From: Aneurinibacillus soli
GTDB taxonomy: Bacteria; Bacillota; Bacilli; Aneurinibacillales; Aneurinibacillaceae
Reading direction: 5' to 3'
Assembly (NCBI RefSeq): GCF_002355375.1
Contig: NZ_AP017312.1
Span: 1,009,001 to 1,073,000 of the forward strand
DNA length: 64,000 bases
Under the pieces are notes generated by a model. The model was not told the DNA's origin. It saw only the letters and a program-made list of their open reading frames with translations, and did no database searches. Positions 1 through 64,000 of the stretch are shown here, piece after piece (position 1 is the stretch's first letter; each line of letters starts with the position of its first letter). The translations under genes were made by a program, and so were the position numbers.

Positions 1-1947
1 GCCTGTAAGACCATCGCGCCAGGAGAGCATTTCAAGACGATGATTAGCTTCCTGAAGCTGTTGTTCCAAAAGCTTTCGTTCTGTAATATCACGAGATACG
101 GCTACAATTTTTTCTAGCGCGCCTTCCACCGTTCGAATGGTTGCTAGATTTGTCTCAAACCACACATATTCTCCACTCTTTTGGCGAATACGATACGTAG
201 AAGAGGTGTAGTTTACATGTTGGAGGGTAAGAAAGGCATTGTGTACATATTCGAGATCGTCCGGATGAATAAGCAGATATGCACTTTTTCCTAACAAGTT
301 GTCCATTTCATACTGAAGTAACCGATGGCATGCTGGTGAAACATATAAATACTCACCTTCTACGTTATGAATGGTAATCATATCCCCGGATGTCTCTGCG
401 AGCAAACGGAATTTCTCTTCACTATCCTGTAGTGCCTTTTCGATCTTTTTCCGTTCTGTAATATCTCGTACTATAACCAAGGAACCTGGATTTCCATTAT
501 ACGTTATCGGATTTGCCACAGTTTCTGTATAGATGATCGTTCCATCTAATCGAAGCAATTTTTCCTCCAACAACTCTGCCTGCTTCTTATTTTCATAGGA
601 AGAAGCGACTCGTTCTTTAACTTGCAGCAAAGAATCTGGATGAACTAAACTTATAACATCTTTTCCTATCAATTCTTCAGGGTGATTTGCTCCAAACAAG
701 AGAGCTCCTTCCTGATTCATGAATACAATCTTGCCTTTACTATGGACCAAAACAGTATGTGGGGATGTTTCGATAAGCGTTCGATACCGTTCTTCACTAT
801 CTTCCAGCCCATGAATGGTAGTCTCAACTGTTTCAGCCATTAAATTAAAGGCGCTGCAAACCTCTTGAAACTCAATAGCTCGTGGTGCCACCTCTTTGAC
901 ATCAATTCGATATTTATAGTTACTTTTTTGGATAAGTCGTACTCCGTTTAAAACAAACTGTAGAGGACGTTCTATATGATGGGATACCTTTAGTACGATG
1001 TATAAAACAAAAGCAACTATACATAGGATACTCATGATGATAATGAACATCGAATTGTAAAGGGAGTCAAGCATCTCTGCTTGATTTACTTCAGCGATGA
1101 CGAGCCATTTCCCATTCTGTGTCCAATGATAAGCCCCAAGTGACTCCACTCCTCTATAATTAGAATAGGGGAGAACTACCGAGAGGTTAGTTTGAGCTTT
1201 TTGTACAATCTCTGTATGGACTTTTAAATTCAATCTTGCTGTACTAGATACCATACCATACTTTATAAGATCGGCTATAAACCTTGATTCAGTTATCATG
1301 ACTCCTTCCCGATTAACTAAATAAGTCTCTCCTGTTTTTCCAAAGCGCATTCTCTCCATAATTTTTTCAACTGTGCGAGGCTCTACAACCCCGGCGATAA
1401 CCCCTTGGAACTGTTGCTGAGAGTCAATAATAGGACAAGAAACGATAATAGAAGGCTTGCCGGTTGCACGGGCAATGATAACGTCACTGACAAATTCTTT
1501 TCCTTTTTTTCCTTCTTGAAAGTAATCGCGGTCCGATAAATTAATACTAGCTTGATTTTTTATTTTTGCTCCGCTTTTGCTTGAATCTATTTCTATAAAA
1601 CCGTTTTTATTAATGTATGTCAACATATCAAATTCACTTTGCAGATTAACTGCCGAAGTTAAAATGTTTTTCATTCTTTCTTTGTCCAGGTTTCTTATTT
1701 CGTTAAGATTTGAAATAGTCCTGATGTATGAAGAACGTTCATTGAACCAGTTTTCGATCGCTGTGCTTTGTAGGGAAACGGTTTGCTCCAGGTAATTCAT
1801 TTGGTCTGCTTTTATGCCACGACTTATTATAAAAAAAGTTGGAATAAGACTTGAAATTCCGATAAGAAATACAAAGAAAATCCCCCAAAACTGCAGTCGA
1901 CTTTTGATTGTCTTTAATCGAAAAAGTCTGTATATGTAGTTAAACAA
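1..1947 (-). CDS. Cache-HAMP-PAS-PAS-GGDEF diguanylate cyclase (3' end outside window)
   Basis: Membrane-bound signalling protein, probably synthesising c-di-GMP. The 649 codons visible read as an N-terminal membrane segment (about residues 20-42), an extracellular Cache sensor region (about 45-290, with YLVNREGVM), a second membrane segment, a HAMP-like linker and two PAS domains, each ending in a DITERK-type motif. The frame leaves the window at LSWRDGLTG, the typical opening of a GGDEF domain, so the catalytic site itself is not visible and a histidine kinase is unlikely. A TTG start at 1947 is chosen because AAAGGGGAGG lies just upstream; an in-frame ATG at 1968 has no ribosome-binding site. 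It is divergent from a second Cache-GGDEF gene. The region is richer in A+T than the rest of the window. Confidence 0.85.
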   Translation of the reverse strand, partial: MFNYIYRLFRLKTIKSRLQFWGIFFVFLIGISSLIPTFFIISRGIKADQMNYLEQTVSLQSTAIENWFNERSSYIRTISNLNEIRNLDKERMKNILTSAVNLQSEFDMLTYINKNGFIEIDSSKSGAKIKNQASINLSDRDYFQEGKKGKEFVSDVIIARATGKPSIIVSCPIIDSQQQFQGVIAGVVEPRTVEKIMERMRFGKTGETYLVNREGVMITESRFIADLIKYGMVSSTARLNLKVHTEIVQKAQTNLSVVLPYSNYRGVESLGAYHWTQNGKWLVIAEVNQAEMLDSLYNSMFIIIMSILCIVAFVLYIVLKVSHHIERPLQFVLNGVRLIQKSNYKYRIDVKEVAPRAIEFQEVCSAFNLMAETVETTIHGLEDSEERYRTLIETSPHTVLVHSKGKIVFMNQEGALLFGANHPEELIGKDVISLVHPDSLLQVKERVASSYENKKQAELLEEKLLRLDGTIIYTETVANPITYNGNPGSLVIVRDITERKKIEKALQDSEEKFRLLAETSGDMITIHNVEGEYLYVSPACHRLLQYEMDNLLGKSAYLLIHPDDLEYVHNAFLTLQHVNYTSSTYRIRQKSGEYVWFETNLATIRTVEGALEKIVAVSRDITERKLLEQQLQEANHRLEMLSWRDGLTG

Positions 1948-2337
1948 AAAAGCCTCCCCTTTCTTCATAAAAATAATAAATCTACAAAGAAGATGGTCGG
2001 TTGCACTATTGACTCTTATTCATCCAAGTGCCCATAGTACAGATGAATATTCATTGTCTCCACTTTTTTGTTATACTAATGATATAGTAAATTATTACTA
2101 GGTAATATTACATTTTTAATACTTAAAAATCAAGGGAAATTTATCCATAAGCTGAACAGTCACTTCGTGATTTTACAAATAATAGAATATATACTTGCTA
2201 ATAGTATGTGGTGTGATACAATACTTTAAAAATTGAATATATTTACCAGATTAGAATGATTATTTAGAATTTTGTGTTAATTTTGCGCTATAGTTTGATA
2301 GGACAATATTACTGAATCAAGAATAGGAGAAATTATA
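1948..2337. other. Noncoding divergent region between two cyclase genes
   Basis: About 390 bases of A+T-rich DNA between divergent genes, with no convincing gene. A weak sigma-A-like pair precedes the rightward gene: TTGCGC at 2283-2288 and TATTAC at 2307-2312 with an 18-base spacer, four of six matches each. No terminator or riboswitch signature was recognised. Confidence 0.5.
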
Positions 2338-3921
2338 ATGAAAAAAATGAAATTGTCTTTGCGACATTTAATTATATTTGTCGCCCTTTTGTCGTGTGTT
2401 TTGACTCTCGTTAGTAGTTTGTGGAGTGGCTATCATACTGATAAACAAACGCTGATTGCAAATAATTTAGAAACCAATCGTGTATATGCTCAAAAGCTTG
2501 CCGAAACAACAGATATATTTTTTAAAGCTACTCTTCAAACTTTACGATTCAGTTCCATGGATATTGCTTCTTTTATGCAAAACGATGAACAGAAGCTTCT
2601 TCATGAGGCGAACCGTTTAAAAGAGCAAACCAATACGTTTAATTCTGTCGTCATCACAGACGCAAAAGGAAAAATTTTAGCTACATCTCCACAATCTTTA
2701 CAATTAAAAGATAAAATGTTAGCATCCCCTGGTGGGAAGCAAGCGTTAAAAGAGAAAAAACCATTAATATCCAAACCATACACTGCTATTACCGGCCGAC
2801 TCGTTATCTTTATTTCACATCCTATTTTTGATAAAAAAGGAAACTACCTTGGATTAGTAGGTGGAACCCTGTATTTAAAGGAAAAGAATATATTAAACAC
2901 TCTGTTAGGTGAACATTTTTATCAAGATGGTTCCTATGTATATGTAGTCGATGGAGATGGACGCGTAGTTTATCATCAAAATCCTCAGAGAGTCAATGAT
3001 GTTGTAGTAGAAAACCCTGTTGTTCAAAAGATTATGCAGGGAAAAAGTGGAGCGGAACAGGTTATCAATACGAAAAAACAAGACATGCTAGCTGGATATT
3101 CGTATATTCCGATTGCTGACTGGGGAATCGTTGCTCAACGTCCAGTGGATCAGGCGTTGGCACCTGCTACAGAAATGCTTAACGAAATGGTACAACAATC
3201 ACTTCCTTTCTTACTTGTATCCCTACTTGTTATATGGTGGATTTCAAGGAGAATTGCACAACCCTTACATCAACTCGCGCATTATACTGAAAACAGTACT
3301 GAAAATAGTCAAGAAAAACACATAGAAAACGTGATGGCGTGGTACTATGAAGCAATTCAACTAAAAAAATCACTTCTTCATAGCCTGGTCTTTCTCCATA
3401 ATAGGGTTAACTATTTTATGTATCAATCGACAACAGATCCACTAACAAAGCTTACGAATCGTCGGACGATGGATGAAAAAATGAAGAATTGGGTAGAAAA
3501 CGATGTCCCTTTTTCGTTAATTTTATTAGATATAGATCGCTTCAAGAGGGTGAATGATACATATGGGCACTCTATCGGAGATGAGGTTTTAAAATTTTTA
3601 GCCTGTCAGATGAACGAAGTTTCACGAGAAAGTGATATATGCTGTCGCTTTGGGGGAGAAGAGTTTGTCATTTTGCTCCCTCATACTGAGAAAATGGAAG
3701 CTTTTAAGGTAGCTGAACGATTACGTATGAACATGGAATCGAGTACTAGCCCATGTGGTGAGACTGTGACCATTTCGGCTGGAGTTTCTTCTTACCCTGA
3801 TTGTACATCCGAAATTACGAAAGTAATCGAACAAGCAGATGAATGTTTATACGAAGCTAAAAATAGCGGACGGAATCGCACGATCGTTTTTGAGCATAGC
3901 CATAAGGTTTTACAATGTTAG
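2338..3921 (+). CDS. Cache-GGDEF diguanylate cyclase
   Basis: Predicted membrane diguanylate cyclase making c-di-GMP from two GTP. The 527 residues contain a transmembrane helix (about 9-30), an extracellular Cache sensor region (35-280), a second helix (289-305), a degenerate HAMP-like linker and a C-terminal GGDEF domain (365-520). The active-site motif is GGEEF near 439-443, preceded five residues earlier by RESD, a match to the allosteric RxxD I-site, so product feedback is expected. DPLTKLTNRR and DIDRFKRVND are the usual GGDEF landmarks. The neighbouring divergent gene is also a Cache-GGDEF protein, and a universal stress protein gene follows 22 bases downstream, suggesting cotranscription. 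The sensed ligand cannot be inferred. Confidence 0.92.
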   Translation: MKKMKLSLRHLIIFVALLSCVLTLVSSLWSGYHTDKQTLIANNLETNRVYAQKLAETTDIFFKATLQTLRFSSMDIASFMQNDEQKLLHEANRLKEQTNTFNSVVITDAKGKILATSPQSLQLKDKMLASPGGKQALKEKKPLISKPYTAITGRLVIFISHPIFDKKGNYLGLVGGTLYLKEKNILNTLLGEHFYQDGSYVYVVDGDGRVVYHQNPQRVNDVVVENPVVQKIMQGKSGAEQVINTKKQDMLAGYSYIPIADWGIVAQRPVDQALAPATEMLNEMVQQSLPFLLVSLLVIWWISRRIAQPLHQLAHYTENSTENSQEKHIENVMAWYYEAIQLKKSLLHSLVFLHNRVNYFMYQSTTDPLTKLTNRRTMDEKMKNWVENDVPFSLILLDIDRFKRVNDTYGHSIGDEVLKFLACQMNEVSRESDICCRFGGEEFVILLPHTEKMEAFKVAERLRMNMESSTSPCGETVTISAGVSSYPDCTSEITKVIEQADECLYEAKNSGRNRTIVFEHSHKVLQC

Positions 3922-3943
3922 TCTTATCAAGGGAGAATAGGTA

Positions 3944-4354
3944 ATGAAGATTTTAATTGCAGTTGATGAGTCTCTATTCACAAAAAAATCATTTGAGTTT
4001 ATTACTACGAATTCTTTTAAAGATATTGAGGAACTACATCTTGTTCATGTTATTCCAGATTATGGACATGTTGTTGATGTATATCCTGAAATAAAACATA
4101 AACTAATAGAGCAGGCGACTGAGTTATTAGAAAAAAATTTGGGCTATATAAATGATATGGAAGTAATAAAAATACCCGAAATTTTACAAGGGGAATCGAT
4201 TGCACAATGTCTTTGTCAGTATTGTGATACTCATGAAATAGACCTTGTTCTTATAGGTTGTCGAGGATTATCGGATTACGATTCGTTGTCATTAGGTAGT
4301 GTAAGTCATAATCTAGTTAATCAATCCAAGATATCGGTGCTTATTGTTAAATAG
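3944..4354 (+). CDS. Universal stress protein (UspA family)
   Basis: A 136-residue single-domain Usp protein of normal family length. The nucleotide-binding signature is visible near the C terminus as G-x2-G-x9-G-S within GCRGLSDYDSLSLGSVS, which predicts an ATP-binding type. GGGAG lies ahead of the ATG. The gene sits between a diguanylate cyclase gene and a small zinc-ribbon gene in the same direction with short gaps, so the three probably share a transcript ending at the terminator near 4606. A stress-linked role is inferred from the family only. Confidence 0.88.
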   Translation: MKILIAVDESLFTKKSFEFITTNSFKDIEELHLVHVIPDYGHVVDVYPEIKHKLIEQATELLEKNLGYINDMEVIKIPEILQGESIAQCLCQYCDTHEIDLVLIGCRGLSDYDSLSLGSVSHNLVNQSKISVLIVK

Positions 4355-4369
4355 AGGGGGGAGGAGGAA

Positions 4370-4555
4370 ATGATGAAAAAGAAAATGTGCTGTTTTTGTT
4401 TGCAGATATCTCTAGGTTTTGAAGGCGGAGAATGGATATGTCCCTCTTGTGGAAAAGATATTACACCGCTAGCATTTGTAGAAGAGAATCAAGAATTTAC
4501 TAGCGAGTATATTCAGTCCATTATGGTATACAAAGAAAAAGTTTACAGTGAATGA
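4370..4555 (+). CDS. Small zinc-ribbon-like protein
   Basis: A 61-residue protein with two cysteine pairs, CCFC near residue 7 and CPSC near residue 26, spaced like a rubredoxin- or zinc-ribbon-type knuckle, followed by an acidic tail. The start has a very strong ribosome-binding site, GAGGGGGGAGGAGG. It is the last gene before a strong intrinsic terminator and follows the universal stress protein gene by 15 bases. I do not recognise the family; metal binding is inferred from the cysteines alone. Confidence 0.7.
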   Translation: MMKKKMCCFCLQISLGFEGGEWICPSCGKDITPLAFVEENQEFTSEYIQSIMVYKEKVYSE

Positions 4556-4606
4556 AAAGGTGCTGCAAGCAGGAGGGAGAACCTTCTGCTTGCAGCACCT
4601 TTTTTG
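4556..4606 (+). terminator. Intrinsic terminator after the zinc-ribbon gene
   Basis: A long inverted repeat, AAGGTGCTGCAAGCAG paired with CTGCTTGCAGCACCTT, followed by a T run. It probably ends the cyclase-Usp-zinc-ribbon transcript. Confidence 0.92.
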
Positions 4607-4684
4607 TGTCTTTGCCATCCAAGCCAAAATAAAAAACAAACATACAGTGATATAAGAATTTATTCAAAGGAGGAGTATGTCATA

Positions 4685-5047
4685 ATGAAGAAAGTGTTTA
4701 AAGTAAACAGAAAATCTACAGGTAAAACAAATCAAAGGCGAGCACAGCGGCATACACACGAATTCCTAGGAAGTTTAAAGTTGGCAGAAATGGGGATTGA
4801 CAGACATAATCATCGTTTTGCAGGCGTTACAGGTCAAGCCATTCCAAGAGGACGGAGCCACGTTCACGTTATATCTACGAATACAGACTTTTTCGGCCAC
4901 TTTCACCAAGTGAAAATCGTTACGGGCCCTGCTATTCCTATCGGGAATGGTAAACACATACACTTTGTTAAAGGGCAAACCACATTGGTTGATGGCCACC
5001 TTCATAGATTTGCCTTTGCTACGTTAATTGAAAATCCGCTTACTTGA
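4685..5047 (+). CDS. ymaF: YmaF family histidine-rich protein
   Basis: A 120-residue protein matching the YmaF family by its repeated His-x-His patterns (HTHEFLGS, RHNHRFAGVTG, HVHVIS, HLHRFAF). The function of YmaF is not known; the regularly spaced histidines suggest metal binding, which is inference. The ATG at 4685 is chosen because AAGGAGGAG stands 7 bases upstream; a longer frame opens at 4604 but starts inside the preceding terminator. It is a stand-alone gene converging on the metallophosphoesterase gene. Confidence 0.82.
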   Translation: MKKVFKVNRKSTGKTNQRRAQRHTHEFLGSLKLAEMGIDRHNHRFAGVTGQAIPRGRSHVHVISTNTDFFGHFHQVKIVTGPAIPIGNGKHIHFVKGQTTLVDGHLHRFAFATLIENPLT

Positions 5048-5065
5048 TTAGATAAGATTGCATTT

Positions 5066-6067
5066 TTATTGGAGAATCGGAACCGTAAACTGCGCTCCAG
5101 GAATCCACTGCTTCTTCGTAAAACTCCGTCCTTTAATCTCCACTTTGTTGGTATACACATTCACAACAAGTCCTTCACTTGCTTCCCCTTTCACCGGAGT
5201 TCCGCCTCCGGGTTGTCCATTGTCGGTCCATGGCTGTGCCACTGAGCTTGTATTAACCATCGTAAAATTATCCTGTACAAACGTTTGTGGCAGCTTCAGC
5301 TCCCAGTGCGTGTGTCCGGTAAATAGGATTGCTTCCGGGAAGCGGTTCAGAATATCTTTCAGTGCTTCATGCTGCACAACGGCCCGATTGTTTGTACAGC
5401 ACGTATGCGTCCCTGACACGGTATATGGAAGCGGCTGATGCAAAAAGACAAAAATCGGTTTTCCTGTTTGTGAGGCTTTTACAAGCGTTTGTTCCAGCCA
5501 GTCCAGTTGTTTTTTTGACAAATACGCGTCTTCTAAGTTGCCAGGGTTAGACTGGCGATATTGCTCGGAACCAAGGAAAACAAACGTATAACCTTTTATC
5601 ACCTTGGCATGGTATACGCTTTTTTCTCCTGTTAGAGATAAGAAGCGTGCGATGGAAGCACGTTCGGTTTCTCCGTTTGGGAAAGTAGCAGCAGACCGTG
5701 CTCGATTCTTGTTGTGCCAGGCTTTAAAAAATTCATGGTTGCCGATTGTGTAGTATACACGGGGTGGATGCGGATTGCTTTGAAGTGTTTCTTTGAGCTT
5801 CTGGTAATCCGCTGGTTCCCCGTCTGTTAAGTCGCCGTTTATAATAAGTGCATCTGCCGCTGGACTTGCGCTGTGCAGATCTTGTAGGGCTGCGGCGAAT
5901 TTTTGCAGACTTTTTGGCTGGGGAGCTTGAATATGAATATCGCTAATGACCGGAAAGCTGAGAACGGGCTTTCCGGTATTTTGCGCATGGCTTGAGACGG
6001 TTGGAATGACAAGGGTGCTGGCAGTAAGCAGTGCAGTAAGCAGTGCAGTAAGCAGAGTCTTATTCAC
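5066..6067 (-). CDS. Exported calcineurin-like metallophosphoesterase
   Basis: A 333-residue secreted metallophosphoesterase. A Sec signal peptide occupies about residues 1-28, with a hydrophobic stretch made of repeated LLTA units and likely cleavage after SSHA. The dimetal motifs of the fold follow in order: D-x-H (SDIH), GDLTDG, GNHEF, a later histidine (FLHQPL) and GHTHWE. The substrate is unknown; the family includes phosphodiesterases and phosphomonoesterases. The start is GTG with GGAG eight bases upstream. Three tandem 12-base units lie within the signal-peptide codons. The gene is divergent from an exported superoxide dismutase gene. Confidence 0.85.
   Translation of the reverse strand: MNKTLLTALLTALLTASTLVIPTVSSHAQNTGKPVLSFPVISDIHIQAPQPKSLQKFAAALQDLHSASPAADALIINGDLTDGEPADYQKLKETLQSNPHPPRVYYTIGNHEFFKAWHNKNRARSAATFPNGETERASIARFLSLTGEKSVYHAKVIKGYTFVFLGSEQYRQSNPGNLEDAYLSKKQLDWLEQTLVKASQTGKPIFVFLHQPLPYTVSGTHTCCTNNRAVVQHEALKDILNRFPEAILFTGHTHWELKLPQTFVQDNFTMVNTSSVAQPWTDNGQPGGGTPVKGEASEGLVVNVYTNKVEIKGRSFTKKQWIPGAQFTVPILQ
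6021..6056. repeat. 12-bp tandem repeat inside a signal-peptide coding region
   Basis: Three copies of GCAGTAAGCAGT, in frame, encoding the repeated LLTA segment of the metallophosphoesterase signal peptide. Slippage would lengthen or shorten the hydrophobic core by four residues per unit. Confidence 0.85.
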
Positions 6068-6110
6068 AGTGGAATCTCCTTTTTATATAGTGTTTCGATA
6101 AGGCTGGGAA

Positions 6111-6190
6111 TTATTTATCGCGACAAATCCGTATAAAATCACCAAGCCGGACGCATACTACGGGCTGTGCCCGGTAGCTGGATTGGGGCC
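6111..6190 (+). promoter_or_regulatory. Candidate GEMM-I (c-di-GMP-I) riboswitch-like leader
   Basis: The leader of the superoxide dismutase gene resembles the 3' half of the c-di-GMP-I aptamer: GGACGCA, then a hairpin CTACGGGC-TGT-GCCCGGTAG, then GCTGGATTG. The 5' half is weaker: CGACAAATCCG could pair its TCCG with CGGA of CGGACGCA, but the usual GGCAAACC and GAAA tetraloop are not clear. No terminator follows, and the Shine-Dalgarno GGAGG lies about 15 bases past the candidate aptamer, so any control would be translational. The similarity may be coincidental. Confidence 0.35.
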
Positions 6191-6214
6191 AGTTTACATA
6201 CGGAGGATTGATTT

Positions 6215-6949
6215 ATGAAAAAACTTCTTTATACGACAGTTTTCGGAACGATGCTTGTATGCAGTTCAGCATACGCAGCCAGTCATAACGAACAGGTAGC
6301 TGCTCCGACAGGGGAGATGAGCAGTATGCAGATGGTGCCGATTGGCGAGCATAAACTGCCACCGCTTCCTTATGCCTATAACGCGTTGGAACCATATATT
6401 GATGAGCAAACAATGCGCCTGCATCATGACATTCACCACAAGGCGTATGTGGATGGCCTCAATAAGGCGGAAAAAGAAATGCAGAAGGCACGTGAGACCG
6501 GCGACTACGCACTTATTAAGCATTGGGAGCGCGAAGCGGCTTTTAATGGCTCCGGGCACTATTTGCATACAATTTTCTGGCAGAATATGAAGCCTGCGGG
6601 CGGCGGAGAAGCATACGGCCCGATAGCCAGTGAAATTAAAACATCATTTGGCAGCTTTGATAAGTTCAAGGCGCAATTCTCAGCGGCAGCAGAAAAAGTG
6701 GAAGGGTCCGGCTGGGCGATGCTTGTTTGGAGTCCACAGGCGGGACGTCTGGAAATTTTGCAGGCCGAGAAACACCAAAACTTAACCCAGCAAGGTGTCA
6801 TTCCTTTGCTTGTTCTTGATGTATGGGAACATGCTTACTACTTGAAATATCAAAACAAGCGTGCTGATTATATAAAAGCCTGGTGGAATGTAGTGAACTG
6901 GGATGATGTCAATACGCGCTATGTACAGGCTAAAGGAGTTAAGGAATAA
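6215..6949 (+). CDS. Exported Mn/Fe superoxide dismutase
   Basis: Converts superoxide to oxygen and hydrogen peroxide. The 244-residue product has a clear N-terminal signal peptide (residues 1-21, ending AYA) and a linker before the iron/manganese dismutase domain. Metal ligands are visible as H70 in LHHDIHHKAYV, H118 in YLHTIFW, and D202 and H206 in DVWEHAYY. Cytosolic bacterial dismutases of this family are about 200 residues and lack the leader, so the protein is predicted to act outside the membrane. GGAGG stands well placed before the ATG. The divergent neighbour also has a signal peptide. Whether Mn or Fe is used cannot be decided here. Confidence 0.92.
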   Translation: MKKLLYTTVFGTMLVCSSAYAASHNEQVAAPTGEMSSMQMVPIGEHKLPPLPYAYNALEPYIDEQTMRLHHDIHHKAYVDGLNKAEKEMQKARETGDYALIKHWEREAAFNGSGHYLHTIFWQNMKPAGGGEAYGPIASEIKTSFGSFDKFKAQFSAAAEKVEGSGWAMLVWSPQAGRLEILQAEKHQNLTQQGVIPLLVLDVWEHAYYLKYQNKRADYIKAWWNVVNWDDVNTRYVQAKGVKE

Positions 6950-6951
6950 GG

Positions 6952-7034
6952 AAAAGCCGCAGTTCCGTACAAGTTTTATACACGGTTTATCGACAGATTA
7001 CACGTGTATAAACACATACGGAGTGCGGCTTTTT
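6952..7034 (+). terminator. Two-part hairpin terminator after the dismutase gene
   Basis: Outer stem AAAAGCCGCA paired with TGCGGCTTTTT and a TACGGA extension. Within it lies a second stem, TTTATACACG paired with CGTGTATAAA. A T-rich run follows. Confidence 0.88.
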
Positions 7035-7037
7035 ATT

Positions 7038-7295
7038 TTAGAGATGAGAAGAATGCATTTCTGGAACGGCCATTGTTTTTTGCAGCCCACAGTGTGGGCA
7101 GCTAGAGATGTGCATGCATTCATGATGCAGTTGATCGAGGTATCCGTTCGTCATGGACACGTCTCCCCATTCGTTATACGGACTGTACGGACCGTAGAGC
7201 GCCTCGAGTTTTCCTGCGTCTTCCATTCGATGTCCACAGGAAGGGCAATGCGCATCGAGATGAGAAAAACCGTTGCAAATGGGACACATGGACAA
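7038..7295 (-). CDS. Small cysteine-rich zinc-ribbon protein
   Basis: An 85-residue protein with three C-P-x-C motifs: CPIC (residue 4), CPSC (about 18) and CPHC (about 67), plus several histidines (LHHECMH). This predicts one or more zinc knuckles. A TTG start at 7295 is preferred because GGAGG is seven bases upstream; ATG at 7289 is the alternative. I do not recognise the family. It converges on the dismutase gene terminator and lies just downstream of a 59-residue membrane protein gene on the same strand. Confidence 0.72.
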   Translation of the reverse strand: MSMCPICNGFSHLDAHCPSCGHRMEDAGKLEALYGPYSPYNEWGDVSMTNGYLDQLHHECMHISSCPHCGLQKTMAVPEMHSSHL

Positions 7296-7324
7296 CTCAA
7301 TTCCTCCTTTCTACATCAAAACGA

Positions 7325-7504
7325 CTAATTGCGCCGGTTTAGCAGGTCGGCATACAAGGCATAACTGGCTAGAACACCAAAGGAAAGAACAGCCGCAAGC
7401 AGACCAGCTGTGCTACCACTTCCAAAGTATAGCAGGAGGGGAATCCCAACTGTTACAACAATGATGAGTAATTTGTAGACCGCAGAAATCGCAGTGCGTG
7501 TCAT
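7325..7504 (-). CDS. 59-residue two-helix membrane protein
   Basis: A short frame beginning MTRTAISAVYKLLIIVV and ending LYADLLNRRN. It has two hydrophobic segments (about residues 11-27 and 33-51), and AAGGATG precedes the ATG by eight bases. The topology and ribosome-binding site support a real small gene, which could be cotranscribed with the zinc-ribbon gene 29 bases downstream. No family recognised. Confidence 0.65.
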   Translation of the reverse strand: MTRTAISAVYKLLIIVVTVGIPLLLYFGSGSTAGLLAAVLSFGVLASYALYADLLNRRN

Positions 7505-7555
7505 GTAATCACATCCTTTTTTCTTAAGGTCCCTCCAGGCTCTCCTTTTATGCGA

Positions 7556-7590
7556 AACAAAAAATCCCGCCTGAAAAAGGGCGGGATAAG
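7556..7590 (-). terminator. Terminator of the ferredoxin-NADP reductase gene
   Basis: On the minus strand, ATCCCGCCC pairs with GGCGGGAT and is followed by TTTTTTG. It begins six bases beyond the stop codon. Confidence 0.92.
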
Positions 7591-7595
7591 GGATG

Positions 7596-8594
7596 CTACA
7601 GCTTCATGCTAGAGCTGTGAGCCGGCTGCACACGTGCTTCCGGGTCCATATATGATTTCGCATTGTTCACGGCAGTCGGAGCTTCTCCGAAACCGACAGC
7701 GATGAGTTTGATTTTGCCTGGATATGTAGCAATGTCACCGGCAGCATAGATGCCCGGGATATTTGTTTCCATGCGGGAATTCACGCTGATGGCCCCCTTC
7801 TCGAATTCAAGACCCCAGTTTTTGATTGGGCCAAGAGAGGAGATAAAGCCGAAGTTTACAATGACAGCGTCTACATTTTCGGTAACAAGTTCTTCTGTAC
7901 TGCTATTGCGAAGGATAACCTTCTCAATTTTATCTGTGCCCTCAAGTGCATGAGGTTCGTATGGAGTGAGCACGTTAACCTTTGAGTTCATTAAATTCTC
8001 AACACTGTGCTCGTGGGCACGGAATTTGTCGCGACGGTGTACAATGGTAACTTTTTCTGCGATTGGCTCAAGCATCAGGGCCCAGTCTACAGCAGAATCA
8101 CCACCGCCGAATATGACCACTTTTTGCCCAGCAAATTTATTCAAATCGTCTACAAAGTAATGCAGGTTCGCCTTTTCAAACTGTTCTGCACCTTCCACTT
8201 CCAGTCTACGCGGCTCAAATGCGCCAACGCCAGCTGTAATGATGATGGTGCGGGAGAGGTGTACGCCTTTGTCTGTTGTAATCTCAAAAAGGTCTTCTGC
8301 TTTTTTCTCAATATTCATCACTTTTTCTTCAAGGCAGGCTGTTGTTTCAAACTGGTCCATTTGTTCTTTCAGACGGTCGATCAATTCTTGTGCCCGGATT
8401 TTAGGAAAGCCAGCTACGTCATAAATGTACTTTTCTGGATAGAGTGCGGATAGTTGTCCGCCGAGTTGTGGCATGCTTTCGATGATCTTGCAACTTGATT
8501 GACGCATACCAGCGTAGAATGCAGTGAACAGTCCTGCCGGGCCACCGCCTACGATGGTAATGTCATACACTTTTTCATCTCTTGTAAGATCCAT
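7596..8594 (-). CDS. yumC: Ferredoxin (flavodoxin)-NADP+ reductase, thioredoxin-reductase type
   Basis: A 332-residue flavoenzyme transferring electrons between NADPH and ferredoxin or flavodoxin, matching the YumC type of FNR. The FAD-binding [14 protein letters not shown] is at about residue 16 and the NADPH-binding [10 protein letters not shown] at about 162. The C-terminal FAD signature [10 protein letters not shown] is near 290. The CxxC redox pair of thioredoxin reductase is absent, which separates it from that enzyme. GGAGG lies nine bases before the ATG. It is divergent from ndh, as yumC and yumB are neighbours in B. subtilis. The intervening region carries a promoter for ndh. Confidence 0.93.
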
Positions 8595-8700
8595 TAACTT
8601 GGCACCTCCAGATTATAGAACGTTTGGTAGTTCTTTTCTATTATAGCGGCGAGGTAGTCCACTGAAAAGAGTGTGTATAAAAAATACGAATAATTTGTAG

Positions 8701-8730
8701 TTGACTAATAATTATCATTCGTCTTACAAT
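8701..8730 (+). promoter_or_regulatory. Sigma-A promoter of ndh with overlapping Fur-like box
   Basis: TTGACT at 8701-8706 and TACAAT at 8725-8730 are separated by 18 bases. The spacer contains TAATAATTATCATT, which matches about 12 of 19 positions of the Fur consensus; that resemblance is only suggestive in A+T-rich DNA. Confidence 0.6.
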
Positions 8731-8937
8731 CAAAACACAAATAGGTTCTTATTGTGCATATTTTCACTTGCAAAAACGTAGAAACCGATTTATGATAAAA
8801 ATGTGAACAATTATCGACGATTTACCACTTTAATTCACGCATGTTGCTGACCATAAGGGGCAGTATAGTGAAAAAAAGTACAATGCGCATTCTTTTATGT
8901 AATGCCGATAAATTCAGAAGAAAGTGGAAGTGAAAAC

Positions 8938-10131
8938 ATGAGTACACCTAAAATTCTCATCCTCGGTGGAGGATACGGCGGCTTAATGACAGCGGTTCGC
9001 CTCCAAAAACAATTAAACCACAACGAAGCTGAAGTCACTCTTGTAAACAAACACGATTACCACTACTTTACGACATGGCTTCATGAACCGGCAGCGGGTA
9101 CAAAAGATCCAGAAAAATGCCGTGTAGATATCGAGTCGATTCTCGATACGAACAAAATTAAATTCGTTAAAGGTACTGTGTCTGAAATCAAGCGCGAACA
9201 GAAAACAGCGGTTCTTGATTCTGGTGAGCAGTTAGCATACGACTATCTCGTGATTGGTCTTGGAAGCGAGCCGGAAACATTCGGCATCCAAGGACTTAAA
9301 GAACATGCATACAGCATCCGTAGCATCAACAGTGTTCGTGAAATTCGCGAGCATATCGAATATTGCTTCGCAAAATTCAAAAACGAACGCCGTCCAGAAT
9401 TGCTGACATTCATTGTCGGTGGTGCAGGCTTTACAGGCATTGAGTTCGTAGGCGAATTATCTGACCGCGTACCAGAACTGTGTGCAGAATTCGATATCGA
9501 ACCGTCTAATGTAAAAATCTACAACATTGAAGCAGCTCCGACTGTATTGCCAGGCTTCGATCCAGACCTCGTGAACTACGCGATGGACGTTCTCGGACGC
9601 AAAGGTGTTACGTTCAAAATCAGCACACCGATCAAAGAGTGCACGCCAGAAGGTGTTGTGCTTGCTGACGGTGAAGAAATTAAATCCAGCACAGTTGTAT
9701 GGACTGGTGGCGTTCGCGGGAATTCCATCATCGAAAACGCAGGTTTCGAAACAATGCGTGGCCGTGTAAAAGTTGACCCATATCTCCATGCTCCAGGTCA
9801 TGACGATGTATTCATCGTCGGTGACGGTGCACTGATCATCAACGAAGAAATCAACCGTCCATATCCGCCAACTGCACAGATCGCAATCCAGCAAGGTGAA
9901 AACCTTGGAGATAATCTGGTAGCACTGGTTCGTGGTGGCAGCGAATTGAAACCATTCGTTCCATCTTTGAAGGGTACAGTAGCATCCCTTGGTAAAAATG
10001 AAGCGATTGGTCTCGTAGGCGATAAAAAGATCTATGGCAGCACAGCAGCACTGATGAAAAAAATCATCGATAACCGTTCCCTGTTCCTGCTTGGTGGTCT
10101 CCCGCTCGTGATGAAAAAAGTTAAACTGTAG
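8938..10131 (+). CDS. ndh: Type II NADH dehydrogenase (NDH-2)
   Basis: A peripheral membrane flavoprotein that oxidises NADH and reduces menaquinone without pumping protons. The 397-residue product starts with the FAD motif GGGYGGLMTAVRLQ (about 9-22). It has the NADH-binding GGAGFTGIEFVGEL (about 160-173) and the later FIVGDGAL motif. The C-terminal amphipathic region ending LVMKKVKL is typical of the membrane anchor. The ATG at 8938 is preferred over 8902: it follows GGAAGTG and gives the normal MSTPKILILGGG start. A short gene follows after 12 bases. The product corresponds to YumB of B. subtilis. Confidence 0.93.
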   Translation: MSTPKILILGGGYGGLMTAVRLQKQLNHNEAEVTLVNKHDYHYFTTWLHEPAAGTKDPEKCRVDIESILDTNKIKFVKGTVSEIKREQKTAVLDSGEQLAYDYLVIGLGSEPETFGIQGLKEHAYSIRSINSVREIREHIEYCFAKFKNERRPELLTFIVGGAGFTGIEFVGELSDRVPELCAEFDIEPSNVKIYNIEAAPTVLPGFDPDLVNYAMDVLGRKGVTFKISTPIKECTPEGVVLADGEEIKSSTVVWTGGVRGNSIIENAGFETMRGRVKVDPYLHAPGHDDVFIVGDGALIINEEINRPYPPTAQIAIQQGENLGDNLVALVRGGSELKPFVPSLKGTVASLGKNEAIGLVGDKKIYGSTAALMKKIIDNRSLFLLGGLPLVMKKVKL

Positions 10132-10143
10132 GGGGAACCTGAA

Positions 10144-10398
10144 GTGAGACATGCGAGTGTACAGGTACGTGCGTTGCTGACAGAAGATGAGCGTGGGCGT
10201 TACGAGAAGCTGTTCGAAGTTGGCAAGTTCCTGGAATCGCAAAATCGTCATGACTTAGCGTATACGATCCAGCGGGAGCTTGAGACGTTGATCGAGCCAG
10301 CTATTGAGCGCCTGCAGGAAAAAGGCAAACAGCGTGGCAATCGCGATTACCTTGATCCGATTGTCTCCCGTGCGCACAACAATGAAGAGCAATTATAA
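10144..10398 (+). CDS. Conserved-looking 84-residue hydrophilic protein downstream of ndh
   Basis: A charged, predicted largely helical protein (EDERGRYEKLFEVGKFLE, then IQRELETLIEPAIERLQEKG) without membrane segments or cysteines. It starts at GTG after GGGGGAACC and sits 12 bases past ndh, ahead of a shared terminator, so it is very likely cotranscribed. I do not recognise a family. Position suggests a partner or regulator of the NADH dehydrogenase, which is inference. Confidence 0.72.
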   Translation: MRHASVQVRALLTEDERGRYEKLFEVGKFLESQNRHDLAYTIQRELETLIEPAIERLQEKGKQRGNRDYLDPIVSRAHNNEEQL

Positions 10399-10401
10399 AT
10401 A

Positions 10402-10446
10402 AATCAAAAGGGCTTCGTCATATTGACGAGGTCCTTTTGATTTTTC
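10402..10446 (+). terminator. Terminator of the ndh transcript
   Basis: AATCAAAAGGGCTTCGTC pairs with GACGAGGTCCTTTTGATT around an ATATT loop, followed by a T run. Confidence 0.93.
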
Positions 10447-10503
10447 TCGTATAGTGAAAGCCTCCTCTGGACATGATGAGTAGCAGAGGAGGCTTATAGC
10501 TGA

Positions 10504-11160
10504 ATGAACATATTACTAAAAAATGTGAAGGCGTCGCTCTCATATTTACTTATTGCGCTCGTCTGTACGCTGCTTGGTGCATATATGCTATTGAATCAAC
10601 CGAAGAACTTGCGGCCACAATCGGTACAGGAAATTCCGACAAAACCGGTCGTACAGCAGCCAAAGCAGCCGCAGGCAAAGATGGATAAACCAATCGTTCG
10701 AGAACGTTTTCCGCTTGCGACAAAAGGCGAAACGGTAGAGACGCTAGCATTATTGCGTAATTATCCAAAACTGAATGTACTGGCCACTGGCTATTCGCCC
10801 GGACCTGAATCAACTGGCAAAACAATTGGGCATCCGGCATATGGTATTACATATTCTGGAGTTAAAGCGCGACGGGACCCTGCATCGGTTTCGACGATTG
10901 CAGCGGATTTGTCCATCTTTCCACTGGGGACGATTTTGTACATTCCAGGTTACGGATATGGCATCGTAGCGGATAAAGGTTCTGCGATTAAAGGGCGCAA
11001 GATCGATCTGTATTTTGACAGTAAGGAGCAAGTCTACAAGGAATGGGGCAAAAAGCGGACGGATGTGTACGTGATCGAAAAAGGAACAGGTAAAGTAACG
11101 GAAGAAGTTATGGCTGAACTCGATCGCAGTGCGGCTCCCGTATTATCAGAGAAAAAATAG
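10504..11160 (+). CDS. yuiC: 3D-domain cell-wall protein (YuiC-like)
   Basis: A 218-residue protein with an N-terminal membrane anchor or uncleaved signal (about residues 11-30), a proline- and lysine-rich linker, and a C-terminal 3D domain (about 95-205). The domain aspartates appear in VADKG and [11 protein letters not shown]; this double-psi beta-barrel fold is shared with MltA-type lytic transglycosylases and the Rpf/YuiC group. Likely acts on peptidoglycan outside the membrane. It lies in the same neighbourhood as in B. subtilis (yum-yui genes) and ends at a strong terminator. Confidence 0.88.
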
Positions 11161-11161
11161 C

Positions 11162-11190
11162 AAAAGGACAGGGCGCCCTGTCCTTTTTGC
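11162..11190 (+). terminator. Terminator after the 3D-domain gene
   Basis: AAAAGGACAGGGC pairs with GCCCTGTCCTTTTT with almost no loop. Confidence 0.93.
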
Positions 11191-11196
11191 GTGGAG

Positions 11197-11679
11197 TCAT
11201 GCGATCCAAAGCGGGTATAGTACATACGATTGAATGATACCAAGCCATGCTCCGACAATGACTTCACTTGGCTGATGTCCAAGAAGCTCTTTTAGTTTGC
11301 GAGCCCGTTCTTGGCGAGGCTTGATCCGCAACGCTTTCATTTCCTCAACAAGTACATTAAAGTCTTCAATTAATGTGTTAAGAACCGCTGCGTGTGTGCC
11401 GGCATGCCGTCGAACGCCAGCGGCATCAAACATAATAATGATGGCGAAAACCGTGGAGATCGCAAAATACGTAGAGTTGAAGCCTTCTATAAGCCCTACC
11501 GCTGTAGTCAGGGCGGTAACAGCGGCTGAGTGGGAGCTTGGCATACCCCCGGTGCTAAAAATAAGCCGCCAATCCCATCTCCGTGTGTACAGATACGTAA
11601 TCGGGATTTTAACAAATTGAGCCAGCCCAATCGCTATAAGGGCGGACCAGAGCGGGAAATTACTGAACCATGTTGACAT
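11197..11679 (-). CDS. yuiD: Divergent PAP2-family membrane protein (YuiD-like)
   Basis: A 160-residue integral membrane protein of the divergent PAP2 (acid phosphatase/vanadium-dependent haloperoxidase-related) family. STGGMPSSHSAAVTAL near residues 43-58 and DAAGVRRHAG near 86-96 are its conserved blocks, and hydrophobic helices flank both. The substrate is unknown; lipid phosphate substrates are known for classical PAP2 enzymes. The ATG at 11679 has AAGGAAG six bases upstream; ATG at 11685 abuts that site and is less likely. It converges on the 3D-domain gene. Confidence 0.88.
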   Translation of the reverse strand: MSTWFSNFPLWSALIAIGLAQFVKIPITYLYTRRWDWRLIFSTGGMPSSHSAAVTALTTAVGLIEGFNSTYFAISTVFAIIIMFDAAGVRRHAGTHAAVLNTLIEDFNVLVEEMKALRIKPRQERARKLKELLGHQPSEVIVGAWLGIIQSYVLYPLWIA

Positions 11680-11774
11680 ATACATCTTCCTTTCTGCAAA
11701 GGACTCCCTCTCTATTGTATACTATATGGAGGAATAACTTCAAAATCTGACATTTATTTTTGGAGGTGGCAAGC

Positions 11775-13274
11775 ATGAAAATTGAAATTCAAACCCAGCA
11801 GGCACATACAATCAAGGCAGACTGCCTGATTGTAGGGATCACAGAAGGAATCACTAAATTGCCGGATGTATTGACAGCAGCTGATACAGAACTGGGCGGT
11901 GCGCTTGCAGAATTATTTGCGGGCGGTGATGTATGTAGCAAGAAAAAAAGCACGCAGATTATTCACACATTAGGCAAAACAGCTGTCCGTCGCATTATGC
12001 TAATCGGGCTTGGGAAAGAGGAAGAGTATTCGTTTGAAGTCATTCGTGAAGCTGCTGCACGCGCTGTGAAGGAAGCGCTCAAAGCCAAGCTTACGACGCT
12101 GACGTTTGCATTTGATCTAGCTGTGGGCACACACGAAACTGGACACGCGCTTGTCGAAGGGGCTTTGCTTGCGAACTATCGCATTACGAGCTATCAGCGG
12201 GATCATAAGCCAGCTCCGCAGCTTGCAGCTCTAACGATCATCAGTGCAGAAGATGCGGTAGAGCAGGTGAAAGAAGGAGCTCGCATGGGCGAAGCGTTTG
12301 CGAACGGGACGAGTCTGGCACGTGATCTTACCAATCTGCCTGGCAATTATTTGACTCCGACCATTCTCGCTAAAAAAGCGTGTGAACTGGCGGAGCGGCA
12401 TGGTATGGAGATTGAGGTTCTCGATAAGGCGAACATGGAAGTGGAAGGAATGGGAGGGCTGCTTGGCGTCAGCCAGGGATCAGCAGAACCACCTAAACTG
12501 ATTGTCATTAAATACAAAGGGGCAGGCGATTGGACTGATGTGCTCGGTATCGTTGGCAAAGGTGTTACGTTTGACTCCGGCGGTATCTCCATTAAACCAG
12601 CGGCATCAATGGATGAGATGAAAGGCGACATGGGTGGAGCCGCCTCCGTTCTGGGCGTGCTCGATATTCTTGGTACGCTTAAGCCTGCGATTGATGTTGT
12701 CGCTGTGATTCCGACAACCGAGAACATGCCAAGCGGTACGGCGCTCAAACCGGGTGATGTGATTACCGCGATGAATGGCAAAACGATCGAAATTTTGAAT
12801 ACAGATGCGGAAGGACGTCTCATTCTCGCAGATGGATTGTCGTATGCCCGTAAAATGGGTGCATCGCGTCTTGTGGATATGGCGACTTTGACAGGAGCTG
12901 CACTTGTGGCACTTGGTACGTGCACAACAGCCGCCATCACGAATGACGAAACGCTGATGGAAGAAGTGATGGAGGCAGCAGCCGAGGCGGGTGAGCTACT
13001 GTGGCGCTTGCCAACATTTGACCCGTATATGGATTTGATCAAAAGTCAGATTGCTGACTTAAAAAATACCGGCGGTCGTCATGCGGGCACGATTACAGCT
13101 GGCTTGTTCTTGCGTGAGTTTGCAGAAGATACGCCATGGGTGCATCTTGATATTGCTGGACCGAGCTGGGCAGCGAAGGCAGACGACTTCACTCCGGCTG
13201 GCGGCACAGGTGCAATGGTACGGACAGTGGCAACGCTTGCCCTGCAAATGTCGCAGGAAGATTCCGAAATTTAG
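11775..13274 (+). CDS. pepA: Leucyl aminopeptidase (M17)
   Basis: Cytosolic dizinc aminopeptidase removing N-terminal residues from peptides. The 499-residue length is normal. The catalytic C-terminal domain shows VGKGVTFDSGG (about 258-268, lysine and aspartate ligands) and the family signature NTDAEGRL at about 341-348. GGAGGTGG stands eight bases before the ATG. It is divergent from the PAP2-related gene, the same order as yuiD-yuiE in B. subtilis. Confidence 0.95.
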   Translation: MKIEIQTQQAHTIKADCLIVGITEGITKLPDVLTAADTELGGALAELFAGGDVCSKKKSTQIIHTLGKTAVRRIMLIGLGKEEEYSFEVIREAAARAVKEALKAKLTTLTFAFDLAVGTHETGHALVEGALLANYRITSYQRDHKPAPQLAALTIISAEDAVEQVKEGARMGEAFANGTSLARDLTNLPGNYLTPTILAKKACELAERHGMEIEVLDKANMEVEGMGGLLGVSQGSAEPPKLIVIKYKGAGDWTDVLGIVGKGVTFDSGGISIKPAASMDEMKGDMGGAASVLGVLDILGTLKPAIDVVAVIPTTENMPSGTALKPGDVITAMNGKTIEILNTDAEGRLILADGLSYARKMGASRLVDMATLTGAALVALGTCTTAAITNDETLMEEVMEAAAEAGELLWRLPTFDPYMDLIKSQIADLKNTGGRHAGTITAGLFLREFAEDTPWVHLDIAGPSWAAKADDFTPAGGTGAMVRTVATLALQMSQEDSEI

Positions 13275-13339
13275 TAAATAAAACCGAATGTTCGTTATAC
13301 TGGAATGGAATAAAGTTCGGATTTTTCGTAATTCCGGGC

Positions 13340-13368
13340 TTTATTTTTATGTAGAGATTCGTTATAAT
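13340..13368 (+). promoter_or_regulatory. Probable promoter of the xpt-pbuX transcript
   Basis: A perfect TATAAT at 13363-13368 with a weak TTTATT at 13340-13345, spacer 17. Its position about 30 bases before the guanine aptamer supports it. Confidence 0.5.
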
Positions 13369-13399
13369 GACAACATCAATAAACGAAAAATAAATACGA

Positions 13400-13468
13400 A
13401 CTCGTATAATCACGGGGATAAGGCCCGTAAGTTTCTACCAGACTACCGTAAATAGTCTGACTACGAGT
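13400..13468 (+). promoter_or_regulatory. Guanine riboswitch aptamer (purine class)
   Basis: P1 is ACTCGTA paired with TACGAGT. P2 (ACGGG/CCCGT) and P3 (GACTA/TAGTC) carry the conserved loop sequences GATAAGG and CCGTAAA, and the core AGTTTCTACC is present. The discriminating J3/1 base is C (GACTACG), which predicts guanine or xanthine rather than adenine binding. It controls xpt-pbuX, the classical purine riboswitch target. Confidence 0.96.
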
Positions 13469-13519
13469 GAGATCATCGGATACTTGTCCGCTTTTGGCGG
13501 CACATCTACGGAGAACAAG

Positions 13520-13572
13520 TCCGCACGATGGGTTTCACTGTAGGCAGTGAAACCCACTGTGCGGATTTTTTG
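13520..13572 (+). terminator. Riboswitch-controlled terminator upstream of xpt
   Basis: A long stem, CCGCACGATGGGTTTCACTG paired with CAGTGAAACCCACTGTGCGG, then ATTTTTTG. It is the expected ligand-stabilised off state. Confidence 0.93.
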
Positions 13573-13603
13573 TTTTTCTGACGAATAGGAGGAATAAGGG
13601 AAG

Positions 13604-14191
13604 ATGGAAATGTTAAAGGAGAAAATTCGCCAGGAAGGTCTGGTGCCAAGCGACAACATTTTGAAAGTGGATTCATTTCTGAACCATCAGATTGATCCGG
13701 TGTTGATGATGGCGATTGGGGAGGAGTTTGCTCGTCTTTTTGCTGATGCGGGTATTACAAAAATCCTGACAATCGAATCATCGGGAATTGCGGCTGCTCT
13801 GACAGCTGGGCTTAAGCTGAATGTATCGCTCGTGTTTGCCCGTAAGAAAAAATCGGTGCTGATGAATGAAGATGTGTATATGACGGATGTACATTCGTTT
13901 ACAAAAAATGAGACGAATCAAGTTACAGTGCTTAAGAAGTTCCTTCCTGCCGGCGAAACCATTCTGATCATCGATGATTTTCTGGCGAATGGCGAGGCGG
14001 CTCTCGGGCTGGCGCACCTGGTGGAACAGGCGGGAAGTACGGTTGCAGGTATTGGCATTGTAATCGAGAAGGCGTTCCAAAATGGGGGTGCCCGTCTGAG
14101 AGAAAAAGGCTTCCGTGTGGAGTCTCTGGCGCGTATTGCGTCACTGACAGCGGGGGAAGTTACATTTGTAGAAGAGTGCGTACAAGCATAG
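13604..14191 (+). CDS. xpt: Xanthine phosphoribosyltransferase
   Basis: Salvages xanthine to XMP using PRPP. The 195-residue product has the type I PRPP-binding loop [17 protein letters not shown] (about 124-140), with the characteristic paired acidic residues. AGGAGGAATAAGG precedes the ATG. First gene of a two-gene purine salvage operon under a guanine riboswitch, followed 39 bases later by the permease gene. Confidence 0.95.
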
Positions 14192-14230
14192 CGGCTAACA
14201 GGAAGTATTTATTTTTAGGAGGAGTAAGCT

Positions 14231-15574
14231 GTGGGGAATAAGTTAGGAGTTGCAAAAATTGGCACGCTAGGATTCCAGCATGTACTGGCTATGTATGCAG
14301 GTGCTGTTGTCGTTCCGTTAATCGTCGGACCGGCGATTGGGATGACACAGGAACAGCTCGCCTATTTGATTTCCATTGACCTGTTCACATGTGGTCTCGC
14401 GTCATTGTTTCAAGTATGGGGCGGCAAGTATTTCGGCGTGAAGCTCCCGATTCTTATGGGCTGTGCGTTCCAGGCAGTAGGGCCGATGATTGCGATCGGA
14501 AATTCGCCAGGGCCAGGACAAGGAATTACAGCCATATATGGAGCCATTATTGCCGCCGGTATTGTCGTGATGATTCTAGCGCAATTTATGCATAAAATTA
14601 TTAAGTTCTTCCCGCCTGTTGTAACAGGCTCGGTTGTCGTGATTATCGGTACATCTTTGATTGGTGCGGCGATGGGCAATATTGTCGGTCAGCCGAATAA
14701 ACCGGGTTTTGCAAGTCTTACGAACTTGTGGTTGGCTGGCATTACGCTCTTATCCATTGTTCTTATGAATCGTTTCTTTAGCGGATATATGAAATCCATT
14801 TCGGTTCTGCTCTCGCTTGTAATCGGTACGGCAGTTGCATGGTTTATGGGATTAGTGGATTTTGCTGTTGTGGGCAAAGCTTCCTGGTTCCATATGGTTG
14901 AACCGTTCCGTTTCGGCATGCCGACTTTTCATCTCACGGCCATTCTGAGCATGGTTCTTGTTGGGATTGTAAGCATGATCGAGTCGACAGGTGTTTTCTT
15001 CGCTTTGTCTGAAGTATGTGAGAAGAAAATTGATGGGAATGACATCAAACGAGGCCTGCGTGCAGAAGGTTTGGCCCAGGTAATTGGCGGTATTTTTCAG
15101 GCATTCCCGTATACAACGTATTCGCAAAACGTAGGTCTTGTTGCGATGACAGGTGTGAAAACACGTAAAGTGGTAGTAGCAGCATGTCTCATCATTATGG
15201 CACTCGGCCTGCTCCCAAAAGTAGCGGCCATTACAACGATTATTCCGAATCCGGTACTGGGTGGTGCTATGATTCCGATGTTTGGCATGGTTATGGCTTC
15301 GGGTGTACGCCAGCTATCCCGTGTGAACTTCCAGCGTGTAGAAAACATGCTGATTATTGCAATATCTGTAGGTCTTGGTCTTGGTGTATCCATCGCTCCG
15401 AACGTGTTCGCTCACATTCCGGAAAAGTTCCGTCTGATCATGGAAAGCGGCATTGTAACCGGAAGCCTGGCAGCGATTATCCTGAATCTGATTCTGAATG
15501 GACTTGGAGATCGTGATCAGAAAGACATGATGGATGTGATTAAAGAGGAACACGTACCGGAAACAGTTTCCTGA
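14231..15574 (+). CDS. pbuX: Xanthine permease (nucleobase:cation symporter-2)
   Basis: An inner-membrane transporter of 447 residues with about 12-14 hydrophobic helices, typical of the NCS2/UraA fold. Landmarks are GFQHVLAMYAG near the start, the QVWGGKYFGVKLPILMGCAF stretch and ESTGVFFALSE in the substrate-binding helix region. The start is GTG behind AGGAGGAG. Cotranscribed with xpt. No strong terminator is seen before the next promoter, 20 bases downstream. Confidence 0.93.
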   Translation: MGNKLGVAKIGTLGFQHVLAMYAGAVVVPLIVGPAIGMTQEQLAYLISIDLFTCGLASLFQVWGGKYFGVKLPILMGCAFQAVGPMIAIGNSPGPGQGITAIYGAIIAAGIVVMILAQFMHKIIKFFPPVVTGSVVVIIGTSLIGAAMGNIVGQPNKPGFASLTNLWLAGITLLSIVLMNRFFSGYMKSISVLLSLVIGTAVAWFMGLVDFAVVGKASWFHMVEPFRFGMPTFHLTAILSMVLVGIVSMIESTGVFFALSEVCEKKIDGNDIKRGLRAEGLAQVIGGIFQAFPYTTYSQNVGLVAMTGVKTRKVVVAACLIIMALGLLPKVAAITTIIPNPVLGGAMIPMFGMVMASGVRQLSRVNFQRVENMLIIAISVGLGLGVSIAPNVFAHIPEKFRLIMESGIVTGSLAAIILNLILNGLGDRDQKDMMDVIKEEHVPETVS

Positions 15575-15595
15575 ATATAAATTCTGATTTCTTGC

Positions 15596-15624
15596 TTGAC
15601 ACTTTCTTTACCAGTCTCTATAAT
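15596..15624 (+). promoter_or_regulatory. Consensus sigma-A promoter of the ilv-leu operon
   Basis: Perfect TTGACA (15596-15601) and TATAAT (15619-15624) with a 17-base spacer. Transcription would begin near 15631, giving a leader of about 425 nucleotides. Confidence 0.93.
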
Positions 15625-15669
15625 TGCATATAAATCTAAACAGCTAAAACATTTTGATTTTGTTGACAA

Positions 15670-15972
15670 TTGTACGATCATATAGAGACGTTGACGAGGA
15701 TACATATACAGCCCCTTCTTCACAGAGAGCCTGGGATGGTGCGAGCCGGGCAAGAATGCTGTATATGACTCACCTCCGAGTTGCTCTTCTGAAAGACTAT
15801 CGAGTAAGAAGACGCCGCTGCGCATGCGTTATATGCGATTGGTTATCTGAGGAGATAACCTACAAAGGCTGCTTGCCGTGAGGAAGCAGTAGAATTTGGG
15901 TGGTACCGCGAAAACTCTTTCGCCCCAGACTGACATAAAAAAAGTCGGGGGATGAAAGGGTTTTCTTTTATT
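15670..15972 (+). promoter_or_regulatory. T-box leader (leucine specifier) with terminator, upstream of ilvB
   Basis: The T-box sequence GGGTGGTACCGCG lies at 15898-15910. It is followed by a terminator stem pairing GAAAACTCTTTCGCCCC with GGGGGATGAAAGGGTTTTC and a T-rich tail. In stem I, ATATACAGC pairs with GCTGTATAT and the following CTCACC places CTC (Leu) as specifier. The UGGU bulge suits a tRNA with discriminator A, as in tRNA-Leu. Uncharged tRNA-Leu should promote readthrough. Confidence 0.93.
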
Positions 15973-16055
15973 TCTTTCTCTTTTTTGGAGACAGGTGTCA
16001 TATAAATTTTTAGATTATTTTTAATTGGAGAGCTATTACAAAAGGAGGATGTATC

Positions 16056-17801
16056 ATGAGCACAGATACGGCGATGGTAGAGAACAAAAAAGCTTCGATG
16101 CCATCCATGGAGATGGGAGAAGTGATGACGGGTTCTGAAATGCTGCTGCGTTGCCTTCTGCTCGAAGGTGTGGAACATGTTTTCGGATATCCGGGAGGAG
16201 CAGTGCTACCGATTTATGACGCACTGTATTCCAGTCAGTTAAAGCATGTACTGACAAGGCATGAGCAGGGTGCGATTCATGCGGCAGACGGATATGCACG
16301 GGCAACAGGTAAGCCAGGCGTCGTCATCGCTACGTCAGGTCCGGGAGCTACCAATCTAGTTACAGGGATTGCAACAGCTCAGATGGATTCCGTCCCGCTT
16401 GTCTGTATTACCGGAAATGTCGCACAGAGTTTGATTGGAACAGACGCTTTTCAGGAAGCGAACATCACAGGTATTACACTTCCGATCACGAAGCATAACT
16501 ACTTCGTTCGTAATATCGAGGATCTGCCGCGCATCATTAAAGAAGCGTTCCATATCGCGACAACAGGACGTCCGGGACCGGTGCTCATTGATATTCCGAA
16601 AGATGTAAACACAGCGAAAGCTCCATTTTATTATCCGGATAGTGTGAAACTTCGGACGTATAATCCGACTGTGAAGCCAAACTATATGCAAATCGATAAG
16701 ATGCTGAAAGCGATCACTGAAGCGAAGAAGCCGGTTATTATGACAGGTGGCGGTACGGTGACGGCTGGAGCGGAACAAGAATTGATTGAATTTGCAGAAA
16801 AAACAAATATTCCGGTTATCACGACTCTGATGGGACTTGCCGGATTCCCGGGAACACATGAACTCTGTATCGGAATGCCAGGTATGCATGGCTGCTATGC
16901 AGCGAATCAGGCACTTCTTAATACAGATCTCCTGATTAACATGGGGGCGCGCTTTGACGACCGTATCACAATGGGACGGACGAAAGAATTCGTGCCAAAT
17001 GCTAAAATTGTTCATATCGATATTGATCCAGCAGAGATCGGCAAAAATATCAATCCACTCATTCCAATTGTTGGTGATGTGAAAAGTGTGTTGGAAACAG
17101 CACTCCCGAAAGCACAGCGTGCAGACAGTGACGAGTGGGTCGCGCAGGTACAGTCCTGGAACGTGGAACAGCCGTACCGCTACAGCAAAAGCCCGGAAGG
17201 TCGCCTGAAGCCACAGCGTGTGGTGGAGATGATGTATGAGACAACGGAAGGGAATGCGATTGTAACAACAGACGTCGGACAGCATCAGATGTGGGTTGCG
17301 CAATATTATAAATTTAGCGCTGTTCGTTCGTTCCTGTCCTCAGGTGGACTTGGTACAATGGGCTTCGGTTTCCCGGCTGCAATTGGTGCACAGTTCGCCC
17401 ACCCGGATCGCCTTGTCATCTCGGTTAGTGGAGACGGTGGTTTCCAAATGAATCAGCAGGAACTTGCGATTGCAGCGGCACATAAGTTGCCAGTTAAAAT
17501 CGTGATTCTGAATAACAACTGTCTCGGCATGGTACGCCAGTGGCAGGAGCTGTTCTATGATAACCGCTACAGCCAGATCGATCTTACCGAAAGTGTAGAT
17601 TTCGTGAAGCTTGCGGAAGCATACGGGATCAAAGGTCTCCGGGCATCTACGGAAGAGGAAGCTGATCGCGTATGGCGTGAGGCACTCGATACGAACGGTC
17701 CGGTACTTGTTGAATTCAAGGTTGAACCGGGCGAGAACGTATATCCGATGGTAGCAGCGGGTAATACGCTTGATCAAATGGTTCTGGGGGATGAGGAATA
17801 A
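16056..17801 (+). CDS. ilvB: Acetolactate synthase, large subunit
   Basis: Catalyses condensation of pyruvate with pyruvate or 2-oxobutyrate in valine, leucine and isoleucine synthesis. The 581 residues contain the ThDP PYR domain with the catalytic glutamate in LTRHEQGAIHAADGYA (about residue 69), a central FAD domain, and the PP domain with the GDGGFQMN...NNN ThDP motif (about 458-486). AAAGGAGG precedes the ATG. First gene of ilvB-ilvN-ilvC-leuA-leuB, controlled by the T-box upstream; the regulatory subunit gene overlaps its stop codon. Confidence 0.96.
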   Translation: MSTDTAMVENKKASMPSMEMGEVMTGSEMLLRCLLLEGVEHVFGYPGGAVLPIYDALYSSQLKHVLTRHEQGAIHAADGYARATGKPGVVIATSGPGATNLVTGIATAQMDSVPLVCITGNVAQSLIGTDAFQEANITGITLPITKHNYFVRNIEDLPRIIKEAFHIATTGRPGPVLIDIPKDVNTAKAPFYYPDSVKLRTYNPTVKPNYMQIDKMLKAITEAKKPVIMTGGGTVTAGAEQELIEFAEKTNIPVITTLMGLAGFPGTHELCIGMPGMHGCYAANQALLNTDLLINMGARFDDRITMGRTKEFVPNAKIVHIDIDPAEIGKNINPLIPIVGDVKSVLETALPKAQRADSDEWVAQVQSWNVEQPYRYSKSPEGRLKPQRVVEMMYETTEGNAIVTTDVGQHQMWVAQYYKFSAVRSFLSSGGLGTMGFGFPAAIGAQFAHPDRLVISVSGDGGFQMNQQELAIAAAHKLPVKIVILNNNCLGMVRQWQELFYDNRYSQIDLTESVDFVKLAEAYGIKGLRASTEEEADRVWREALDTNGPVLVEFKVEPGENVYPMVAAGNTLDQMVLGDEE

Positions 17802-18301
17802 TGATGGAACAAAAGCATACGATCTCGGTCCTGGTAAACGATCAGCCGGGTGTTCTCACCCGGGTTGCGAATCTCATGGGCCAGCGCGGATTCAACATTG
17901 ACAGCATTACAGTTGGCCAGTCCGAAGAAAAAGGGCTGTCGCGTATGATCATCGTTACAAGTGGAGATGAAGCGACTGTCGAGCAGATCGTCAAGCAGTT
18001 TCACAAGTTGATCGATGTGCTCAAAGTTCAGCAGTTGAGCAGCGGCCCGATGGTCGCCCGTGAACTGGCACTTATTAAAGTAGAAGCAACAGCGTCTACT
18101 CGTGCTGAATTAAACCTGATTATCGACCCGTTCCGTGCTAGTGTCGTGGACGTTGGTCCAACTTCCATTGTTGTACAGGTAACAGGTGATACCCAAAAAA
18201 TTGATGCATTAATTGAGCTCTTAACCCCTTATGGGATTAAAGAACTTTCACGTACAGGTGTAACGGCCATTAGCCGCAGCGCTTCTCTGGTGAAAGCATA
18301 A
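17801..18301 (+). CDS. ilvN: Acetolactate synthase, small regulatory subunit
   Basis: A 166-residue regulatory subunit with an N-terminal ACT domain (HTISVLVNDQPGVLTRVANL, residues 5-24) that binds valine, and a second ACT-like C-terminal half. It activates the large subunit and gives feedback inhibition. The ATG overlaps the ilvB stop (TAATG), implying translational coupling; a second ATG follows immediately. Confidence 0.95.
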   Translation: MMEQKHTISVLVNDQPGVLTRVANLMGQRGFNIDSITVGQSEEKGLSRMIIVTSGDEATVEQIVKQFHKLIDVLKVQQLSSGPMVARELALIKVEATASTRAELNLIIDPFRASVVDVGPTSIVVQVTGDTQKIDALIELLTPYGIKELSRTGVTAISRSASLVKA

Positions 18302-19333
<1,032 letters not shown>

Positions 19334-19374
19334 GATTTTTATAGATAGTAAAATTTTCGGAGGTGGCCGAGATA

Positions 19375-20907
19375 ATGCGTACAATAGAAGTGTTTGATAC
19401 GACTCTGCGGGACGGTGAACAATCCCCGGGGGTGAATTTGAGTTCTCATGAAAAACTAGAAATTGCTCTACAACTAGAGCGCCTGGGGATTAACCGGATC
19501 GAAGCAGGGTTTGCTGCCGCTTCTCCGGGAGATTTGAAATCGATTCGGGAAATTGCAGCAAAAGTCAAAAATTCAACCATTGTAAGCTTATCTCGTTCCC
19601 GTACACAGGATATTGATAAGGCATGGGAAGCGTTACGTGATGCGGAGTCAGCATGTCTGCACGTGTTTCTTGCGACATCCCCGATTCACCGCAAGTATAA
19701 GCTGAACATGACAAAGGAAGAAGTTATCGAGAATGCGGTAGCCGCTGTCAAATACGGCCGCAAGTATTTCGACATGGTCGAGTTTTCGTGCGAGGATGGT
19801 TCCCGCACGGAAATTCCGTACCTGATCGAAGTTGTGCAGGCAGTCGTGGACGCGGGTGCGAGCATTGTTAATATCCCGGATACAGTCGGATATACGACTC
19901 CAGAAGAATACGGAAATATCTTCAAACAGTTGTCTACTAATATTCGTGGCATTGAGAACATCAAATTGAGTTCCCACTGTCATGATGATCTTGGGATGGC
20001 AGTCGCGAATACAATCGCTGCGATTGAAAATGGGGCCACTCAAATCGAAGGCACGATTAATGGTATCGGGGAACGTGCGGGAAATGCGGCCATTGAAGAG
20101 GTTGCATTAGCGCTTGATACACGTCGTGATTTCTATCAGGCGACAACGAATTTGAAGCTTGAAGAAATCGCTCGCACAAGTAAACTGGTCAGCCGTCTGA
20201 CAGGCATGATTGTGCCGGGCAACAAAGCCGTTGTCGGAGCGAATGCATTCGCACACGAATCCGGCATTCACCAGGATGGAGTACTTAAGGAAGTTACAAC
20301 CTACGAGATTATCCGTCCGGAGCGTGTCGGCGTGAAATCCAATAAGCTTGTCCTTGGCAAGCTGTCCGGTCGCCATGCGTTTAAAGATAAGCTGTCTGAA
20401 CTTGGCTATGAGCTGGAACAAGATGAGCTGAACGATGCATTTGCCCGTTTCAAAAACTTGTGTGACCGTAAAAAAGATGTCAGCGATGAAGACATTGTAG
20501 CGCTCGTGGATTCCAAACTCTCGAATATTCCAGAGGCGTTTGTGTTAGAAAACTTGCAGCTCTCCTACGGCAATAATTCTGTGCCGACTGCAAGTGTACG
20601 CGTCAAGACGGCATCGGGCGAGGTATTAGAGGAAGCGGCATGCGGGAATGGTTCCGTTGACTCCATCTACAAAGCGATTGACCGCGTAACAAATGAAGAG
20701 GTAACGCTTGAAGATTATAAGATCTTGTCTGTAACGCACGGCAAAGACGCGCTTGGGGAAGTATATGTGCGCTTAAGCCAGGGTGATTATGCGGTACAAG
20801 GACGCGGTGTAAGTACGGACGTATTAGAAGCCAGTGCTCGTGCTTACTTGCGTGCGATAAATAAACTGATTGTCCGCCGCGGTGATGCGGTCGAAGTTGG
20901 AGTATAA
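19375..20907 (+). CDS. leuA: 2-isopropylmalate synthase
   Basis: Commits 2-oxoisovalerate to leucine by adding acetyl-CoA. The 510-residue product has an N-terminal TIM barrel opening with [13 protein letters not shown] (about residues 7-19) and [12 protein letters not shown] in the metal site. A C-terminal leucine-sensing domain starts near 385. The ATG at 19375 is preferred over GTG at 19363, because the family begins at about this point; GGAGG is 11 bases upstream. Fourth gene of the operon. Confidence 0.95.
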
Positions 20908-20922
20908 AAAGGGGAATATACG

Positions 20923-22017
20923 ATGAGCCAAACATTTACTATTACTGTACTTCCGGGCGATGGAATCGGCCCGGAAGTAACAGAGCAGGCCGTACGTGTT
21001 CTGAAAGAAGTAGAAGCGCTCGAAGACGTAGCCTTCCAGTTTGAATATGCACGCCTCGGCGGATGTGCGATCGATGAAGATGGTACGCCGCTACCAGAAG
21101 ACACGCTTGTAAAAGCACGTCGTTCCGATGCGGTACTGCTCGGTGCGGTGGGTGGTCCAAAGTGGGATAACAACCCGGCACACCTGCGCCCGGAAACGGG
21201 TCTGCTCGGCATTCGTAAGGAGCTTGGTCTGTATGCGAACTTGCGCCCGGCCTTTATGCTTGACTGTATGGTCGGCGTATCGTCACTGAAAGAAGAAGTG
21301 GTCAAAGGCGTTGATCTCATGGTGATCCGTGAGCTGACAGGCGGCCTGTACTTCGGTGAGAAAAAGCGTTACGAAGATGCGCAGGGCGAAGTCGCATCGG
21401 ATGAGATGATCTACCACGAATACGAAATCGAGCGTATTGTACGTCGTGCGTTTGAAGTTGCTCGCCTGCGCAGCAAGCAGCTGACATCCGTTGATAAAGC
21501 AAACGTACTCGAATCATCCCGCCTGTGGCGCAAAGTGGTGGAGCGTATTGCTCCGGAATATCCGGATGTAGAGCTGCGCCACCAATTGGTTGATTCATGC
21601 GCCATGGAACTGATTCGCTATCCGAAGCAGTTCGATACAGTAGTAACAGAGAACATGTTTGGCGATATCCTTAGCGATGAAGCATCCATGCTGACAGGTT
21701 CGATCGGCATGCTGCCATCTGCATCGCTTGCCGATGGCAACTTTGGTCTGTATGAGCCGGTACATGGCTCTGCACCGGACATTGCGGGCAAAGGCGTTGC
21801 CAACCCGACTGCGACAATCCTGTCTGCAGCGATGATGCTCCGTTACACGTTCGGCCTTGAAAAAGCGGCGGACGCGATTGAGACAGCGGTTCATCAAGTT
21901 TTGAACTCTGGTGTTCGCACAGGCGACATTGCCGAAAACAAAGCAGAAGCGGTTGGTACAGTTGAAATGGCTGACCGCATCATTGCAGCGATGAAAGAAG
22001 AGTATGTAAAAGCATAA
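20923..22017 (+). CDS. leuB: 3-isopropylmalate dehydrogenase
   Basis: NAD-dependent oxidative decarboxylation in leucine synthesis. The 364 residues match the family, with [10 protein letters not shown] at the start, GAVGGPKWD, the substrate-binding [21 protein letters not shown] region, and [24 protein letters not shown] with the metal-ligand aspartates. Starts 15 bases after leuA and is the last gene of the transcript: a strong terminator follows and no leuC or leuD is present here. Confidence 0.96.
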
Positions 22018-22027
22018 GTAACCGACG

Positions 22028-22062
22028 AAGACGGAGCGCCCTCGGGCGCCCGTCTTTTTTTC
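22028..22062 (+). terminator. Terminator of the ilv-leu operon
   Basis: AGACGGAGCGCCC pairs with GGGCGCCCGTCT, followed by seven Ts. Confidence 0.93.
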
Positions 22063-22142
22063 GTATGTAAAACATGATACACTCGGTTCAGTAAATGAAC
22101 AGGTTCGATGGTACTGTTCAATGGAAAATGAGGGAGTACGAT

Positions 22143-23915
22143 ATGAAAGTACTAGTTACTACATTAAATGCGAAATATATTCACACATCCCTGTCGATCC
22201 GTTACTTGCGGGCGTTCTGTCAGGATGATTTTGATATAGACATGACCGAGTATACAATTAAAGACCCGGCGATGAATATCGTCTCCGATTTGTTTCAGCG
22301 TAAGCCGGATGTGATCGGCTTCTCCTGTTACATTTGGAATATCGAGCAGACACTTACTGTCGTCTCCATGCTTAAAAAAGTTATGCCGGATGTTACTGTT
22401 ATTCTGGGTGGACCGGAAGTATCATATGATGTAGCCGAATGGATGGAAACAAAGCGTGACATTGATTTTATTGTGTTCGGAGAAGGAGAAGAAACGTTCC
22501 ATCACTTGCTTACGGAAATTGAAGGAGATCGGAAGTATCATTTCGTCTATGGTGCGGCCTACCGCAAAGGAGAAGAAGTGATTGTGAATCCGCCGCGTCC
22601 GAAGCTTGATCTAAATCAGATTCCCTCCCCGTTTTATTTTGCAGAAGATAAAGCGGATCTAGGGAAGCGTGTTACGTATTTCGAGACGAGCCGGGGCTGT
22701 CCGTTCTCGTGTCAGTTCTGCCTCTCAAGCATTGAGGTTGGCGTGCGTTATTTTGATATTGAGCGCACGAAACGTGACATCATCCATCTGATTGATAATG
22801 GGGCCAATCTGATTAAGTTTGTCGATCGGACGTTTAACATTAAACGTGATTATGCGATGGAGATGTTCCAATTTCTGATTGAAAATCATCGGGGCTGTGT
22901 GTTCCAGTTCGAGATAACGGCGGATATTATGCGTCCGGAAGTGTTGGATTATCTCGCAGAGAACGCGCCGCCGGGTGTTTTCCGCTTCGAGATCGGTGTG
23001 CAGTCGACGAATGATGCCACTAACAGCATCGTACAGCGCAAGCAGAACTTTGCGAAGCTGTCACGCACGGTTACGAAAGTCAAAGAAAGCCGCAAGATTG
23101 ACCAGCATCTCGACTTGATTGCTGGGCTTCCTGAGGAAGATTATGCATCGTTCCGTAACACATTCAATGATGTATTTGCGCTTGAGCCGGAAGAGTTGCA
23201 GCTTGGCTTCCTTAAAATGCTGCGCGGCACAGGTATGCGGAATATGGCAGAGCAGTACGGCTACAAATATATGAACAATGCTCCGTATGAAATATTGGAA
23301 AACCGTGTCCTGCCGTTTGCTGATATTGTCCGTATCAAGCGGGTGGAAGATGTGCTGGAGAAATACTGGAACGCGCACCGGATGGACGCTACTCTCATGT
23401 ATTTAATTACGGAGGAATTCGACTCAGCATTTGACTTCTTCCAGGCGTTCGGTGATTTCTGGGAAAGCCGAGGTTGGGAGAGGATCGGGCATCAGTTAGA
23501 AGACTTGTTCACACGCTTGCAAGCATTTTTGGATACGCGTGAGTTAAAACAGCCGGATGTAGTGGAGTCGCTGATGAAATATGACTTTTTACGCAATCAT
23601 AAACGGAAGCCGCGTAAACAGTGGTGGACGTATGATGCGGCAGGGAATCAGCTGGACAAGCGCTTGAGAGTGCTGGTGGCAAAACCAGAACTTGCGGGGG
23701 AAGCGTTTGCGGCACAAGGATTGGATTTGAAGCAGATTGCCAAGCATACAGTTGTCGATGTCTTGCCGTTTGATATTCTTCGTTTTACTACAGACGGGGA
23801 AAGTAAAGGAGGAGAGGCTGTATTATTGGTGGCGTATTATAATGCGGAACAGTTGGATGAACCGCAGATGTATACCGTACCGCTGGCTGTGCTGGATGCG
23901 GAAGAAGGAAAATAA
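22143..23915 (+). CDS. B12-binding-domain radical SAM protein (DUF4080-type C terminus)
   Basis: A 590-residue protein. An N-terminal cobalamin-binding-like Rossmann domain covers about 1-135 (GFSCYIWNIEQTL, ILGGPEVS). The radical SAM barrel has the 4Fe-4S motif C-x3-C-x2-C (CPFSCQFC, cysteines at about 186, 190 and 193). The C-terminal region resembles DUF4080. Such proteins usually methylate or rearrange unactivated carbons, but no substrate is known for this group and I infer none. GAGGGAG lies seven bases before the ATG at 22143; an upstream in-frame ATG at 22095 lacks a ribosome-binding site. Appears monocistronic, between two terminators. Confidence 0.88.
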   Translation: MKVLVTTLNAKYIHTSLSIRYLRAFCQDDFDIDMTEYTIKDPAMNIVSDLFQRKPDVIGFSCYIWNIEQTLTVVSMLKKVMPDVTVILGGPEVSYDVAEWMETKRDIDFIVFGEGEETFHHLLTEIEGDRKYHFVYGAAYRKGEEVIVNPPRPKLDLNQIPSPFYFAEDKADLGKRVTYFETSRGCPFSCQFCLSSIEVGVRYFDIERTKRDIIHLIDNGANLIKFVDRTFNIKRDYAMEMFQFLIENHRGCVFQFEITADIMRPEVLDYLAENAPPGVFRFEIGVQSTNDATNSIVQRKQNFAKLSRTVTKVKESRKIDQHLDLIAGLPEEDYASFRNTFNDVFALEPEELQLGFLKMLRGTGMRNMAEQYGYKYMNNAPYEILENRVLPFADIVRIKRVEDVLEKYWNAHRMDATLMYLITEEFDSAFDFFQAFGDFWESRGWERIGHQLEDLFTRLQAFLDTRELKQPDVVESLMKYDFLRNHKRKPRKQWWTYDAAGNQLDKRLRVLVAKPELAGEAFAAQGLDLKQIAKHTVVDVLPFDILRFTTDGESKGGEAVLLVAYYNAEQLDEPQMYTVPLAVLDAEEGK

Positions 23916-23923
23916 GAACGTGG

Positions 23924-23958
23924 AAAATAGGTGACCAGATCATAGGTCACCTATTTTT
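23924..23958. terminator. Bidirectional terminator between convergent genes
   Basis: AAAATAGGTGACC pairs with GGTCACCTATTTT around AGATCATA. It has T runs on both strands and serves the radical SAM gene and the convergent DUF2512 gene, whose stop codon it touches. Confidence 0.9.
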
Positions 23959-24331
23959 AGATTTCAAATTTCTCACGCTTTTGATCCCGGCGGACATAGC
24001 TGTGCATCAGTAGTTCTACCAGTCCAAGAATTACGCCAGATACAATGCTTCCAGTAAATGTGATGCGGCTGTCAGTAAACAGAAAACCTGAAAGATAAAT
24101 AATAGCGGTTATAGTTACCGCCCCCTGCATGGTTGCAATATAAATTCCGTACATACCGAGCACAAATTCATCCGCGACCAATCCGATGATTAGCAGCAGT
24201 AGGCTTACATCAAGAAGATGATTTGTGCTTGCGAACTGTACCTGACCGGGAAGTAGCCTGGAGATGAGGTAGATTGCGAGAGGAAACAGAGTAATCTTAT
24301 AGATGAAATTGAATATAAAGCGGCGAACCAT
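23957..24331 (-). CDS. DUF2512 (YndM-like) four-helix membrane protein
   Basis: A 124-residue integral membrane protein with four hydrophobic segments and a basic C-terminal tail (YVRRDQKREKFEI), matching the YndM/DUF2512 family of spore-forming Bacillales. The function is unknown. GGAG precedes the ATG (AAAAGGAGCTTCTGTC). It marks the left edge of an A+T-rich McrBC island. Confidence 0.82.
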   Translation of the reverse strand: MVRRFIFNFIYKITLFPLAIYLISRLLPGQVQFASTNHLLDVSLLLLIIGLVADEFVLGMYGIYIATMQGAVTITAIIYLSGFLFTDSRITFTGSIVSGVILGLVELLMHSYVRRDQKREKFEI

Positions 24332-24659
24332 GACAGAAGCTCCTTTTCTGTGAAAATAGATAAACTCATTAGTTTTTTACTTCGTTTTCCTAATTAGGTT
24401 ATCTATTTTCCCCTAGGTATAATACTTTCTTACACATTTATCAGTATCAGCTTCAAAGCGCCCATCTTGAAAGGGAAGACATATTAAAGAAGTGTTGGAA
24501 TTTATGTGCGTTTTCGAGAACTATCTAACGTTTCTGTAACATGCTCAGAACATATCATTTTTTCCCCCAGACAAGGCGTATAAGCACCAAATTAATAGTA
24601 TAATTATGTATATTATACTTAAAACTTAAAAATTATTAATTTGAAAATGGGGTTAAAAG
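24332..24659. other. A+T-rich noncoding junction before the McrBC island
   Basis: No gene seen. It contains a TATAAT at 24599-24604 without a recognisable -35 element at the right distance. It could hold the island promoter. Confidence 0.4.
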
Positions 24660-26534
24660 ATGATTGATACAGCTAAAAAGCAGCGAAAAGAATATACAGA
24701 ATGGTTGCGTCAGCGCAAAAAATCGAACGGCGAAAACTACTCTGAAAATACAGTAAACTCCTACGCGTCCTCATTATCAAGCGCACCGGGAAAACTTACA
24801 GGTATTACATTAAAAACTACTAACTTGTATGAAATAACTTCAGTGGAAAAATTCAAAAAAATAAGAACGCTCATAGAAGGAGCTGAAAACTTTGAGGAAG
24901 TAAACATTAATGCTGGCAACAAGGCGTTTCAATATGCTTTACAATACTATGAAGAATTTCTTGTGCAACAGGAACAAGAAGATCCATCAAATACAAGTCC
25001 CACGGTAGAAACAAAGATTAGTGAAGTAGATAAAAACACCATTTTATACGGACCTCCGGGAACTGGAAAAACATATAACACCGTTGCTTATGCAGTTGCC
25101 ATTATTGAGAATACAACGCTGAAGACGATTCAGCAAGAAATTGATGCAACTGGTTATGAGAGTGTTTTAGCGCGGTATCGTACATACAAACAGAATGGAC
25201 AGATTGCATTTACTACCTTCCATCAATCGTACGGATATGAGGAATTTATTGAGGGAATTAAACCTAAGATTGAAACAGAAAGCACAGACCAAGATGGGAA
25301 CAACGTTTCCTATGAAATCAAAGCAGGTATTTTCAAGCAATTTTGTGAGAAAGCACAAATGCCAATCATTGAGGATAGTAACGAATATGGAATTCGTAAA
25401 GAGCCGACGATATGGAAATTATCATTGGGAGGAGCACGGGAGAATTCGATAAAAAGAGATTGCCTCAATCATAACAGAATAAGAATCGGTTGGGATGATT
25501 ACGGTGAAAACATAACTAAAGAAACCGACTTCAGTATATCTGGAGGAGAGAACATTCTTTCCCGTTTCATCGAGGAAATGATGATTGGCGATATTGTACT
25601 CGTTTTGTACGATGAGAAAACGATTGATGCTATTGGGGTTGTTACTGGCGAATACGAGTGGCTAAACCATGTAGAGGACTATAAAAGATGCCGAAGCGTA
25701 AACTGGCTGGCCAAGGATATTCGAGAAAATATATATGAACTGAATGGGAACAAGGTTATGACATTAGGAGCAGTTTACAGGCTGAACCGGATCAGCCTTT
25801 CAGACGTGCTGAAAATTTTGAAGAAACATAATCTTTCTTTAAGTACCGCCATTAAAGAGAATGTAAATAATTATGTTTTCATTATCGACGAAATAAATCG
25901 TGGCAATATTTCTAAGATATTCGGTGAATTAATTACCTTGATTGAGCCGACTAAGCGTATTGGGCAATCTGAAGAAATTAAATTGTATCTTCCATACTCA
26001 CAAGTTGAATTCGGCGTTCCTAATAATGTTTATATCCTCGCAACTATGAATACAGCAGATAGATCTATCGCCCGACTTGATACTGCTTTGCGTCGTCGTT
26101 TTCAATTTGCGGAAATGATGCCAAATCCTCAATATCTTGACGATATCAGTATTCAAGGAATCGACCTTTCTGCTATGCTCACGAAAATGAATCGTCGTAT
26201 TGAGGTATTGTATGACAGAGAGCATGCTATCGGACACGCTTATTTCATGTCTTTGACAAACAATTGTTCTTTGGATAATCTTGCGCACATTTTCAAAAAT
26301 GTTATTATTCCTTTGCTGCAAGAATATTTTTATGAAGATTATCACTTGATCCAGTTGGTTCTTGGCGACAATAACAAAAACAGGGATGAGCAATTTATCC
26401 ACACTAAACAGATTGATGTAACAGAACTGTTCGGAAATACAAACAAAATAGATATTGACGATGAAGCTTCCTATGAAATCAACGAACAAGCCTTCACCAA
26501 TATTAATGCTTATCGCAAAATTTACAGTGTGTAG
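24660..26534 (+). CDS. mcrB: McrB-type NTPase with nested EVE/PUA-like domain
   Basis: Predicted motor and recognition subunit of an McrBC (type IV) restriction system. Order of parts in 624 residues: an N-terminal helical domain (about 1-100), where YTEWLRQRKKSNGENYSENT resembles the SAM-like core-binding fold of tyrosine recombinases; Walker A GPPGTGKT at about 131-138; then an insertion (about 245-395) opening EPTIWKLSLGG and containing DIVLVLYDEKTIDAIGVVTG, which resembles an EVE/PUA-like modified-base-binding domain; then Walker B IIDEINRGN near 407-415 and the McrB hallmark MNTADRS near 463. The spacing from Walker A to Walker B is about 270 residues, far more than in E. coli McrB, because of the insertion. 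Followed by mcrC after 9 bases. The A+T-rich composition suggests acquisition. Confidence 0.9.
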   Translation: MIDTAKKQRKEYTEWLRQRKKSNGENYSENTVNSYASSLSSAPGKLTGITLKTTNLYEITSVEKFKKIRTLIEGAENFEEVNINAGNKAFQYALQYYEEFLVQQEQEDPSNTSPTVETKISEVDKNTILYGPPGTGKTYNTVAYAVAIIENTTLKTIQQEIDATGYESVLARYRTYKQNGQIAFTTFHQSYGYEEFIEGIKPKIETESTDQDGNNVSYEIKAGIFKQFCEKAQMPIIEDSNEYGIRKEPTIWKLSLGGARENSIKRDCLNHNRIRIGWDDYGENITKETDFSISGGENILSRFIEEMMIGDIVLVLYDEKTIDAIGVVTGEYEWLNHVEDYKRCRSVNWLAKDIRENIYELNGNKVMTLGAVYRLNRISLSDVLKILKKHNLSLSTAIKENVNNYVFIIDEINRGNISKIFGELITLIEPTKRIGQSEEIKLYLPYSQVEFGVPNNVYILATMNTADRSIARLDTALRRRFQFAEMMPNPQYLDDISIQGIDLSAMLTKMNRRIEVLYDREHAIGHAYFMSLTNNCSLDNLAHIFKNVIIPLLQEYFYEDYHLIQLVLGDNNKNRDEQFIHTKQIDVTELFGNTNKIDIDDEASYEINEQAFTNINAYRKIYSV

Positions 26535-26543
26535 GTAACGGGC

Positions 26544-27845
26544 ATGAGTCAACGGTATACTATCAAAGAATATGATTCATTTACAAGGAATGTAACAGTA
26601 TGGTCTAGCAATTATCATTCCTTGCCCGAGTCTACTTTTGACAGGTTGGAGCAATTCATCTTGTCAAGAAAGCAGGATACAGATACGGATGCTTTGGAAT
26701 TGATGACTGTTTCCAGCAAACGTGGGATTGGCAAAATTATCAGTGCTAAAAACTATGTGGGTTTAATTACTATGAGTGATGGCACTGCAATTGAAATTTT
26801 ACCCAAGCTGTATACAAAAGACAAGGAAAGCTCAGAAGTTGAAATCAAAAGAGTTTTTTTGGATATGCTGAAATTCCTTAAGGAAATACCGTACAAGACT
26901 TTTAATATTTCCAGCTTGCATATTGAGAAAAATAATATCTTTGAGATTTTTATCCGTATGTTTATTCAAGAGATCTATACATTGGTCAAACGCGGACTAA
27001 AATCTGCTTATATCGAACACCAAGATAATGAATATTTTTATAAAGGAAGGATCAATTTTTCGCAGCATATTAAATCAAATTTTGCTCATAAAGAACGCTT
27101 TTATATCGAATATGACATCTTCAGTGTAGATCGCACAGAAAACAAACTGATCAAGACAACTTTAGAATTCCTGAGAAAAGTCAGTTCATGCAGGAAAAAT
27201 AAAAAGGATCTTCGTACATTATTAACAGCGTTTGAAACAGTGGATTATTCAATACATCCAGATCAGGATTTTACGAAAATTACCTTCGACCGTAATATGA
27301 AGGAATATGAAACCATTTTAAAATGGTGCAGTATCTTTCTAAAGAATAAAAGCTTTACCACTTTTAAAGGTAGCGACGTAGCTTATGCGCTTTTGTTCCC
27401 TATGGAGAGAGTTTTTGAAAACTATGTTGCTGGACAATTAAACAAGGTTTTAGACAAATCTTACTATCAGATCAAGATACAGGATCAGTCTTACCATTTG
27501 TTTGATGATCCAAAACGATTCCTTCTGAAACCTGACATTGTAGTGCAGGATTGCAATTCTTCCATCGTACTTGATACAAAGTGGAAACTACTCTACCCAA
27601 ATCAAAGTAATTATGGCGTTTCACAAGCAGATATGTACCAAGTATATGCGTATAATAAAAAATACTCTTCTAAGATGATTTTTCTATTATATCCTTGGAC
27701 AACCGCCATAAACAATATAACCGAACCTATTACTTATCAGAGCAGGGACGATGTAACTGTTCGTATTGGTTTCATAGATTTAATAAATATCAACAATAGT
27801 ATTCGAAATCTTGCCCTCGAAATTGATGAAATGATGAGAGTATGA
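26544..27845 (+). CDS. mcrC: McrC-type nuclease subunit
   Basis: A 433-residue partner of McrB carrying the PD-(D/E)xK nuclease. The catalytic residues are visible as KPDIVVQD (D331) followed by LDTKWK (D344 and K346), and the N-terminal half has the beta-rich McrB-contacting region. It starts 9 bases after mcrB and shares its A+T-rich base use. Expected to cut DNA bearing modified bases when McrB loops or translocates; the actual target modification is unknown. No associated methyltransferase is present, consistent with a type IV system. Confidence 0.9.
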   Translation: MSQRYTIKEYDSFTRNVTVWSSNYHSLPESTFDRLEQFILSRKQDTDTDALELMTVSSKRGIGKIISAKNYVGLITMSDGTAIEILPKLYTKDKESSEVEIKRVFLDMLKFLKEIPYKTFNISSLHIEKNNIFEIFIRMFIQEIYTLVKRGLKSAYIEHQDNEYFYKGRINFSQHIKSNFAHKERFYIEYDIFSVDRTENKLIKTTLEFLRKVSSCRKNKKDLRTLLTAFETVDYSIHPDQDFTKITFDRNMKEYETILKWCSIFLKNKSFTTFKGSDVAYALLFPMERVFENYVAGQLNKVLDKSYYQIKIQDQSYHLFDDPKRFLLKPDIVVQDCNSSIVLDTKWKLLYPNQSNYGVSQADMYQVYAYNKKYSSKMIFLLYPWTTAINNITEPITYQSRDDVTVRIGFIDLININNSIRNLALEIDEMMRV

Positions 27846-28064
27846 AATTATTACCTTCTTCTTTCGCGCTGCCGTCCTCTTTTTTATCTTTTCTCCTTTC
27901 CAGTTAACCATGCCGAAGCATATTTTCATGCTGGAGCTTATGACTAAGGGATAGATGGCTACGGTAGTTTTCTTATGTATGTGTTGAAACCGGGTAAACG
28001 TATTGGATACGAAATGCAAGAATTGATATGCTAAGGAAAGAGTGAACTTATGAGGAGGGTATAC

Positions 28065-29138
28065 ATGAGCGATCAGGCATTACAAATGTATAAAGAACTG
28101 ACCGAAACACCGGGTGCGCCAGGGCATGAAGGGCGTGTACGTGAGGTGATGAAGAAGTACATCGAGCCGCATGCGGATGAGATCACATATGATAACCTTG
28201 GCAGTCTCATCGCCCGCAAAGGAAGCGAAGGCCCGAAAATTATGGTAGCCGGTCATCTGGATGAAGTGGGCTTCATGGTGACGATGATTACCGAAAAAGG
28301 GTTCCTCAGATTCCAGCCGCTTGGCGGATGGTGGGAGCAGGTCATGCTGGCACAGCGGGTGGCAATTCAAACGCGCAAAGGGGTCGTAGAAGGCGTGATC
28401 GGTTCGGTTCCCCCACATATTCTGTCACCGGAAGCACGTAAGAAGCCGATTGAGATGAAAAACATGTTCATTGATATCGGTGCCTCTAGCAAGAAAGAAG
28501 CGGAAGAATTCGGCATACGTCCAGGCGATACGGTCATTCCGATCTGTCCGTTTACGGTGATGAACAATCCGAAGATTATGATGGCCAAAGCGTGGGATAA
28601 TCGTGTCGGCATTGCTATGGCGATTCAGACGTTACAGCAGCTTGTAGGTGTGAAGCATCCGAATACGGTTTATGGCGTTGGAACAGTGCAGGAAGAAGTG
28701 GGTCTGCGTGGTGCTCAGACGGCAGCGCATACGGTTAACCCGGACATTGCGTTTGCGGTTGATGTCGGCATCGCAGGTGATACGCCAGGCGTCAAAGAAG
28801 AAGATGCGCAGTCCAAAATCGGGGAAGGTCCACAAATCTTGCTCTATGATGCATCTATGGTGCCGCATGTAGGACTTCGCAATCTGGTTGTCGAGACAGC
28901 CGAAGAACAGGGAATTCCGTTCCAGTATGATACGATGGCACGCGGCGGCACAGATGCAGGGCGCATGCACTTGAATAATAGCGGTGTGCCTTCGATTGTG
29001 ATCGGGATCGCAACGCGCTACATTCACAGCCATGCGGCGATTTTACATCGAGATGATATAGACAACGCGGTGAAGCTGATTACCGAAGTGATTAAGAAGC
29101 TGGATGCGGATACGGTTGAAAAATTAAAGCGTGGATAA
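28065..29138 (+). CDS. ysdC: M42-family metallo-aminopeptidase (YsdC-like)
   Basis: A 357-residue cytosolic dinuclear metal aminopeptidase of the M42 (glutamyl aminopeptidase/FrvX) family. Metal and catalytic residues are visible as H64 in [10 protein letters not shown]178 in AWDNRVG, and E210/E211 in QEEVGLRGA. Later come AVDVG with its aspartate ligand and a C-terminal histidine in [16 protein letters not shown] is positioned before the ATG at 28065; the in-frame ATG at 28050 is less likely. In B. subtilis ysdC also lies just ahead of sspI-ysgA-pheS. Confidence 0.93.
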
Positions 29139-29196
29139 GAAAGACGGGGCTGTTTTAAAAGCTATAACATGGCGATTGAAGCAGCCTCTTTCTTTT
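29139..29196 (+). terminator. Terminator after the M42 peptidase gene
   Basis: GAAAGACGGGGCTG pairs with CAGCCTCTTTC. The loop, TTTTAAAAGCTATAACATGGCGATTGA, is a diverged version of the loops of the terminators near 29850 and 37386. Confidence 0.75.
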
Positions 29197-29214
29197 GGGT
29201 GTAGATTAGTGTTC

Positions 29215-29453
29215 AGCCAAAGTGTGGTGGAGGAGCGTGATCGGGTGGGGCCTCGTCACTTCGGTACGCTTACGAAGAAGTAAGGACTGTCCGCTCCAGG
29301 TGCCCGACGAACTCGCCCACAAAAGAAAGACCACGATGTACTTCAGAAGAAGCATTGTGGACAAAAGCCCGTTCGTCTAGCCCCTTCTGCTGGGGAGTCG
29401 CGTACAGGCGTTCCGTTGCCCCGCCCGATCCCGCTCCTAGCACAATTTGGTGG
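29215..29453 (-). repeat. Dispersed hairpin repeat, copy A
   Basis: About 239 bases. The outer arms GTGGTGGAGGAGCGTGATCGGGTGGGG and CCCCGCCCGATCCCGCTCCTAGCAC are largely complementary. The core has GACGAACTCGCCCAC paired with GTGGACAAAAGCCCGTTCGTC. It lacks any gene and starts about 18 bases after a terminator. Confidence 0.9.
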
Positions 29454-29580
29454 AAACTCTCAAGCATAATCAAGAGGTTGAGCTTTGCTATGTAGATAAA
29501 ACATTAAGGAAGCGGTTTTTCGCCAAGTCAGTTGTGATCGAGCAAATCCATTCTGGCGTCGCGTGTTTTTTGTAAACCGA

Positions 29581-29815
29581 AACGTTGTGCGGGGAGTGGG
29601 AGAAGAGAGGAGCAAGAGAGCGCCTGTACGCGCCTACTCAGCGAAGGGAGAACGACGAACGGGCCTTTGCCCGCAATCCTTCAGTGAAAGAGCATCGTAG
29701 GCTCTTCTTTGCGGGCGAGTTCGTCGGGCTCCCGGAGCGGACAGTTCTAGCTTCCCTGCAAGCGTACCGAAGCGAACGGCTCCTCCCTTCTCCCACTCCC
29801 TCCACCTACACGTTG
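29581..29815 (+). repeat. Dispersed hairpin repeat, copy B
   Basis: About 235 bases. Outer arms GGGAGTGGGAGAAGAGAGGAGC and GCTCCTCCCTTCTCCCACTCCC pair at 21 of 22 positions. The inner stem is GACGAAC/GTTCGTC plus GCCCGCAA/TTGCGGGC, with a top hairpin AGAGC/GCTCT. Opposite orientation to copy A, 127 bases away. Confidence 0.92.
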
Positions 29816-29824
29816 CCGATATCA

Positions 29825-29874
29825 CAAAAAAGCTGCCCCATTCGCCATGTTCTGGCTTTTGGAACAGCTTCGTT
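29825..29874 (-). terminator. sspI terminator, nearly identical to the one after cvpA
   Basis: On the minus strand AAGCTGTTCC pairs with GGGGCAGCTTTTTT around a loop with AAAAGCCAGAACATGGCG. About 42 of 46 positions match the terminator at 37363-37409. Confidence 0.85.
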
Positions 29875-29895
29875 ATCCATAGAAAGTAATGAAGA

Positions 29896-30108
29896 TTACA
29901 CGTTTTGCTGCACAATATCAATGAAGCGCTTCTGCTCTTCGGCTGATGAATTTTTCCAAAATACTTCAAGTAGCACACCAAGACCTGGGAGCATTTTTTC
30001 TTCTCCGCTTGTAATCGCATCTGTAATCGTATGGCGCACATCAGATTCGGACGATCCGTGCATATTGTGCAGAACGGCCTGGCGCAAATCAAGGCTGGCG
30101 ATGTTCAT
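29896..30108 (-). CDS. sspI: Small acid-soluble spore protein SspI
   Basis: A 70-residue minor SASP of the spore core. The block ITSGEEKMLPGLGVLLEVFW is highly characteristic of SspI, and the length is normal (about 70). AAGGAGG precedes the ATG. Its position next to the SpoU methyltransferase and pheS genes matches B. subtilis. In that organism sspI is expressed in the forespore under sigma-G; I did not resolve the promoter here. The gene shows that the host is a spore former. Confidence 0.95.
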   Translation of the reverse strand: MNIASLDLRQAVLHNMHGSSESDVRHTITDAITSGEEKMLPGLGVLLEVFWKNSSAEEQKRFIDIVQQNV

Positions 30109-30173
30109 GGGGTTTCCTCCTTATGCAGTCAGTTTCTTTAGTAGTGTCACCGAAATGTTTGATTTTATCCGGC

Positions 30174-30202
30174 TCGAAAACAATAGGAAGACAAGGTATA
30201 AT
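30174..30202 (+). promoter_or_regulatory. Probable sigma-A promoter of ktrA
   Basis: TCGAAA (30174-30179) and TATAAT (30197-30202), spacer 17, about 28 bases before the start codon. Confidence 0.55.
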
Positions 30203-30230
30203 AAGTACCAAATGTGAAGGAGTGGAGATT

Positions 30231-30887
30231 ATGGCAGATAAGTCATATGCAGTGATTGGATTGGGGCGCTTCGGTGCCAGCGTAGCACAGGCGCTGTATA
30301 ACATGGGGTATGACGTCATGGTCATCGATGAAGATGAAGAGCGTGTGCAGGACCATGTTGGCATTGCCACACATGCGGTGCAGGCTGATACAACGGATGA
30401 GCAGGCATTGCGAGATGTGGGGATTCGAAATTTTGATGTAGTGGTTGTGGCGATTGGAGCGGATATCCAGGCGAGCATACTGACTACGCTAATCCTGAAA
30501 GAAATGGGTGTAAAAATGATTGTGGCGAAAGCGCAGAATGAGCGCCACGGTCAGGTATTATATAAAGTGGGCGCAGATCGCGTTGTTTTCCCGGAGCGTG
30601 ATATGGGACTTCGTGTTGCACACAATCTGATTTCGCCGAACGTGCTTGATTTCGTTGAGCTGGCGGCGGATTATAGCATTGCCGAGGTAGCGGTGTCTGA
30701 GAAAACGGCAGGCAAAACACTGATCGATCTTGATGTGCGTGCGCGCTTTGGGGTGAACGTTATGGCGATTAAGAGTGGGGATCATTTTAACATTGCGCCG
30801 AGCGCTGATGATTTGATCAAGGAAGGCGATATTCTGGTAGTCATCGGTCATAATAATGATTTGAAAAAATTCGAAGAAGAGTCATAA
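30231..30887 (+). CDS. ktrA: KtrA/TrkA-type potassium uptake regulator
   Basis: A 218-residue cytosolic gating subunit of a Ktr-type K+ transporter. The N-terminal RCK_N Rossmann domain has GLGRFGASVAQAL (about 11-23) and the acidic VIDEDEERV that binds nucleotide. The C-terminal RCK_C domain (about 135-218) is the site of c-di-AMP binding in relatives. GGAG precedes the ATG at 30231; a frame open to 30123 lacks a ribosome-binding site there. No KtrB membrane subunit gene is adjacent. Followed 19 bases later by a SpoU methyltransferase gene. Confidence 0.9.
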   Translation: MADKSYAVIGLGRFGASVAQALYNMGYDVMVIDEDEERVQDHVGIATHAVQADTTDEQALRDVGIRNFDVVVVAIGADIQASILTTLILKEMGVKMIVAKAQNERHGQVLYKVGADRVVFPERDMGLRVAHNLISPNVLDFVELAADYSIAEVAVSEKTAGKTLIDLDVRARFGVNVMAIKSGDHFNIAPSADDLIKEGDILVVIGHNNDLKKFEEES

Positions 30888-30906
30888 TACAGGACAGGAG
30901 ATCATC

Positions 30907-31680
30907 ATGGAAGTCATTACGTCCGTGCAGAATCCACGCGTCAAGCAGTGGGCCAAGCTGCACACACGCAAAGAACGAGAAAAAACCGGGTTGTTTCTGA
31001 TTGAAGGGCCGCATCTTGTTGAGGAAGCGTATAAATCTGGTGCTGCATTCGAAGCAATTCTGCTGGAAGAAGGAATCGAGTGGCCGAGCTGGCTGCCTGC
31101 TTCTGCACTTGCCCTGTATGTAACTCGTCCAGTACTTGAGAAGTTGTCTGAAACGAAAACACCGCAGACGATGGCAGCTGTTATTCGGATGCAAGAAACG
31201 ACTCCGACCAAGCTTCCACGGGACGGTTTCTGGCTTTTGCTTGACCGTGTACAGGACCCAGGAAATGTTGGAACACTCATTCGAACAGCCGATGCGGCGG
31301 GATTGAGTGGCATAATTATTGGGGATGGCAGTGCGGATTTGTACAATGGGAAAACCGTTCGCTCCACGATGGGCTCGTTGTTTCATCTGCCAGTCTGGCA
31401 GGAGAATTTATTTGCTTTCGTGACACGTATTCGGGAGCAAGAAGCAGATGCTCGGGTCATCGGGACAAGTTTGCAGGAGTCGAAATTGTATACGGATATA
31501 TCATATACGGGAGCTGTGCTTTTAGTCATTGGGAATGAAGGAAGCGGAATGTCGGAGGAAATGTTAGCACTTGCCGACCAGAATGTTATTATCCCACTGT
31601 ATGGGCAAGCAGAATCACTGAACGCGGCGATTGCCGGCTCGGTTGTGATATACGAAGCAGTAAGGCAGCGCCGTTTATAG
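30907..31680 (+). CDS. SpoU/TrmH-family RNA 2'-O-methyltransferase
   Basis: A 257-residue SPOUT methyltransferase (YsgA-like). The N-terminal substrate-binding domain (about 1-100) contains NPRVKQWAKLHTRKERE. The catalytic knot has motif 1 LDRVQDPGNVGTLIRTADA (about 111-129), motif 2 VIGNEGSGMSEE (about 206-217) and motif 3 IPLYGQAESLNAAIAGSVV (about 231-249). The substrate is probably rRNA or tRNA, not decidable from sequence. Same position beside pheS as ysgA in B. subtilis. Confidence 0.92.
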   Translation: MEVITSVQNPRVKQWAKLHTRKEREKTGLFLIEGPHLVEEAYKSGAAFEAILLEEGIEWPSWLPASALALYVTRPVLEKLSETKTPQTMAAVIRMQETTPTKLPRDGFWLLLDRVQDPGNVGTLIRTADAAGLSGIIIGDGSADLYNGKTVRSTMGSLFHLPVWQENLFAFVTRIREQEADARVIGTSLQESKLYTDISYTGAVLLVIGNEGSGMSEEMLALADQNVIIPLYGQAESLNAAIAGSVVIYEAVRQRRL

Positions 31681-31690
31681 TGCTGCCTTA
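31661..31690. terminator. Hairpin spanning the convergent stop codons of the methyltransferase and DUF2225 genes
   Basis: TAAGGCAGC pairs with GCTGCCTTA around a 12-base loop. It overlaps the last codons of both genes, with no clear T tract, so it is a possible compact bidirectional terminator. Confidence 0.5.
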
Positions 31691-32419
31691 TGCTGTAGGA
31701 CTTTCACTCGCGCTGGCGGCTGCCTCGCGGGCTTTTTTCATATCTTCGCGCATATTTTGCCATTGCTCGCGGGCGAGGTTGACGGTCTGTGGCTCGTTGC
31801 TGCGTAATGGATGCTCCACGACACGGGAGAAATAACGAAGTGCCTTGCCCGGGTCACCTGTACGGCGGTACAGTTCGCCAATTAAATAAATAAGCTTCAG
31901 CTCCGACATGCCAGCACGAGCATAGTCTCCTTGTGTATATGAGTCTTCATACTCAGCGAGTGCGAGGTTGAGGAAGCGTAGCTCTTTGCTTTCATTTTTG
32001 AAATAGCGATACAACCAGGCCAGACGCAGACATAAGCCTGCAATGACGCAATGGGGTTCTTTTCGGACATCTGCTGTGAAAATGGTTAGCTTGTACGCAG
32101 CGATGGCTTCCGGGATGGTGCGGATGCCTGTGTAGTCTTTTGCTGTCCAATGTTTGGTAATCTTTTCTTCGATTTTTTCTTCAATCTGCGGCAGTACGCT
32201 TTTGCGGAACTGGTCATTGAATGAATAGCCGCACTGCGGACAGACGGTTACATGATAGAGAATGGGATTATACGTCTGGTTCTCATAATGCTCGCAAAAA
32301 TCGCTATCACGTTGGAAAGGATGGGATTTTCGTAAGCGTGTTTTTTTACTGACAAAAGAATGGTCGCAGTGGGCACATTCAAATTTTTTATCATATAATA
32401 TGCTATCATGATTGTCCAT
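31688..32419 (-). CDS. DUF2225 protein (zinc-binding, TPR-like)
   Basis: A 243-residue protein with two N-terminal cysteine pairs, CAHC and CPQC (about 15 and 60), plus a histidine, forming a likely zinc site. A helical repeat-rich C-terminal half follows, with TPR-like segments such as AGMSELKLIYLIGELYRRTG. Matches DUF2225; function unknown. The ATG at 32419 is chosen because AAAGGAG stands eight bases upstream; a longer frame to 32461 has none. Confidence 0.82.
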   Translation of the reverse strand: MDNHDSILYDKKFECAHCDHSFVSKKTRLRKSHPFQRDSDFCEHYENQTYNPILYHVTVCPQCGYSFNDQFRKSVLPQIEEKIEEKITKHWTAKDYTGIRTIPEAIAAYKLTIFTADVRKEPHCVIAGLCLRLAWLYRYFKNESKELRFLNLALAEYEDSYTQGDYARAGMSELKLIYLIGELYRRTGDPGKALRYFSRVVEHPLRSNEPQTVNLAREQWQNMREDMKKAREAAASASESPTA

Positions 32420-32531
32420 GACGGTCTCCTTTAGGTCTGTAATCGTAGTGAATGACATCATACTGCTTTAAGTATATGTCAAAAATCATAGGGAAGATAG
32501 GATAATTTGGCCGGGTGTAAAAATTGCACAC

Positions 32532-32560
32532 TTGCCTTTTTTTTTCTCTTTCTATATAAT
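32532..32560 (+). promoter_or_regulatory. Sigma-A promoter of pheST
   Basis: TTGCCT (32532-32537) and TATAAT (32555-32560) with a 17-base spacer. The predicted start is near 32567, giving a leader of about 290 nucleotides. Confidence 0.8.
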
Positions 32561-32584
32561 CGAATCTCAAAAGCAACTTTTTCA

Positions 32585-32834
32585 TATAAGTAAAGGTAAA
32601 GACGGAGACAAGTATGTGAACCATGCCCGTACAGGGAGAGAACATCTCGACTGTAAGTGTTCTTACGTGTGCATCTCACAGAAATTCCCTCCCGAACCGG
32701 CCCCTGAATGAGAGTAGGGGGACACCGGACGCATCGTCCGTTATCAGACGTTAAAGATGAGCGCGTTTTGCGTGCGCTCAATAAGGGTGGTACCGCGACC
32801 TCACGCCCCTTTCCGGGTGTGGGGTCTTTTTTTT
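32585..32834 (+). promoter_or_regulatory. T-box leader (phenylalanine specifier) with terminator, upstream of pheS
   Basis: The T-box motif AGGGTGGTACCGCG lies at 32784-32797. It is followed by the terminator stem GACCTCACGCCC paired with GGGTGTGGGGTC and eight Ts. In stem I, the segment GAAATTCCCTCCC places TTC (Phe) as the likely specifier, matching the downstream gene. The exact stem I boundaries are approximate. Confidence 0.92.
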
Positions 32835-32859
32835 ATTTACACACAAGGAGGTTGTAACT

Positions 32860-33894
32860 GTGCGCGAACGATTAGAAGCAGTAAAGCAGGAAGCGCTGCA
32901 GGAATTAGAACACATTACTGGTTCCACAGAAATTCAGGAACTGCGAGTCAAATATCTGGGCAAAAAGGGACGTTTGACCGAGATTCTGCGTGGCATGGGG
33001 AAGTTGTCAGCGGAAGAACGCCCGCTGATTGGCCAGCTCGGCAATGAAGTGCGTGCTGCGATTGAAAGCAAGCTCGATGAGAAGAAACAGGCGGCAGACG
33101 AAGCGGAGATCGCAGCAAAGCTTGCCGGGGAGTCCATTGATGTAACGCTGCCAGGACGCGAGGTTCGCTTCGGGAATCGTCATCCACTGACACTTGTTAC
33201 AGAACAAATTGAAGATATCTTCCTTGGCATGGGCTTCACAGTAGCAGAAGGCCCGGAAGTCGAGGCTGATTATTATAACTTCGAAACGTTGAATCTGCCA
33301 AAAGATCATCCGGCACGCGACATGCAGGATTCGTTCTACATTACAGAAGATATTCTGCTCCGTACCCATACATCTCCGGTGCAAGTTCGTACGATGGAAA
33401 AGATGAAAGGTAATGTGCCGGTTAAAATCATTTGTCCAGGTCGCGTATACCGTCGCGATAACGATGATGCGACCCATTCTCATGTGTTTACTCAGGTGGA
33501 AGGTCTCATGGTCGGAGAAAATGTCCGCATGAGCGACCTGAAAGGCGTGCTGCTTAACTTCGCACGTCAGATGTTCGGTGAAGAGACAAAAATTCGTCTC
33601 CGCCCAAGCTTCTTCCCATTTACTGAGCCGAGTGCAGAAGTTGATCTGTCGTGCAGCATGTGCGGTGGACACGGCTGTCGTGTATGTAAGCATACGGGCT
33701 GGATTGAAATCCTTGGTTCCGGTATGGTACATCCACGCGTGCTGGAAATGGCGGGCTATGATTCAGAGAAATATACAGGATTTGCTTTCGGGATGGGTGT
33801 GGAACGGATTGCGATGCTGAAGTATGACATTGATGATATTCGCCATTTCTATACAAATGATATGCGCTTCCTGAAGCAATTCAACCGGGTGTAA
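32860..33894 (+). CDS. pheS: Phenylalanyl-tRNA synthetase alpha subunit
   Basis: Class II synthetase catalytic subunit of 344 residues. An N-terminal coiled coil (about 1-90) binds tRNA. Motif 2 appears around [21 protein letters not shown], and motif 3 as [14 protein letters not shown] near 310. A cysteine cluster ([16 protein letters not shown]) is typical of the bacterial Gram-positive form. The start is GTG with AAGGAGG eight bases upstream. Cotranscribed with pheT 15 bases downstream under T-box control. Confidence 0.96.
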
Positions 33895-33909
33895 GGAGGA
33901 GAAAGACGG

Positions 33910-36336
33910 ATGAAAGTTTCATATAACTGGTTAGCCCAATACATTGATCTCTCCGGCATGACACCGGAAGAACTGGCTGAGAAGCTAACGCGCAGCGGCG
34001 TGGAAGTCGATGCGGTTGAATCGTTGAACAAAGGCGTAACTGGCGTGGTAGTCGGCTATGTCGTATCCAAAGAGAAGCATCCAGATGCAGATAAACTGAA
34101 CGTTTGTCAGGTAGACACAGGCGCAGGTGAACTGCAGCAAATCGTCTGTGGTGCGAAAAACGTGGATGCCGGACAAAAGGTACCCGTGGCCGTTCCGGGT
34201 GCAAAGCTGCCAGGTGGCTTGAAAATTAAAAAAGCTAAACTGCGTGGCGTTGAGTCAAACGGTATGATCTGTTCGGCAAAAGAACTGGGCATGAATGATA
34301 AGCTTCTGCCGAAAGAAATTCAGGAAGGTATTTATGTTCTACCTGCTGATCTTGAGGTAGGCCAGGCGATTGAGCCGGTACTCGGTCTCGATGACACTGT
34401 GCTTGAACTCGGTCTGACACCGAACCGCTCTGACTGTCTGAGCATGATCGGAGTGGCGTATGAAGTCGGTGCCATTCTTGGTCGTGAGGTGAAGCTGCCG
34501 GGAAATGCGGCACCGGAAGCGGGCGCATCAATCGAAGGCAAAGTCAGCATTGACATAGAGGCCAAAGATGCATGCCATCGCTACATGGCACGTCTCATCA
34601 GCGGTGTTACCCGTGGCGTATCCCCACTGTGGATGCAGCAACGTCTCATGGCAGCAGGTGTGCGCCCAATTAATCTGATCGTTGACATTACAAATTATGT
34701 GATGCTTGAAGTCGGTCAGCCACTACACGCATTCGATTATACAAAAGTCGAGGGCGGACGCATTGTCGTGCGCATGGCGCAGCCAGACGAGAAAATGGTA
34801 ACGCTTGATGATACAGAACGCACGCTGGATGATGAGATGCTGCTCATCACAGACGGCGTGAAGCCGATTGCGATTGCGGGTGTCATGGGTGGAGCAAACT
34901 CTGAAGTAGAGGATGAAACGCAGACAATCCTGCTTGAATCGGCACATTTCGCAGGTTCATCGATCCGTAAAACATCTCGTAAGCTCGGTCTTCGTTCAGA
35001 AGCAAGCCTGCGTTTTGAGAAAGAGGTTGACCCGCAAGCAGTTGAGCGTGCCTTGAACCGGGCAGCGGCCCTCATGGCTGAACTGGCAGGGGGGACGGTG
35101 GCACAGGGCATGGCAGACTGTGCGGTTTCTGTACCAGAAGAGAAGGCAGTAACCCTCAGCCTTGCCCGCTTGAACGGTCTGCTTGGTACAGCGCTTGCGA
35201 TGGATGAAGTTAAGGCGATTTTTGACCGTCTTCAGTTCGTGTATACAGTGGACGGAGAGAATTTGAATGTTACAGTTCCGACTCGTCGCCAGGATATTAC
35301 TCGGGAAGTGGATTTGATCGAGGAAGTGGCTCGTCTGTACGGCTACGATCATATTCCAACGACGTTGCCGTACGGTGATAATACACAGGGATCGCTTTCA
35401 GGCGAGCAGTTGCTTCGCCGTACGATTCGCCAGACGCTAAACGGGGCAGGGCTTGATGAAGTGAGCACCTACTCGTTTACGAACCCTGGTGTCGTGAATG
35501 ATTTTGCTACGATCTACCGTGCGACGAATCCGATTCCGCTTGCCATGCCGATGAGCGAGGAGCGGAGCGTGCTTCGGACAAATATGCTGCCGCATCTGCT
35601 GGAAACAGCGGCATATAATCTGAACCGGAAACAGGCGGATCTGGCATTGTTCGAGACAGGCAACGTATTCCTGACAGACGAAGAGAAGTTGACCACGTTA
35701 CCAGAAGAGAAGCTGACGCTTGCGGGTTTGCTGACTGGTAATTGGAGCAGTGCACACTGGGGTGGCAAGCCGGAACCGGTTGATTTTTATCTTGTAAAAG
35801 GTATTCTTGATACGCTGTTCAGTCGTCTCGGAATTACAGATGTGCAGTATGAAGCAGCAGCTGATGCGACTGGCATGCACCCAGGCCGGACTGCGTATGT
35901 ACTGATTAATGGTCAAAGGGCGGGGTATGTTGGACAGGTGCATCCGGCTGTGCAACAGAAGTACGATGTGAATGAAACGTATGTATTCCAGCTGAGTGGA
36001 GAGGTACTGATGCAGGCGGCAACGGTTCATCCGGGAATGATCGCACTGCCGAAGTACCCATCGACAAGCCGGGATATTGCCGTTGTCGTAGATCGCAGTG
36101 TGACAGCAGGAGAACTGCGCCGTGTGATTGAGCAATCCGGTGGGAAACTTCTGCAAGCCGTTCGCATTTTTGATGTGTATGTGGATGATCGTCTTGGTGA
36201 AAACAAGAAAAGCGTGGCGCTTTCTTGCACGTATCTTGATCCAGAGAAGACGCTCACCGATGAAGAAGTGCAGAGCGCTCATACGAAAGTCGTCGAAGCA
36301 CTTGCTGCCGAGTGCAGAGCTGAGCTGCGGATGTAG
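33910..36336 (+). CDS. pheT: Phenylalanyl-tRNA synthetase beta subunit
   Basis: An 808-residue structural and editing subunit. Domains in order: tRNA-binding OB fold (about 40-150, KHPDADKLNVCQVDTG), B3/B4 editing domain (about 210-385), B5 (about 405-475, VPTRRQDITREVDLIEEVAR), the catalytic-like core, and a C-terminal FDX-ACB anticodon-binding domain (about 715-808, YPSTSRDIAVVVD). Length normal. A terminator follows; the rnhC gene found next in B. subtilis is absent. Confidence 0.96.
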   Translation: MKVSYNWLAQYIDLSGMTPEELAEKLTRSGVEVDAVESLNKGVTGVVVGYVVSKEKHPDADKLNVCQVDTGAGELQQIVCGAKNVDAGQKVPVAVPGAKLPGGLKIKKAKLRGVESNGMICSAKELGMNDKLLPKEIQEGIYVLPADLEVGQAIEPVLGLDDTVLELGLTPNRSDCLSMIGVAYEVGAILGREVKLPGNAAPEAGASIEGKVSIDIEAKDACHRYMARLISGVTRGVSPLWMQQRLMAAGVRPINLIVDITNYVMLEVGQPLHAFDYTKVEGGRIVVRMAQPDEKMVTLDDTERTLDDEMLLITDGVKPIAIAGVMGGANSEVEDETQTILLESAHFAGSSIRKTSRKLGLRSEASLRFEKEVDPQAVERALNRAAALMAELAGGTVAQGMADCAVSVPEEKAVTLSLARLNGLLGTALAMDEVKAIFDRLQFVYTVDGENLNVTVPTRRQDITREVDLIEEVARLYGYDHIPTTLPYGDNTQGSLSGEQLLRRTIRQTLNGAGLDEVSTYSFTNPGVVNDFATIYRATNPIPLAMPMSEERSVLRTNMLPHLLETAAYNLNRKQADLALFETGNVFLTDEEKLTTLPEEKLTLAGLLTGNWSSAHWGGKPEPVDFYLVKGILDTLFSRLGITDVQYEAAADATGMHPGRTAYVLINGQRAGYVGQVHPAVQQKYDVNETYVFQLSGEVLMQAATVHPGMIALPKYPSTSRDIAVVVDRSVTAGELRRVIEQSGGKLLQAVRIFDVYVDDRLGENKKSVALSCTYLDPEKTLTDEEVQSAHTKVVEALAAECRAELRM

Positions 36337-36359
36337 TCCATATTCATACAAGATTGTGT

Positions 36360-36396
36360 ACAGCCGCTAATGTTTTTGCATAAGCGGCTGTTTTTC
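36360..36396 (+). terminator. Terminator of pheST
   Basis: ACAGCCGCT pairs with AGCGGCTGT, followed by TTTTTC. Confidence 0.9.
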
Positions 36397-36471
36397 TTGG
36401 TAGGAGAACTTGACTCCGCTATGTTCTTTCTTTACCTTTATAATAAGGAAATGGCGCGAGGGGGACAAACG

Positions 36472-36786
36472 GTGTCTAAAGAGAAGGTAGTAGTGGAAAT
36501 TTTCGGGCAGTATTACACCATGGTGGGTGATACAAGCTCTTCGCATATGCGGATGGTCGCCGGATATGTGGATGACAAGATGCGGCAAATCTCTGCTGCA
36601 AGCCCCCGCCTGGATACAAACAAGCTCGCGGTGCTGGCCGCTTTGAATATGGCAGATGAATATTTCAAGCTTCGGTTGGAATATGAAGAGTTGATCAAGT
36701 TGCTGGAAAACACAGCGGCTCAGGAGGAAGAGAACGAAGTAGGGGAAGAACGGGACGAGGAAGCGGTAGAAGCGGACAAGGAGTAA
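36472..36786 (+). CDS. zapA: Cell division protein ZapA
   Basis: A 104-residue FtsZ-ring stabiliser. The N-terminal ZapA domain has VVEIFGQYYTMVGD followed by MRMVAGYVDDKMRQI (about 8-40), then a coiled coil (ALNMADEYFKLRLEYEELIKLLE) and an acidic tail. A GTG start is chosen because GAGGGGG lies seven bases upstream; the frame is open further but no other site fits. Followed by cvpA after seven bases, as in B. subtilis (zapA-yshB). Confidence 0.9.
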   Translation: MSKEKVVVEIFGQYYTMVGDTSSSHMRMVAGYVDDKMRQISAASPRLDTNKLAVLAALNMADEYFKLRLEYEELIKLLENTAAQEEENEVGEERDEEAVEADKE

Positions 36787-36793
36787 TATCTGT

Positions 36794-37354
36794 ATGAATA
36801 TACTTGATATAATTATCGTCGTTGTGCTACTACTTAGTTTTTGGCGGGGCTGGCATCAGGGGTTTGTGATGCAGTTGACCAAAATTGCTGGGCTCATTCT
36901 GTCAGCTGTGGTGGCGTTCTGGTACCACCGTCCAGTAGCTGAGCAACTGTCGCATTGGATACCCCTATCCGGTGCGGGACAAAGTGCCTCCTCCTTTGCC
37001 GCGTTGCCATTTGTTCAGAATGGGTTGTATAACATTGTTGCATTTGCCTTGCTAGCTTTTGTAACGGGACTTGTAGTGCGCTACATCGGTAGCTTGCTGA
37101 ACAGTGTAGCACAGCTGCCCGTGCTATCTATGATTAATCGATTGGCGGGAAGTGTGGTTGCGTTTGTGAAGACGGGTATTATTTTTCTGCTGATTCTTGC
37201 TGTGGTATCGTTGATTCCGGTAGAGAGTGTGCAGCATACGCTTGCAGGCTCTTCGTTTGCTTCTTATGCGAAGCAGGAGATGCCAGCGGTACTCGACTGG
37301 GTGAAGCAGGAGTTCAATCAGCCGACGTCTCATTCAAAAAACTCGACTTTATAG
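36794..37354 (+). CDS. CvpA family membrane protein
   Basis: A 186-residue integral membrane protein with four hydrophobic segments and the CvpA-family start, NILDIIIVVVLLLSFWRGWHQG, plus FVTGLVVRYIG in the third segment. The family is linked to colicin V export in E. coli, but its role in Bacillales is unknown. Cotranscribed with zapA; a terminator begins nine bases past the stop. Confidence 0.88.
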   Translation: MNILDIIIVVVLLLSFWRGWHQGFVMQLTKIAGLILSAVVAFWYHRPVAEQLSHWIPLSGAGQSASSFAALPFVQNGLYNIVAFALLAFVTGLVVRYIGSLLNSVAQLPVLSMINRLAGSVVAFVKTGIIFLLILAVVSLIPVESVQHTLAGSSFASYAKQEMPAVLDWVKQEFNQPTSHSKNSTL

Positions 37355-37362
37355 AAGGAAGA

Positions 37363-37409
37363 TAAGCTGTCTCAAAAGCCAGAACATGGCAATGGGGCAG
37401 CTTTTTTTG
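37363..37409 (+). terminator. Terminator after cvpA, recurrent type
   Basis: AAGCTGTCTC pairs with GGGGCAGCTTTTTTT around AAAAGCCAGAACATGGCAAT. Nearly identical to the sspI terminator on the other strand at 29825-29874. Confidence 0.88.
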
Positions 37410-37420
37410 TTTGATATTGA

Positions 37421-37513
37421 CAACGTGTGGTGGTGAGGGAGTGGAAGAAGGGAGGAGCCGTTCGCTTCGGTATGCTTACAGGGAAGCTGCGACTGTCCGC
37501 TCCGGGAGCCCGG
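37421..37513 (-). repeat. Dispersed hairpin repeat, copy C, truncated
   Basis: Only one arm of the family is present: the outer arm, GTTCGCTTCGGTATGCTTAC and CTGTCCGCTCCGGGAGCCCG. The core and second arm are missing and are followed instead by an unrelated inverted repeat. Confidence 0.85.
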
Positions 37514-37583
37514 CTGGCGTATGCACTGGCACGGGAAGCTCAGGCACCTAGCTTGCTCGCCTGTCCCGGCATCATACGCCAGT
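37514..37583. repeat. Unrelated inverted repeat joined to truncated copy C
   Basis: CTGGCGTATG pairs perfectly with CATACGCCAG, and further in CGGGA and AGGC pair with GCCT and TCCCG. It could form a 70-base hairpin and lies just before a membrane-protein fragment. Confidence 0.7.
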
Positions 37584-37593
37584 TGGAGGGCTT

Positions 37594-37940
37594 TTGTTTT
37601 TGGCGATTTGTTTTGCGCTGGTCATGGGGCTGTATGCGAGTGGTGTCGTATCGTTAACCACGCTCATTCAGCTGCCGAATGCCACGTTCATTCTGACGTA
37701 TTTGGGTGGCTGTGCAGCGGGAATGCGGTTACTTGGGGACAGTAAGACGGGATTTGGGGTCAGTGTTTTGTCATTTGTGCTGACGGTGCTTGTCTTTCCG
37801 TTCGTAGGGGGGCTGTACTTTATCCGATGGTCGTAATCGCCGGATGGTGGCTATGGAAACGACTGTATGCCAAAAAACAAAAAAGCCGTGGGCAAACAGA
37901 AGCAGAAGAAGAGGAATTCACCCGACAGCAAATGGTATAA
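37594..37940 (+). pseudogene. Small membrane protein, probably frameshifted
   Basis: Two overlapping frames look like one broken gene. The first (37594-37836, TTG start) has three hydrophobic segments and stops after GGLYFIRWS. The second (37827-37940) opens with MVVIAGWWLWKRLYAKKQKS and continues to a charged acidic tail. A one-base shift near 37825 would join them into a protein of about 115 residues with a normal final helix and cytosolic tail. Alternatively they are two overlapping small genes. The only ribosome-binding site, GGAGGG, is too close to the TTG, so the 5' end may also be damaged by the repeat upstream. Lies where polX sits in B. subtilis. Confidence 0.5.
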
Positions 37941-38002
37941 TGGAGACGTCAGCGTAAAGCGGACGTACACCTTTTGCGAAAGATGTAGAGAGGGGATTTC
38001 TC

Positions 38003-40363
38003 TTGGAAGCACGTACATTCACAACACTTGAATTTAATAAAGTAATGGAACAGCTCGCTCGGCATACAGCATCATCGCTTGGTCGGGAGAAAATAGAACA
38101 GCTTCTGCCATCGTATGAACTGGCAGAAGTTCAGCGTCGCCAGCAGGCTACGTATGAAGGAAGCACGGCACTTCGCCTGCGTGGAACGGTACCGCTTGGC
38201 GGCATTCGTGACATTCGTCCGGCTTGCAAACGAGCCGCACTCGGTGGAATGCTTAATACGGCGGAATTGCTTGATATTGCGTCCACTCTGTATGGAGGTG
38301 GCCGCCTGAAAACATTTATCACAAGTATTGCGGAGAAAGATCCGCTTCCGCTTCTGGAAGAACTGCTCGGTCAAGTGGAGCGCTTATCTCCTGTGGAGAA
38401 CGAGATTACACGGGCGATTGATGAGAACGGTGTCGTAACCGATTCAGCTAGCCCGACACTCGGACACGTCCGGGCACAAATTCGCGCCTCCGAGAAGCGC
38501 ATCCGTGAACGTCTGGAGCAGATGATCCGCAATAGCAACACGCAGAAAATGCTGCAAGACGCGCTCATTACGATCCGTAATGACCGATTCGTTATTCCGG
38601 TTAAAGCGGAATATCGGCACGTGTTTGGCGGTATTGTGCACGATCAGTCAGCATCCGGTGCTACACTTTTTGTTGAGCCGCAGGTGATCGTGAACATGAG
38701 CAACGATTTGCGTGAACTCAAGTTAAAAGAAGAGCGGGAAGTAGAAAAGATCCTCCTGGCACTCTCTGGCCTGGTGGCGGAGCATGCGGATGTGCTATTG
38801 CATAATGTAGCTTGTTTGGCAGAAGCTGACTTTATTTTTGCCAAAGCTTCCTATGCGCACGCATTGAAGGCGACACAGCCAGCTATAAACGAACGCGGCT
38901 ATCTCCGCATCAAGCGAGGTCGACATCCTTTAATTGCTGGAGAGTCTGTCGTGCCGATTGACGTGGAACTCGGCGGTGAGTATACCGCCATTGTCGTGAC
39001 TGGACCGAATACAGGCGGGAAGACTGTATCATTGAAAACAATTGGCTTGTTCTCGCTTATGGCGATGGCCGGGTTACAGGTTCCAGTCGATGAAGGATCA
39101 GAGTTGTCCACATTTGAAGGCGTATATGCTGATATTGGAGACGAGCAGAGCATTGAGCAGAGCTTGAGTACATTCTCTAGCCACATGACAAATATCTCGA
39201 GTATTATGCAAAAAGTGAACAATCGCAGCCTTATCCTGTTCGATGAGCTTGGAGCGGGTACGGACCCGACAGAAGGGGCGGCGCTTGCGATGGCGATTAT
39301 TGATTACGTTCACCAGCGCGGAGCCCGTATTGTGGCTACAACCCATTACAGCGAACTGAAAGCATACGCCTATGATCGCCCGCATATTGTGAATGCGAGT
39401 GTAGAGTTTGATGAGAAGACATTGCGTCCAACGTACCGCCTTCTCGTCGGCATTCCGGGACGCTCGAATGCGTTTGCGATTGCATCGCGTCTTGGCTTGC
39501 CGGAGAAAATTCTTGATCAGGCTCGTAATTTTGTCAAAACGGACGAAACCGAACTCGATACGATGGTTGCATCGCTTGAAGAGAATCAGCGTCAGGCGGA
39601 AGCGGAGCGCCGAGAAGTCGAACGCCTGCGTACGGAGTTAGAACAGACGCGTCGTGAGCTGATGCAGGAAGTATCGGAGCTTGAAGATAAGAAAGACAAG
39701 CTGTATGAGCAGGCGGAAGAACAGGCACGCCGCGCTGTGGAGAAAGCTCGCAAGGAAGCAGAAGAAATCATCGTCGACTTGCGGGAACTAGCACGCCAGG
39801 AACGGGCCGGTATTAAAGAACATAAACTAATCGAAGCACGTAAGCGGCTGGAGGAAGCGACACCAAGTCTGCGCAAAAAGAAAAAAGCAAAGCCAGCCAA
39901 TGTTCCGGTTTCCGAGCAACCGCTTGAAGTGGGTGATGAAGTGCGGGTGCTGTCGTTTAATCAGAAGGGCGAAATCCTCGCTAAAGTAGGCGAGCGAGAA
40001 TTCCAGGTGCAGGTTGGTCTGATGAAAATGAACGTTAAAGCGGATAATCTGGAGAAGCTCAAAGCGGCCAAGACACAACAGAAGCAGATTATCAATACAT
40101 TCCGTGCCGCCCGTGATCCGGTCAAGATGGAGCTTGATGTACGCGGCAATACCGTAGAGGATGCGATTCTGCTTATTGAGAAATATTTTGACGAAGCGCT
40201 GATCGGTGGCCTGGGCCAGGTATCCATCATTCATGGTAAGGGGACAGGTGCACTCGGCCTGGGTATTCAGAAATACTTGAAGAAGCACCGTCTTGTGAAA
40301 TCATTCCGCTGGGGTGGACAAGGGGAAGGTGGACTTGGAGCAACGGTCGTCGAATTGAAGTAG
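38003..40363 (+). CDS. mutS2: MutS2 endonuclease/recombination-control ATPase
   Basis: A 786-residue MutS homologue lacking mismatch-recognition domains. The clamp and lever region (about 1-290) precedes the ATPase with Walker A GPNTGGKTVSLKT at about 334-346 and Walker B LILFDELGAGTDP near 410-422. A long coiled coil (about 515-630) follows, then a KOW-like segment and a C-terminal Smr nuclease domain (about 710-786: LDVRGNTVEDA, IIHGKGTGALG). Relatives act on branched DNA or rescue collided ribosomes. The start is TTG after GAGAGGGG. Confidence 0.95.
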   Translation: MEARTFTTLEFNKVMEQLARHTASSLGREKIEQLLPSYELAEVQRRQQATYEGSTALRLRGTVPLGGIRDIRPACKRAALGGMLNTAELLDIASTLYGGGRLKTFITSIAEKDPLPLLEELLGQVERLSPVENEITRAIDENGVVTDSASPTLGHVRAQIRASEKRIRERLEQMIRNSNTQKMLQDALITIRNDRFVIPVKAEYRHVFGGIVHDQSASGATLFVEPQVIVNMSNDLRELKLKEEREVEKILLALSGLVAEHADVLLHNVACLAEADFIFAKASYAHALKATQPAINERGYLRIKRGRHPLIAGESVVPIDVELGGEYTAIVVTGPNTGGKTVSLKTIGLFSLMAMAGLQVPVDEGSELSTFEGVYADIGDEQSIEQSLSTFSSHMTNISSIMQKVNNRSLILFDELGAGTDPTEGAALAMAIIDYVHQRGARIVATTHYSELKAYAYDRPHIVNASVEFDEKTLRPTYRLLVGIPGRSNAFAIASRLGLPEKILDQARNFVKTDETELDTMVASLEENQRQAEAERREVERLRTELEQTRRELMQEVSELEDKKDKLYEQAEEQARRAVEKARKEAEEIIVDLRELARQERAGIKEHKLIEARKRLEEATPSLRKKKKAKPANVPVSEQPLEVGDEVRVLSFNQKGEILAKVGEREFQVQVGLMKMNVKADNLEKLKAAKTQQKQIINTFRAARDPVKMELDVRGNTVEDAILLIEKYFDEALIGGLGQVSIIHGKGTGALGLGIQKYLKKHRLVKSFRWGGQGEGGLGATVVELK

Positions 40364-40475
40364 TTGAAATAACGGTGAGGTTTATGCAACTGTTTTGTTT
40401 CCGCTCCGTATATAGACCTAAGGGATGGGTTAGCTGTGTTTACGGCTAGCCGGGAACAAAAGAGGAGGGAAATGG

Positions 40476-40877
40476 ATGGTACTGTCCAATCCGTATGTGC
40501 TGACGGCGGCTTATTTTGGGGCTGCCTTGCTTGCCGTCATTATTTTTCTGGCCATCTTCGAGATGGTGACGACATATAAGGACTGGGAAGAAATCAAAAA
40601 AGGCAACTTGTCTGTTGCGATGGCGACGGGGGGCAAAATCTTTGGGATTTGCAATATCATCCGGTATTCCATCGAACATAATGACGGCATCGGGAATACC
40701 TTGCTCTGGAGCACATACGGATTTTTGCTACTGCTCGTTGCGTATTTCACCTTTGAATTTTTGACACCTATGTTTAGAGTAGACGATGAAATTGCCGCAG
40801 ATAATCGAGCGGTAGGTCTTCTGTCCATGGTTATTTCGATCGGGGTATCCTTTGTCATCGGAGCGAGCATCACATAA
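40476..40877 (+). CDS. DUF350 membrane protein
   Basis: A 133-residue protein with four predicted helices (about 10-30, 48-62, 72-92, 112-132), fitting the DUF350 (YjfL-like) family of paired-helix membrane proteins. Function unknown. AGGAGGG stands before two close ATGs; the second is in frame. Followed by a strong terminator. It separates mutS2 from the polysaccharide genes. Confidence 0.82.
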   Translation: MVLSNPYVLTAAYFGAALLAVIIFLAIFEMVTTYKDWEEIKKGNLSVAMATGGKIFGICNIIRYSIEHNDGIGNTLLWSTYGFLLLLVAYFTFEFLTPMFRVDDEIAADNRAVGLLSMVISIGVSFVIGASIT

Positions 40878-40903
40878 ACAGTTTCCGTTATAAGGAAATG
40901 GAC

Positions 40904-40944
40904 GAGATGGCGAGCGGATAACCGGTCGCTCATTTCTCTTTTTT
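40904..40944 (+). terminator. Terminator after the DUF350 gene
   Basis: GAGATGGCGAGCG pairs with CGCTCATTTCTC, then TTTTTT. Confidence 0.85.
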
Positions 40945-41005
40945 ATGCTAAAATAATTACGTTTCTAATTCGTATGAACGTACCGACAAGTCGGAGGAGA
41001 ATATT

Positions 41006-42301
41006 ATGAATCAAACATTGAACATTGCCGTAATCGGCTTAGGCTTTATCGGTCTGCCATTGTCGCTGAGCTATGCACGCAAAGGCGCGAATGTAGTCGG
41101 CATTGATGTGAGCGAACGGCTTACCGAAGAGATTAATGCGGGCACGTCACACCACCTTGAATATTTTGAAGGGAAGTCACTGGCCGAGATTCTGCGTGAA
41201 CAGATCGCAGCTGGACGCTTCCGTGCGACAACAAGCTATGAAGAAGCGGCAAAAGCCGTGAATACGTATATTATTACGGTAGGCATCCCGGTGAAGAATG
41301 GCGACCCGGATATGAGTTACCTGACAGGTGCCTGTGAATCGCTGGCAGCGGTTCTTAAGAAGGGCGATACGATCATTCTGCGCAGCACCGTCATCCCAGG
41401 CTCGACGGAAGAGATGGTAAAACCACTGCTTGAGAAAAGCGGGCTTGTAGCAGGCGAAGACTTCTATCTTGCGTATGCATCTGAACGTATCGCAGAGGGA
41501 CGCGCGTTTGAAGAGTTCATTCATATGCCACTTGCGATGGGCGGCATTAATGAAGCGAGTGCAAAACGTGCACATGAAGTGCTGACATTCGTAACCGAAT
41601 CTGAAGTTACGATTTCTGATATTAAAGTAGTCGAAACATCGAAAGTTATCGAAAACGTACAGCGTGATGTAAACATTGCGATGGTGCAGCAATTTGCCCG
41701 CTTTGCCGAAAAAGCAGGAATCGATACATTTGAGCTGATCCGGGTGGCAAACACGCATACACGCGTGAATCTGTTGACACCAGGACCAGGTGTAGGCGGT
41801 TATTGCCTGCCGAATGCCCTTTATTATTTGCTTCCAAAAGCAAAAGAGATCGGCGTAAGCCTCGATTTGCTTGAGACCGCGCGTCAGATTAATGATAGTG
41901 TGCCACAGGTGCTTGTACAGATGCTTGATCATGAATTGAACAAGCTGGGCAAAACAGTAGCCGGAAGCAAAGTGGCGGTTCTTGGTCTGGCTATGAAAGA
42001 TTTTTCTAATGATGATCGCATCAGCCCACCGCATCATCTGGTCCAGCTTCTTCAGGAAGCCGGTGCGATGGTAGCGGCCTATGATCCGGCTGTACCGTCT
42101 ATGTATGACTATAAGGTTGATAGCCTTGAAGAAGCGCTCCGTGGTGCAGAAGCGGTTGTCTATGTGACTGCACAAGAAGCATTCCTTGAGATTGACTGGA
42201 ACGAAGCCATCGGCATGATGGCGGAGAACCCAGTATTGCTTGATGGCAAGAATCGCATCCCGCGCAGTGTGGGAGAGAAGGCGACTTTGATCCGCCTGTA
42301 A
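41006..42301 (+). CDS. Nucleotide-sugar dehydrogenase (UDP-ManNAc/UDP-glucose dehydrogenase family)
   Basis: A 431-residue NAD-dependent enzyme oxidising C6 of a UDP-sugar to a uronic acid. The N-terminal Rossmann motif is GLGFIGLPLS (about 10-20). ILRSTVIPGST is the conserved central block, and the catalytic cysteine is C267 in GPGVGGYCLPN. The C-terminal NAD-binding region has VAVLGLAMKDFSNDDR. The family normally has GGHC rather than GGYC; the histidine is replaced, but the cysteine is kept. Best fit is the UDP-N-acetyl-D-mannosamine dehydrogenase side of the family (WecC/CapL); sugar not certain. First gene of the wall-polysaccharide region. Confidence 0.88.
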   Translation: MNQTLNIAVIGLGFIGLPLSLSYARKGANVVGIDVSERLTEEINAGTSHHLEYFEGKSLAEILREQIAAGRFRATTSYEEAAKAVNTYIITVGIPVKNGDPDMSYLTGACESLAAVLKKGDTIILRSTVIPGSTEEMVKPLLEKSGLVAGEDFYLAYASERIAEGRAFEEFIHMPLAMGGINEASAKRAHEVLTFVTESEVTISDIKVVETSKVIENVQRDVNIAMVQQFARFAEKAGIDTFELIRVANTHTRVNLLTPGPGVGGYCLPNALYYLLPKAKEIGVSLDLLETARQINDSVPQVLVQMLDHELNKLGKTVAGSKVAVLGLAMKDFSNDDRISPPHHLVQLLQEAGAMVAAYDPAVPSMYDYKVDSLEEALRGAEAVVYVTAQEAFLEIDWNEAIGMMAENPVLLDGKNRIPRSVGEKATLIRL

Positions 42302-42324
42302 TGGATCGCAAAACGAAGAGAGAA

Positions 42325-42373
42325 CGAGTGCAGACAAACCGCTGTAAGCTGGTCGTCCGCACTCGTTTTTCGC
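42325..42373 (+). terminator. Terminator after the nucleotide-sugar dehydrogenase gene
   Basis: AACGAGTGCAGAC pairs with GTCCGCACTCGTT, then TTTTC. Confidence 0.88.
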
Positions 42374-42395
42374 ATGGAAAGGATGTTTCACTCGT

Positions 42396-43763
42396 ATGAA
42401 CGCTTCGAAAAAAATGCTGCTTGTCGCGTATTTGTTTCCCCCAATCGGTGGCGGCGGTGTACCGCGTGCACTGAAAATGGCAAAATACCTGGCCGAGGAA
42501 GGCTGGGAGGTGCATGTGCTTACGGTGGATCATGTATACCATGCCACGCAGGATGACTCACTGCTGCGCCAGCTCCCGGACAATGTGATCATTCACCGTG
42601 CTAAGGAATTTAACATTGTTCAGAAAATGCGTCCGACTCAGACGGAAGCACCGAAAAAAGCAGGTGGACAAGCAGCTTCTGCTCGATCTGGCGGACTGAA
42701 GCAGGCGCTGAAACAGCAGGTTATTCCTGTGCTGAAAAAGTTGAAAAATACGCTCATGATTCCAGATGATATGATTGGCTGGCTGCCGTATGCGGCAAAA
42801 CTCGGGGAACAGGTGATTCGGGAGCATAACATCCCGATTATGTTTTCCACATCCGGTCCATACACGAATCATCTGGTGGCACGCAGCCTGAAGCGCAAGA
42901 CGGGTATCAAATGGATTGCGGATTTTCGTGACCCGTGGACGCAGAACATGCACCGCTCTGGTGTGGTATGGCGTGAAGCGTGGGAAGAGCGGATGGAGCG
43001 CAGCATCATGGCGGAATCAGATGCCATTACGACGGTTACATACGGGTTCGCAGATAACTTCAAGCAAAAGTTCGAACGGGAGATTTCCCGCATTGAAGTG
43101 ATTCATAATGGATTTGATCCGAATGATTATATAGCGATTGAACAGCCGGAGGAAGACGGGAAGTTTACACTTGCATATCCCGGTATTTTCTATAAAGAGC
43201 GCAATCCGCGCCTGTTGCTTGAAGCAGTAGCTGAGCTGATTACAGAAGGAAAGGTGGAACGTGAGAAGTTGCGGCTGCGCTTTGCCGGGGTGTTTGATTA
43301 TCCGGGTTATAGCGACAACATTGACTGTGTACACCGCCTACAGCTTGAAGATATCGTCGACATTATGGGCAACTTGCCACACAAGCAGGCGCTTGCGATG
43401 ATGAAAGGCGCCGATGTGTTGATGCTGATCGGGGATACAGCTCCTGGCTCCGGTGTGTACATTCCGGGTAAGCTGTATGAATACATGGCGATTGGACACC
43501 CGATTTTGGCGCTGTCTGTAGAAGGAGAATCGACCAAGATCATTCGCAAATTTGAGCTGGGTGAGGTCGTAAATCCGGTTGATAAGGCAGCGATTAAGCA
43601 GGCGTTTTTGCGCATGTATGAAGCGTGGAATGCAGGTGAAGGTAAAGCGGGGAAAGAAAATGATGTTCTCCAGCGTGCGCATGATGGTGATTTGGCGATT
43701 TATAATCGGCAAGTTCAGGCGCATATGCTTGGGGAGTTGATGGAGGAACTGCTGCAACCATAA
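42396..43763 (+). CDS. Glycosyltransferase family 4 protein
   Basis: A 455-residue GT-B-fold glycosyltransferase, probably cytosolic and membrane associated. The N-terminal acceptor domain starts LLVAYLFPPIGGGGVPRALKMAKYL, with the glycine-rich loop typical of GT4. WIADFRDPWTQNMH is a feature of a GT4-like subgroup. The donor half has VIHNGFDPNDY and the PGKLYEYMAIGHPIL block (about 375-390) with the EX7E-like acidic pair partly preserved. A 30-40-residue basic linker (about 85-120) is unusual. Sugar unknown. No classical terminator follows; repeat copy D begins 27 bases later. Confidence 0.88.
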   Translation: MNASKKMLLVAYLFPPIGGGGVPRALKMAKYLAEEGWEVHVLTVDHVYHATQDDSLLRQLPDNVIIHRAKEFNIVQKMRPTQTEAPKKAGGQAASARSGGLKQALKQQVIPVLKKLKNTLMIPDDMIGWLPYAAKLGEQVIREHNIPIMFSTSGPYTNHLVARSLKRKTGIKWIADFRDPWTQNMHRSGVVWREAWEERMERSIMAESDAITTVTYGFADNFKQKFEREISRIEVIHNGFDPNDYIAIEQPEEDGKFTLAYPGIFYKERNPRLLLEAVAELITEGKVEREKLRLRFAGVFDYPGYSDNIDCVHRLQLEDIVDIMGNLPHKQALAMMKGADVLMLIGDTAPGSGVYIPGKLYEYMAIGHPILALSVEGESTKIIRKFELGEVVNPVDKAAIKQAFLRMYEAWNAGEGKAGKENDVLQRAHDGDLAIYNRQVQAHMLGELMEELLQP

Positions 43764-43790
43764 AGAAAAATGCTTGTGCTTTTGTGGAAT

Positions 43791-44024
43791 CGACAACGTT
43801 TAGTGGGGGAAGTAGAGAAGAGAGAATCCGTTCGTCAAGGTACGCTTTGCAGAGAAGTCTAAACTGTCCGCTCTAGGAGATCGACAAACTCGCCCACAAA
43901 ATGGAGACCACGATGCTGTTTCACAGAGGGATTGTGGGCAAAAGCCCGTTCGTCGCTCTCCTTCCGCTAGGTAACGCGTACAGGTACTCTCTTGCTTCTC
44001 TCTTCTCTCCTCCGCAACGTTTGA
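43791..44024 (-). repeat. Dispersed hairpin repeat, copy D
   Basis: About 234 bases. Outer arms end in CGACAACGTTTAGTGGGGGAAG and CTCTCTTCTCTCCTCCGCAACG. The inner stem shows CCCACAA/TTGTGGG, where other copies have CCCGCAA/TTGCGGG. Begins just after the glycosyltransferase stop and may end its transcript. Confidence 0.9.
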
Positions 44025-44098
44025 GATTCAAAAAGCAAAACCAAGTTATGTATATAAAAGCCTGTTTGCAAATTTCTTTATACTACATTGCTCGTTTG

Positions 44099-44128
44099 TT
44101 GATGAAACTCTTATCCCGTTGGTATAAT
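44099..44128 (+). promoter_or_regulatory. Orphan sigma-A-like promoter
   Basis: TTGATG (44099-44104) and TATAAT (44123-44128), spacer 18. No coding frame follows; an intrinsic terminator ends about 165 bases downstream. Confidence 0.55.
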
Positions 44129-44133
44129 AATCA

Positions 44134-44292
44134 CAGACTACTACAAGAATAAAAAAGACCGTCTGGTGCTGGTAACACCAAACGGTCATGTACAAATAGA
44201 CGGTTCTCCAAAAGGGATCGGCTCAAAAGGTCAGTTTATTATGAAATAGACTTCCCATTGCTTGGTAGGCTCAAGGGAGGTCTATTTTTCTT
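44134..44292 (+). ncRNA. Candidate small RNA between an orphan promoter and a terminator
   Basis: Transcription from the promoter at 44099-44128 would give about 160 nucleotides with two hairpins. The first is GACCGTCTGGTG paired with CACCAAACGGTC. The second is a terminal AAATAGACTTCCC paired with GGGAGGTCTATTT followed by TTTC. No start codon with a ribosome-binding site lies within. The 3' end overlaps a tiny hydrophobic frame on the other strand. Inference from signals only. Confidence 0.4.
44150..44188 (-). terminator. Minus-strand terminator hairpin
   Basis: Read on the minus strand, GACCGTTTGGTG pairs with CACCAGACGGTC, followed by TTTTTTATTC. It could end a leftward transcript from the tiny peptide gene. 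Confidence 0.6.
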
Positions 44293-44377
44293 TGTTCATG
44301 ACAGCAGTAGCTGTGAATACTACGATGAAAATCGTTACGACCAGCGTGCCGCTTGCGATCATCAGCAGCTTTTTTAT
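44282..44377 (-). other. Tiny hydrophobic peptide frame (toxin-like), doubtful
   Basis: The frame reads KKLLMIASGTLVVTIFIVVF then TATAVMNKEK and stop: one membrane helix with a short charged C terminus, similar in style to type I toxins and holin-like peptides. The codon before KKLL is ATA, preceded by a stop, so the only ATG (44362) gives 26 residues with no clear ribosome-binding site. Repeat copy E begins about 27 bases upstream and may have removed the original start region. Convergent with the candidate small RNA. Confidence 0.3.
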
Positions 44378-44619
44378 CTATAAAGTCTGATTTGAGGATT
44401 TTTATATCCAAGTGTCGCTGGAGGAGGAGAAGAGAGAAGTAAGAGAGCGCCTGTACGTTTGTCCCCCAGCGGAAGGCGAACGGCGAACGGGCCTTTGCCC
44501 GCAATCCGTCCGAGAAACAACATCGTGGTCTTCCTTTTGCGGGCGAGTTCGCCGGGCTCCTGAAGCGGACAGTAATATCATCCCTGCCAAACGTACCGAA
44601 GCGAACGGCTTCTCTCTTC

Positions 44620-46057
44620 CAATGTTGTCAGGTTAGTGGATTTTGTCGGATTTTGGTATAGTAGAGGTAAACAATGGAAGCGAGCGATATAGCGTGAAAA
44701 AAAAGGGAAAACGTTGTTGGAATGTGCAATACGTATGATTTACGGAGAAGCGTTTAAAAATCAGTCCAGAAAAAGCGAGAAGGATTTCACGAGAAACAGA
44801 AAAATTAGGTTTGTACCCTTGATCTGCATGTTGCTCCGAATGATTCGGAAATCAACACAACTGGAACTCGATGAGTTCCGTGAGATCTTCCTGCCGGAAT
44901 CAGCAGAAACAACTTCCTATACAAAACAATCCTTTTCGGAAGCAAGACAAAAGCTATCTCCGATCGCGTTTACCCTTCTAAACGATGAGATCATTCGGGG
45001 ATTTTATGCCGATGACGATTTCAAAACCTATAAAGGATTCCGTCTGTTAGCCATAGACGGCAGCGTCATGGAAATACCCAATACGAAAGAAATGCAACAA
45101 ACGTATGGGTATATAAGAAACTATAAGGAAGGATTCAAAGCGGCCCGCGCTCGTTCCTCCCACCTATTTGATCTTGAAAACAAAATTGCTATTAGTACAT
45201 GTCTTACCCGATATGACGACAATGAACGAAATCTGGCGAAACAAAATATAGAAAAGCTGTTGAGCTTCGAGCAGTCCCATATCCCCAACTTGATTCTGTT
45301 TGATCGTGGATATCCATCGGCTGATTTCATCTTGTATCTGCAGGAGAAAGGCCTCAAGTACGTCATGCGATCCCAACACTGTTTCTACAAGGAAGTGGAG
45401 AATACGACCAGCCTCGATGAGGCTGTGCGAATCGAAGTCACAAAGGAACGAGCTAAAGCGTTAAAAAGGCAAGGAACACCGATCAAGAAAGGAACCGTTC
45501 TGGAGGTTCGCGTTCTAAAGGTGGAGTTGCCCACCGGAGAAATCGAAATTTTGCTTACGAATCTAGGTGTGGACGAGCTTAGCCATGAAGAAAGCAAGTC
45601 GCTTTATTTTAAAAGGTGGGGAATCGAAACCCGATTTAACGAGTTAAAACATAAATTTGAGATCGAAAATTTTTCCGGTGAGAAGCCGATACTCATCGAA
45701 CAGGATTTCTACGCGACCGTGTTCTTGAGTAATATTGCGTCCATCTTTGAGCAGGAAGCTGAGGCAGAGTTACAGGAAAAAAATAAGGGCAAAACACTCA
45801 AGTACGAAGAATATCGCATCAATAAAAACATTCTGATAGGCAAATTGAGGAACCGCCTGATCCACATGATTTTGGAGGAGGACGCTCGTAAAAAGGACAT
45901 CCTGTATGAGCGTTTTCTGAAAGAACTTCAGCGCAATATCGTTCCTGTCCGTAAAAATCGAGCGTTCAAACGGGATAAACAGAGTAGGGCGAATCGCTAT
46001 GCAAAATCAAAGCGACGTAGCTTGTAGAGGGGCGGGAAGCTTAACCTGACAACATTG
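44620..46057 (+). mobile_element. IS4-family insertion sequence, apparently complete
   Basis: A 1438-bp element with terminal inverted repeats CAATGTTGTCAGGTTA, one transposase gene, and a perfect 10-bp target duplication TTCTCTCTTC (44610-44619 and 46058-46067). Size and duplication length fit the IS4 family. Intact ends and an intact gene suggest a recent insertion. Confidence 0.95.
44714..46027 (+). CDS. IS4-family transposase
   Basis: A 437-residue DDE transposase. The first catalytic aspartate is in LLAIDGSVMEIP (about 116-120) and the second in LILFDRGYPSADF (about 196). The IS4 signature Y-x2-R-x3-E-x6-K is exact in YFKRWGIETRFNELK (about 298-312). The C terminus is very basic. The reading frame opens at TTG 44714; nothing upstream fits better. 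No frameshift or stop is seen, so the enzyme should be functional. Confidence 0.94.
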   Translation: MLECAIRMIYGEAFKNQSRKSEKDFTRNRKIRFVPLICMLLRMIRKSTQLELDEFREIFLPESAETTSYTKQSFSEARQKLSPIAFTLLNDEIIRGFYADDDFKTYKGFRLLAIDGSVMEIPNTKEMQQTYGYIRNYKEGFKAARARSSHLFDLENKIAISTCLTRYDDNERNLAKQNIEKLLSFEQSHIPNLILFDRGYPSADFILYLQEKGLKYVMRSQHCFYKEVENTTSLDEAVRIEVTKERAKALKRQGTPIKKGTVLEVRVLKVELPTGEIEILLTNLGVDELSHEESKSLYFKRWGIETRFNELKHKFEIENFSGEKPILIEQDFYATVFLSNIASIFEQEAEAELQEKNKGKTLKYEEYRINKNILIGKLRNRLIHMILEEDARKKDILYERFLKELQRNIVPVRKNRAFKRDKQSRANRYAKSKRRSL

Positions 46058-46129
46058 TTCTCTCTTCTCCCCCTCCACCACCACACGTTGGATATAACTA
46101 AACCCCATCCCATCAGGCACATAAAACAA

Positions 46130-46172
46130 GAAAAAGCCTACAGGCCACCAACTCGGTTCCTGTAGGCTTTTG
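46130..46172 (-). terminator. Terminator of the leftward polysaccharide operon
   Basis: On the minus strand AGCCTACAGG pairs with CCTGTAGGCT, followed by TTTTCTTG. Confidence 0.9.
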
Positions 46173-46175
46173 TAG

Positions 46176-47234
46176 TTATCGGTTCAGCAACACATCAAGC
46201 GTCTGCAGCACATATTGCTCCTGTTCAAGACGATACTGCTCCGGGTCCGGCAGTGGATGGTGCAGCACTTCTCGGCAGGTCAGAATCAAGTCTTGCGAAT
46301 CTCGATTCGCAAACGTTACGACACCATTCGGACGCTTCACCACATCGCTGGCAATCGCAGGAGTCCCAAAATACAGGGCTTCCCGCAGCGAAATCGCATC
46401 TCCATCGCTTGCAGTGGGTCGAACGAACAAAGCCGCACGCTGCAAAAGGGGATAGAACGGTACTTTCTCCTGTACAAGCAAGCAGCGGCCTTCCAGACCG
46501 TGAGCAATGATGCGCTCTTTGTACCGCTCCAGAATATCTTCATCAACAACGTGCGTAATGCAGTACACGAACCCGAGTTCCTGATCCTCGCGTGCTAACT
46601 GGATGAACAGATCAAGACACAGATCAAGTCCGTATAACTCATGTCCATTGTGCAGATTGCCGACACCGCCGTTTGCCGTAATGACCCGTGAATAACGGTC
46701 AAAAAACGTCGTAATATAATCAGGAATCTGCACGGCTGCCTCTTTCTCACCCGGTGGAATAAAAGCGGGAATGACCGAAATTTTACGTTCCGGGATATGC
46801 AGTTCGAGCAGCTTGTCCTTAATTTCTTCGCTCACAGCAATGAAGTGGTCAGAGAGAAGTCCAGTAAGACGCACCATCATTTTTTGAGCAAACCCGAGAT
46901 GTTCTCCATCATTGCGCAGACTGTGAATCGTATGAATGATTCGCTTGCCTTTCAGCTTCAAAAGGGAGAGAGCAAATCGCATCTGCCAGCGCAGAAAGTG
47001 ATTATGAATAATATCTTCATTACGCTTTCGCAAATAACGCCACGACCATTGCTCCACTTCCGGAATCGGAATAACAGCCCGATCTTTTACCCCATTATCC
47101 CCATTGCCGTCATAAATAATGAACGGCACATCCTGTTGTTCAAGATGGTCACACAGCCGTGCGACATGAATGGAGATGCCGCCAACGGGTGGGGGATACA
47201 CCCCAATCTCGGCGACGGTTTTCGTTCGAGCCAT
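46176..47234 (-). CDS. Glycosyltransferase family 4 protein
   Basis: A 352-residue GT-B glycosyltransferase. It begins with VAEIGVYPPPVGGISIHVARL, a GT4 acceptor-side glycine loop. The donor side has FVRPTASDGDAISLREALYFGTPAIASDV (about 272-300) with the EX7E-type catalytic acidic pair in this block. Its ATG overlaps the stop of the polymerase/ligase-like gene (TAATG), so the two are translationally coupled. Last gene of a five- or six-gene leftward operon for surface polysaccharide. Donor and acceptor unknown. Confidence 0.88.
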   Translation of the reverse strand: MARTKTVAEIGVYPPPVGGISIHVARLCDHLEQQDVPFIIYDGNGDNGVKDRAVIPIPEVEQWSWRYLRKRNEDIIHNHFLRWQMRFALSLLKLKGKRIIHTIHSLRNDGEHLGFAQKMMVRLTGLLSDHFIAVSEEIKDKLLELHIPERKISVIPAFIPPGEKEAAVQIPDYITTFFDRYSRVITANGGVGNLHNGHELYGLDLCLDLFIQLAREDQELGFVYCITHVVDEDILERYKERIIAHGLEGRCLLVQEKVPFYPLLQRAALFVRPTASDGDAISLREALYFGTPAIASDVVKRPNGVVTFANRDSQDLILTCREVLHHPLPDPEQYRLEQEQYVLQTLDVLLNR

Positions 47235-48568
47235 TACACATTCTCCTTTTCTTGGCGCGCCAGGTTGAACGCGACTGAAATAAGGGCGAGTGTGATCCAG
47301 AACATGAAGTCAACTCGGTACTGGTGCCATACGTCTTCAGTGAGCCCAGCAATACCAATCGCTGTAACAGCACCGATTCCGCCTTTTGCGACAAGGGAGA
47401 CAAGACGATTGTTGCCGTTGTTCACAAACAGGCTAACAACCGCTGTTCGGAAGCTCTGGTAGAACATATAGAACAGCAAAAGAATGGTCATAATGCCACC
47501 GGTGACAAAATTCATGATGTAGATGTTGTGGAAGTGATTCGCCTTTACACCTGGCATCATATAATCACTGTACACTTTTTTGAATGTCGTAAGATCAGAA
47601 CCAATGCCGGTTACCCAAAATTCACGAATCATCGGCGGTGCCGCTTTCCAGATCTGGAAGCGGAATGCACTTGAGGAATCTGTTTTTGGTTGAAAAATGG
47701 TCATAATCCGGTTCAGGATCATATCTGGAGCGAAGTTGAGACCGATTACGACCGCGATGAGACCGACTACGAGCAAGCGGCGGCTAATCATCGTGGCCAA
47801 AAGCCCTATTCCGACAAACAGCGCCAGCCAGCCGCCGCGTGAGAATGTCAGAATAACAGCTACACCGATAATAGCGGCGAGAATCGTCAGCAGAATCCGA
47901 TTCGTCCACGAGCGTGCATAGAAAATGAGCGCAAAGTTAAACGGCAGTACCATAATCAAATATTGTACAAACAAATTCGGATTCTCAAATGTCGCAAACA
48001 CACGCGTTTTTACATCCGGGTTCTCACTTATGTCTACCCAGGCTGCTGATGTGAAGTCGAGTGTGAAATACTGGTACACACCGTAAATGGAAACAAGCGC
48101 TGCTGAGATAAACAAAGAAATGAGAAACTTGTATAATACATCCCGGCTGTTGATTTTGGCGACGAGAAGCAAATATAGCAAGAAGCTCACAAAAAAGTAC
48201 AACAGGAATTGCTGCATACTTTCGACGACATGGACAGAAGTAAGTGCAGTTACGAGCAGAGCGGCCCAGAATAGAAAAACAGCTAGATTTAGATGGTTTT
48301 TCAGATTGGACTTCATCCGCTCGTAATCCTGCGGTGTTACAAACATCACAAGAATAAACAACAGAATCAAAGCGAGCAGCGGGCGGTACGTCAGGATAGG
48401 TAGCGCCATGGCCAACAAGTACAGGCCGTATTCCGACCGATACATCGTAATGCCAAGAAACGTACCCATCAAAACGAATTCGCCGATCAGCCCGACTTTA
48501 TACTGCAGGGCGCCTATCACAATAAGGGCGATAGCGGTCAGCAGTGCCATAAGGCGAGTTTTCGTCAT
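47234..48568 (-). CDS. O-antigen ligase/polymerase-like membrane protein (Wzy/WaaL family)
   Basis: A 444-residue polytopic protein with about ten to twelve hydrophobic segments and a large extracellular loop near residues 300-350 (PKTDSSSAFRFQIWKAAPPM, then VTGIGSDLTTFKKVY). This is typical of the Wzy_C/O-antigen ligase superfamily that polymerises or transfers lipid-linked glycans outside the membrane. In a Gram-positive host it is likely a polymerase or ligase for a wall polysaccharide. GGGAG precedes the ATG. Overlaps the downstream glycosyltransferase gene by one base. Confidence 0.88.
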   Translation of the reverse strand: MTKTRLMALLTAIALIVIGALQYKVGLIGEFVLMGTFLGITMYRSEYGLYLLAMALPILTYRPLLALILLFILVMFVTPQDYERMKSNLKNHLNLAVFLFWAALLVTALTSVHVVESMQQFLLYFFVSFLLYLLLVAKINSRDVLYKFLISLFISAALVSIYGVYQYFTLDFTSAAWVDISENPDVKTRVFATFENPNLFVQYLIMVLPFNFALIFYARSWTNRILLTILAAIIGVAVILTFSRGGWLALFVGIGLLATMISRRLLVVGLIAVVIGLNFAPDMILNRIMTIFQPKTDSSSAFRFQIWKAAPPMIREFWVTGIGSDLTTFKKVYSDYMMPGVKANHFHNIYIMNFVTGGIMTILLLFYMFYQSFRTAVVSLFVNNGNNRLVSLVAKGGIGAVTAIGIAGLTEDVWHQYRVDFMFWITLALISVAFNLARQEKENV

Positions 48569-48588
48569 AACTATCGTACTCCCGATCG

Positions 48589-48933
48589 TTACTTATTTGG
48601 GTCAAACAGATGGGCCACAAGACGTCCTGGAATGCTTGTACGAAGCATCGTCCAGATTCGTTCGGGTCCGAATGCAATCAGAAGGACGGCCACAGCGACA
48701 TCAAGCGCTACAATGAGCACCAGCTTCTGAATAAATAGCAGTACATACACATGTAGAAAAACCATGGTGAACAGTGTCCATAAGGCGTATTGCCATGTTC
48801 GGGCATCCCATTTTGCTTTGAGACGGGAGAGAAGCGAGCGGTGACCAATTCGCTCTGCTACCATCCGGAGCAAGCCTACCATTCCATCTACCGCTCGCGT
48901 TGTCATCCAGGTATAAAAAGATGGCTTTCTCAT
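48589..48933 (-). CDS. Two-helix membrane protein of the polysaccharide operon
   Basis: A 114-residue protein with basic N- and C-terminal parts and two hydrophobic helices (about 48-68 and 70-88). Its ATG overlaps the stop of the upstream DUF4330 gene by four bases, so it belongs to the operon. Family not recognised; placement between DUF4330 and a polymerase-like protein suggests a membrane role in glycan assembly, by context only. Confidence 0.72.
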   Translation of the reverse strand: MRKPSFYTWMTTRAVDGMVGLLRMVAERIGHRSLLSRLKAKWDARTWQYALWTLFTMVFLHVYVLLFIQKLVLIVALDVAVAVLLIAFGPERIWTMLRTSIPGRLVAHLFDPNK

Positions 48934-49412
48934 CGAGATCCCCCCTGTTTTTCTACGTCAAGAATACGGGAGGCGAATGTGGCGCGTTCCGTATGAGCAG
49001 GCATGTACTGATTGGCATAGAAGAACGTATCATCAATAATCGGTGCGCCACTAAGCGAAAGGAAGCCCGGCGAACGTACGGTCACATACACATCTTCCTG
49101 TTCTGGAAATTCACGTAGATAGTAGTGGCCTTTCGCATCGGCCGTATAGATTTTTGCCGGTTTTGCTTCCACAGAGACGACAGTACCGAACGGGCTGAGT
49201 GCGCCTTTTTGATAGATTTTATCCCCGGCCCGAATGGACTTGTGGAAATTCGGCAACTGCGCCTCGATAACCATTGTGACCGTCAGATTTTCAGGCGGCA
49301 TAACAAGCTTGCTTGCCATTCCCGCTTTCAGAATGATAATTATACCTGCAAGCACGAGAAGCACGGTAATGAACGCGTCTTTCGCCGTGAAGGAGAAAGC
49401 GCGGCCACTCAT
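48930..49412 (-). CDS. DUF4330 family protein (second of a pair)
   Basis: A 160-residue protein with one N-terminal helix (about 13-30) and an exported beta-rich domain: PPENLTVTMVIEAQLPNF, then IRAGDKIYQ and GTVVSVEAKPAKIY, the typical DUF4330 layout. Overlaps the upstream DUF4330 gene by four bases (ATGA) and the next gene likewise. The two paralogues differ enough to suggest a heteromeric pair. Function unknown; these genes recur with wall-polymer genes, which is consistent here. Confidence 0.8.
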   Translation of the reverse strand: MSGRAFSFTAKDAFITVLLVLAGIIIILKAGMASKLVMPPENLTVTMVIEAQLPNFHKSIRAGDKIYQKGALSPFGTVVSVEAKPAKIYTADAKGHYYLREFPEQEDVYVTVRSPGFLSLSGAPIIDDTFFYANQYMPAHTERATFASRILDVEKQGGSR

Positions 49413-49915
49413 TTTGTATCACCCAGATTCACGTCTGAAATGAGTGTTTCGATCATATATTTCGGGCCTTTGACGGATACTTTATTGCCAGCAAGCAGTG
49501 GAGTTTGTCCTTCGCCTTGTGCTTGTCCGCCTTGAATAACAGCGTTTGTCTGGACAGTGATGTAGACGGATAGCTTCTCAGGTACGGTGCTCATGACCAT
49601 ATGACCGTCTGCTGTTGGCACAGATGTTTTGCCAGGCGCTACTTTGACAGCGACAACTTTACCGATCGGCACATTTTTATCCTTGTCACGGATAATGTCT
49701 CCGACTTTAATCTGATTCACAACGAATGGATGCTCTGCACTATTGTACAGCGTATACGTTACTTGCTTTTTGGTGACTGGACCGACTGCAATCTCACCAC
49801 CCTGCGTAAACTTAACAGCTGCAAACGCGGCAGCAGCAAGCAGCAGGATAATGAGAAACAGGTCAAGAATGTTAATCCAGCCGAAAAACTTTCCTCTTTC
49901 ATCAATGACTTTCAT
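49409..49915 (-). CDS. DUF4330 family protein (first of a pair)
   Basis: A 168-residue protein: a short cytosolic start (KVIDERGKFFGWINILDL), one helix (about 18-36) and an extracellular domain with QVTYTLYNSAEHPFVVNQIK, then VGDIIRD and VAVKVAPGKT. Matches DUF4330. GGAGG lies seven bases before the ATG. Followed by its paralogue with an ATGA overlap. It might form a periplasm-like scaffold or modulator for polymer export, which is speculation. Confidence 0.82.
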   Translation of the reverse strand: MKVIDERGKFFGWINILDLFLIILLLAAAAFAAVKFTQGGEIAVGPVTKKQVTYTLYNSAEHPFVVNQIKVGDIIRDKDKNVPIGKVVAVKVAPGKTSVPTADGHMVMSTVPEKLSVYITVQTNAVIQGGQAQGEGQTPLLAGNKVSVKGPKYMIETLISDVNLGDTK

Positions 49916-50027
49916 GGAATAGCCTCCTATTTTTGTTCCGAAAAATCATCCGGCGTTAGCCTTCACTAGAATAGCATACCCGAACAGGTGCGTACAACGA
50001 AGAAAACCCGCCATGCATAAGCGGGTT

Positions 50028-51146
50028 TTACTTGCTGCGTGCAAGTTTATAATACAGTTCTTTTGTGCGAAGCGCCATATGAGTGAGGGTATATTCTTTC
50101 TTCACCGTCTCATACCCAGCTTCCGCGATTTTTTGACGCAGTCCGTCATCTTCTTTTAGAATCAGGATGTTTTGCCGGATCTCGTCTGGATTGTGCGGCG
50201 AGATTACCAACCCGTTGTGATAATCAACAAGGAAGTCTGCGATTCCCCCGACCATCGTAGCTACAACCGGACGTTTGGCTGCCATCGCTTCTAGCAGTGA
50301 CAGGCCGAGACCTTCAGAATACGAAGGGCTGACAAATACATCAATGGCATGCAAGCAACGCGCAACGTCTTTTCGGAAACCGACAAAATGAACACGATCG
50401 CTTATTCCAGCTTCTCGTGCGGTGTGGGCAAGTGCTTCTTTCTCTGGACCGTCTCCAATGATGAGCCAGTGAATATCCGCCTGTTCATCTGCGAGTGGAA
50501 TGAACGCTTGCATAAGGTCTGTCAAACCTTTGACTGGTACGAGCCGGGATACTGTGCCGATCACAAATGCGCCCGCTGGGATGCCAAGTTCGGCTTGAAT
50601 GCTTCTAACATCCTGGTCAGCAGCGAACGATTCAATCGGAATCCCATGATGAATGAGGGTAATATCACAAGGCTTCACCCCATCTGCTTCCAGAGATTGG
50701 CGAATGGAATTCGAAATCGCGATATAATGATTGTTCCATTTGCGGGTCCATAGTTCCATGCGTGACGCAAGAAAATAGGCCAGCAGATTTGGATAATCAT
50801 AGCGCAATACGCTGTGAATGGTTGTGATAATTGGAGTATTCGGAACCTGGCGTATCGCCAGTCGGCAGAAGAAGTTCGCTTTTACACCGTGTGAATGAAC
50901 AAGATCTGGCTTCTCTGTTTCCAGGATATGAGCCAGCCCTTTTACCAGCCGAAAATCAAATCGGCTGTACGTATCGAGTACAATCACACGAATATTACGC
51001 TTACGTAGCTCGTCCGCAAACGTGGAATTATAGAAGCAGACAACGACAGGCTCGACAGCATGGCGAGATAAAATCTCCAGCAGTTCAAGAATGTGCTGCT
51101 CCGCGCCTCCGAATTCTCCGCCGCCAATCGCGTGCAGTATTTTCAT
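50028..51146 (-). CDS. Glycosyltransferase family 4 protein (EpsF/PelF-like)
   Basis: A 372-residue GT-B glycosyltransferase. It starts KILHAIGGGEFGGAEQHILEL, the GT4 acceptor loop. The donor domain has IGTVSRLVPVKGLTDLMQAF (about 200) and the catalytic EX7E block SPSYSEGLGLSLLEAMAAKRPVVAT (about 285-309), both glutamates present. The ATG at 51146 follows AGAGG by nine bases; ATG at 51155 is possible, and a longer frame to 51227 is not supported. It has its own promoter and probably leads the leftward operon, 112 bases ahead of the DUF4330 pair. Confidence 0.9.
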   Translation of the reverse strand: MKILHAIGGGEFGGAEQHILELLEILSRHAVEPVVVCFYNSTFADELRKRNIRVIVLDTYSRFDFRLVKGLAHILETEKPDLVHSHGVKANFFCRLAIRQVPNTPIITTIHSVLRYDYPNLLAYFLASRMELWTRKWNNHYIAISNSIRQSLEADGVKPCDITLIHHGIPIESFAADQDVRSIQAELGIPAGAFVIGTVSRLVPVKGLTDLMQAFIPLADEQADIHWLIIGDGPEKEALAHTAREAGISDRVHFVGFRKDVARCLHAIDVFVSPSYSEGLGLSLLEAMAAKRPVVATMVGGIADFLVDYHNGLVISPHNPDEIRQNILILKEDDGLRQKIAEAGYETVKKEYTLTHMALRTKELYYKLARSK

Positions 51147-51197
51147 TTTGGACATCCTCTGTTCACTTCCTGACCCTAGGGCAACTAAATCGTAACA

Positions 51198-51227
51198 ATT
51201 ATATCGCAATACGGGCAGGATGTTCAA
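51198..51227 (-). promoter_or_regulatory. Sigma-A promoter of the leftward polysaccharide operon
   Basis: On the minus strand TTGAAC and TATAAT with an 18-base spacer, about 50 bases before the glycosyltransferase start codon. Confidence 0.65.
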
Positions 51228-51236
51228 CGTTGGTTA

Positions 51237-51265
51237 TTCCGTTACAAGCGGAAATACGCTATACT
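51237..51265 (+). promoter_or_regulatory. Weak promoter candidate for the murJ-like gene
   Basis: TATACT at 51260-51265 with TTCCGT at 51237-51242, spacer 17. The -35 match is poor. Confidence 0.35.
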
Positions 51266-51310
51266 TTCTAAGGTATTAGTCTGACTGACACGGTAAGGAG
51301 ATCGAAATAC

Positions 51311-52900
51311 ATGGCTCAAACAGTCGTGCGTTCCGCGATGATTATTATTGCGGTGACGCTTCTCGGACGGGTTGTCGGCCTGTTTCGGGAGATATTGCTC
51401 GCGGATCAGTTCGGAGCGAATTGGGTGACAGACGCGTATGGCCTGGCTTATACAATCCCAAACACGATTTTTTTGTTCGTGCCAGGAGCGTTGAATGCCA
51501 TTTTTGTTCCTTCATTAAAAGCTATGATGGTGCGAGGAGAAGAAACAGAAGCACGAGCGCTGTTTCGCAAAATGCTGACTGTCACGACGGTCATCTATTT
51601 TGCTATTATGATTGTTGGCCTTATGTTTTCACGCCAGATCATTGAGGCGTTGACCTTCATGCAACATGTATCGTCAGCGGTTGACCCAGCCCAGCGTGCA
51701 GAGCAGGTGGAACTGGCTGTGAAGTTATTACAGCTTATGTGGCCGTCAGCGGTCTTTATTGCGTTACTTGGCGTATTTCAGGCGACGTTAAACGCACATC
51801 AGCAGTTTTTTATTCCAAATGTGAGTACAGTTGTGAACTCACTTGTTATATGTGCCGCGTATCCGTTGCTTGTGCCAGCGTATGGAATTAGCGGGGTGGC
51901 AATGGGAACGTCACTTGGCTTTTTGTTTGCGGCGCTGTCCATGATTCCATCGCTTCGCAAGCAGCAATATTCTCTGGCACCAGATTGGCGCTTTAATACG
52001 GATGAAATGAAAAAAATAGGTGAGCGCTTCATCCCGATTATGATCGGCTCACTTATCACGCAGGTGTATAGCTTTATTCAACCGGTACTGTCAGCCGGTC
52101 TCGGGGAAGGGACAGTAGCGGCACTCAGGTTCGCTAATAATATTTACCAGCTTCCGATGGGGATTTTTGTCGCAGCGTTTACGTTGCCAATTTATCCGTA
52201 TCTGGTCGAGTATTACACCAAAGGCGAGATCGGGCGTATGAAGCAGTCAGTGTCGGAAGGGATGCAGTATTTGTTTATTTTGATGCTGCCAGTGATTACG
52301 GCAATGGTAGTCATTCCGGATCGGCTTGTTTCGCTTTTGTACTACCGGGGCGGAAGTGGAGAGTTTACGGGCGAGGCTATACATCTGACAGCGGTCGCAT
52401 TGCTGTATATGAGCCTTGGACTATTCTTTTTGGCAGCTCGTGACTTGCTGACACGTGCGTGCTATGCCATGGAGAATACAAAAGTGACGGTAATTGCAGC
52501 CATGGTAGGCATTGTGGTTAATATTGCGTCAAGTTTGTTGTTTATTCCATATCTCGGACATGGAGGGGTGGCGCTCGGAACATCTGTGGGCTCGCTTGCT
52601 AATATGATCCTGCTGGCGCTATTTTTACGACGTGAGATCGGTCCGTTTATGTTGCGGTCCTTCTGGCTTACTGCTTTGAAGACATTGATTGCTTCTGCGA
52701 TAATGGGGACGTTTTTGTATGCCGCGGCTGCATTCGTTACGATTCCGGGTGTTATGCTTGAGAAGTTGTATATTATGATCCTGATCGGGATCGGAGCGGG
52801 TCTTTTTTTCGTAGTGCTTATTGTGCTGCGTGAACCGCTTGCCCTGCAGATTATCGGGCGTTTTGCCGGAAAACTACTGAAAAGAAGGGGTACAAAATGA
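51311..52900 (+). CDS. murJ: MurJ/MviN-type lipid flippase
   Basis: A 529-residue polytopic protein of the MOP superfamily with about 14 helices. LLGRVVGLFREILLADQFG near the start and SLGFLFAALSMIPSLRKQ are typical of MurJ/MviN. It flips lipid-linked precursors (lipid II, or a wall-polymer intermediate) across the membrane. AAGGAG lies before the ATG. Its setting beside glycosyltransferase, polymerase-like and csaB genes suggests it could serve the wall polymer rather than, or as well as, peptidoglycan. The epimerase gene overlaps its stop by four bases. Confidence 0.9.
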   Translation: MAQTVVRSAMIIIAVTLLGRVVGLFREILLADQFGANWVTDAYGLAYTIPNTIFLFVPGALNAIFVPSLKAMMVRGEETEARALFRKMLTVTTVIYFAIMIVGLMFSRQIIEALTFMQHVSSAVDPAQRAEQVELAVKLLQLMWPSAVFIALLGVFQATLNAHQQFFIPNVSTVVNSLVICAAYPLLVPAYGISGVAMGTSLGFLFAALSMIPSLRKQQYSLAPDWRFNTDEMKKIGERFIPIMIGSLITQVYSFIQPVLSAGLGEGTVAALRFANNIYQLPMGIFVAAFTLPIYPYLVEYYTKGEIGRMKQSVSEGMQYLFILMLPVITAMVVIPDRLVSLLYYRGGSGEFTGEAIHLTAVALLYMSLGLFFLAARDLLTRACYAMENTKVTVIAAMVGIVVNIASSLLFIPYLGHGGVALGTSVGSLANMILLALFLRREIGPFMLRSFWLTALKTLIASAIMGTFLYAAAAFVTIPGVMLEKLYIMILIGIGAGLFFVVLIVLREPLALQIIGRFAGKLLKRRGTK

Positions 52901-53817
52901 TGAAAGTATTAGTGACAGGTGGGGCGGGTTTCATCGGCTCGCACATTGTGGAACAATGTCTAGAAGCCGGATATGAAGTATGCGTACTAGATGATCTATC
53001 TACAGGAAAAGCCGAACAGGTAGATGCCCGTGCCATCCTGTATCGGACAAATCTTGCATCACCCGACGTGCTTTCCATCGTAGAGAAAGAAAAGCCGGAC
53101 TATATTATTCATCACGCAGCTCAGAGTTCTGTTCCTGTCTCGCTGAAAGACCCAGTTGGCGATGCGATGTCTAATGTGGTAGGAACGGTGAATTTGCTTG
53201 AGGCGGCTCGCCTGCATGGGGTTAAAAAGATTGTGTATGCATCATCCGCTGCGGCATATGGAGAACCGCAGTACATGCCGCTTGATGAGGAGCATCCGAA
53301 GCAGCCACTGTCACCATATGGTGTAACGAAGTTCGTACCAGAGTTTTATCTGTACGCTTATCATCATTTGTACGGTCTGAATTATACGGCATTCCGGTAT
53401 GCCAACGTGTATGGCGAGCGCCAGGACCCGAAAGGTGAAGGGGGCGTCGTATCGATTTTTGTAGATCATGCGATTGCCGGAGAAGGGCTCGTTATATTCG
53501 GGGACGGTGAACAGACGCGTGATTTTGTGTATGTGGGAGATGTAGCACGGGCGAATGTTATGGCGCTTACGACAGCGGATAATCAGGTTATGAACATCAG
53601 TACAGGCACAAAAACGAGCGTGAACGAACTCGTCACGCTCCTCGAAGAATTGATGGGAAGCCCGCTTGATGTGCGCCGCGATGCGCCGCGTGAGGGCGAT
53701 ATTTTGCACAGCTATCTGGATCATGCGAAAGCTACTGAAGTGTTGGGGTGGACACCGGCGTATTCATTACGTCAGGGATTGGAAAAGACACTACGCTTTT
53801 ATCGAACTGAATCGTAA
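52897..53817 (+). CDS. NAD-dependent sugar-nucleotide epimerase (extended SDR, GalE-like)
   Basis: A 306-residue extended short-chain dehydrogenase. The NAD motif GGAGFIGSHIV is at about 8-18, the active serine region is YASSAAAYGE (about 114-123), and the catalytic pair is Y141-x3-K145 in SPYGVTK. It probably interconverts UDP-Glc/UDP-Gal or their N-acetyl forms; substrate not certain. The ATG overlaps the murJ stop, implying coupling. Its last 86 bases are overlapped by a convergent 103-codon gene. Confidence 0.9.
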   Translation: MMKVLVTGGAGFIGSHIVEQCLEAGYEVCVLDDLSTGKAEQVDARAILYRTNLASPDVLSIVEKEKPDYIIHHAAQSSVPVSLKDPVGDAMSNVVGTVNLLEAARLHGVKKIVYASSAAAYGEPQYMPLDEEHPKQPLSPYGVTKFVPEFYLYAYHHLYGLNYTAFRYANVYGERQDPKGEGGVVSIFVDHAIAGEGLVIFGDGEQTRDFVYVGDVARANVMALTTADNQVMNISTGTKTSVNELVTLLEELMGSPLDVRRDAPREGDILHSYLDHAKATEVLGWTPAYSLRQGLEKTLRFYRTES

Positions 53818-54043
53818 AATCAGTCAGAAGATCAAGCGACCAGCTATATAGTTCGTCATGTGTGTCTCCCATAAAACTCGCAAATGTATGCTCGTACGGT
53901 GAATGTTGATCATAGGAGATAAAAGAAACGACCCAGAAGCGGCCCTGCTGTACGATTTCGAAACGGATACTTTCACCGGCACGTTTTTTCCAGGAGAACA
54001 AGTCGAACAAAATTTGTACATTAGCCTGTCCATACTTTTTCAT
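53732..54043 (-). CDS. 103-residue protein of unknown function, antisense overlap with epimerase gene
   Basis: A hydrophilic, aromatic-rich protein (MKKYGQANVQILFDLFSW, IVQQGRFWVVSFISYDQHSP). Its GGGGG ribosome-binding site stands nine bases before the ATG and forms the 3' arm of the hairpin that also ends csaB. The last 29 codons are antisense to the epimerase gene, so the true C terminus may be shaped by that overlap. No family recognised. Real-gene support: ribosome-binding site, normal amino-acid makeup, intact frame. Confidence 0.6.
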   Translation of the reverse strand: MKKYGQANVQILFDLFSWKKRAGESIRFEIVQQGRFWVVSFISYDQHSPYEHTFASFMGDTHDELYSWSLDLLTDFTIQFDKSVVSFPIPDVMNTPVSTPTLQ

Positions 54044-54048
54044 AAAAA

Positions 54049-54083
54049 AATTCCCCCTTTACGTAAATCGTGAAGGGGGAATT
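54049..54083. terminator. Hairpin that ends csaB and holds the ribosome-binding site of the next gene
   Basis: AATTCCCCCTTTACG pairs with CGTGAAGGGGGAATT. On the minus strand the hairpin is followed by seven Ts and then directly by an ATG. GGGGG, the Shine-Dalgarno of that ATG, is inside the stem. Confidence 0.8.
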
Positions 54084-54163
54084 CTTGTTTTAGGGCCCGC
54101 TCTCCTGCCGGTCTGCCAAAACTAGTGATAAGCAGGCAAAAGTAGTGTCAATTCGACAGGAAG

Positions 54164-55273
54164 CTACAGTTTTTTGTGAAGGTGAAGTAGCCTGCGGGCA
54201 AGCTCGCTGCTTTTCTCTGCTTCTTGAATAAGTTCTTTCATGCCGGATTGGATACGAGCGCGTGTTCCGGGAAGATCACGCAGCAACGGCTCTACGTTGG
54301 CAAGTAGATCACGCCAGCGCAAATCTTTAATATGTCCAGCAGATTCCATGTTAAGGCGGCGTACGAAGCGGTCCATTTTTGGATCATACGAGACTCCAGC
54401 GAATGGAATGCTCATGACAGCAGCCAGAATGACCGAATGCAGACGCATGCCAAGCACGAACTGGGATGACCCGATAAAACTGAAAATCTGCTTGAAGTTC
54501 ATTTTCTCTTCAATCAGCACAGCCCCGGTCTCTTGCATAAGCGCCACGATATCGCGGGAAGGGCCAATATCCGCTGAGTTCTGCATGGGGAGGAAGAACA
54601 CATCCCAGCCCCGGCGGATCGCTTCATCGGCGAAGCGTGCAATTTCTGTTTTATAGGCTTGTTCATTTTTCCAGGCACGCACGGAGATCGCCATGACAGG
54701 GCGGGTGGAGTGCGGTTTATATTTTTGAATGATCGTTTTTCCAAATGTTGTGTCGACGTCACGCGGATTAATCGTCACAGCCGGGTCAGCTGTAACATGA
54801 ATCGGAGCCTTCACAACGCCGAATGATTTCAGATCTTCACCGGACTGCTCGTCTCGTACTGTGATAATGTCAACCCGGTTCACAATGGAGCGGATCAGGC
54901 GCTTGCTAAGAGCACGGGTAATGGGCCCGATGCCCTGCGCATAAAAAATGACCGGTTTGCCGAGCAGCTTGGCCATCATGACAATGCCAAGATAGTAGAT
55001 AACACTGCGAGGGCTTGTGGCATCTTGAAGTAAGCTACCGCCCCCCATGACAAGCAGATCAGACTTTTTCAGTTGATGAATAATGGAACTCATCCGCCAG
55101 CGGTTAAAAGCAGGTATCCCAAATAGCGCCTGTGTTTCCGCGGGCGTATTAGAAAGTACGGCCAATTCTGCATTCGGCATATGTTTTTGTAGAGAGGTAA
55201 TGATTCCATACAGCACGGTGTCGTCCCCGGCGTTGTCGAATCCGTAGTACCCTGAGATCAGTATTCTTGCCAT
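54164..55273 (-). CDS. csaB: CsaB polysaccharide pyruvyl transferase
   Basis: A 369-residue member of the polysaccharide pyruvyl transferase family (CsaB). It adds ketal pyruvate to the secondary wall polymer, which anchors S-layer-homology domain proteins. Landmarks: ISGYYGFDNAGDDTVLYGII at the start, VMGGGSLLQDATSPRS (about 73-88), and GMRLHSVILAAVMSIPFAGVSYDPKM near 275-300. AGAAGGG stands before the ATG. The presence of csaB implies a pyruvylated polymer and SLH-type surface proteins in the host (inference from characterised relatives). Confidence 0.93.
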   Translation of the reverse strand: MARILISGYYGFDNAGDDTVLYGIITSLQKHMPNAELAVLSNTPAETQALFGIPAFNRWRMSSIIHQLKKSDLLVMGGGSLLQDATSPRSVIYYLGIVMMAKLLGKPVIFYAQGIGPITRALSKRLIRSIVNRVDIITVRDEQSGEDLKSFGVVKAPIHVTADPAVTINPRDVDTTFGKTIIQKYKPHSTRPVMAISVRAWKNEQAYKTEIARFADEAIRRGWDVFFLPMQNSADIGPSRDIVALMQETGAVLIEEKMNFKQIFSFIGSSQFVLGMRLHSVILAAVMSIPFAGVSYDPKMDRFVRRLNMESAGHIKDLRWRDLLANVEPLLRDLPGTRARIQSGMKELIQEAEKSSELARRLLHLHKKL

Positions 55274-55470
55274 GAAAGCGCCCTTCTTTCAAACCGAACT
55301 AAACATGTACACTTTAGTATAACAGGTTGCCTGAGAGAAGGAAAGTTGTGGGTTAGAAGTAGTAGTGAAAACAAGTACTGAATGTATATGAGAGGAGCGT
55401 CCTATTTTTACTGTAAAAAATATTTGTGTTTAGGAGGAGAAACTGGTGAAATATCGAAATTAATTAAACA

Positions 55471-55523
55471 TTGACAATCCTACGTGTTTTTAATAAACTT
55501 TTACTCGAGTGAATGCTCATTCA
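55471..55523 (+). promoter_or_regulatory. fadR promoter and downstream FadR-like operator
   Basis: TTGACA (55471-55476) and TAAACT (55494-55499) with a 17-base spacer. From 55510 to 55523 lies the palindrome TGAATGCTCATTCA, at or just past the transcription start, where a repressor would block. It resembles but is shorter than the B. subtilis FadR site (TGAATGA-NTAN-TCATTCA). Confidence 0.65.
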
Positions 55524-55549
55524 TTTAGGGCCGAACTGAGGGAAAAAGT

Positions 55550-56134
55550 ATGGCAAAAAAAACGGGAGAGAAGTATCAGGCTATCATCGATGCTGCTGTC
55601 AAAGTGATTGCCCGGTATGGCTATCATCAAGCGCAAGTATCCAAAATCGCCAGGGAAGCATCTGTGGCAGACGGGACGATTTATCTGTATTTTGACAGCA
55701 AAGAAGATATACTGATATCGCTGTTCCGCGAGAAAATGGGGCTGTTCATCAAGACGATCCAAGAGCGCATTGATAAATTTGAGCGGGCGGAGGATCAGCT
55801 TCGTGAGCTGATTTATCTGCATTTGTGGCAGCTATCACAGAACCGAAGCTTTGCAGTTGTAACGCAGATCGAACTCCGGCAATCCAATCTCAAAGTGCGA
55901 ATGGGAATTAACGAAGTGATTAAAAAATATCTGAACATGATTGATCAAATTATTTTGCTGGGCAAGCAGCAGCAGGTGTTTCGCGCTGATGTCGAGCATG
56001 CGATTGTGCGTAAGATGATTTTTGGCACACTTGATGAGGCAGTTACATCATGGGTGATGAATGAACGAGAATATGAGCTGGTTTCACTTGTTGATCCGTT
56101 GCATAATCTGTTCGTTCATGGCTTAAAAACATAA
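55550..56134 (+). CDS. fadR: TetR-family fatty-acid degradation regulator
   Basis: A 194-residue TetR repressor with an N-terminal helix-turn-helix (about 10-56: AIIDAAVKVIARYGYHQAQV, then GTIYLYFDSKEDIL) and a ligand-binding C-terminal domain. It corresponds to FadR (YsiA) of B. subtilis, which is released from DNA by long-chain acyl-CoA. The downstream enoyl-CoA hydratase-etfB-etfA order is the same. A palindromic operator-like site precedes the gene. The acyl-CoA ligase gene (lcfA) that precedes fadR in B. subtilis is absent here. Confidence 0.9.
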   Translation: MAKKTGEKYQAIIDAAVKVIARYGYHQAQVSKIAREASVADGTIYLYFDSKEDILISLFREKMGLFIKTIQERIDKFERAEDQLRELIYLHLWQLSQNRSFAVVTQIELRQSNLKVRMGINEVIKKYLNMIDQIILLGKQQQVFRADVEHAIVRKMIFGTLDEAVTSWVMNEREYELVSLVDPLHNLFVHGLKT

Positions 56135-56166
56135 AATAGATTGAATATATTTATTTCATTAAAAAA

Positions 56167-56198
56167 TTCCTTAAACTTTAAGGAAAATCAATTATAAT
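56167..56198 (+). promoter_or_regulatory. Perfect 19-bp palindrome over a TATAAT promoter upstream of fadB
   Basis: TTCCTTAAA-C-TTTAAGGAA (56167-56185) is a perfect inverted repeat. TATAAT lies at 56193-56198, and a -35-like CTTAAA sits inside the palindrome at the right spacing of 17. Could be an operator, or a weak terminator stem for fadR without a T tract. Confidence 0.55.
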
Positions 56199-56240
56199 TA
56201 GATTGTCATTAATTTGCAGTTGTGGAGGGAGAGAACTAGG

Positions 56241-57026
56241 ATGGAGTTTACTAACGTGACGCTACACATAGAAAATCGTGTTGCCTATATTACCGTAGAT
56301 GTCGCTCCGGCGAATACGGTAAGCTCCGCCACGCTTTCGGGTCTGGAAGCGGCATTTAGCCACGTCCAGAACAACGCAGAAGCGAAAGTTGTCGTCGTAA
56401 CAGGCGCAGGTCGTTTCTTCGTTGCGGGAGCTGACATTAAAGAGTTCACAGGCGCGTTCGACGACACAGAGAAAGCCGAACAGATGGCTCGCTATGGACA
56501 GAAAGTATTCGATTTAATCGAGAATTTTCCAAAACCTGTAATCGCTGCTGTTAACGGTGCGGCTCTCGGTGGAGGATTGGAGCTGGCGATGGCGTGCCAT
56601 ATGCGCTTCGCCGCTGAGAATGCACTGCTCGGTCTGCCGGAATTGAAGCTCGGATTGATTCCGGGATTCGGTGGTACGCAGCGTCTGGCTCGTCTAACTG
56701 GCAAGGCTAAAGCCATTGAACTCATTATGTCCAGTGAATTTGTGAATGGTAAGGAAGCAGAGCGCATCGGGCTTGTAAATCGTGCATTTGCACCGGAAGC
56801 GCTTATGGAAGAAGTGAAGAATTTCGCGGAAGCGCTTGCGGCAGGCAAAAGTGCCGTTACGATGCGTGTAGCGCTTGAAGCGGTCACCTATGGTCTCACT
56901 GAAGGTCAGGAGAGTGGCATGAACCGGGAAGCCGAGCTGTTCGGCCAACTGTTCGCTACTGCTGACATGAAGGAAGGCGTGAACGCTTTCATTGAGAAGC
57001 GTCAGGCTGAATTCCAGGACAAGTAA
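56241..57026 (+). CDS. fadB: Enoyl-CoA hydratase/isomerase
   Basis: A 261-residue crotonase-family enzyme hydrating trans-2-enoyl-CoA in fatty-acid beta-oxidation. The oxyanion-hole segments are GAGRFFVAGADIKEF (about 56-70) and AALGGGLELAMACHMRFA (about 105-122). The catalytic glutamate region is GLPELKLGLIPGFGGTQRL (about 132-150). GGAGGGAG precedes the ATG at 56241; an upstream start at 56214 lies before that site. Operon with etfB and etfA. Confidence 0.93.
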   Translation: MEFTNVTLHIENRVAYITVDVAPANTVSSATLSGLEAAFSHVQNNAEAKVVVVTGAGRFFVAGADIKEFTGAFDDTEKAEQMARYGQKVFDLIENFPKPVIAAVNGAALGGGLELAMACHMRFAAENALLGLPELKLGLIPGFGGTQRLARLTGKAKAIELIMSSEFVNGKEAERIGLVNRAFAPEALMEEVKNFAEALAAGKSAVTMRVALEAVTYGLTEGQESGMNREAELFGQLFATADMKEGVNAFIEKRQAEFQDK

Positions 57027-57050
57027 TAACAAGGTTAAAGGAGGATTCCC

Positions 57051-57815
57051 ATGAATATCATTGTATGCTTAAAGCAAACGTTTGACACGGAAGAGAAAAT
57101 CGCACTGCAGGGCGGCGCGATCAGCGAAGACGGTGTAGAATTCATCATCAATCCGTATGACGAGTATGCAGTTGAGGAAGCGATTAAGCTGCGCGACGAG
57201 CACGGCGGGGAAGTAACAGTTGTTACAGTAGGTCCAGACCGTGCGGAGAGCGCACTGCGCACAGCGCTTGCGATGGGTGCAGATAAGGCTGTCATCGTAG
57301 AAGATGAGGATGGCAATTATGACGAATATAGTGTAGCGAAGATTCTTGCGGCTGTAATTAAAGACCGCGATTACGATATTATTATTGGCGGAAACATGGC
57401 AGTTGATAATGGAGCAGGCCAGGTTGGTTCACGCCTTGCAGAAGAGCTGAACATTCCGCAAGTCACAACCATTACGAAGCTTGAAGTAGATGGCGGTAAA
57501 GCGACAGTTGAGCGCGATGTGGAAGGTGATCAGGAAGTGGTAGAAGTATCACTCCCAGTGCTCGTAACAGCACAGCAGGGCCTTAACGAACCGCGCTACC
57601 CTTCTCTGCCAGGTATCATGAAGGCGAAGAAGAAACCGATGGAGCGTCTGAGTGTAGATGATCTCGAGCTAGATGGTGACGTGGCAGCAAAAACAGCAGT
57701 GATCGAAACATACTTGCCGCCGAAGAAAGAAGCAGGTCGCGTACTGAGTGGCGACGTGGCGGATCAGGTTAAAGAATTAGTCCAACTTCTTCGCAGCGAA
57801 GCGAAAGTAATCTAA
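57051..57815 (+). CDS. etfB: Electron transfer flavoprotein, beta subunit
   Basis: A 254-residue subunit that binds AMP and accepts electrons from acyl-CoA dehydrogenases together with EtfA. Typical stretches are INPYDEYAVEEAIKLRDEHGG (about 36-56) and VTVGPDRAESALRTALAMGADKA. VDNGAGQVGSRLAEELNIPQVT is the domain III block. AAAGGAGG precedes the ATG. Lies 24 bases after fadB and 21 before etfA. Confidence 0.96.
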   Translation: MNIIVCLKQTFDTEEKIALQGGAISEDGVEFIINPYDEYAVEEAIKLRDEHGGEVTVVTVGPDRAESALRTALAMGADKAVIVEDEDGNYDEYSVAKILAAVIKDRDYDIIIGGNMAVDNGAGQVGSRLAEELNIPQVTTITKLEVDGGKATVERDVEGDQEVVEVSLPVLVTAQQGLNEPRYPSLPGIMKAKKKPMERLSVDDLELDGDVAAKTAVIETYLPPKKEAGRVLSGDVADQVKELVQLLRSEAKVI

Positions 57816-57836
57816 GGATGGGGGAGGAAGACGTCC

Positions 57837-58811
57837 ATGAGTAAAAAAATTCTTGCAATTGCAGAAGCACGTGATGGTAACCTGCGTAACGTATCATTTG
57901 AGGTGCTTGCGGCAGCGAAGCGCGTAGCAGGTGGCGGGGAAGTAGTAGCTGCTGTATTAGGAAGCGATGCAGCGAAATATGTAGAAGCACTCGGTCAGCA
58001 TGGTGCTGCTAAAGTATATGTAGTAACGAATAGTGAACTTGACACATACACAACAGATGCATACGCACAGGCGCTTCGTCAGGTAGTAGATGCGGTGCAA
58101 CCGGATGCAATCTTCATGCCGCATACAGCGATCGGTAAAGATGCGGCTCCGCGTCTTGCAGCTCGTCTTGGTCTTGGTCTTGTATCGGATGCGATCAATG
58201 TGGAACTGGACGGAGATGCGATTGTGTTCACACGTCCAATCTATGCAGGGAAAGCATTCGAGAAGAAAAAAATGGTATCCGGTACAGCTTTTGCAACCAT
58301 TCGTCCGAACAATATTCCGGCGGAAGAAGCGGGCGCATCTGCAGCGGAACAGGTTGATTTTACAGCTGAAATCAAAGACCTGCGCACGATCGTAAAAGAT
58401 ATTGTCCGTAAAACAGCGGGCGGCGTAGACTTGTCTGAAGCTAAAGTAGTAGTGTCCGGCGGTCGCGGTGTTAAATCCGTGGACGGGTTCAAGCCGCTTC
58501 AGGAACTTGCTGACGTTCTTGGTGGTGCAGTTGGTGCATCCCGTGGTGCGTGCGACGCTGAATACTGCGATTACTCGCTCCAGATCGGCCAAACAGGTAA
58601 AGTAGTAACACCAGATCTGTATATTGCAGCAGGCATTTCCGGTGCGATCCAACACTTGGCAGGTATGTCAAGCTCGAAAGTCATCGTAGCCATTAACAAA
58701 GATCCAGAAGCTCCAATCTTCCAGGTAGCAGACTACGGCATCGTAGGCGATCTGTTTGAAGTTGTGCCGCTTCTGACAGAAGAATTTAAGAAAGTGCTTG
58801 TACAGGCATAA
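57837..58811 (+). CDS. etfA: Electron transfer flavoprotein, alpha subunit
   Basis: A 324-residue FAD-binding subunit. The C-terminal FAD domain (about 195-320) shows [19 protein letters not shown] and the ETF alpha signature around [17 protein letters not shown], then [17 protein letters not shown]. With EtfB it passes electrons from beta-oxidation to the quinone pool. Last gene of the fad-etf operon; a strong terminator follows. Confidence 0.96.
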
Positions 58812-58837
58812 GAAAAATCAATATATGTTTTTAGAAA

Positions 58838-58879
58838 AGAGGGTGTTCCGAAAGCAACTTTTGGAACACTCTTTTTTTT
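58838..58879 (+). terminator. Terminator of the fad-etf operon
   Basis: AGAGGGTGTTCC pairs with GGAACACTCTTT, then a long T run. Confidence 0.92.
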
Positions 58880-58967
58880 ATTTATTCTTAAACTTTCCTT
58901 TTTACCTAAAAAAGTGCAAAATATAAAAGCAATCGCATGAAAACTGCTTTTAGGAGGAAAAGAGAAA

Positions 58968-60383
58968 GTGACGACATCAGGAGAAATCAAAAGAATTCCT
59001 TTACTGATCATGATAGCAGTGGGGATAATGGTATGGCTTGTAGGGCCGCCAGCAGGGGTGAAACCGGAGGCATGGCATCTACTAGCGATTTTTGTAGCGA
59101 CAATTATAGGGTTTATTATGAAGCCAATGCCGATGGGAAGTCTTTCGATTCTGGCGATTACGACTACCGTCATTACCGGAATACTGCCCTTGAAAGTGGC
59201 ACTGTCTGGATTTAGCAACAGCACCATCTGGATTATCGTATGCGCCATTATTATTTCACGAGGCGTTACGAAAACGGGATTAGGTGCTCGGGTTGCTTAT
59301 ATATTCGTAAAGAAGTTCGGGAAGAAGACGCTAGGTTTGTCGTATGCGCTGGCATTCACAGATTTTGCGCTTTCTCCGGCTATGCCAAGTAATTCAGCCC
59401 GTGCTGGCGGCGTGATTTTTCCGATTATCCATTCCCTATCCGATTCCTTCGGCTCCAAACCGGAAGAAGGAACAGAAAGAAAGATTGGCTCGTTCTTAAC
59501 GCTAACGGCGTTTCAGGTCAATGTGATTACATCTGCTATGTTCATGACGGCAATGGCAGCAAATCCTCTTGCTGTATCACAAGCAAAAGAGGCCGGAGTG
59601 TCCATTACATGGGGAAGTTGGGCGTTGGCTGCAATTGTCCCGGGACTTATAAGTCTGCTGGTCATTCCCTGGTTTATCTATAAAATATATCCACCTGAGA
59701 TTAAAGAAACACCTGATGCTGCGCAATTTGCAACGGATCAATTGAAGAAGATGGGTCCTATGAGCAATGTGGAAAAGCGGATGCTGTTTGTGTTTGGTAC
59801 GGTGCTGCTATTGTGGATTTTTGGTGAACGAATTGGAATTGACGCCACTACAACTGCGATTGTCGGGGTCTCGCTGCTTTTGCTGACACAGGTATTAAGC
59901 TGGGGAGATGTCACGGGAGAAAAAATGGCATGGGATACACTTGTATGGTTTGCCGCACTTGTCATGATGGCCACGCAATTAAATCAACTCGGCCTGATCC
60001 CATGGTTTAGTAAGACTATGGGAAATCAAGTAGCTGGCATGTCGGCAACGACAGCCTTTCTTGTCCTTATTCTTGCGTATTTCTACAGCCATTATCTGTT
60101 TGCAAGTGCAACGGCTCACGTTAGTGCGATGTATGCCGCCTTTCTTACGGTCGCGATTACAACCGGTACCCCTGGAGTACTAGCAGCTTTAATTCTTGGC
60201 TTCTTTAGTAATTTATTTGGTTCGATGACGCACTACGGATTCGGACCCGCTCCAATTTTATTCGGTCCGGGGTATGTATCCGAGGGGAAATGGTGGTCCA
60301 TTGGCTTTATGATCTCCATTATTAATATTATCATCTGGCTTGGAATTGGTCTTGCTTGGTGGAAGGTAATTGGTTTGTGGTAA
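58968..60383 (+). CDS. DASS-family (divalent anion:Na+ symporter) carboxylate transporter
   Basis: A 471-residue polytopic membrane protein with about 12 helices. Matches the SLC13/DASS 2-oxoglutarate-malate translocator branch: SGFSNSTIWIIVCAIIISRG near 85, the substrate motif TDFALSPAMPSNSARAGGVIFP (about 140-161, with the S-N-T-like SNS), and SATAHVSAMYAAFLTV (about 385-400) as the second motif. Likely imports C4/C5 dicarboxylates or tricarboxylates. The start is GTG after TAGGAGG. Monocistronic between two terminator/promoter boundaries. Confidence 0.88.
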   Translation: MTTSGEIKRIPLLIMIAVGIMVWLVGPPAGVKPEAWHLLAIFVATIIGFIMKPMPMGSLSILAITTTVITGILPLKVALSGFSNSTIWIIVCAIIISRGVTKTGLGARVAYIFVKKFGKKTLGLSYALAFTDFALSPAMPSNSARAGGVIFPIIHSLSDSFGSKPEEGTERKIGSFLTLTAFQVNVITSAMFMTAMAANPLAVSQAKEAGVSITWGSWALAAIVPGLISLLVIPWFIYKIYPPEIKETPDAAQFATDQLKKMGPMSNVEKRMLFVFGTVLLLWIFGERIGIDATTTAIVGVSLLLLTQVLSWGDVTGEKMAWDTLVWFAALVMMATQLNQLGLIPWFSKTMGNQVAGMSATTAFLVLILAYFYSHYLFASATAHVSAMYAAFLTVAITTGTPGVLAALILGFFSNLFGSMTHYGFGPAPILFGPGYVSEGKWWSIGFMISIINIIIWLGIGLAWWKVIGLW

Positions 60384-60401
60384 AAAGAAAACACATAAGC
60401 A

Positions 60402-60467
60402 TTGGATAAATTTTCGGAGAGATGGTATTATACTTTTAGTGACATACTCTTAGTGGTATATTGTCAC
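60402..60467 (+). promoter_or_regulatory. trxA promoter with inverted repeat
   Basis: TTGGAT (60402-60407) and TATTAT (60426-60431), spacer 18. Downstream, GTGACA (60439-60444) and TGTCAC (60462-60467) form an inverted repeat with a 17-base gap; a second TATATT lies between. Possibly two promoters or an operator. Confidence 0.5.
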
Positions 60468-60529
60468 CGTGTAACAAAAGTTATCTTGAAGAAATATAAG
60501 GATGCAAACATAAAAGGAGGAAACATTAC

Positions 60530-60847
60530 ATGGCAATCGTAAATGTAACCGACAATACGTTTCAAACAGAAGTAGAAAGTGGCGGCGCAGTCCTTGTTGA
60601 TTTCTGGGCACCATGGTGCGGACCTTGCAAAATGATCGCTCCAGTACTTGAAGAAATCGATAGCGAGATCGGCGGTAAAGTTAAAATCGCAAAAGTAAAC
60701 GTAGATGACAACCCAGAATCTGCGCAGCGCTTTGGCGTAATGAGCATCCCAACACTCATGCTCGTAAAAGACGGTCAAGTTGTTGATAAAATCATCGGCT
60801 TCCAACCAAAAGACAACCTGCTTAACGCAATCAACAAACACCTGTAA
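60530..60847 (+). CDS. trxA: Thioredoxin
   Basis: A 105-residue cytosolic disulfide reductant. The redox motif is C30-G-P-C33 in FWAPWCGPCKMIAP. The cis-proline is in VMSIPTLML (about 69-77). AAAGGAGG precedes the ATG. Stands alone between the transporter and uvrC; order trxA-uvrC-lysC matches B. subtilis. Confidence 0.97.
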   Translation: MAIVNVTDNTFQTEVESGGAVLVDFWAPWCGPCKMIAPVLEEIDSEIGGKVKIAKVNVDDNPESAQRFGVMSIPTLMLVKDGQVVDKIIGFQPKDNLLNAINKHL

Positions 60848-60863
60848 GACGCGCATCAAGTAA

Positions 60864-60914
60864 AGAAGGTGTCTCAAAGTCATGTAGATGACAGCGAGAC
60901 ACCTTCTTTTCTTT
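60864..60914 (+). terminator. Terminator of trxA
   Basis: GAAGGTGTCTC pairs with GAGACACCTTC, followed by TTTTCTTTT. Confidence 0.92.
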
Positions 60915-60952
60915 TAGGCTCTGTTAAGGTTCCTTGTTGATTTTCTTATTAA

Positions 60953-60976
60953 GCTAACGAGTAGGATAGTTCAATG
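60953..60976 (+). repeat. Left copy of a 24-bp direct repeat flanking a small membrane-protein gene
   Basis: GCTAACGAGTAGGATAGTTCAATG. The right copy at 61289-61313 has GCTAACG and ATAGTTCAAT in common. Preceded by GGCTCTGTTAAGG. Confidence 0.7.
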
Positions 60977-61025
60977 TATTTTATAGTTTTTATGGTAAAG
61001 TTTATATTGGGGGAATGGTAAAAAA

Positions 61026-61277
61026 ATGAAAAGACGGGGAACTGGTGTTGCATTTATAGCTATATCTGCCTTTTTAATTTCAACTAAATATATAAGTGCT
61101 GCTATTTTTGGTTCAGGAGTTACTAATTGGGATGAGCAGTTGTTTAACGGAATGTTAGATTATGTTGGAAACACACTTAGTAATTTCAGTTTATGGACGT
61201 TGATTATCGGAATTGTATATATATCTTGGGGAGAATATGACGAACTAAAAATTGAGAAGAACAACTCGGAGGAATAA
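61026..61277 (+). CDS. 83-residue membrane protein in an A+T-rich cassette
   Basis: Two hydrophobic segments (about 8-28 and 55-70) and a charged C-terminal tail (EYDELKIEKNNSEE). GGGGGAATGG precedes the ATG. Family not recognised. A+T content is clearly higher than in neighbouring trxA and uvrC, and imperfect direct repeats lie on each side, suggesting a transferred cassette. Function unknown. Confidence 0.7.
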   Translation: MKRRGTGVAFIAISAFLISTKYISAAIFGSGVTNWDEQLFNGMLDYVGNTLSNFSLWTLIIGIVYISWGEYDELKIEKNNSEE

Positions 61278-61288
61278 GTCTTTATTAT

Positions 61289-61313
61289 GCTAACGGGAAT
61301 CGATAGTTCAATT
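61289..61313 (+). repeat. Right copy of the direct repeat flanking the membrane-protein gene
   Basis: GCTAACGGGAATCGATAGTTCAATT, starting 12 bases after the stop codon; the end blocks match the left copy. Confidence 0.7.
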
Positions 61314-61405
61314 CACCTCTTATCATGGGCGGTTTTTCTTTTAATAAAAATCTACAATAAACGATAAACAACAGATGAACGAAAAGCTTGGCTTGATGAT
61401 CCGCT

Positions 61406-61640
61406 TACAAAGCGTGTCGGGAGCAGCGGCGAGAGAAGCAGGGAACGCCTGTATGCGACCGCCCAGCGAAGGAAGGTAGGCAAACGGGCCTTTGCCCGCA
61501 AGCAACAGAGCAAAGCATCCTGCTCACTCTTTGCGGGCGAGTTTGCCGGACTTCTGTAGCGGCCAGAATAGACTTCCTTGCGAGCATGCTAAAGTGACAG
61601 GCTTCTTTCGCCGCTGCTCCCCCCCACTACACTTTGTTTA
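61406..61640 (+). repeat. Dispersed hairpin repeat, copy F
   Basis: About 235 bases. Outer arms GGGAGCAGCGGCGAGAGAAGC and GCTTCTTTCGCCGCTGCTCCC pair almost perfectly, though their sequence differs from other copies. The inner stem is GGCAAAC/GTTTGCC plus GCCCGCAA/TTGCGGGC. Confidence 0.92.
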
Positions 61641-61729
61641 ACCACTGACCCGTCAAACAAGCTTGCAGAACCAGCCAGTTGAGAACACGCCCTCCGTGTT
61701 GTAACATAACAATCAGGGAGGACGAAACC

Positions 61730-63529
61730 ATGAACACAATCAAAGAAAAATTAGCGCTCCTGCCCGACAAGCCTGGCTGTTATCTCATGAAAAACACTGA
61801 GGGCATCGTGATTTATGTCGGGAAAGCGAAAGTATTAAAAAACCGTGTCCGCTCATATTTTACTGGCAGTCATGACGGCAAGACACAGCGTCTTGTGCAG
61901 GAGATTGTCGATTTTGAATATATTGTCACTTCATCCCCGATGGAAGCGCTTTTGCTTGAGTGCAATCTGATCAAGCAGTATGATCCACGCTATAATGTTC
62001 TGCTTAAGGATGACAAAACGTATCCGTATATTAAGATTACCAACGAGCTCCATCCGCGCTTAGAGATTACGCGTAAGGTACTGAAAGACGGCGCGAAGTA
62101 TTTTGGTCCGTATCCGAACGCCGGAGCTGCACAGGAGACGAAGAAGCTGTTAGACCGGCTGTATCCGTTTCGTAAATGCAAGCATATTCCAAAGCAGGTG
62201 TGCCTGTATTACCATATGGGCCAGTGTCTTGCGCCATGCGAGTATGAACTTGATATGGCACAGTACAGCGAGATGATTGAACAGATCACCCGGTTTTTGA
62301 ATGGGAATTACACCGAGATCAGGAGCCAGCTACAGCGGCAAATGGAGCAGGCAGCTGAGAATTTGGAATTTGAGCGTGCGCGCGATCTGCGGGATCAGAT
62401 TCACTATATTGATGCCATTCTTGAGAAACAGAAGGTGACATTTGCGGATAACGTAGACCGTGACGCCTGGGGATACCATACGGATAAAGGCTGGATGAGC
62501 ATACAGGTATTCCATATTCGCCAGGGCAAGATGATTGAGCGTAATGTCGCGTCTTTTCCGTATTACGGAGAGGAGCATGAGGGCTTTATCTCGTATGTTG
62601 TGCAGTTTTACTTTGAAGAACATGTACGCCCGAAAGAAGTACTCTTGCCATCAGCAGAAGGAAGCGAGGGGCTGGAAGAATGGCTGGGATCGAAGCTTTT
62701 GGTGCCGCAGCGCGGTCCAAAAAAGCAGTTGGTTGATATGGCAAATGAGAATGCCTGTATTGCGCTAAACGAGAAATTTGCGCTGATGGCGCGTGATGAG
62801 GCGCGTACCGTGCAGGCGGTAGAGAAGCTCGGAGAAGCGATTGGCATTGGATATCCGAAGCGGATCGAAGCTTTTGATAACTCTAATATTCAGGGGATCG
62901 ATCCGGTTTCTGCGATGATTGTATTCACGGATGGGAAGCCGGATAAAAAAGAATACCGCAAGTACAAGGTCAAAACAGTCGTGGGCCCGGATGATTACGG
63001 ATCAATGAAAGAAGTTATCCGCCGTCGTTATACACGTGTCCTTAAAGAAAATTTGCAGATGCCTGACCTGATTGTAGTCGATGGTGGTAAGGGGCAGATC
63101 TCAGCTGCTATCGATGTGCTCGAAAATGAACTCGGCCTCTATATTCCAGTATGCGGACTTGCCAAAGATGATCGCCACCGCACGTCCCAGTTGCTTGTCG
63201 GAGACCCACCGCTTCCGGTAGAGTTAAAACGGGACAGCAACGAGTTCTATCTATTACAGCGCATCCAGGATGAAGTTCACCGCTTTGCGATTACATTTCA
63301 TCGTACTACACGTGGTAAGACCATGTTTAAGTCGCAGCTCGATGATATTCCGGGTATCGGGGACAAGCGTAAGAAACTGTTGCTGAAGCATTTTGGCTCT
63401 GTCAAAAAGATGAAAGAAGCAAGTCTTGATGAGTACCGGGGACTTGGAATTGGTGATAAGCTGGCTCGTACGATTCTTGCTCATCTGTGTGGAACGTTGA
63501 ACGCAGAAGAGGGGACTGTAGACAAATAA
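61730..63529 (+). CDS. uvrC: Excinuclease ABC subunit C
   Basis: The dual-incision nuclease of nucleotide excision repair, 599 residues. The N-terminal GIY-YIG nuclease shows PGCYLMKN then IVIYVGKAK (about 12-32). A UVR helix pair (about 200-235, [17 protein letters not shown]) contacts UvrB. The RNase H-like 5' nuclease domain has [10 protein letters not shown] and VVDGGKGQ with its aspartates (about 380-460). Tandem helix-hairpin-helix motifs close the protein ([20 protein letters not shown]). GGGAGG precedes the ATG at 61730; a longer frame starts at 61679 without a site. Confidence 0.96.
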
Positions 63530-63533
63530 AGGG

Positions 63534-63562
63534 TTGCTCCTGGATTTGGATTGTGATATTAT
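63534..63562 (+). promoter_or_regulatory. Promoter of lysC
   Basis: TTGCTC (63534-63539) and TATTAT (63557-63562), spacer 17, immediately ahead of the lysine riboswitch. Confidence 0.65.
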
Positions 63563-63586
63563 ACTGATAAATTAAATATTTCAAGT

Positions 63587-63800
63587 AACGCCTCACTTAT
63601 ATGGTGAGGTAGAGGCGCGAAAACCATAAGTACCCTGCAGGAGGATTGAGAGTCCATAGAATGCAGAAGAAAGGGGAATTCGCCGAAATGACAGCTTGCT
63701 TCTCAGCGGCTGTTGTTGGGTCTGTATCGAATAGATGCAGGACTGTCACCGAATCGTCATCCCGGACGTTCGGTGGAGTACTATCTCGCACAGGGAAAAG
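63587..63800 (+). promoter_or_regulatory. Lysine riboswitch (L box)
   Basis: The conserved blocks GAGGTAGAGGCGC, AAGGGGAATTCGCCGAA, TGTTGTTGGGTCTG, GACTGTCACCGA and GTGGAGTACTATC occur in the correct order. P1 closes GTGAGGTAG with CTATCTCGCAC. Located upstream of an aspartokinase gene, the standard target; bound lysine should favour the downstream terminator. Confidence 0.96.
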
Positions 63801-63840
63801 GGACGTGAGCGTATTGCTGGAAGTTACCGAACGGACTTAC

Positions 63841-63893
63841 AGGACAGCAGCGAAGGCACGTATGCCTTTCGTTTGCTGTCCTTTTTATTTTAT
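63841..63893 (+). terminator. Riboswitch-controlled terminator upstream of lysC
   Basis: AGGACAGCA with GCGAAGGCA pairs with TGCCTTTCG and TTGCTGTCCT, then TTTTATTTTA. Confidence 0.9.
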
Positions 63894-63935
63894 GCGGGAT
63901 AGAGAGAATATTCAGGAAAAAGAGGAGAGAGAAGC

Positions 63936-64000
63936 ATGAGTTTGATTGTACAGAAATTCGGCGGTACATCAGTAGGAACGGTAGAGCGCATCCAGGCGGT
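63936..64000 (+). CDS. lysC: Aspartokinase, lysine-sensitive (5' end only)
   Basis: Phosphorylates aspartate in the first step to lysine, threonine and methionine. Only 21 codons are visible; they read MSLIVQKFGGTSVGTVERIQ, the highly conserved KFGGTSV start of the family. AGAGGAGAGA precedes the ATG. The lysine riboswitch upstream indicates the lysine-regulated isoenzyme. The rest lies beyond the window. Confidence 0.95.
   Translation, partial: MSLIVQKFGGTSVGTVERIQA

What the first reader, a model, noticed from the sequence alone, without database searches (positions are those of the whole stretch)
24660..27845. McrBC system with an EVE/PUA-like reader nested inside the McrB NTPase core
Between Walker A (about 131-138) and Walker B (about 407) McrB carries an extra block of roughly 150 residues opening EPTIWKLSLGG and containing DIVLVLYD and AIGVVTGEYEW, which looks like an EVE/PUA-type modified-base-binding fold. 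EVE-McrB associations are known, but readers are usually terminal; here the reader sits within the motor, which could couple base recognition directly to NTP hydrolysis. The target modification is unknown.
Basis: partly seen in the sequence, partly recalled or inferred. Interest (0 to 1): 0.7.

Follow-up and report, generated by a model that had tools for sequence, protein, structure and literature searches.

The report
McrB motor with nested PUA-type reader
A two-gene bacterial defence system whose ring motor carries, inside its engine domain rather than at its end, a small module shaped like known readers of chemically modified DNA or RNA bases; the nested layout is real and shared by many bacteria, and the general phenomenon has been reported in print.

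Summary
McrB (24660-26534) and McrC (26544-27845) lie on a 3.66-kb island missing at that spot in relatives. About 165 residues sit between helix 2 and the Walker B strand of McrB. The block folds alone at pLDDT 94.5; its best solved matches are EVE and YTH structures (Z about 11). By profile it belongs with N-terminal readers of other McrBs (99.0%) and of Mrr-type nucleases like PADLOC's PDC-S02 (98.8%); Pfam's EVE model misses it. It is no one-off: 77 of 80 genome contigs kept from a similarity search, 7 viral contigs and 7 plasmids, one of Deinococcus radiodurans R1, carry it nested. One close relative lacks the insert, one has another domain in its place. Bell et al. 2024 already report frequent insertions, likely specificity domains, in McrB GTPase domains. 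Coupling of base reading to GTP hydrolysis is untested; the target modification is unknown.

The parts
24660..26534 (+). McrB, AAA+ GTPase, 624 aa, with nested reader
   Evidence: ORF; AAA_5 E 7.5e-14; model matches T. gammatolerans McrB 6ut5 Z 26.5, rmsd 3.5, 323 aligned
24660..24980 (+). N-terminal helical domain, aa 1-107, shared with Brevibacillus/Paenibacillus relatives; function unknown
   Evidence: five helices in the model; aligned with six relatives; only a weak Pfam integrase-SAM hint, E 0.19, below cut-off
25050..25073 (+). Walker A GPPGTGKT, aa 131-138
25329..25358 (+). helix 2 of the AAA+ core, aa 224-233, just before the insertion
   Evidence: DSSP of model; the name helix 2 follows PMC7680126 and recalled AAA+ topology
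25359..25865 (+). whole inserted block, aa 234-402 (site B)
   Evidence: absent in insert-less McrBs; boundaries from alignment A3
25395..25832 (+). PUA-superfamily EVE/YTH-like reader domain, aa 246-391
   Evidence: range aligned to EVE structures in the full model; model of the domain alone pLDDT 94.5; PDC-S02 E 6.8e-9
25878..25901 (+). Walker B FIIDEINR, aa 407-414
26544..27845 (+). McrC endonuclease subunit, 433 aa
   Evidence: PF10117 E 1.3e-91; only PF10117 match in the genome at E 0.001
24333..27992 (.). mcrBC island, replaced by 36 bases in the nearest relative (L201)
   Evidence: blastn/tblastn against eight loci of relatives; GC 32-38% in the 500-base windows from 24500 to 27999, 43-52% in the flanks, 40% in the window across the left edge

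Best explanation
This is a modification-dependent (type IV) McrBC restriction system. Its specificity module, a PUA-superfamily reader of the EVE/YTH type, sits not in the usual N-terminal place but inside the AAA+ motor, between helix 2 and the Walker B strand. Shown here: the anatomy, the predicted fold, homology to N-terminal McrB readers and to Mrr-type nuclease readers, the adjoining McrC, and absence of both genes from that spot in relatives, which points to horizontal gain. Also inferred: six readers, each tied to the motor at both ends, decorate the ring. The base recognised is not known (5mC/5hmC and 6mA are the precedents).
For: Fold: domain model pLDDT 94.5, pTM 0.89; Foldseek best PH1033 1wmm E 3.2e-5, then YTHDF2 chains; Z 11.3 over 116 residues at 2.7 A to 1wmm, Z 10-10.8 to YTH domains, Z 10.0 to the 5mC/5hmC endonuclease VcaM4I 6yex. 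Homology: each of two PDC-S02 models matches 68 of 74 inserts; hhalign 99.0% to N-terminal McrB readers over 127 columns, shuffles at most 0.9%. Conserved residues among 74, the window included: W349 in 74, position 252 aromatic in 73, G310 in 73, D311 in 72, position 334 aromatic in 66. An McrC ORF follows McrB in 80 of 81 parsed loci; in the other the contig ends. Precedents: VcaM4I EVE flips 5mC/5hmC (PMC7897488, abstract and passages); TgMcrB YTH targets 6mA (stated in PMC7680126, passages).
Against: No binding or restriction data. Pfam EVE misses the window's block, and 2 of 74 members hit it only weakly, best E 0.061. Profile similarity to EVE proteins covers 35 columns only (90.3%); the N-terminal McrB readers reach 28.6% and the PDC-S02-like readers 1.9% against the same EVE set, and the nested family reaches 5.9% against the site-A EVE pair. 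The base pocket was not mapped residue by residue. The N-terminal domain, aa 1-107, could be the real specificity domain.
Confidence: 0.78

Rival explanations
1. Coupled reader: because the domain is spliced into the motor next to helix 2, capture of a modified base changes the nucleotide cycle, so GTP hydrolysis is gated by the modification, unlike E. coli McrBC.
For: Both ends are tied to core elements: helix 2 ends at aa 233 and the Walker B strand starts at aa 405. In TgMcrB aromatic residues of the helix-2 inserts surround the McrC tip (PMC7680126 passages). The position is kept across a large clade.
Against: No test was possible. The exit segment, aa 391-400, has pLDDT 76, which suggests some give. 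In E. [quoted passage not shown] A relative without the insert (L030) keeps the core motifs and is followed by a 440-aa ORF where McrC is expected.
Confidence: 0.2
2. The nested domain is no longer a base reader but a structural or protein-docking part of the ring, and target choice rests on the variable N-terminal region.
For: The open frame before Walker A ranges from 16 to 957 residues among 81 loci, as variable specificity modules would. One relative lacks the domain (L030) and one has another domain there (L111).
Against: Two Desulfovibrio MAG contigs (L082, L084) have only 16 residues of open frame before Walker A, which leaves no room for another reader, though a frameshift is not excluded. 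Aromatics are strongly conserved in the block. The same reader family stands in nucleases with an Mrr_cat domain.
Confidence: 0.15
3. The reader binds modified or structured RNA rather than DNA.
For: YTH domains, several of them solved with m6A RNA, are among the best fold matches. CoCoNuT McrB relatives with YTH-like domains are predicted to target RNA (PMC11090510 abstract and passages).
Against: The partner is a standard McrC whose PF10117 match covers nearly the whole model, and the same reader family is fused to Mrr_cat restriction-endonuclease domains in L018 and L021.
Confidence: 0.1

Closest known systems
McrBs with insertions in the GTPase domain (Bell et al. 2024 eLife, PMC11090510)
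   Same: Domains inserted in the McrB GTPase domain, described there as frequent and likely encoding specificity domains (section 6 read)
   Different: The sections and passages I read do not name the inserted domain type, the insertion site, or exchange and loss; supplementary files could not be read
EVE-McrB fusions (Bell et al. 2020, PMC7641849)
   Same: PUA-superfamily reader in an McrB; the paper calls EVE-McrB the most common architecture among EVE proteins in defence systems (passages)
   Different: Nested position; the block is not detected by the Pfam EVE model
Thermococcus gammatolerans McrB (6ut5)
   Same: AAA+ core matches at Z 26.5; it has a YTH-type reader, one of the fold classes matched by the insert
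   Different: Its YTH reader is N-terminal and targets 6mA (PMC7680126 passages)
PADLOC PDC-S02 (here: nucleases with an N-terminal reader and Mrr_cat)
   Same: Reader is homologous: E 6.8e-9 for the window McrB; two models each match 68 of 74 members
   Different: No motor; that L018 and its like are PDC-S02 members is taken from length and reader match, they were not scanned against PADLOC
VcaM4I EVE-HNH endonuclease (6yex)
   Same: PUA-type fold, Z 10.0 over 127 residues
   Different: Reader is N-terminal, fused to HNH, with no motor (PMC7897488)

Membership tests
McrBC type IV restriction system | McrB AAA+ GTPase core with Walker A, Walker B and NxxD signature | tested here: met
   GPPGTGKT, IIDEINR and MNTAD in P0001; fold match to TgMcrB and EcMcrB; NxxD named as a signature in PMC11090510
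McrBC type IV restriction system | adjacent McrC with PF10117 | tested here: met
   E 1.3e-91, 9 bases downstream
McrBC type IV restriction system | cleavage dependent on base modification and GTP | not testable with these tools
   needs biochemistry
PUA superfamily, EVE/YTH-type domain | predicted beta-alpha barrel matching EVE/YTH structures | tested here: met
   strand-helix order of the model agrees with the EVE pattern given in PMC7641849
EVE domain in the strict Pfam sense (PF01878) | match to PF01878 above its cut-off | tested here: not met
   no hit for the window; 2 of 74 members weak, best E 0.061; profile-profile 90.3% over 35 columns only
PDC-S02-type reader | homology to the N-terminal region of PDC-S02 models | tested here: met
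   68 of 74 members for each of two models; hhalign 98.8% to four PDC-S02-like readers
PDC-S02 system | nuclease with reader plus Mrr_cat and no motor | tested here: not met
   the window protein has an AAA+ core and no Mrr_cat hit; this defining feature is my reading of L018/L021, not a published definition
PUA superfamily, EVE/YTH-type domain | base-binding pocket | tested here: inconclusive
   conserved aromatics, no pocket mapping or ligand data

The most novel reading that the evidence does not exclude
The McrB motor has two docking sites, one between the Walker A helix and the next strand and one between helix 2 and Walker B, where PUA-type readers and other modules have been inserted, exchanged and lost; at these sites reading a base gates the GTP cycle directly, a working principle different from E. 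coli McrBC.
Probability: 0.18. Interest if true: 0.72.

Novelty: new member of a known kind. Interest (0 to 1): 0.42.

Why it matters
The window's reader also has no Pfam or NCBIfam name, and the plasmid records call such proteins only 'AAA family ATPase', 'McrB family protein' or 'hypothetical protein' (the 20 of 23 rows listed), so the readers are easily overlooked.

Tried and rejected
Strict EVE label: rejected, Pfam EVE does not hit. 'Common to all McrBs': rejected, 40 of 49 sampled rows lack a domain-sized insert. 'Unique to this genome': rejected. No record of the phage collection matched the block (tblastn, E limit 1e-5). Sequence searches of solved structures with the block found nothing convincing. 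The N-terminal domain gave no plasmid match and was not folded alone. Loci L031, L044 and L045 were not analysed further. No row of other PUA types such as ASCH or SRA was among the 50 shown; that absence is not evidence.

Rows dropped: 147 loci were offered for the core tree; fourteen gave no parsable core (L096, L100, L101, L104, L118, L119, L120, L161, L162, L165, L167, L171, L173, L174), leaving 133 (130 different sequences). Of these, 57 were dropped by hand as near-copies, long branches or thinning, leaving 76 for the careful tree. Labels in the trees come from insert length, with L111, L163 and L164 set by hand. Four of the 80 genome contigs were not parsed (L081, L096, L100, L110). L111 was left out of A4 (other domain) but is in A3. 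The EVE set holds 12 of 17 matched loci: L184, L186 and L190 were dropped because the cut-out near a contig end failed or looked doubtful, L181 and L191 because the gene is in broken pieces. Its N-terminal reader sets hold 12 of the 13 clear rows (L143 left out), and its PDC-S02-like set 4 of 6 reader-bearing nuclease-like loci (L017, L024 left out).

Full report
Observation. The window holds mcrB (24660-26534, 624 aa) and mcrC (26544-27845, 433 aa; PF10117 E 1.3e-91) on the plus strand. In McrB, Walker A is at aa 131-138 and Walker B at aa 407-414, and the quoted motifs lie in the block between them. Neither Pfam nor NCBIfam matches the window's block; three PADLOC PDC-S02 profiles do, the best at E 6.8e-9 over aa 285-393.

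Where it sits. The AlphaFold2 model of the whole protein (75-row alignment, pLDDT 90.7, pTM 0.74) shows helix 2 ending at aa 233, a compact domain from about aa 246 to 391, and the Walker B strand at aa 405-410. The model matches T. gammatolerans McrB 6ut5 at Z 26.5 (rmsd 3.5, 323 aligned) and E. coli McrB 6ut6 at Z 21.0. In the same list EVE and YTH structures match within residues 229-391 at Z 10.3 to 11.2.

What it is. Folded alone, the domain has pLDDT 94.5 and pTM 0.89. Foldseek ranks PH1033 (1wmm, 2hd9) and MJECL36 (2p5d) first, E 3.2e-5 to 6.1e-5, followed by YTHDF2. VIA-align gives 1wmm Z 11.3 (2.7 A, 116 aligned), YTH domains 10-10.8 and VcaM4I 10.0. That PH1033 and MJECL36 are EVE-family proteins is recalled, not from a call. 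By sequence profile the nested family matches N-terminal readers of other McrBs at 99.0% over 127 columns and 97.9% over 103 (two sets), PDC-S02-like readers at 98.8% over 102, and EVE proteins at 90.3% over 35 columns only. The site-A EVE pair reaches 5.9%, other site-B domains 1.7% and 0.2%; GTPase core, McrC and the shuffled controls stay at or under 0.9%. The N-terminal readers match EVE at 28.6% and the PDC-S02-like ones at 1.9%, so the tie to EVE proper rests mainly on fold. Each of two PDC-S02 models matches 68 of 74 nested domains, and 2 of 74 weakly match Pfam EVE. W349 is kept in 74 of 74; position 252 is aromatic in 73, 278 in 70, 334 in 66. Which of these form the pocket was not determined.

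How common and where. A search of 299 genomes of the window's phylum with the Walker B region gave 49 McrB-like matches in 46 genomes at E 1e-15 (19 more loci fetched). Both site-A inserts are Pfam EVE domains over the cut-off (E 9.5e-7 and 1.6e-8), and a third case, L212, has the same spacing and 47% identity to one of them. A profile of the nested domain finds the same family N-terminal to Walker A in 13 of the 49 (best-domain E 2.3e-6 or better), weakly in 2 more, and in none of the 49 both N-terminal and nested. L143 has it N-terminally plus an EVE at site A, and so has L212.

Beyond the sample. It is also nested in 7 viral contigs (nine loci, two contigs met twice) and in all 7 plasmid records read of the 23 that matched. 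In one search, 81 loci had both motifs parsed, 203 to 296 residues apart, L111 included. Named hosts include Brevibacillus, Paenibacillus, Leucobacter, Desulfovibrio, Acinetobacter, Pseudoalteromonas, Kluyvera, Pedobacter and Zunongwangia, and plasmids of Deinococcus radiodurans R1 (DR_RS16175), Exiguobacterium and Priestia. McrC follows in 80 of the 81 loci; L042 ends with its contig.

Gain, loss and exchange. In the quick tree 94 of 133 rows, near-copies included, carry the nested reader. On the careful tree of 76 cores with inserts left out, nested rows need four changes of state, as many as starred branches force; all 50 fall in one group of 53 (support 93/66) together with L131 and L030 (no insert) and L111 (other domain). 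L030 lies inside nested rows at 100/97, and L111 pairs with nested L057 at 98/89. One gain with two losses and one exchange, or two gains with one loss and one exchange, fit equally well. L030 is from a viral-contig assembly, so an assembly deletion cannot be ruled out; its McrB frame is open and a 440-aa ORF follows.

Setting. The two genes lie on a 3660-base stretch (24333-27992). In the nearest relative (L201) both flanks align and 36 bases stand between them. None of eight loci of relatives, six of the same genus and two of the same family, encodes McrB or McrC in the 1.5 kb before the downstream peptidase gene; one or both of the two upstream genes were found there in all eight. GC is 32-38% inside against 43-52% in the flanks. 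It is the genome's only PF10117 match.

Mechanism. Shown: anatomy, predicted fold, homology, linkage to McrC, absence from the site in relatives. Inferred from VcaM4I (PMC7897488, abstract and passages) and TgMcrB (PMC7680126, passages): base flipping into a pocket. Inferred from E. coli McrBC (PMC6624300, passages and section 7): GTP-driven movement and McrC cleavage. Against a simple picture, PMC7680126 argues that DNA does not pass through the McrB pore.

Print. Bell et al. 2024 (PMC11090510: abstract, sections 6 and 14, and passages) say that McrB GTPase domains frequently contain insertions likely encoding specificity domains. In what I saw of the papers listed by searches (listings, and passages of PMC7641849, PMC10602043 and PMC12707154), none describes this insertion site or the two-site pattern. 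Supplementary files could not be read and most subscription papers are not held. Novelty therefore rests on detail, not on the idea.

Verdict. Real, correctly placed, and by prediction correctly read as a PUA-type domain, but a member of a published kind; the site mapping, the relation to N-terminal readers and the natural insert-less relative are the useful additions.

Noticed in passing
G000:C1:2579973-2580143 (-), outside the window: A 57-residue McrB fragment, 54% identical to aa 529-585, in a 112-aa open frame: perhaps a remnant of a second McrB.
   Followed up: no
L143 (G005:C8) and L212 (G325:C17): McrBs with two PUA-type readers: the PDC-S02-type one N-terminal and an EVE-type one nested after the Walker A helix.
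   Followed up: partly
   Followed up: partly
window 24660-24980: N-terminal five-helix domain with faint integrase SAM-like similarity (E 0.19), shared with Brevibacillus and Paenibacillus McrBs; could bind DNA.
   Followed up: partly
L020 and L133 (G120:C1): McrB with the same reader family placed N-terminally and no insert, a natural contrast to the window protein.
   Followed up: yes
L193 (G398:C41), same genus as the window: A nested-reader McrB in a congener, 45% identical to the window's over aa 121-571; that genome has none in the 1.5 kb before the peptidase gene.
   Followed up: partly
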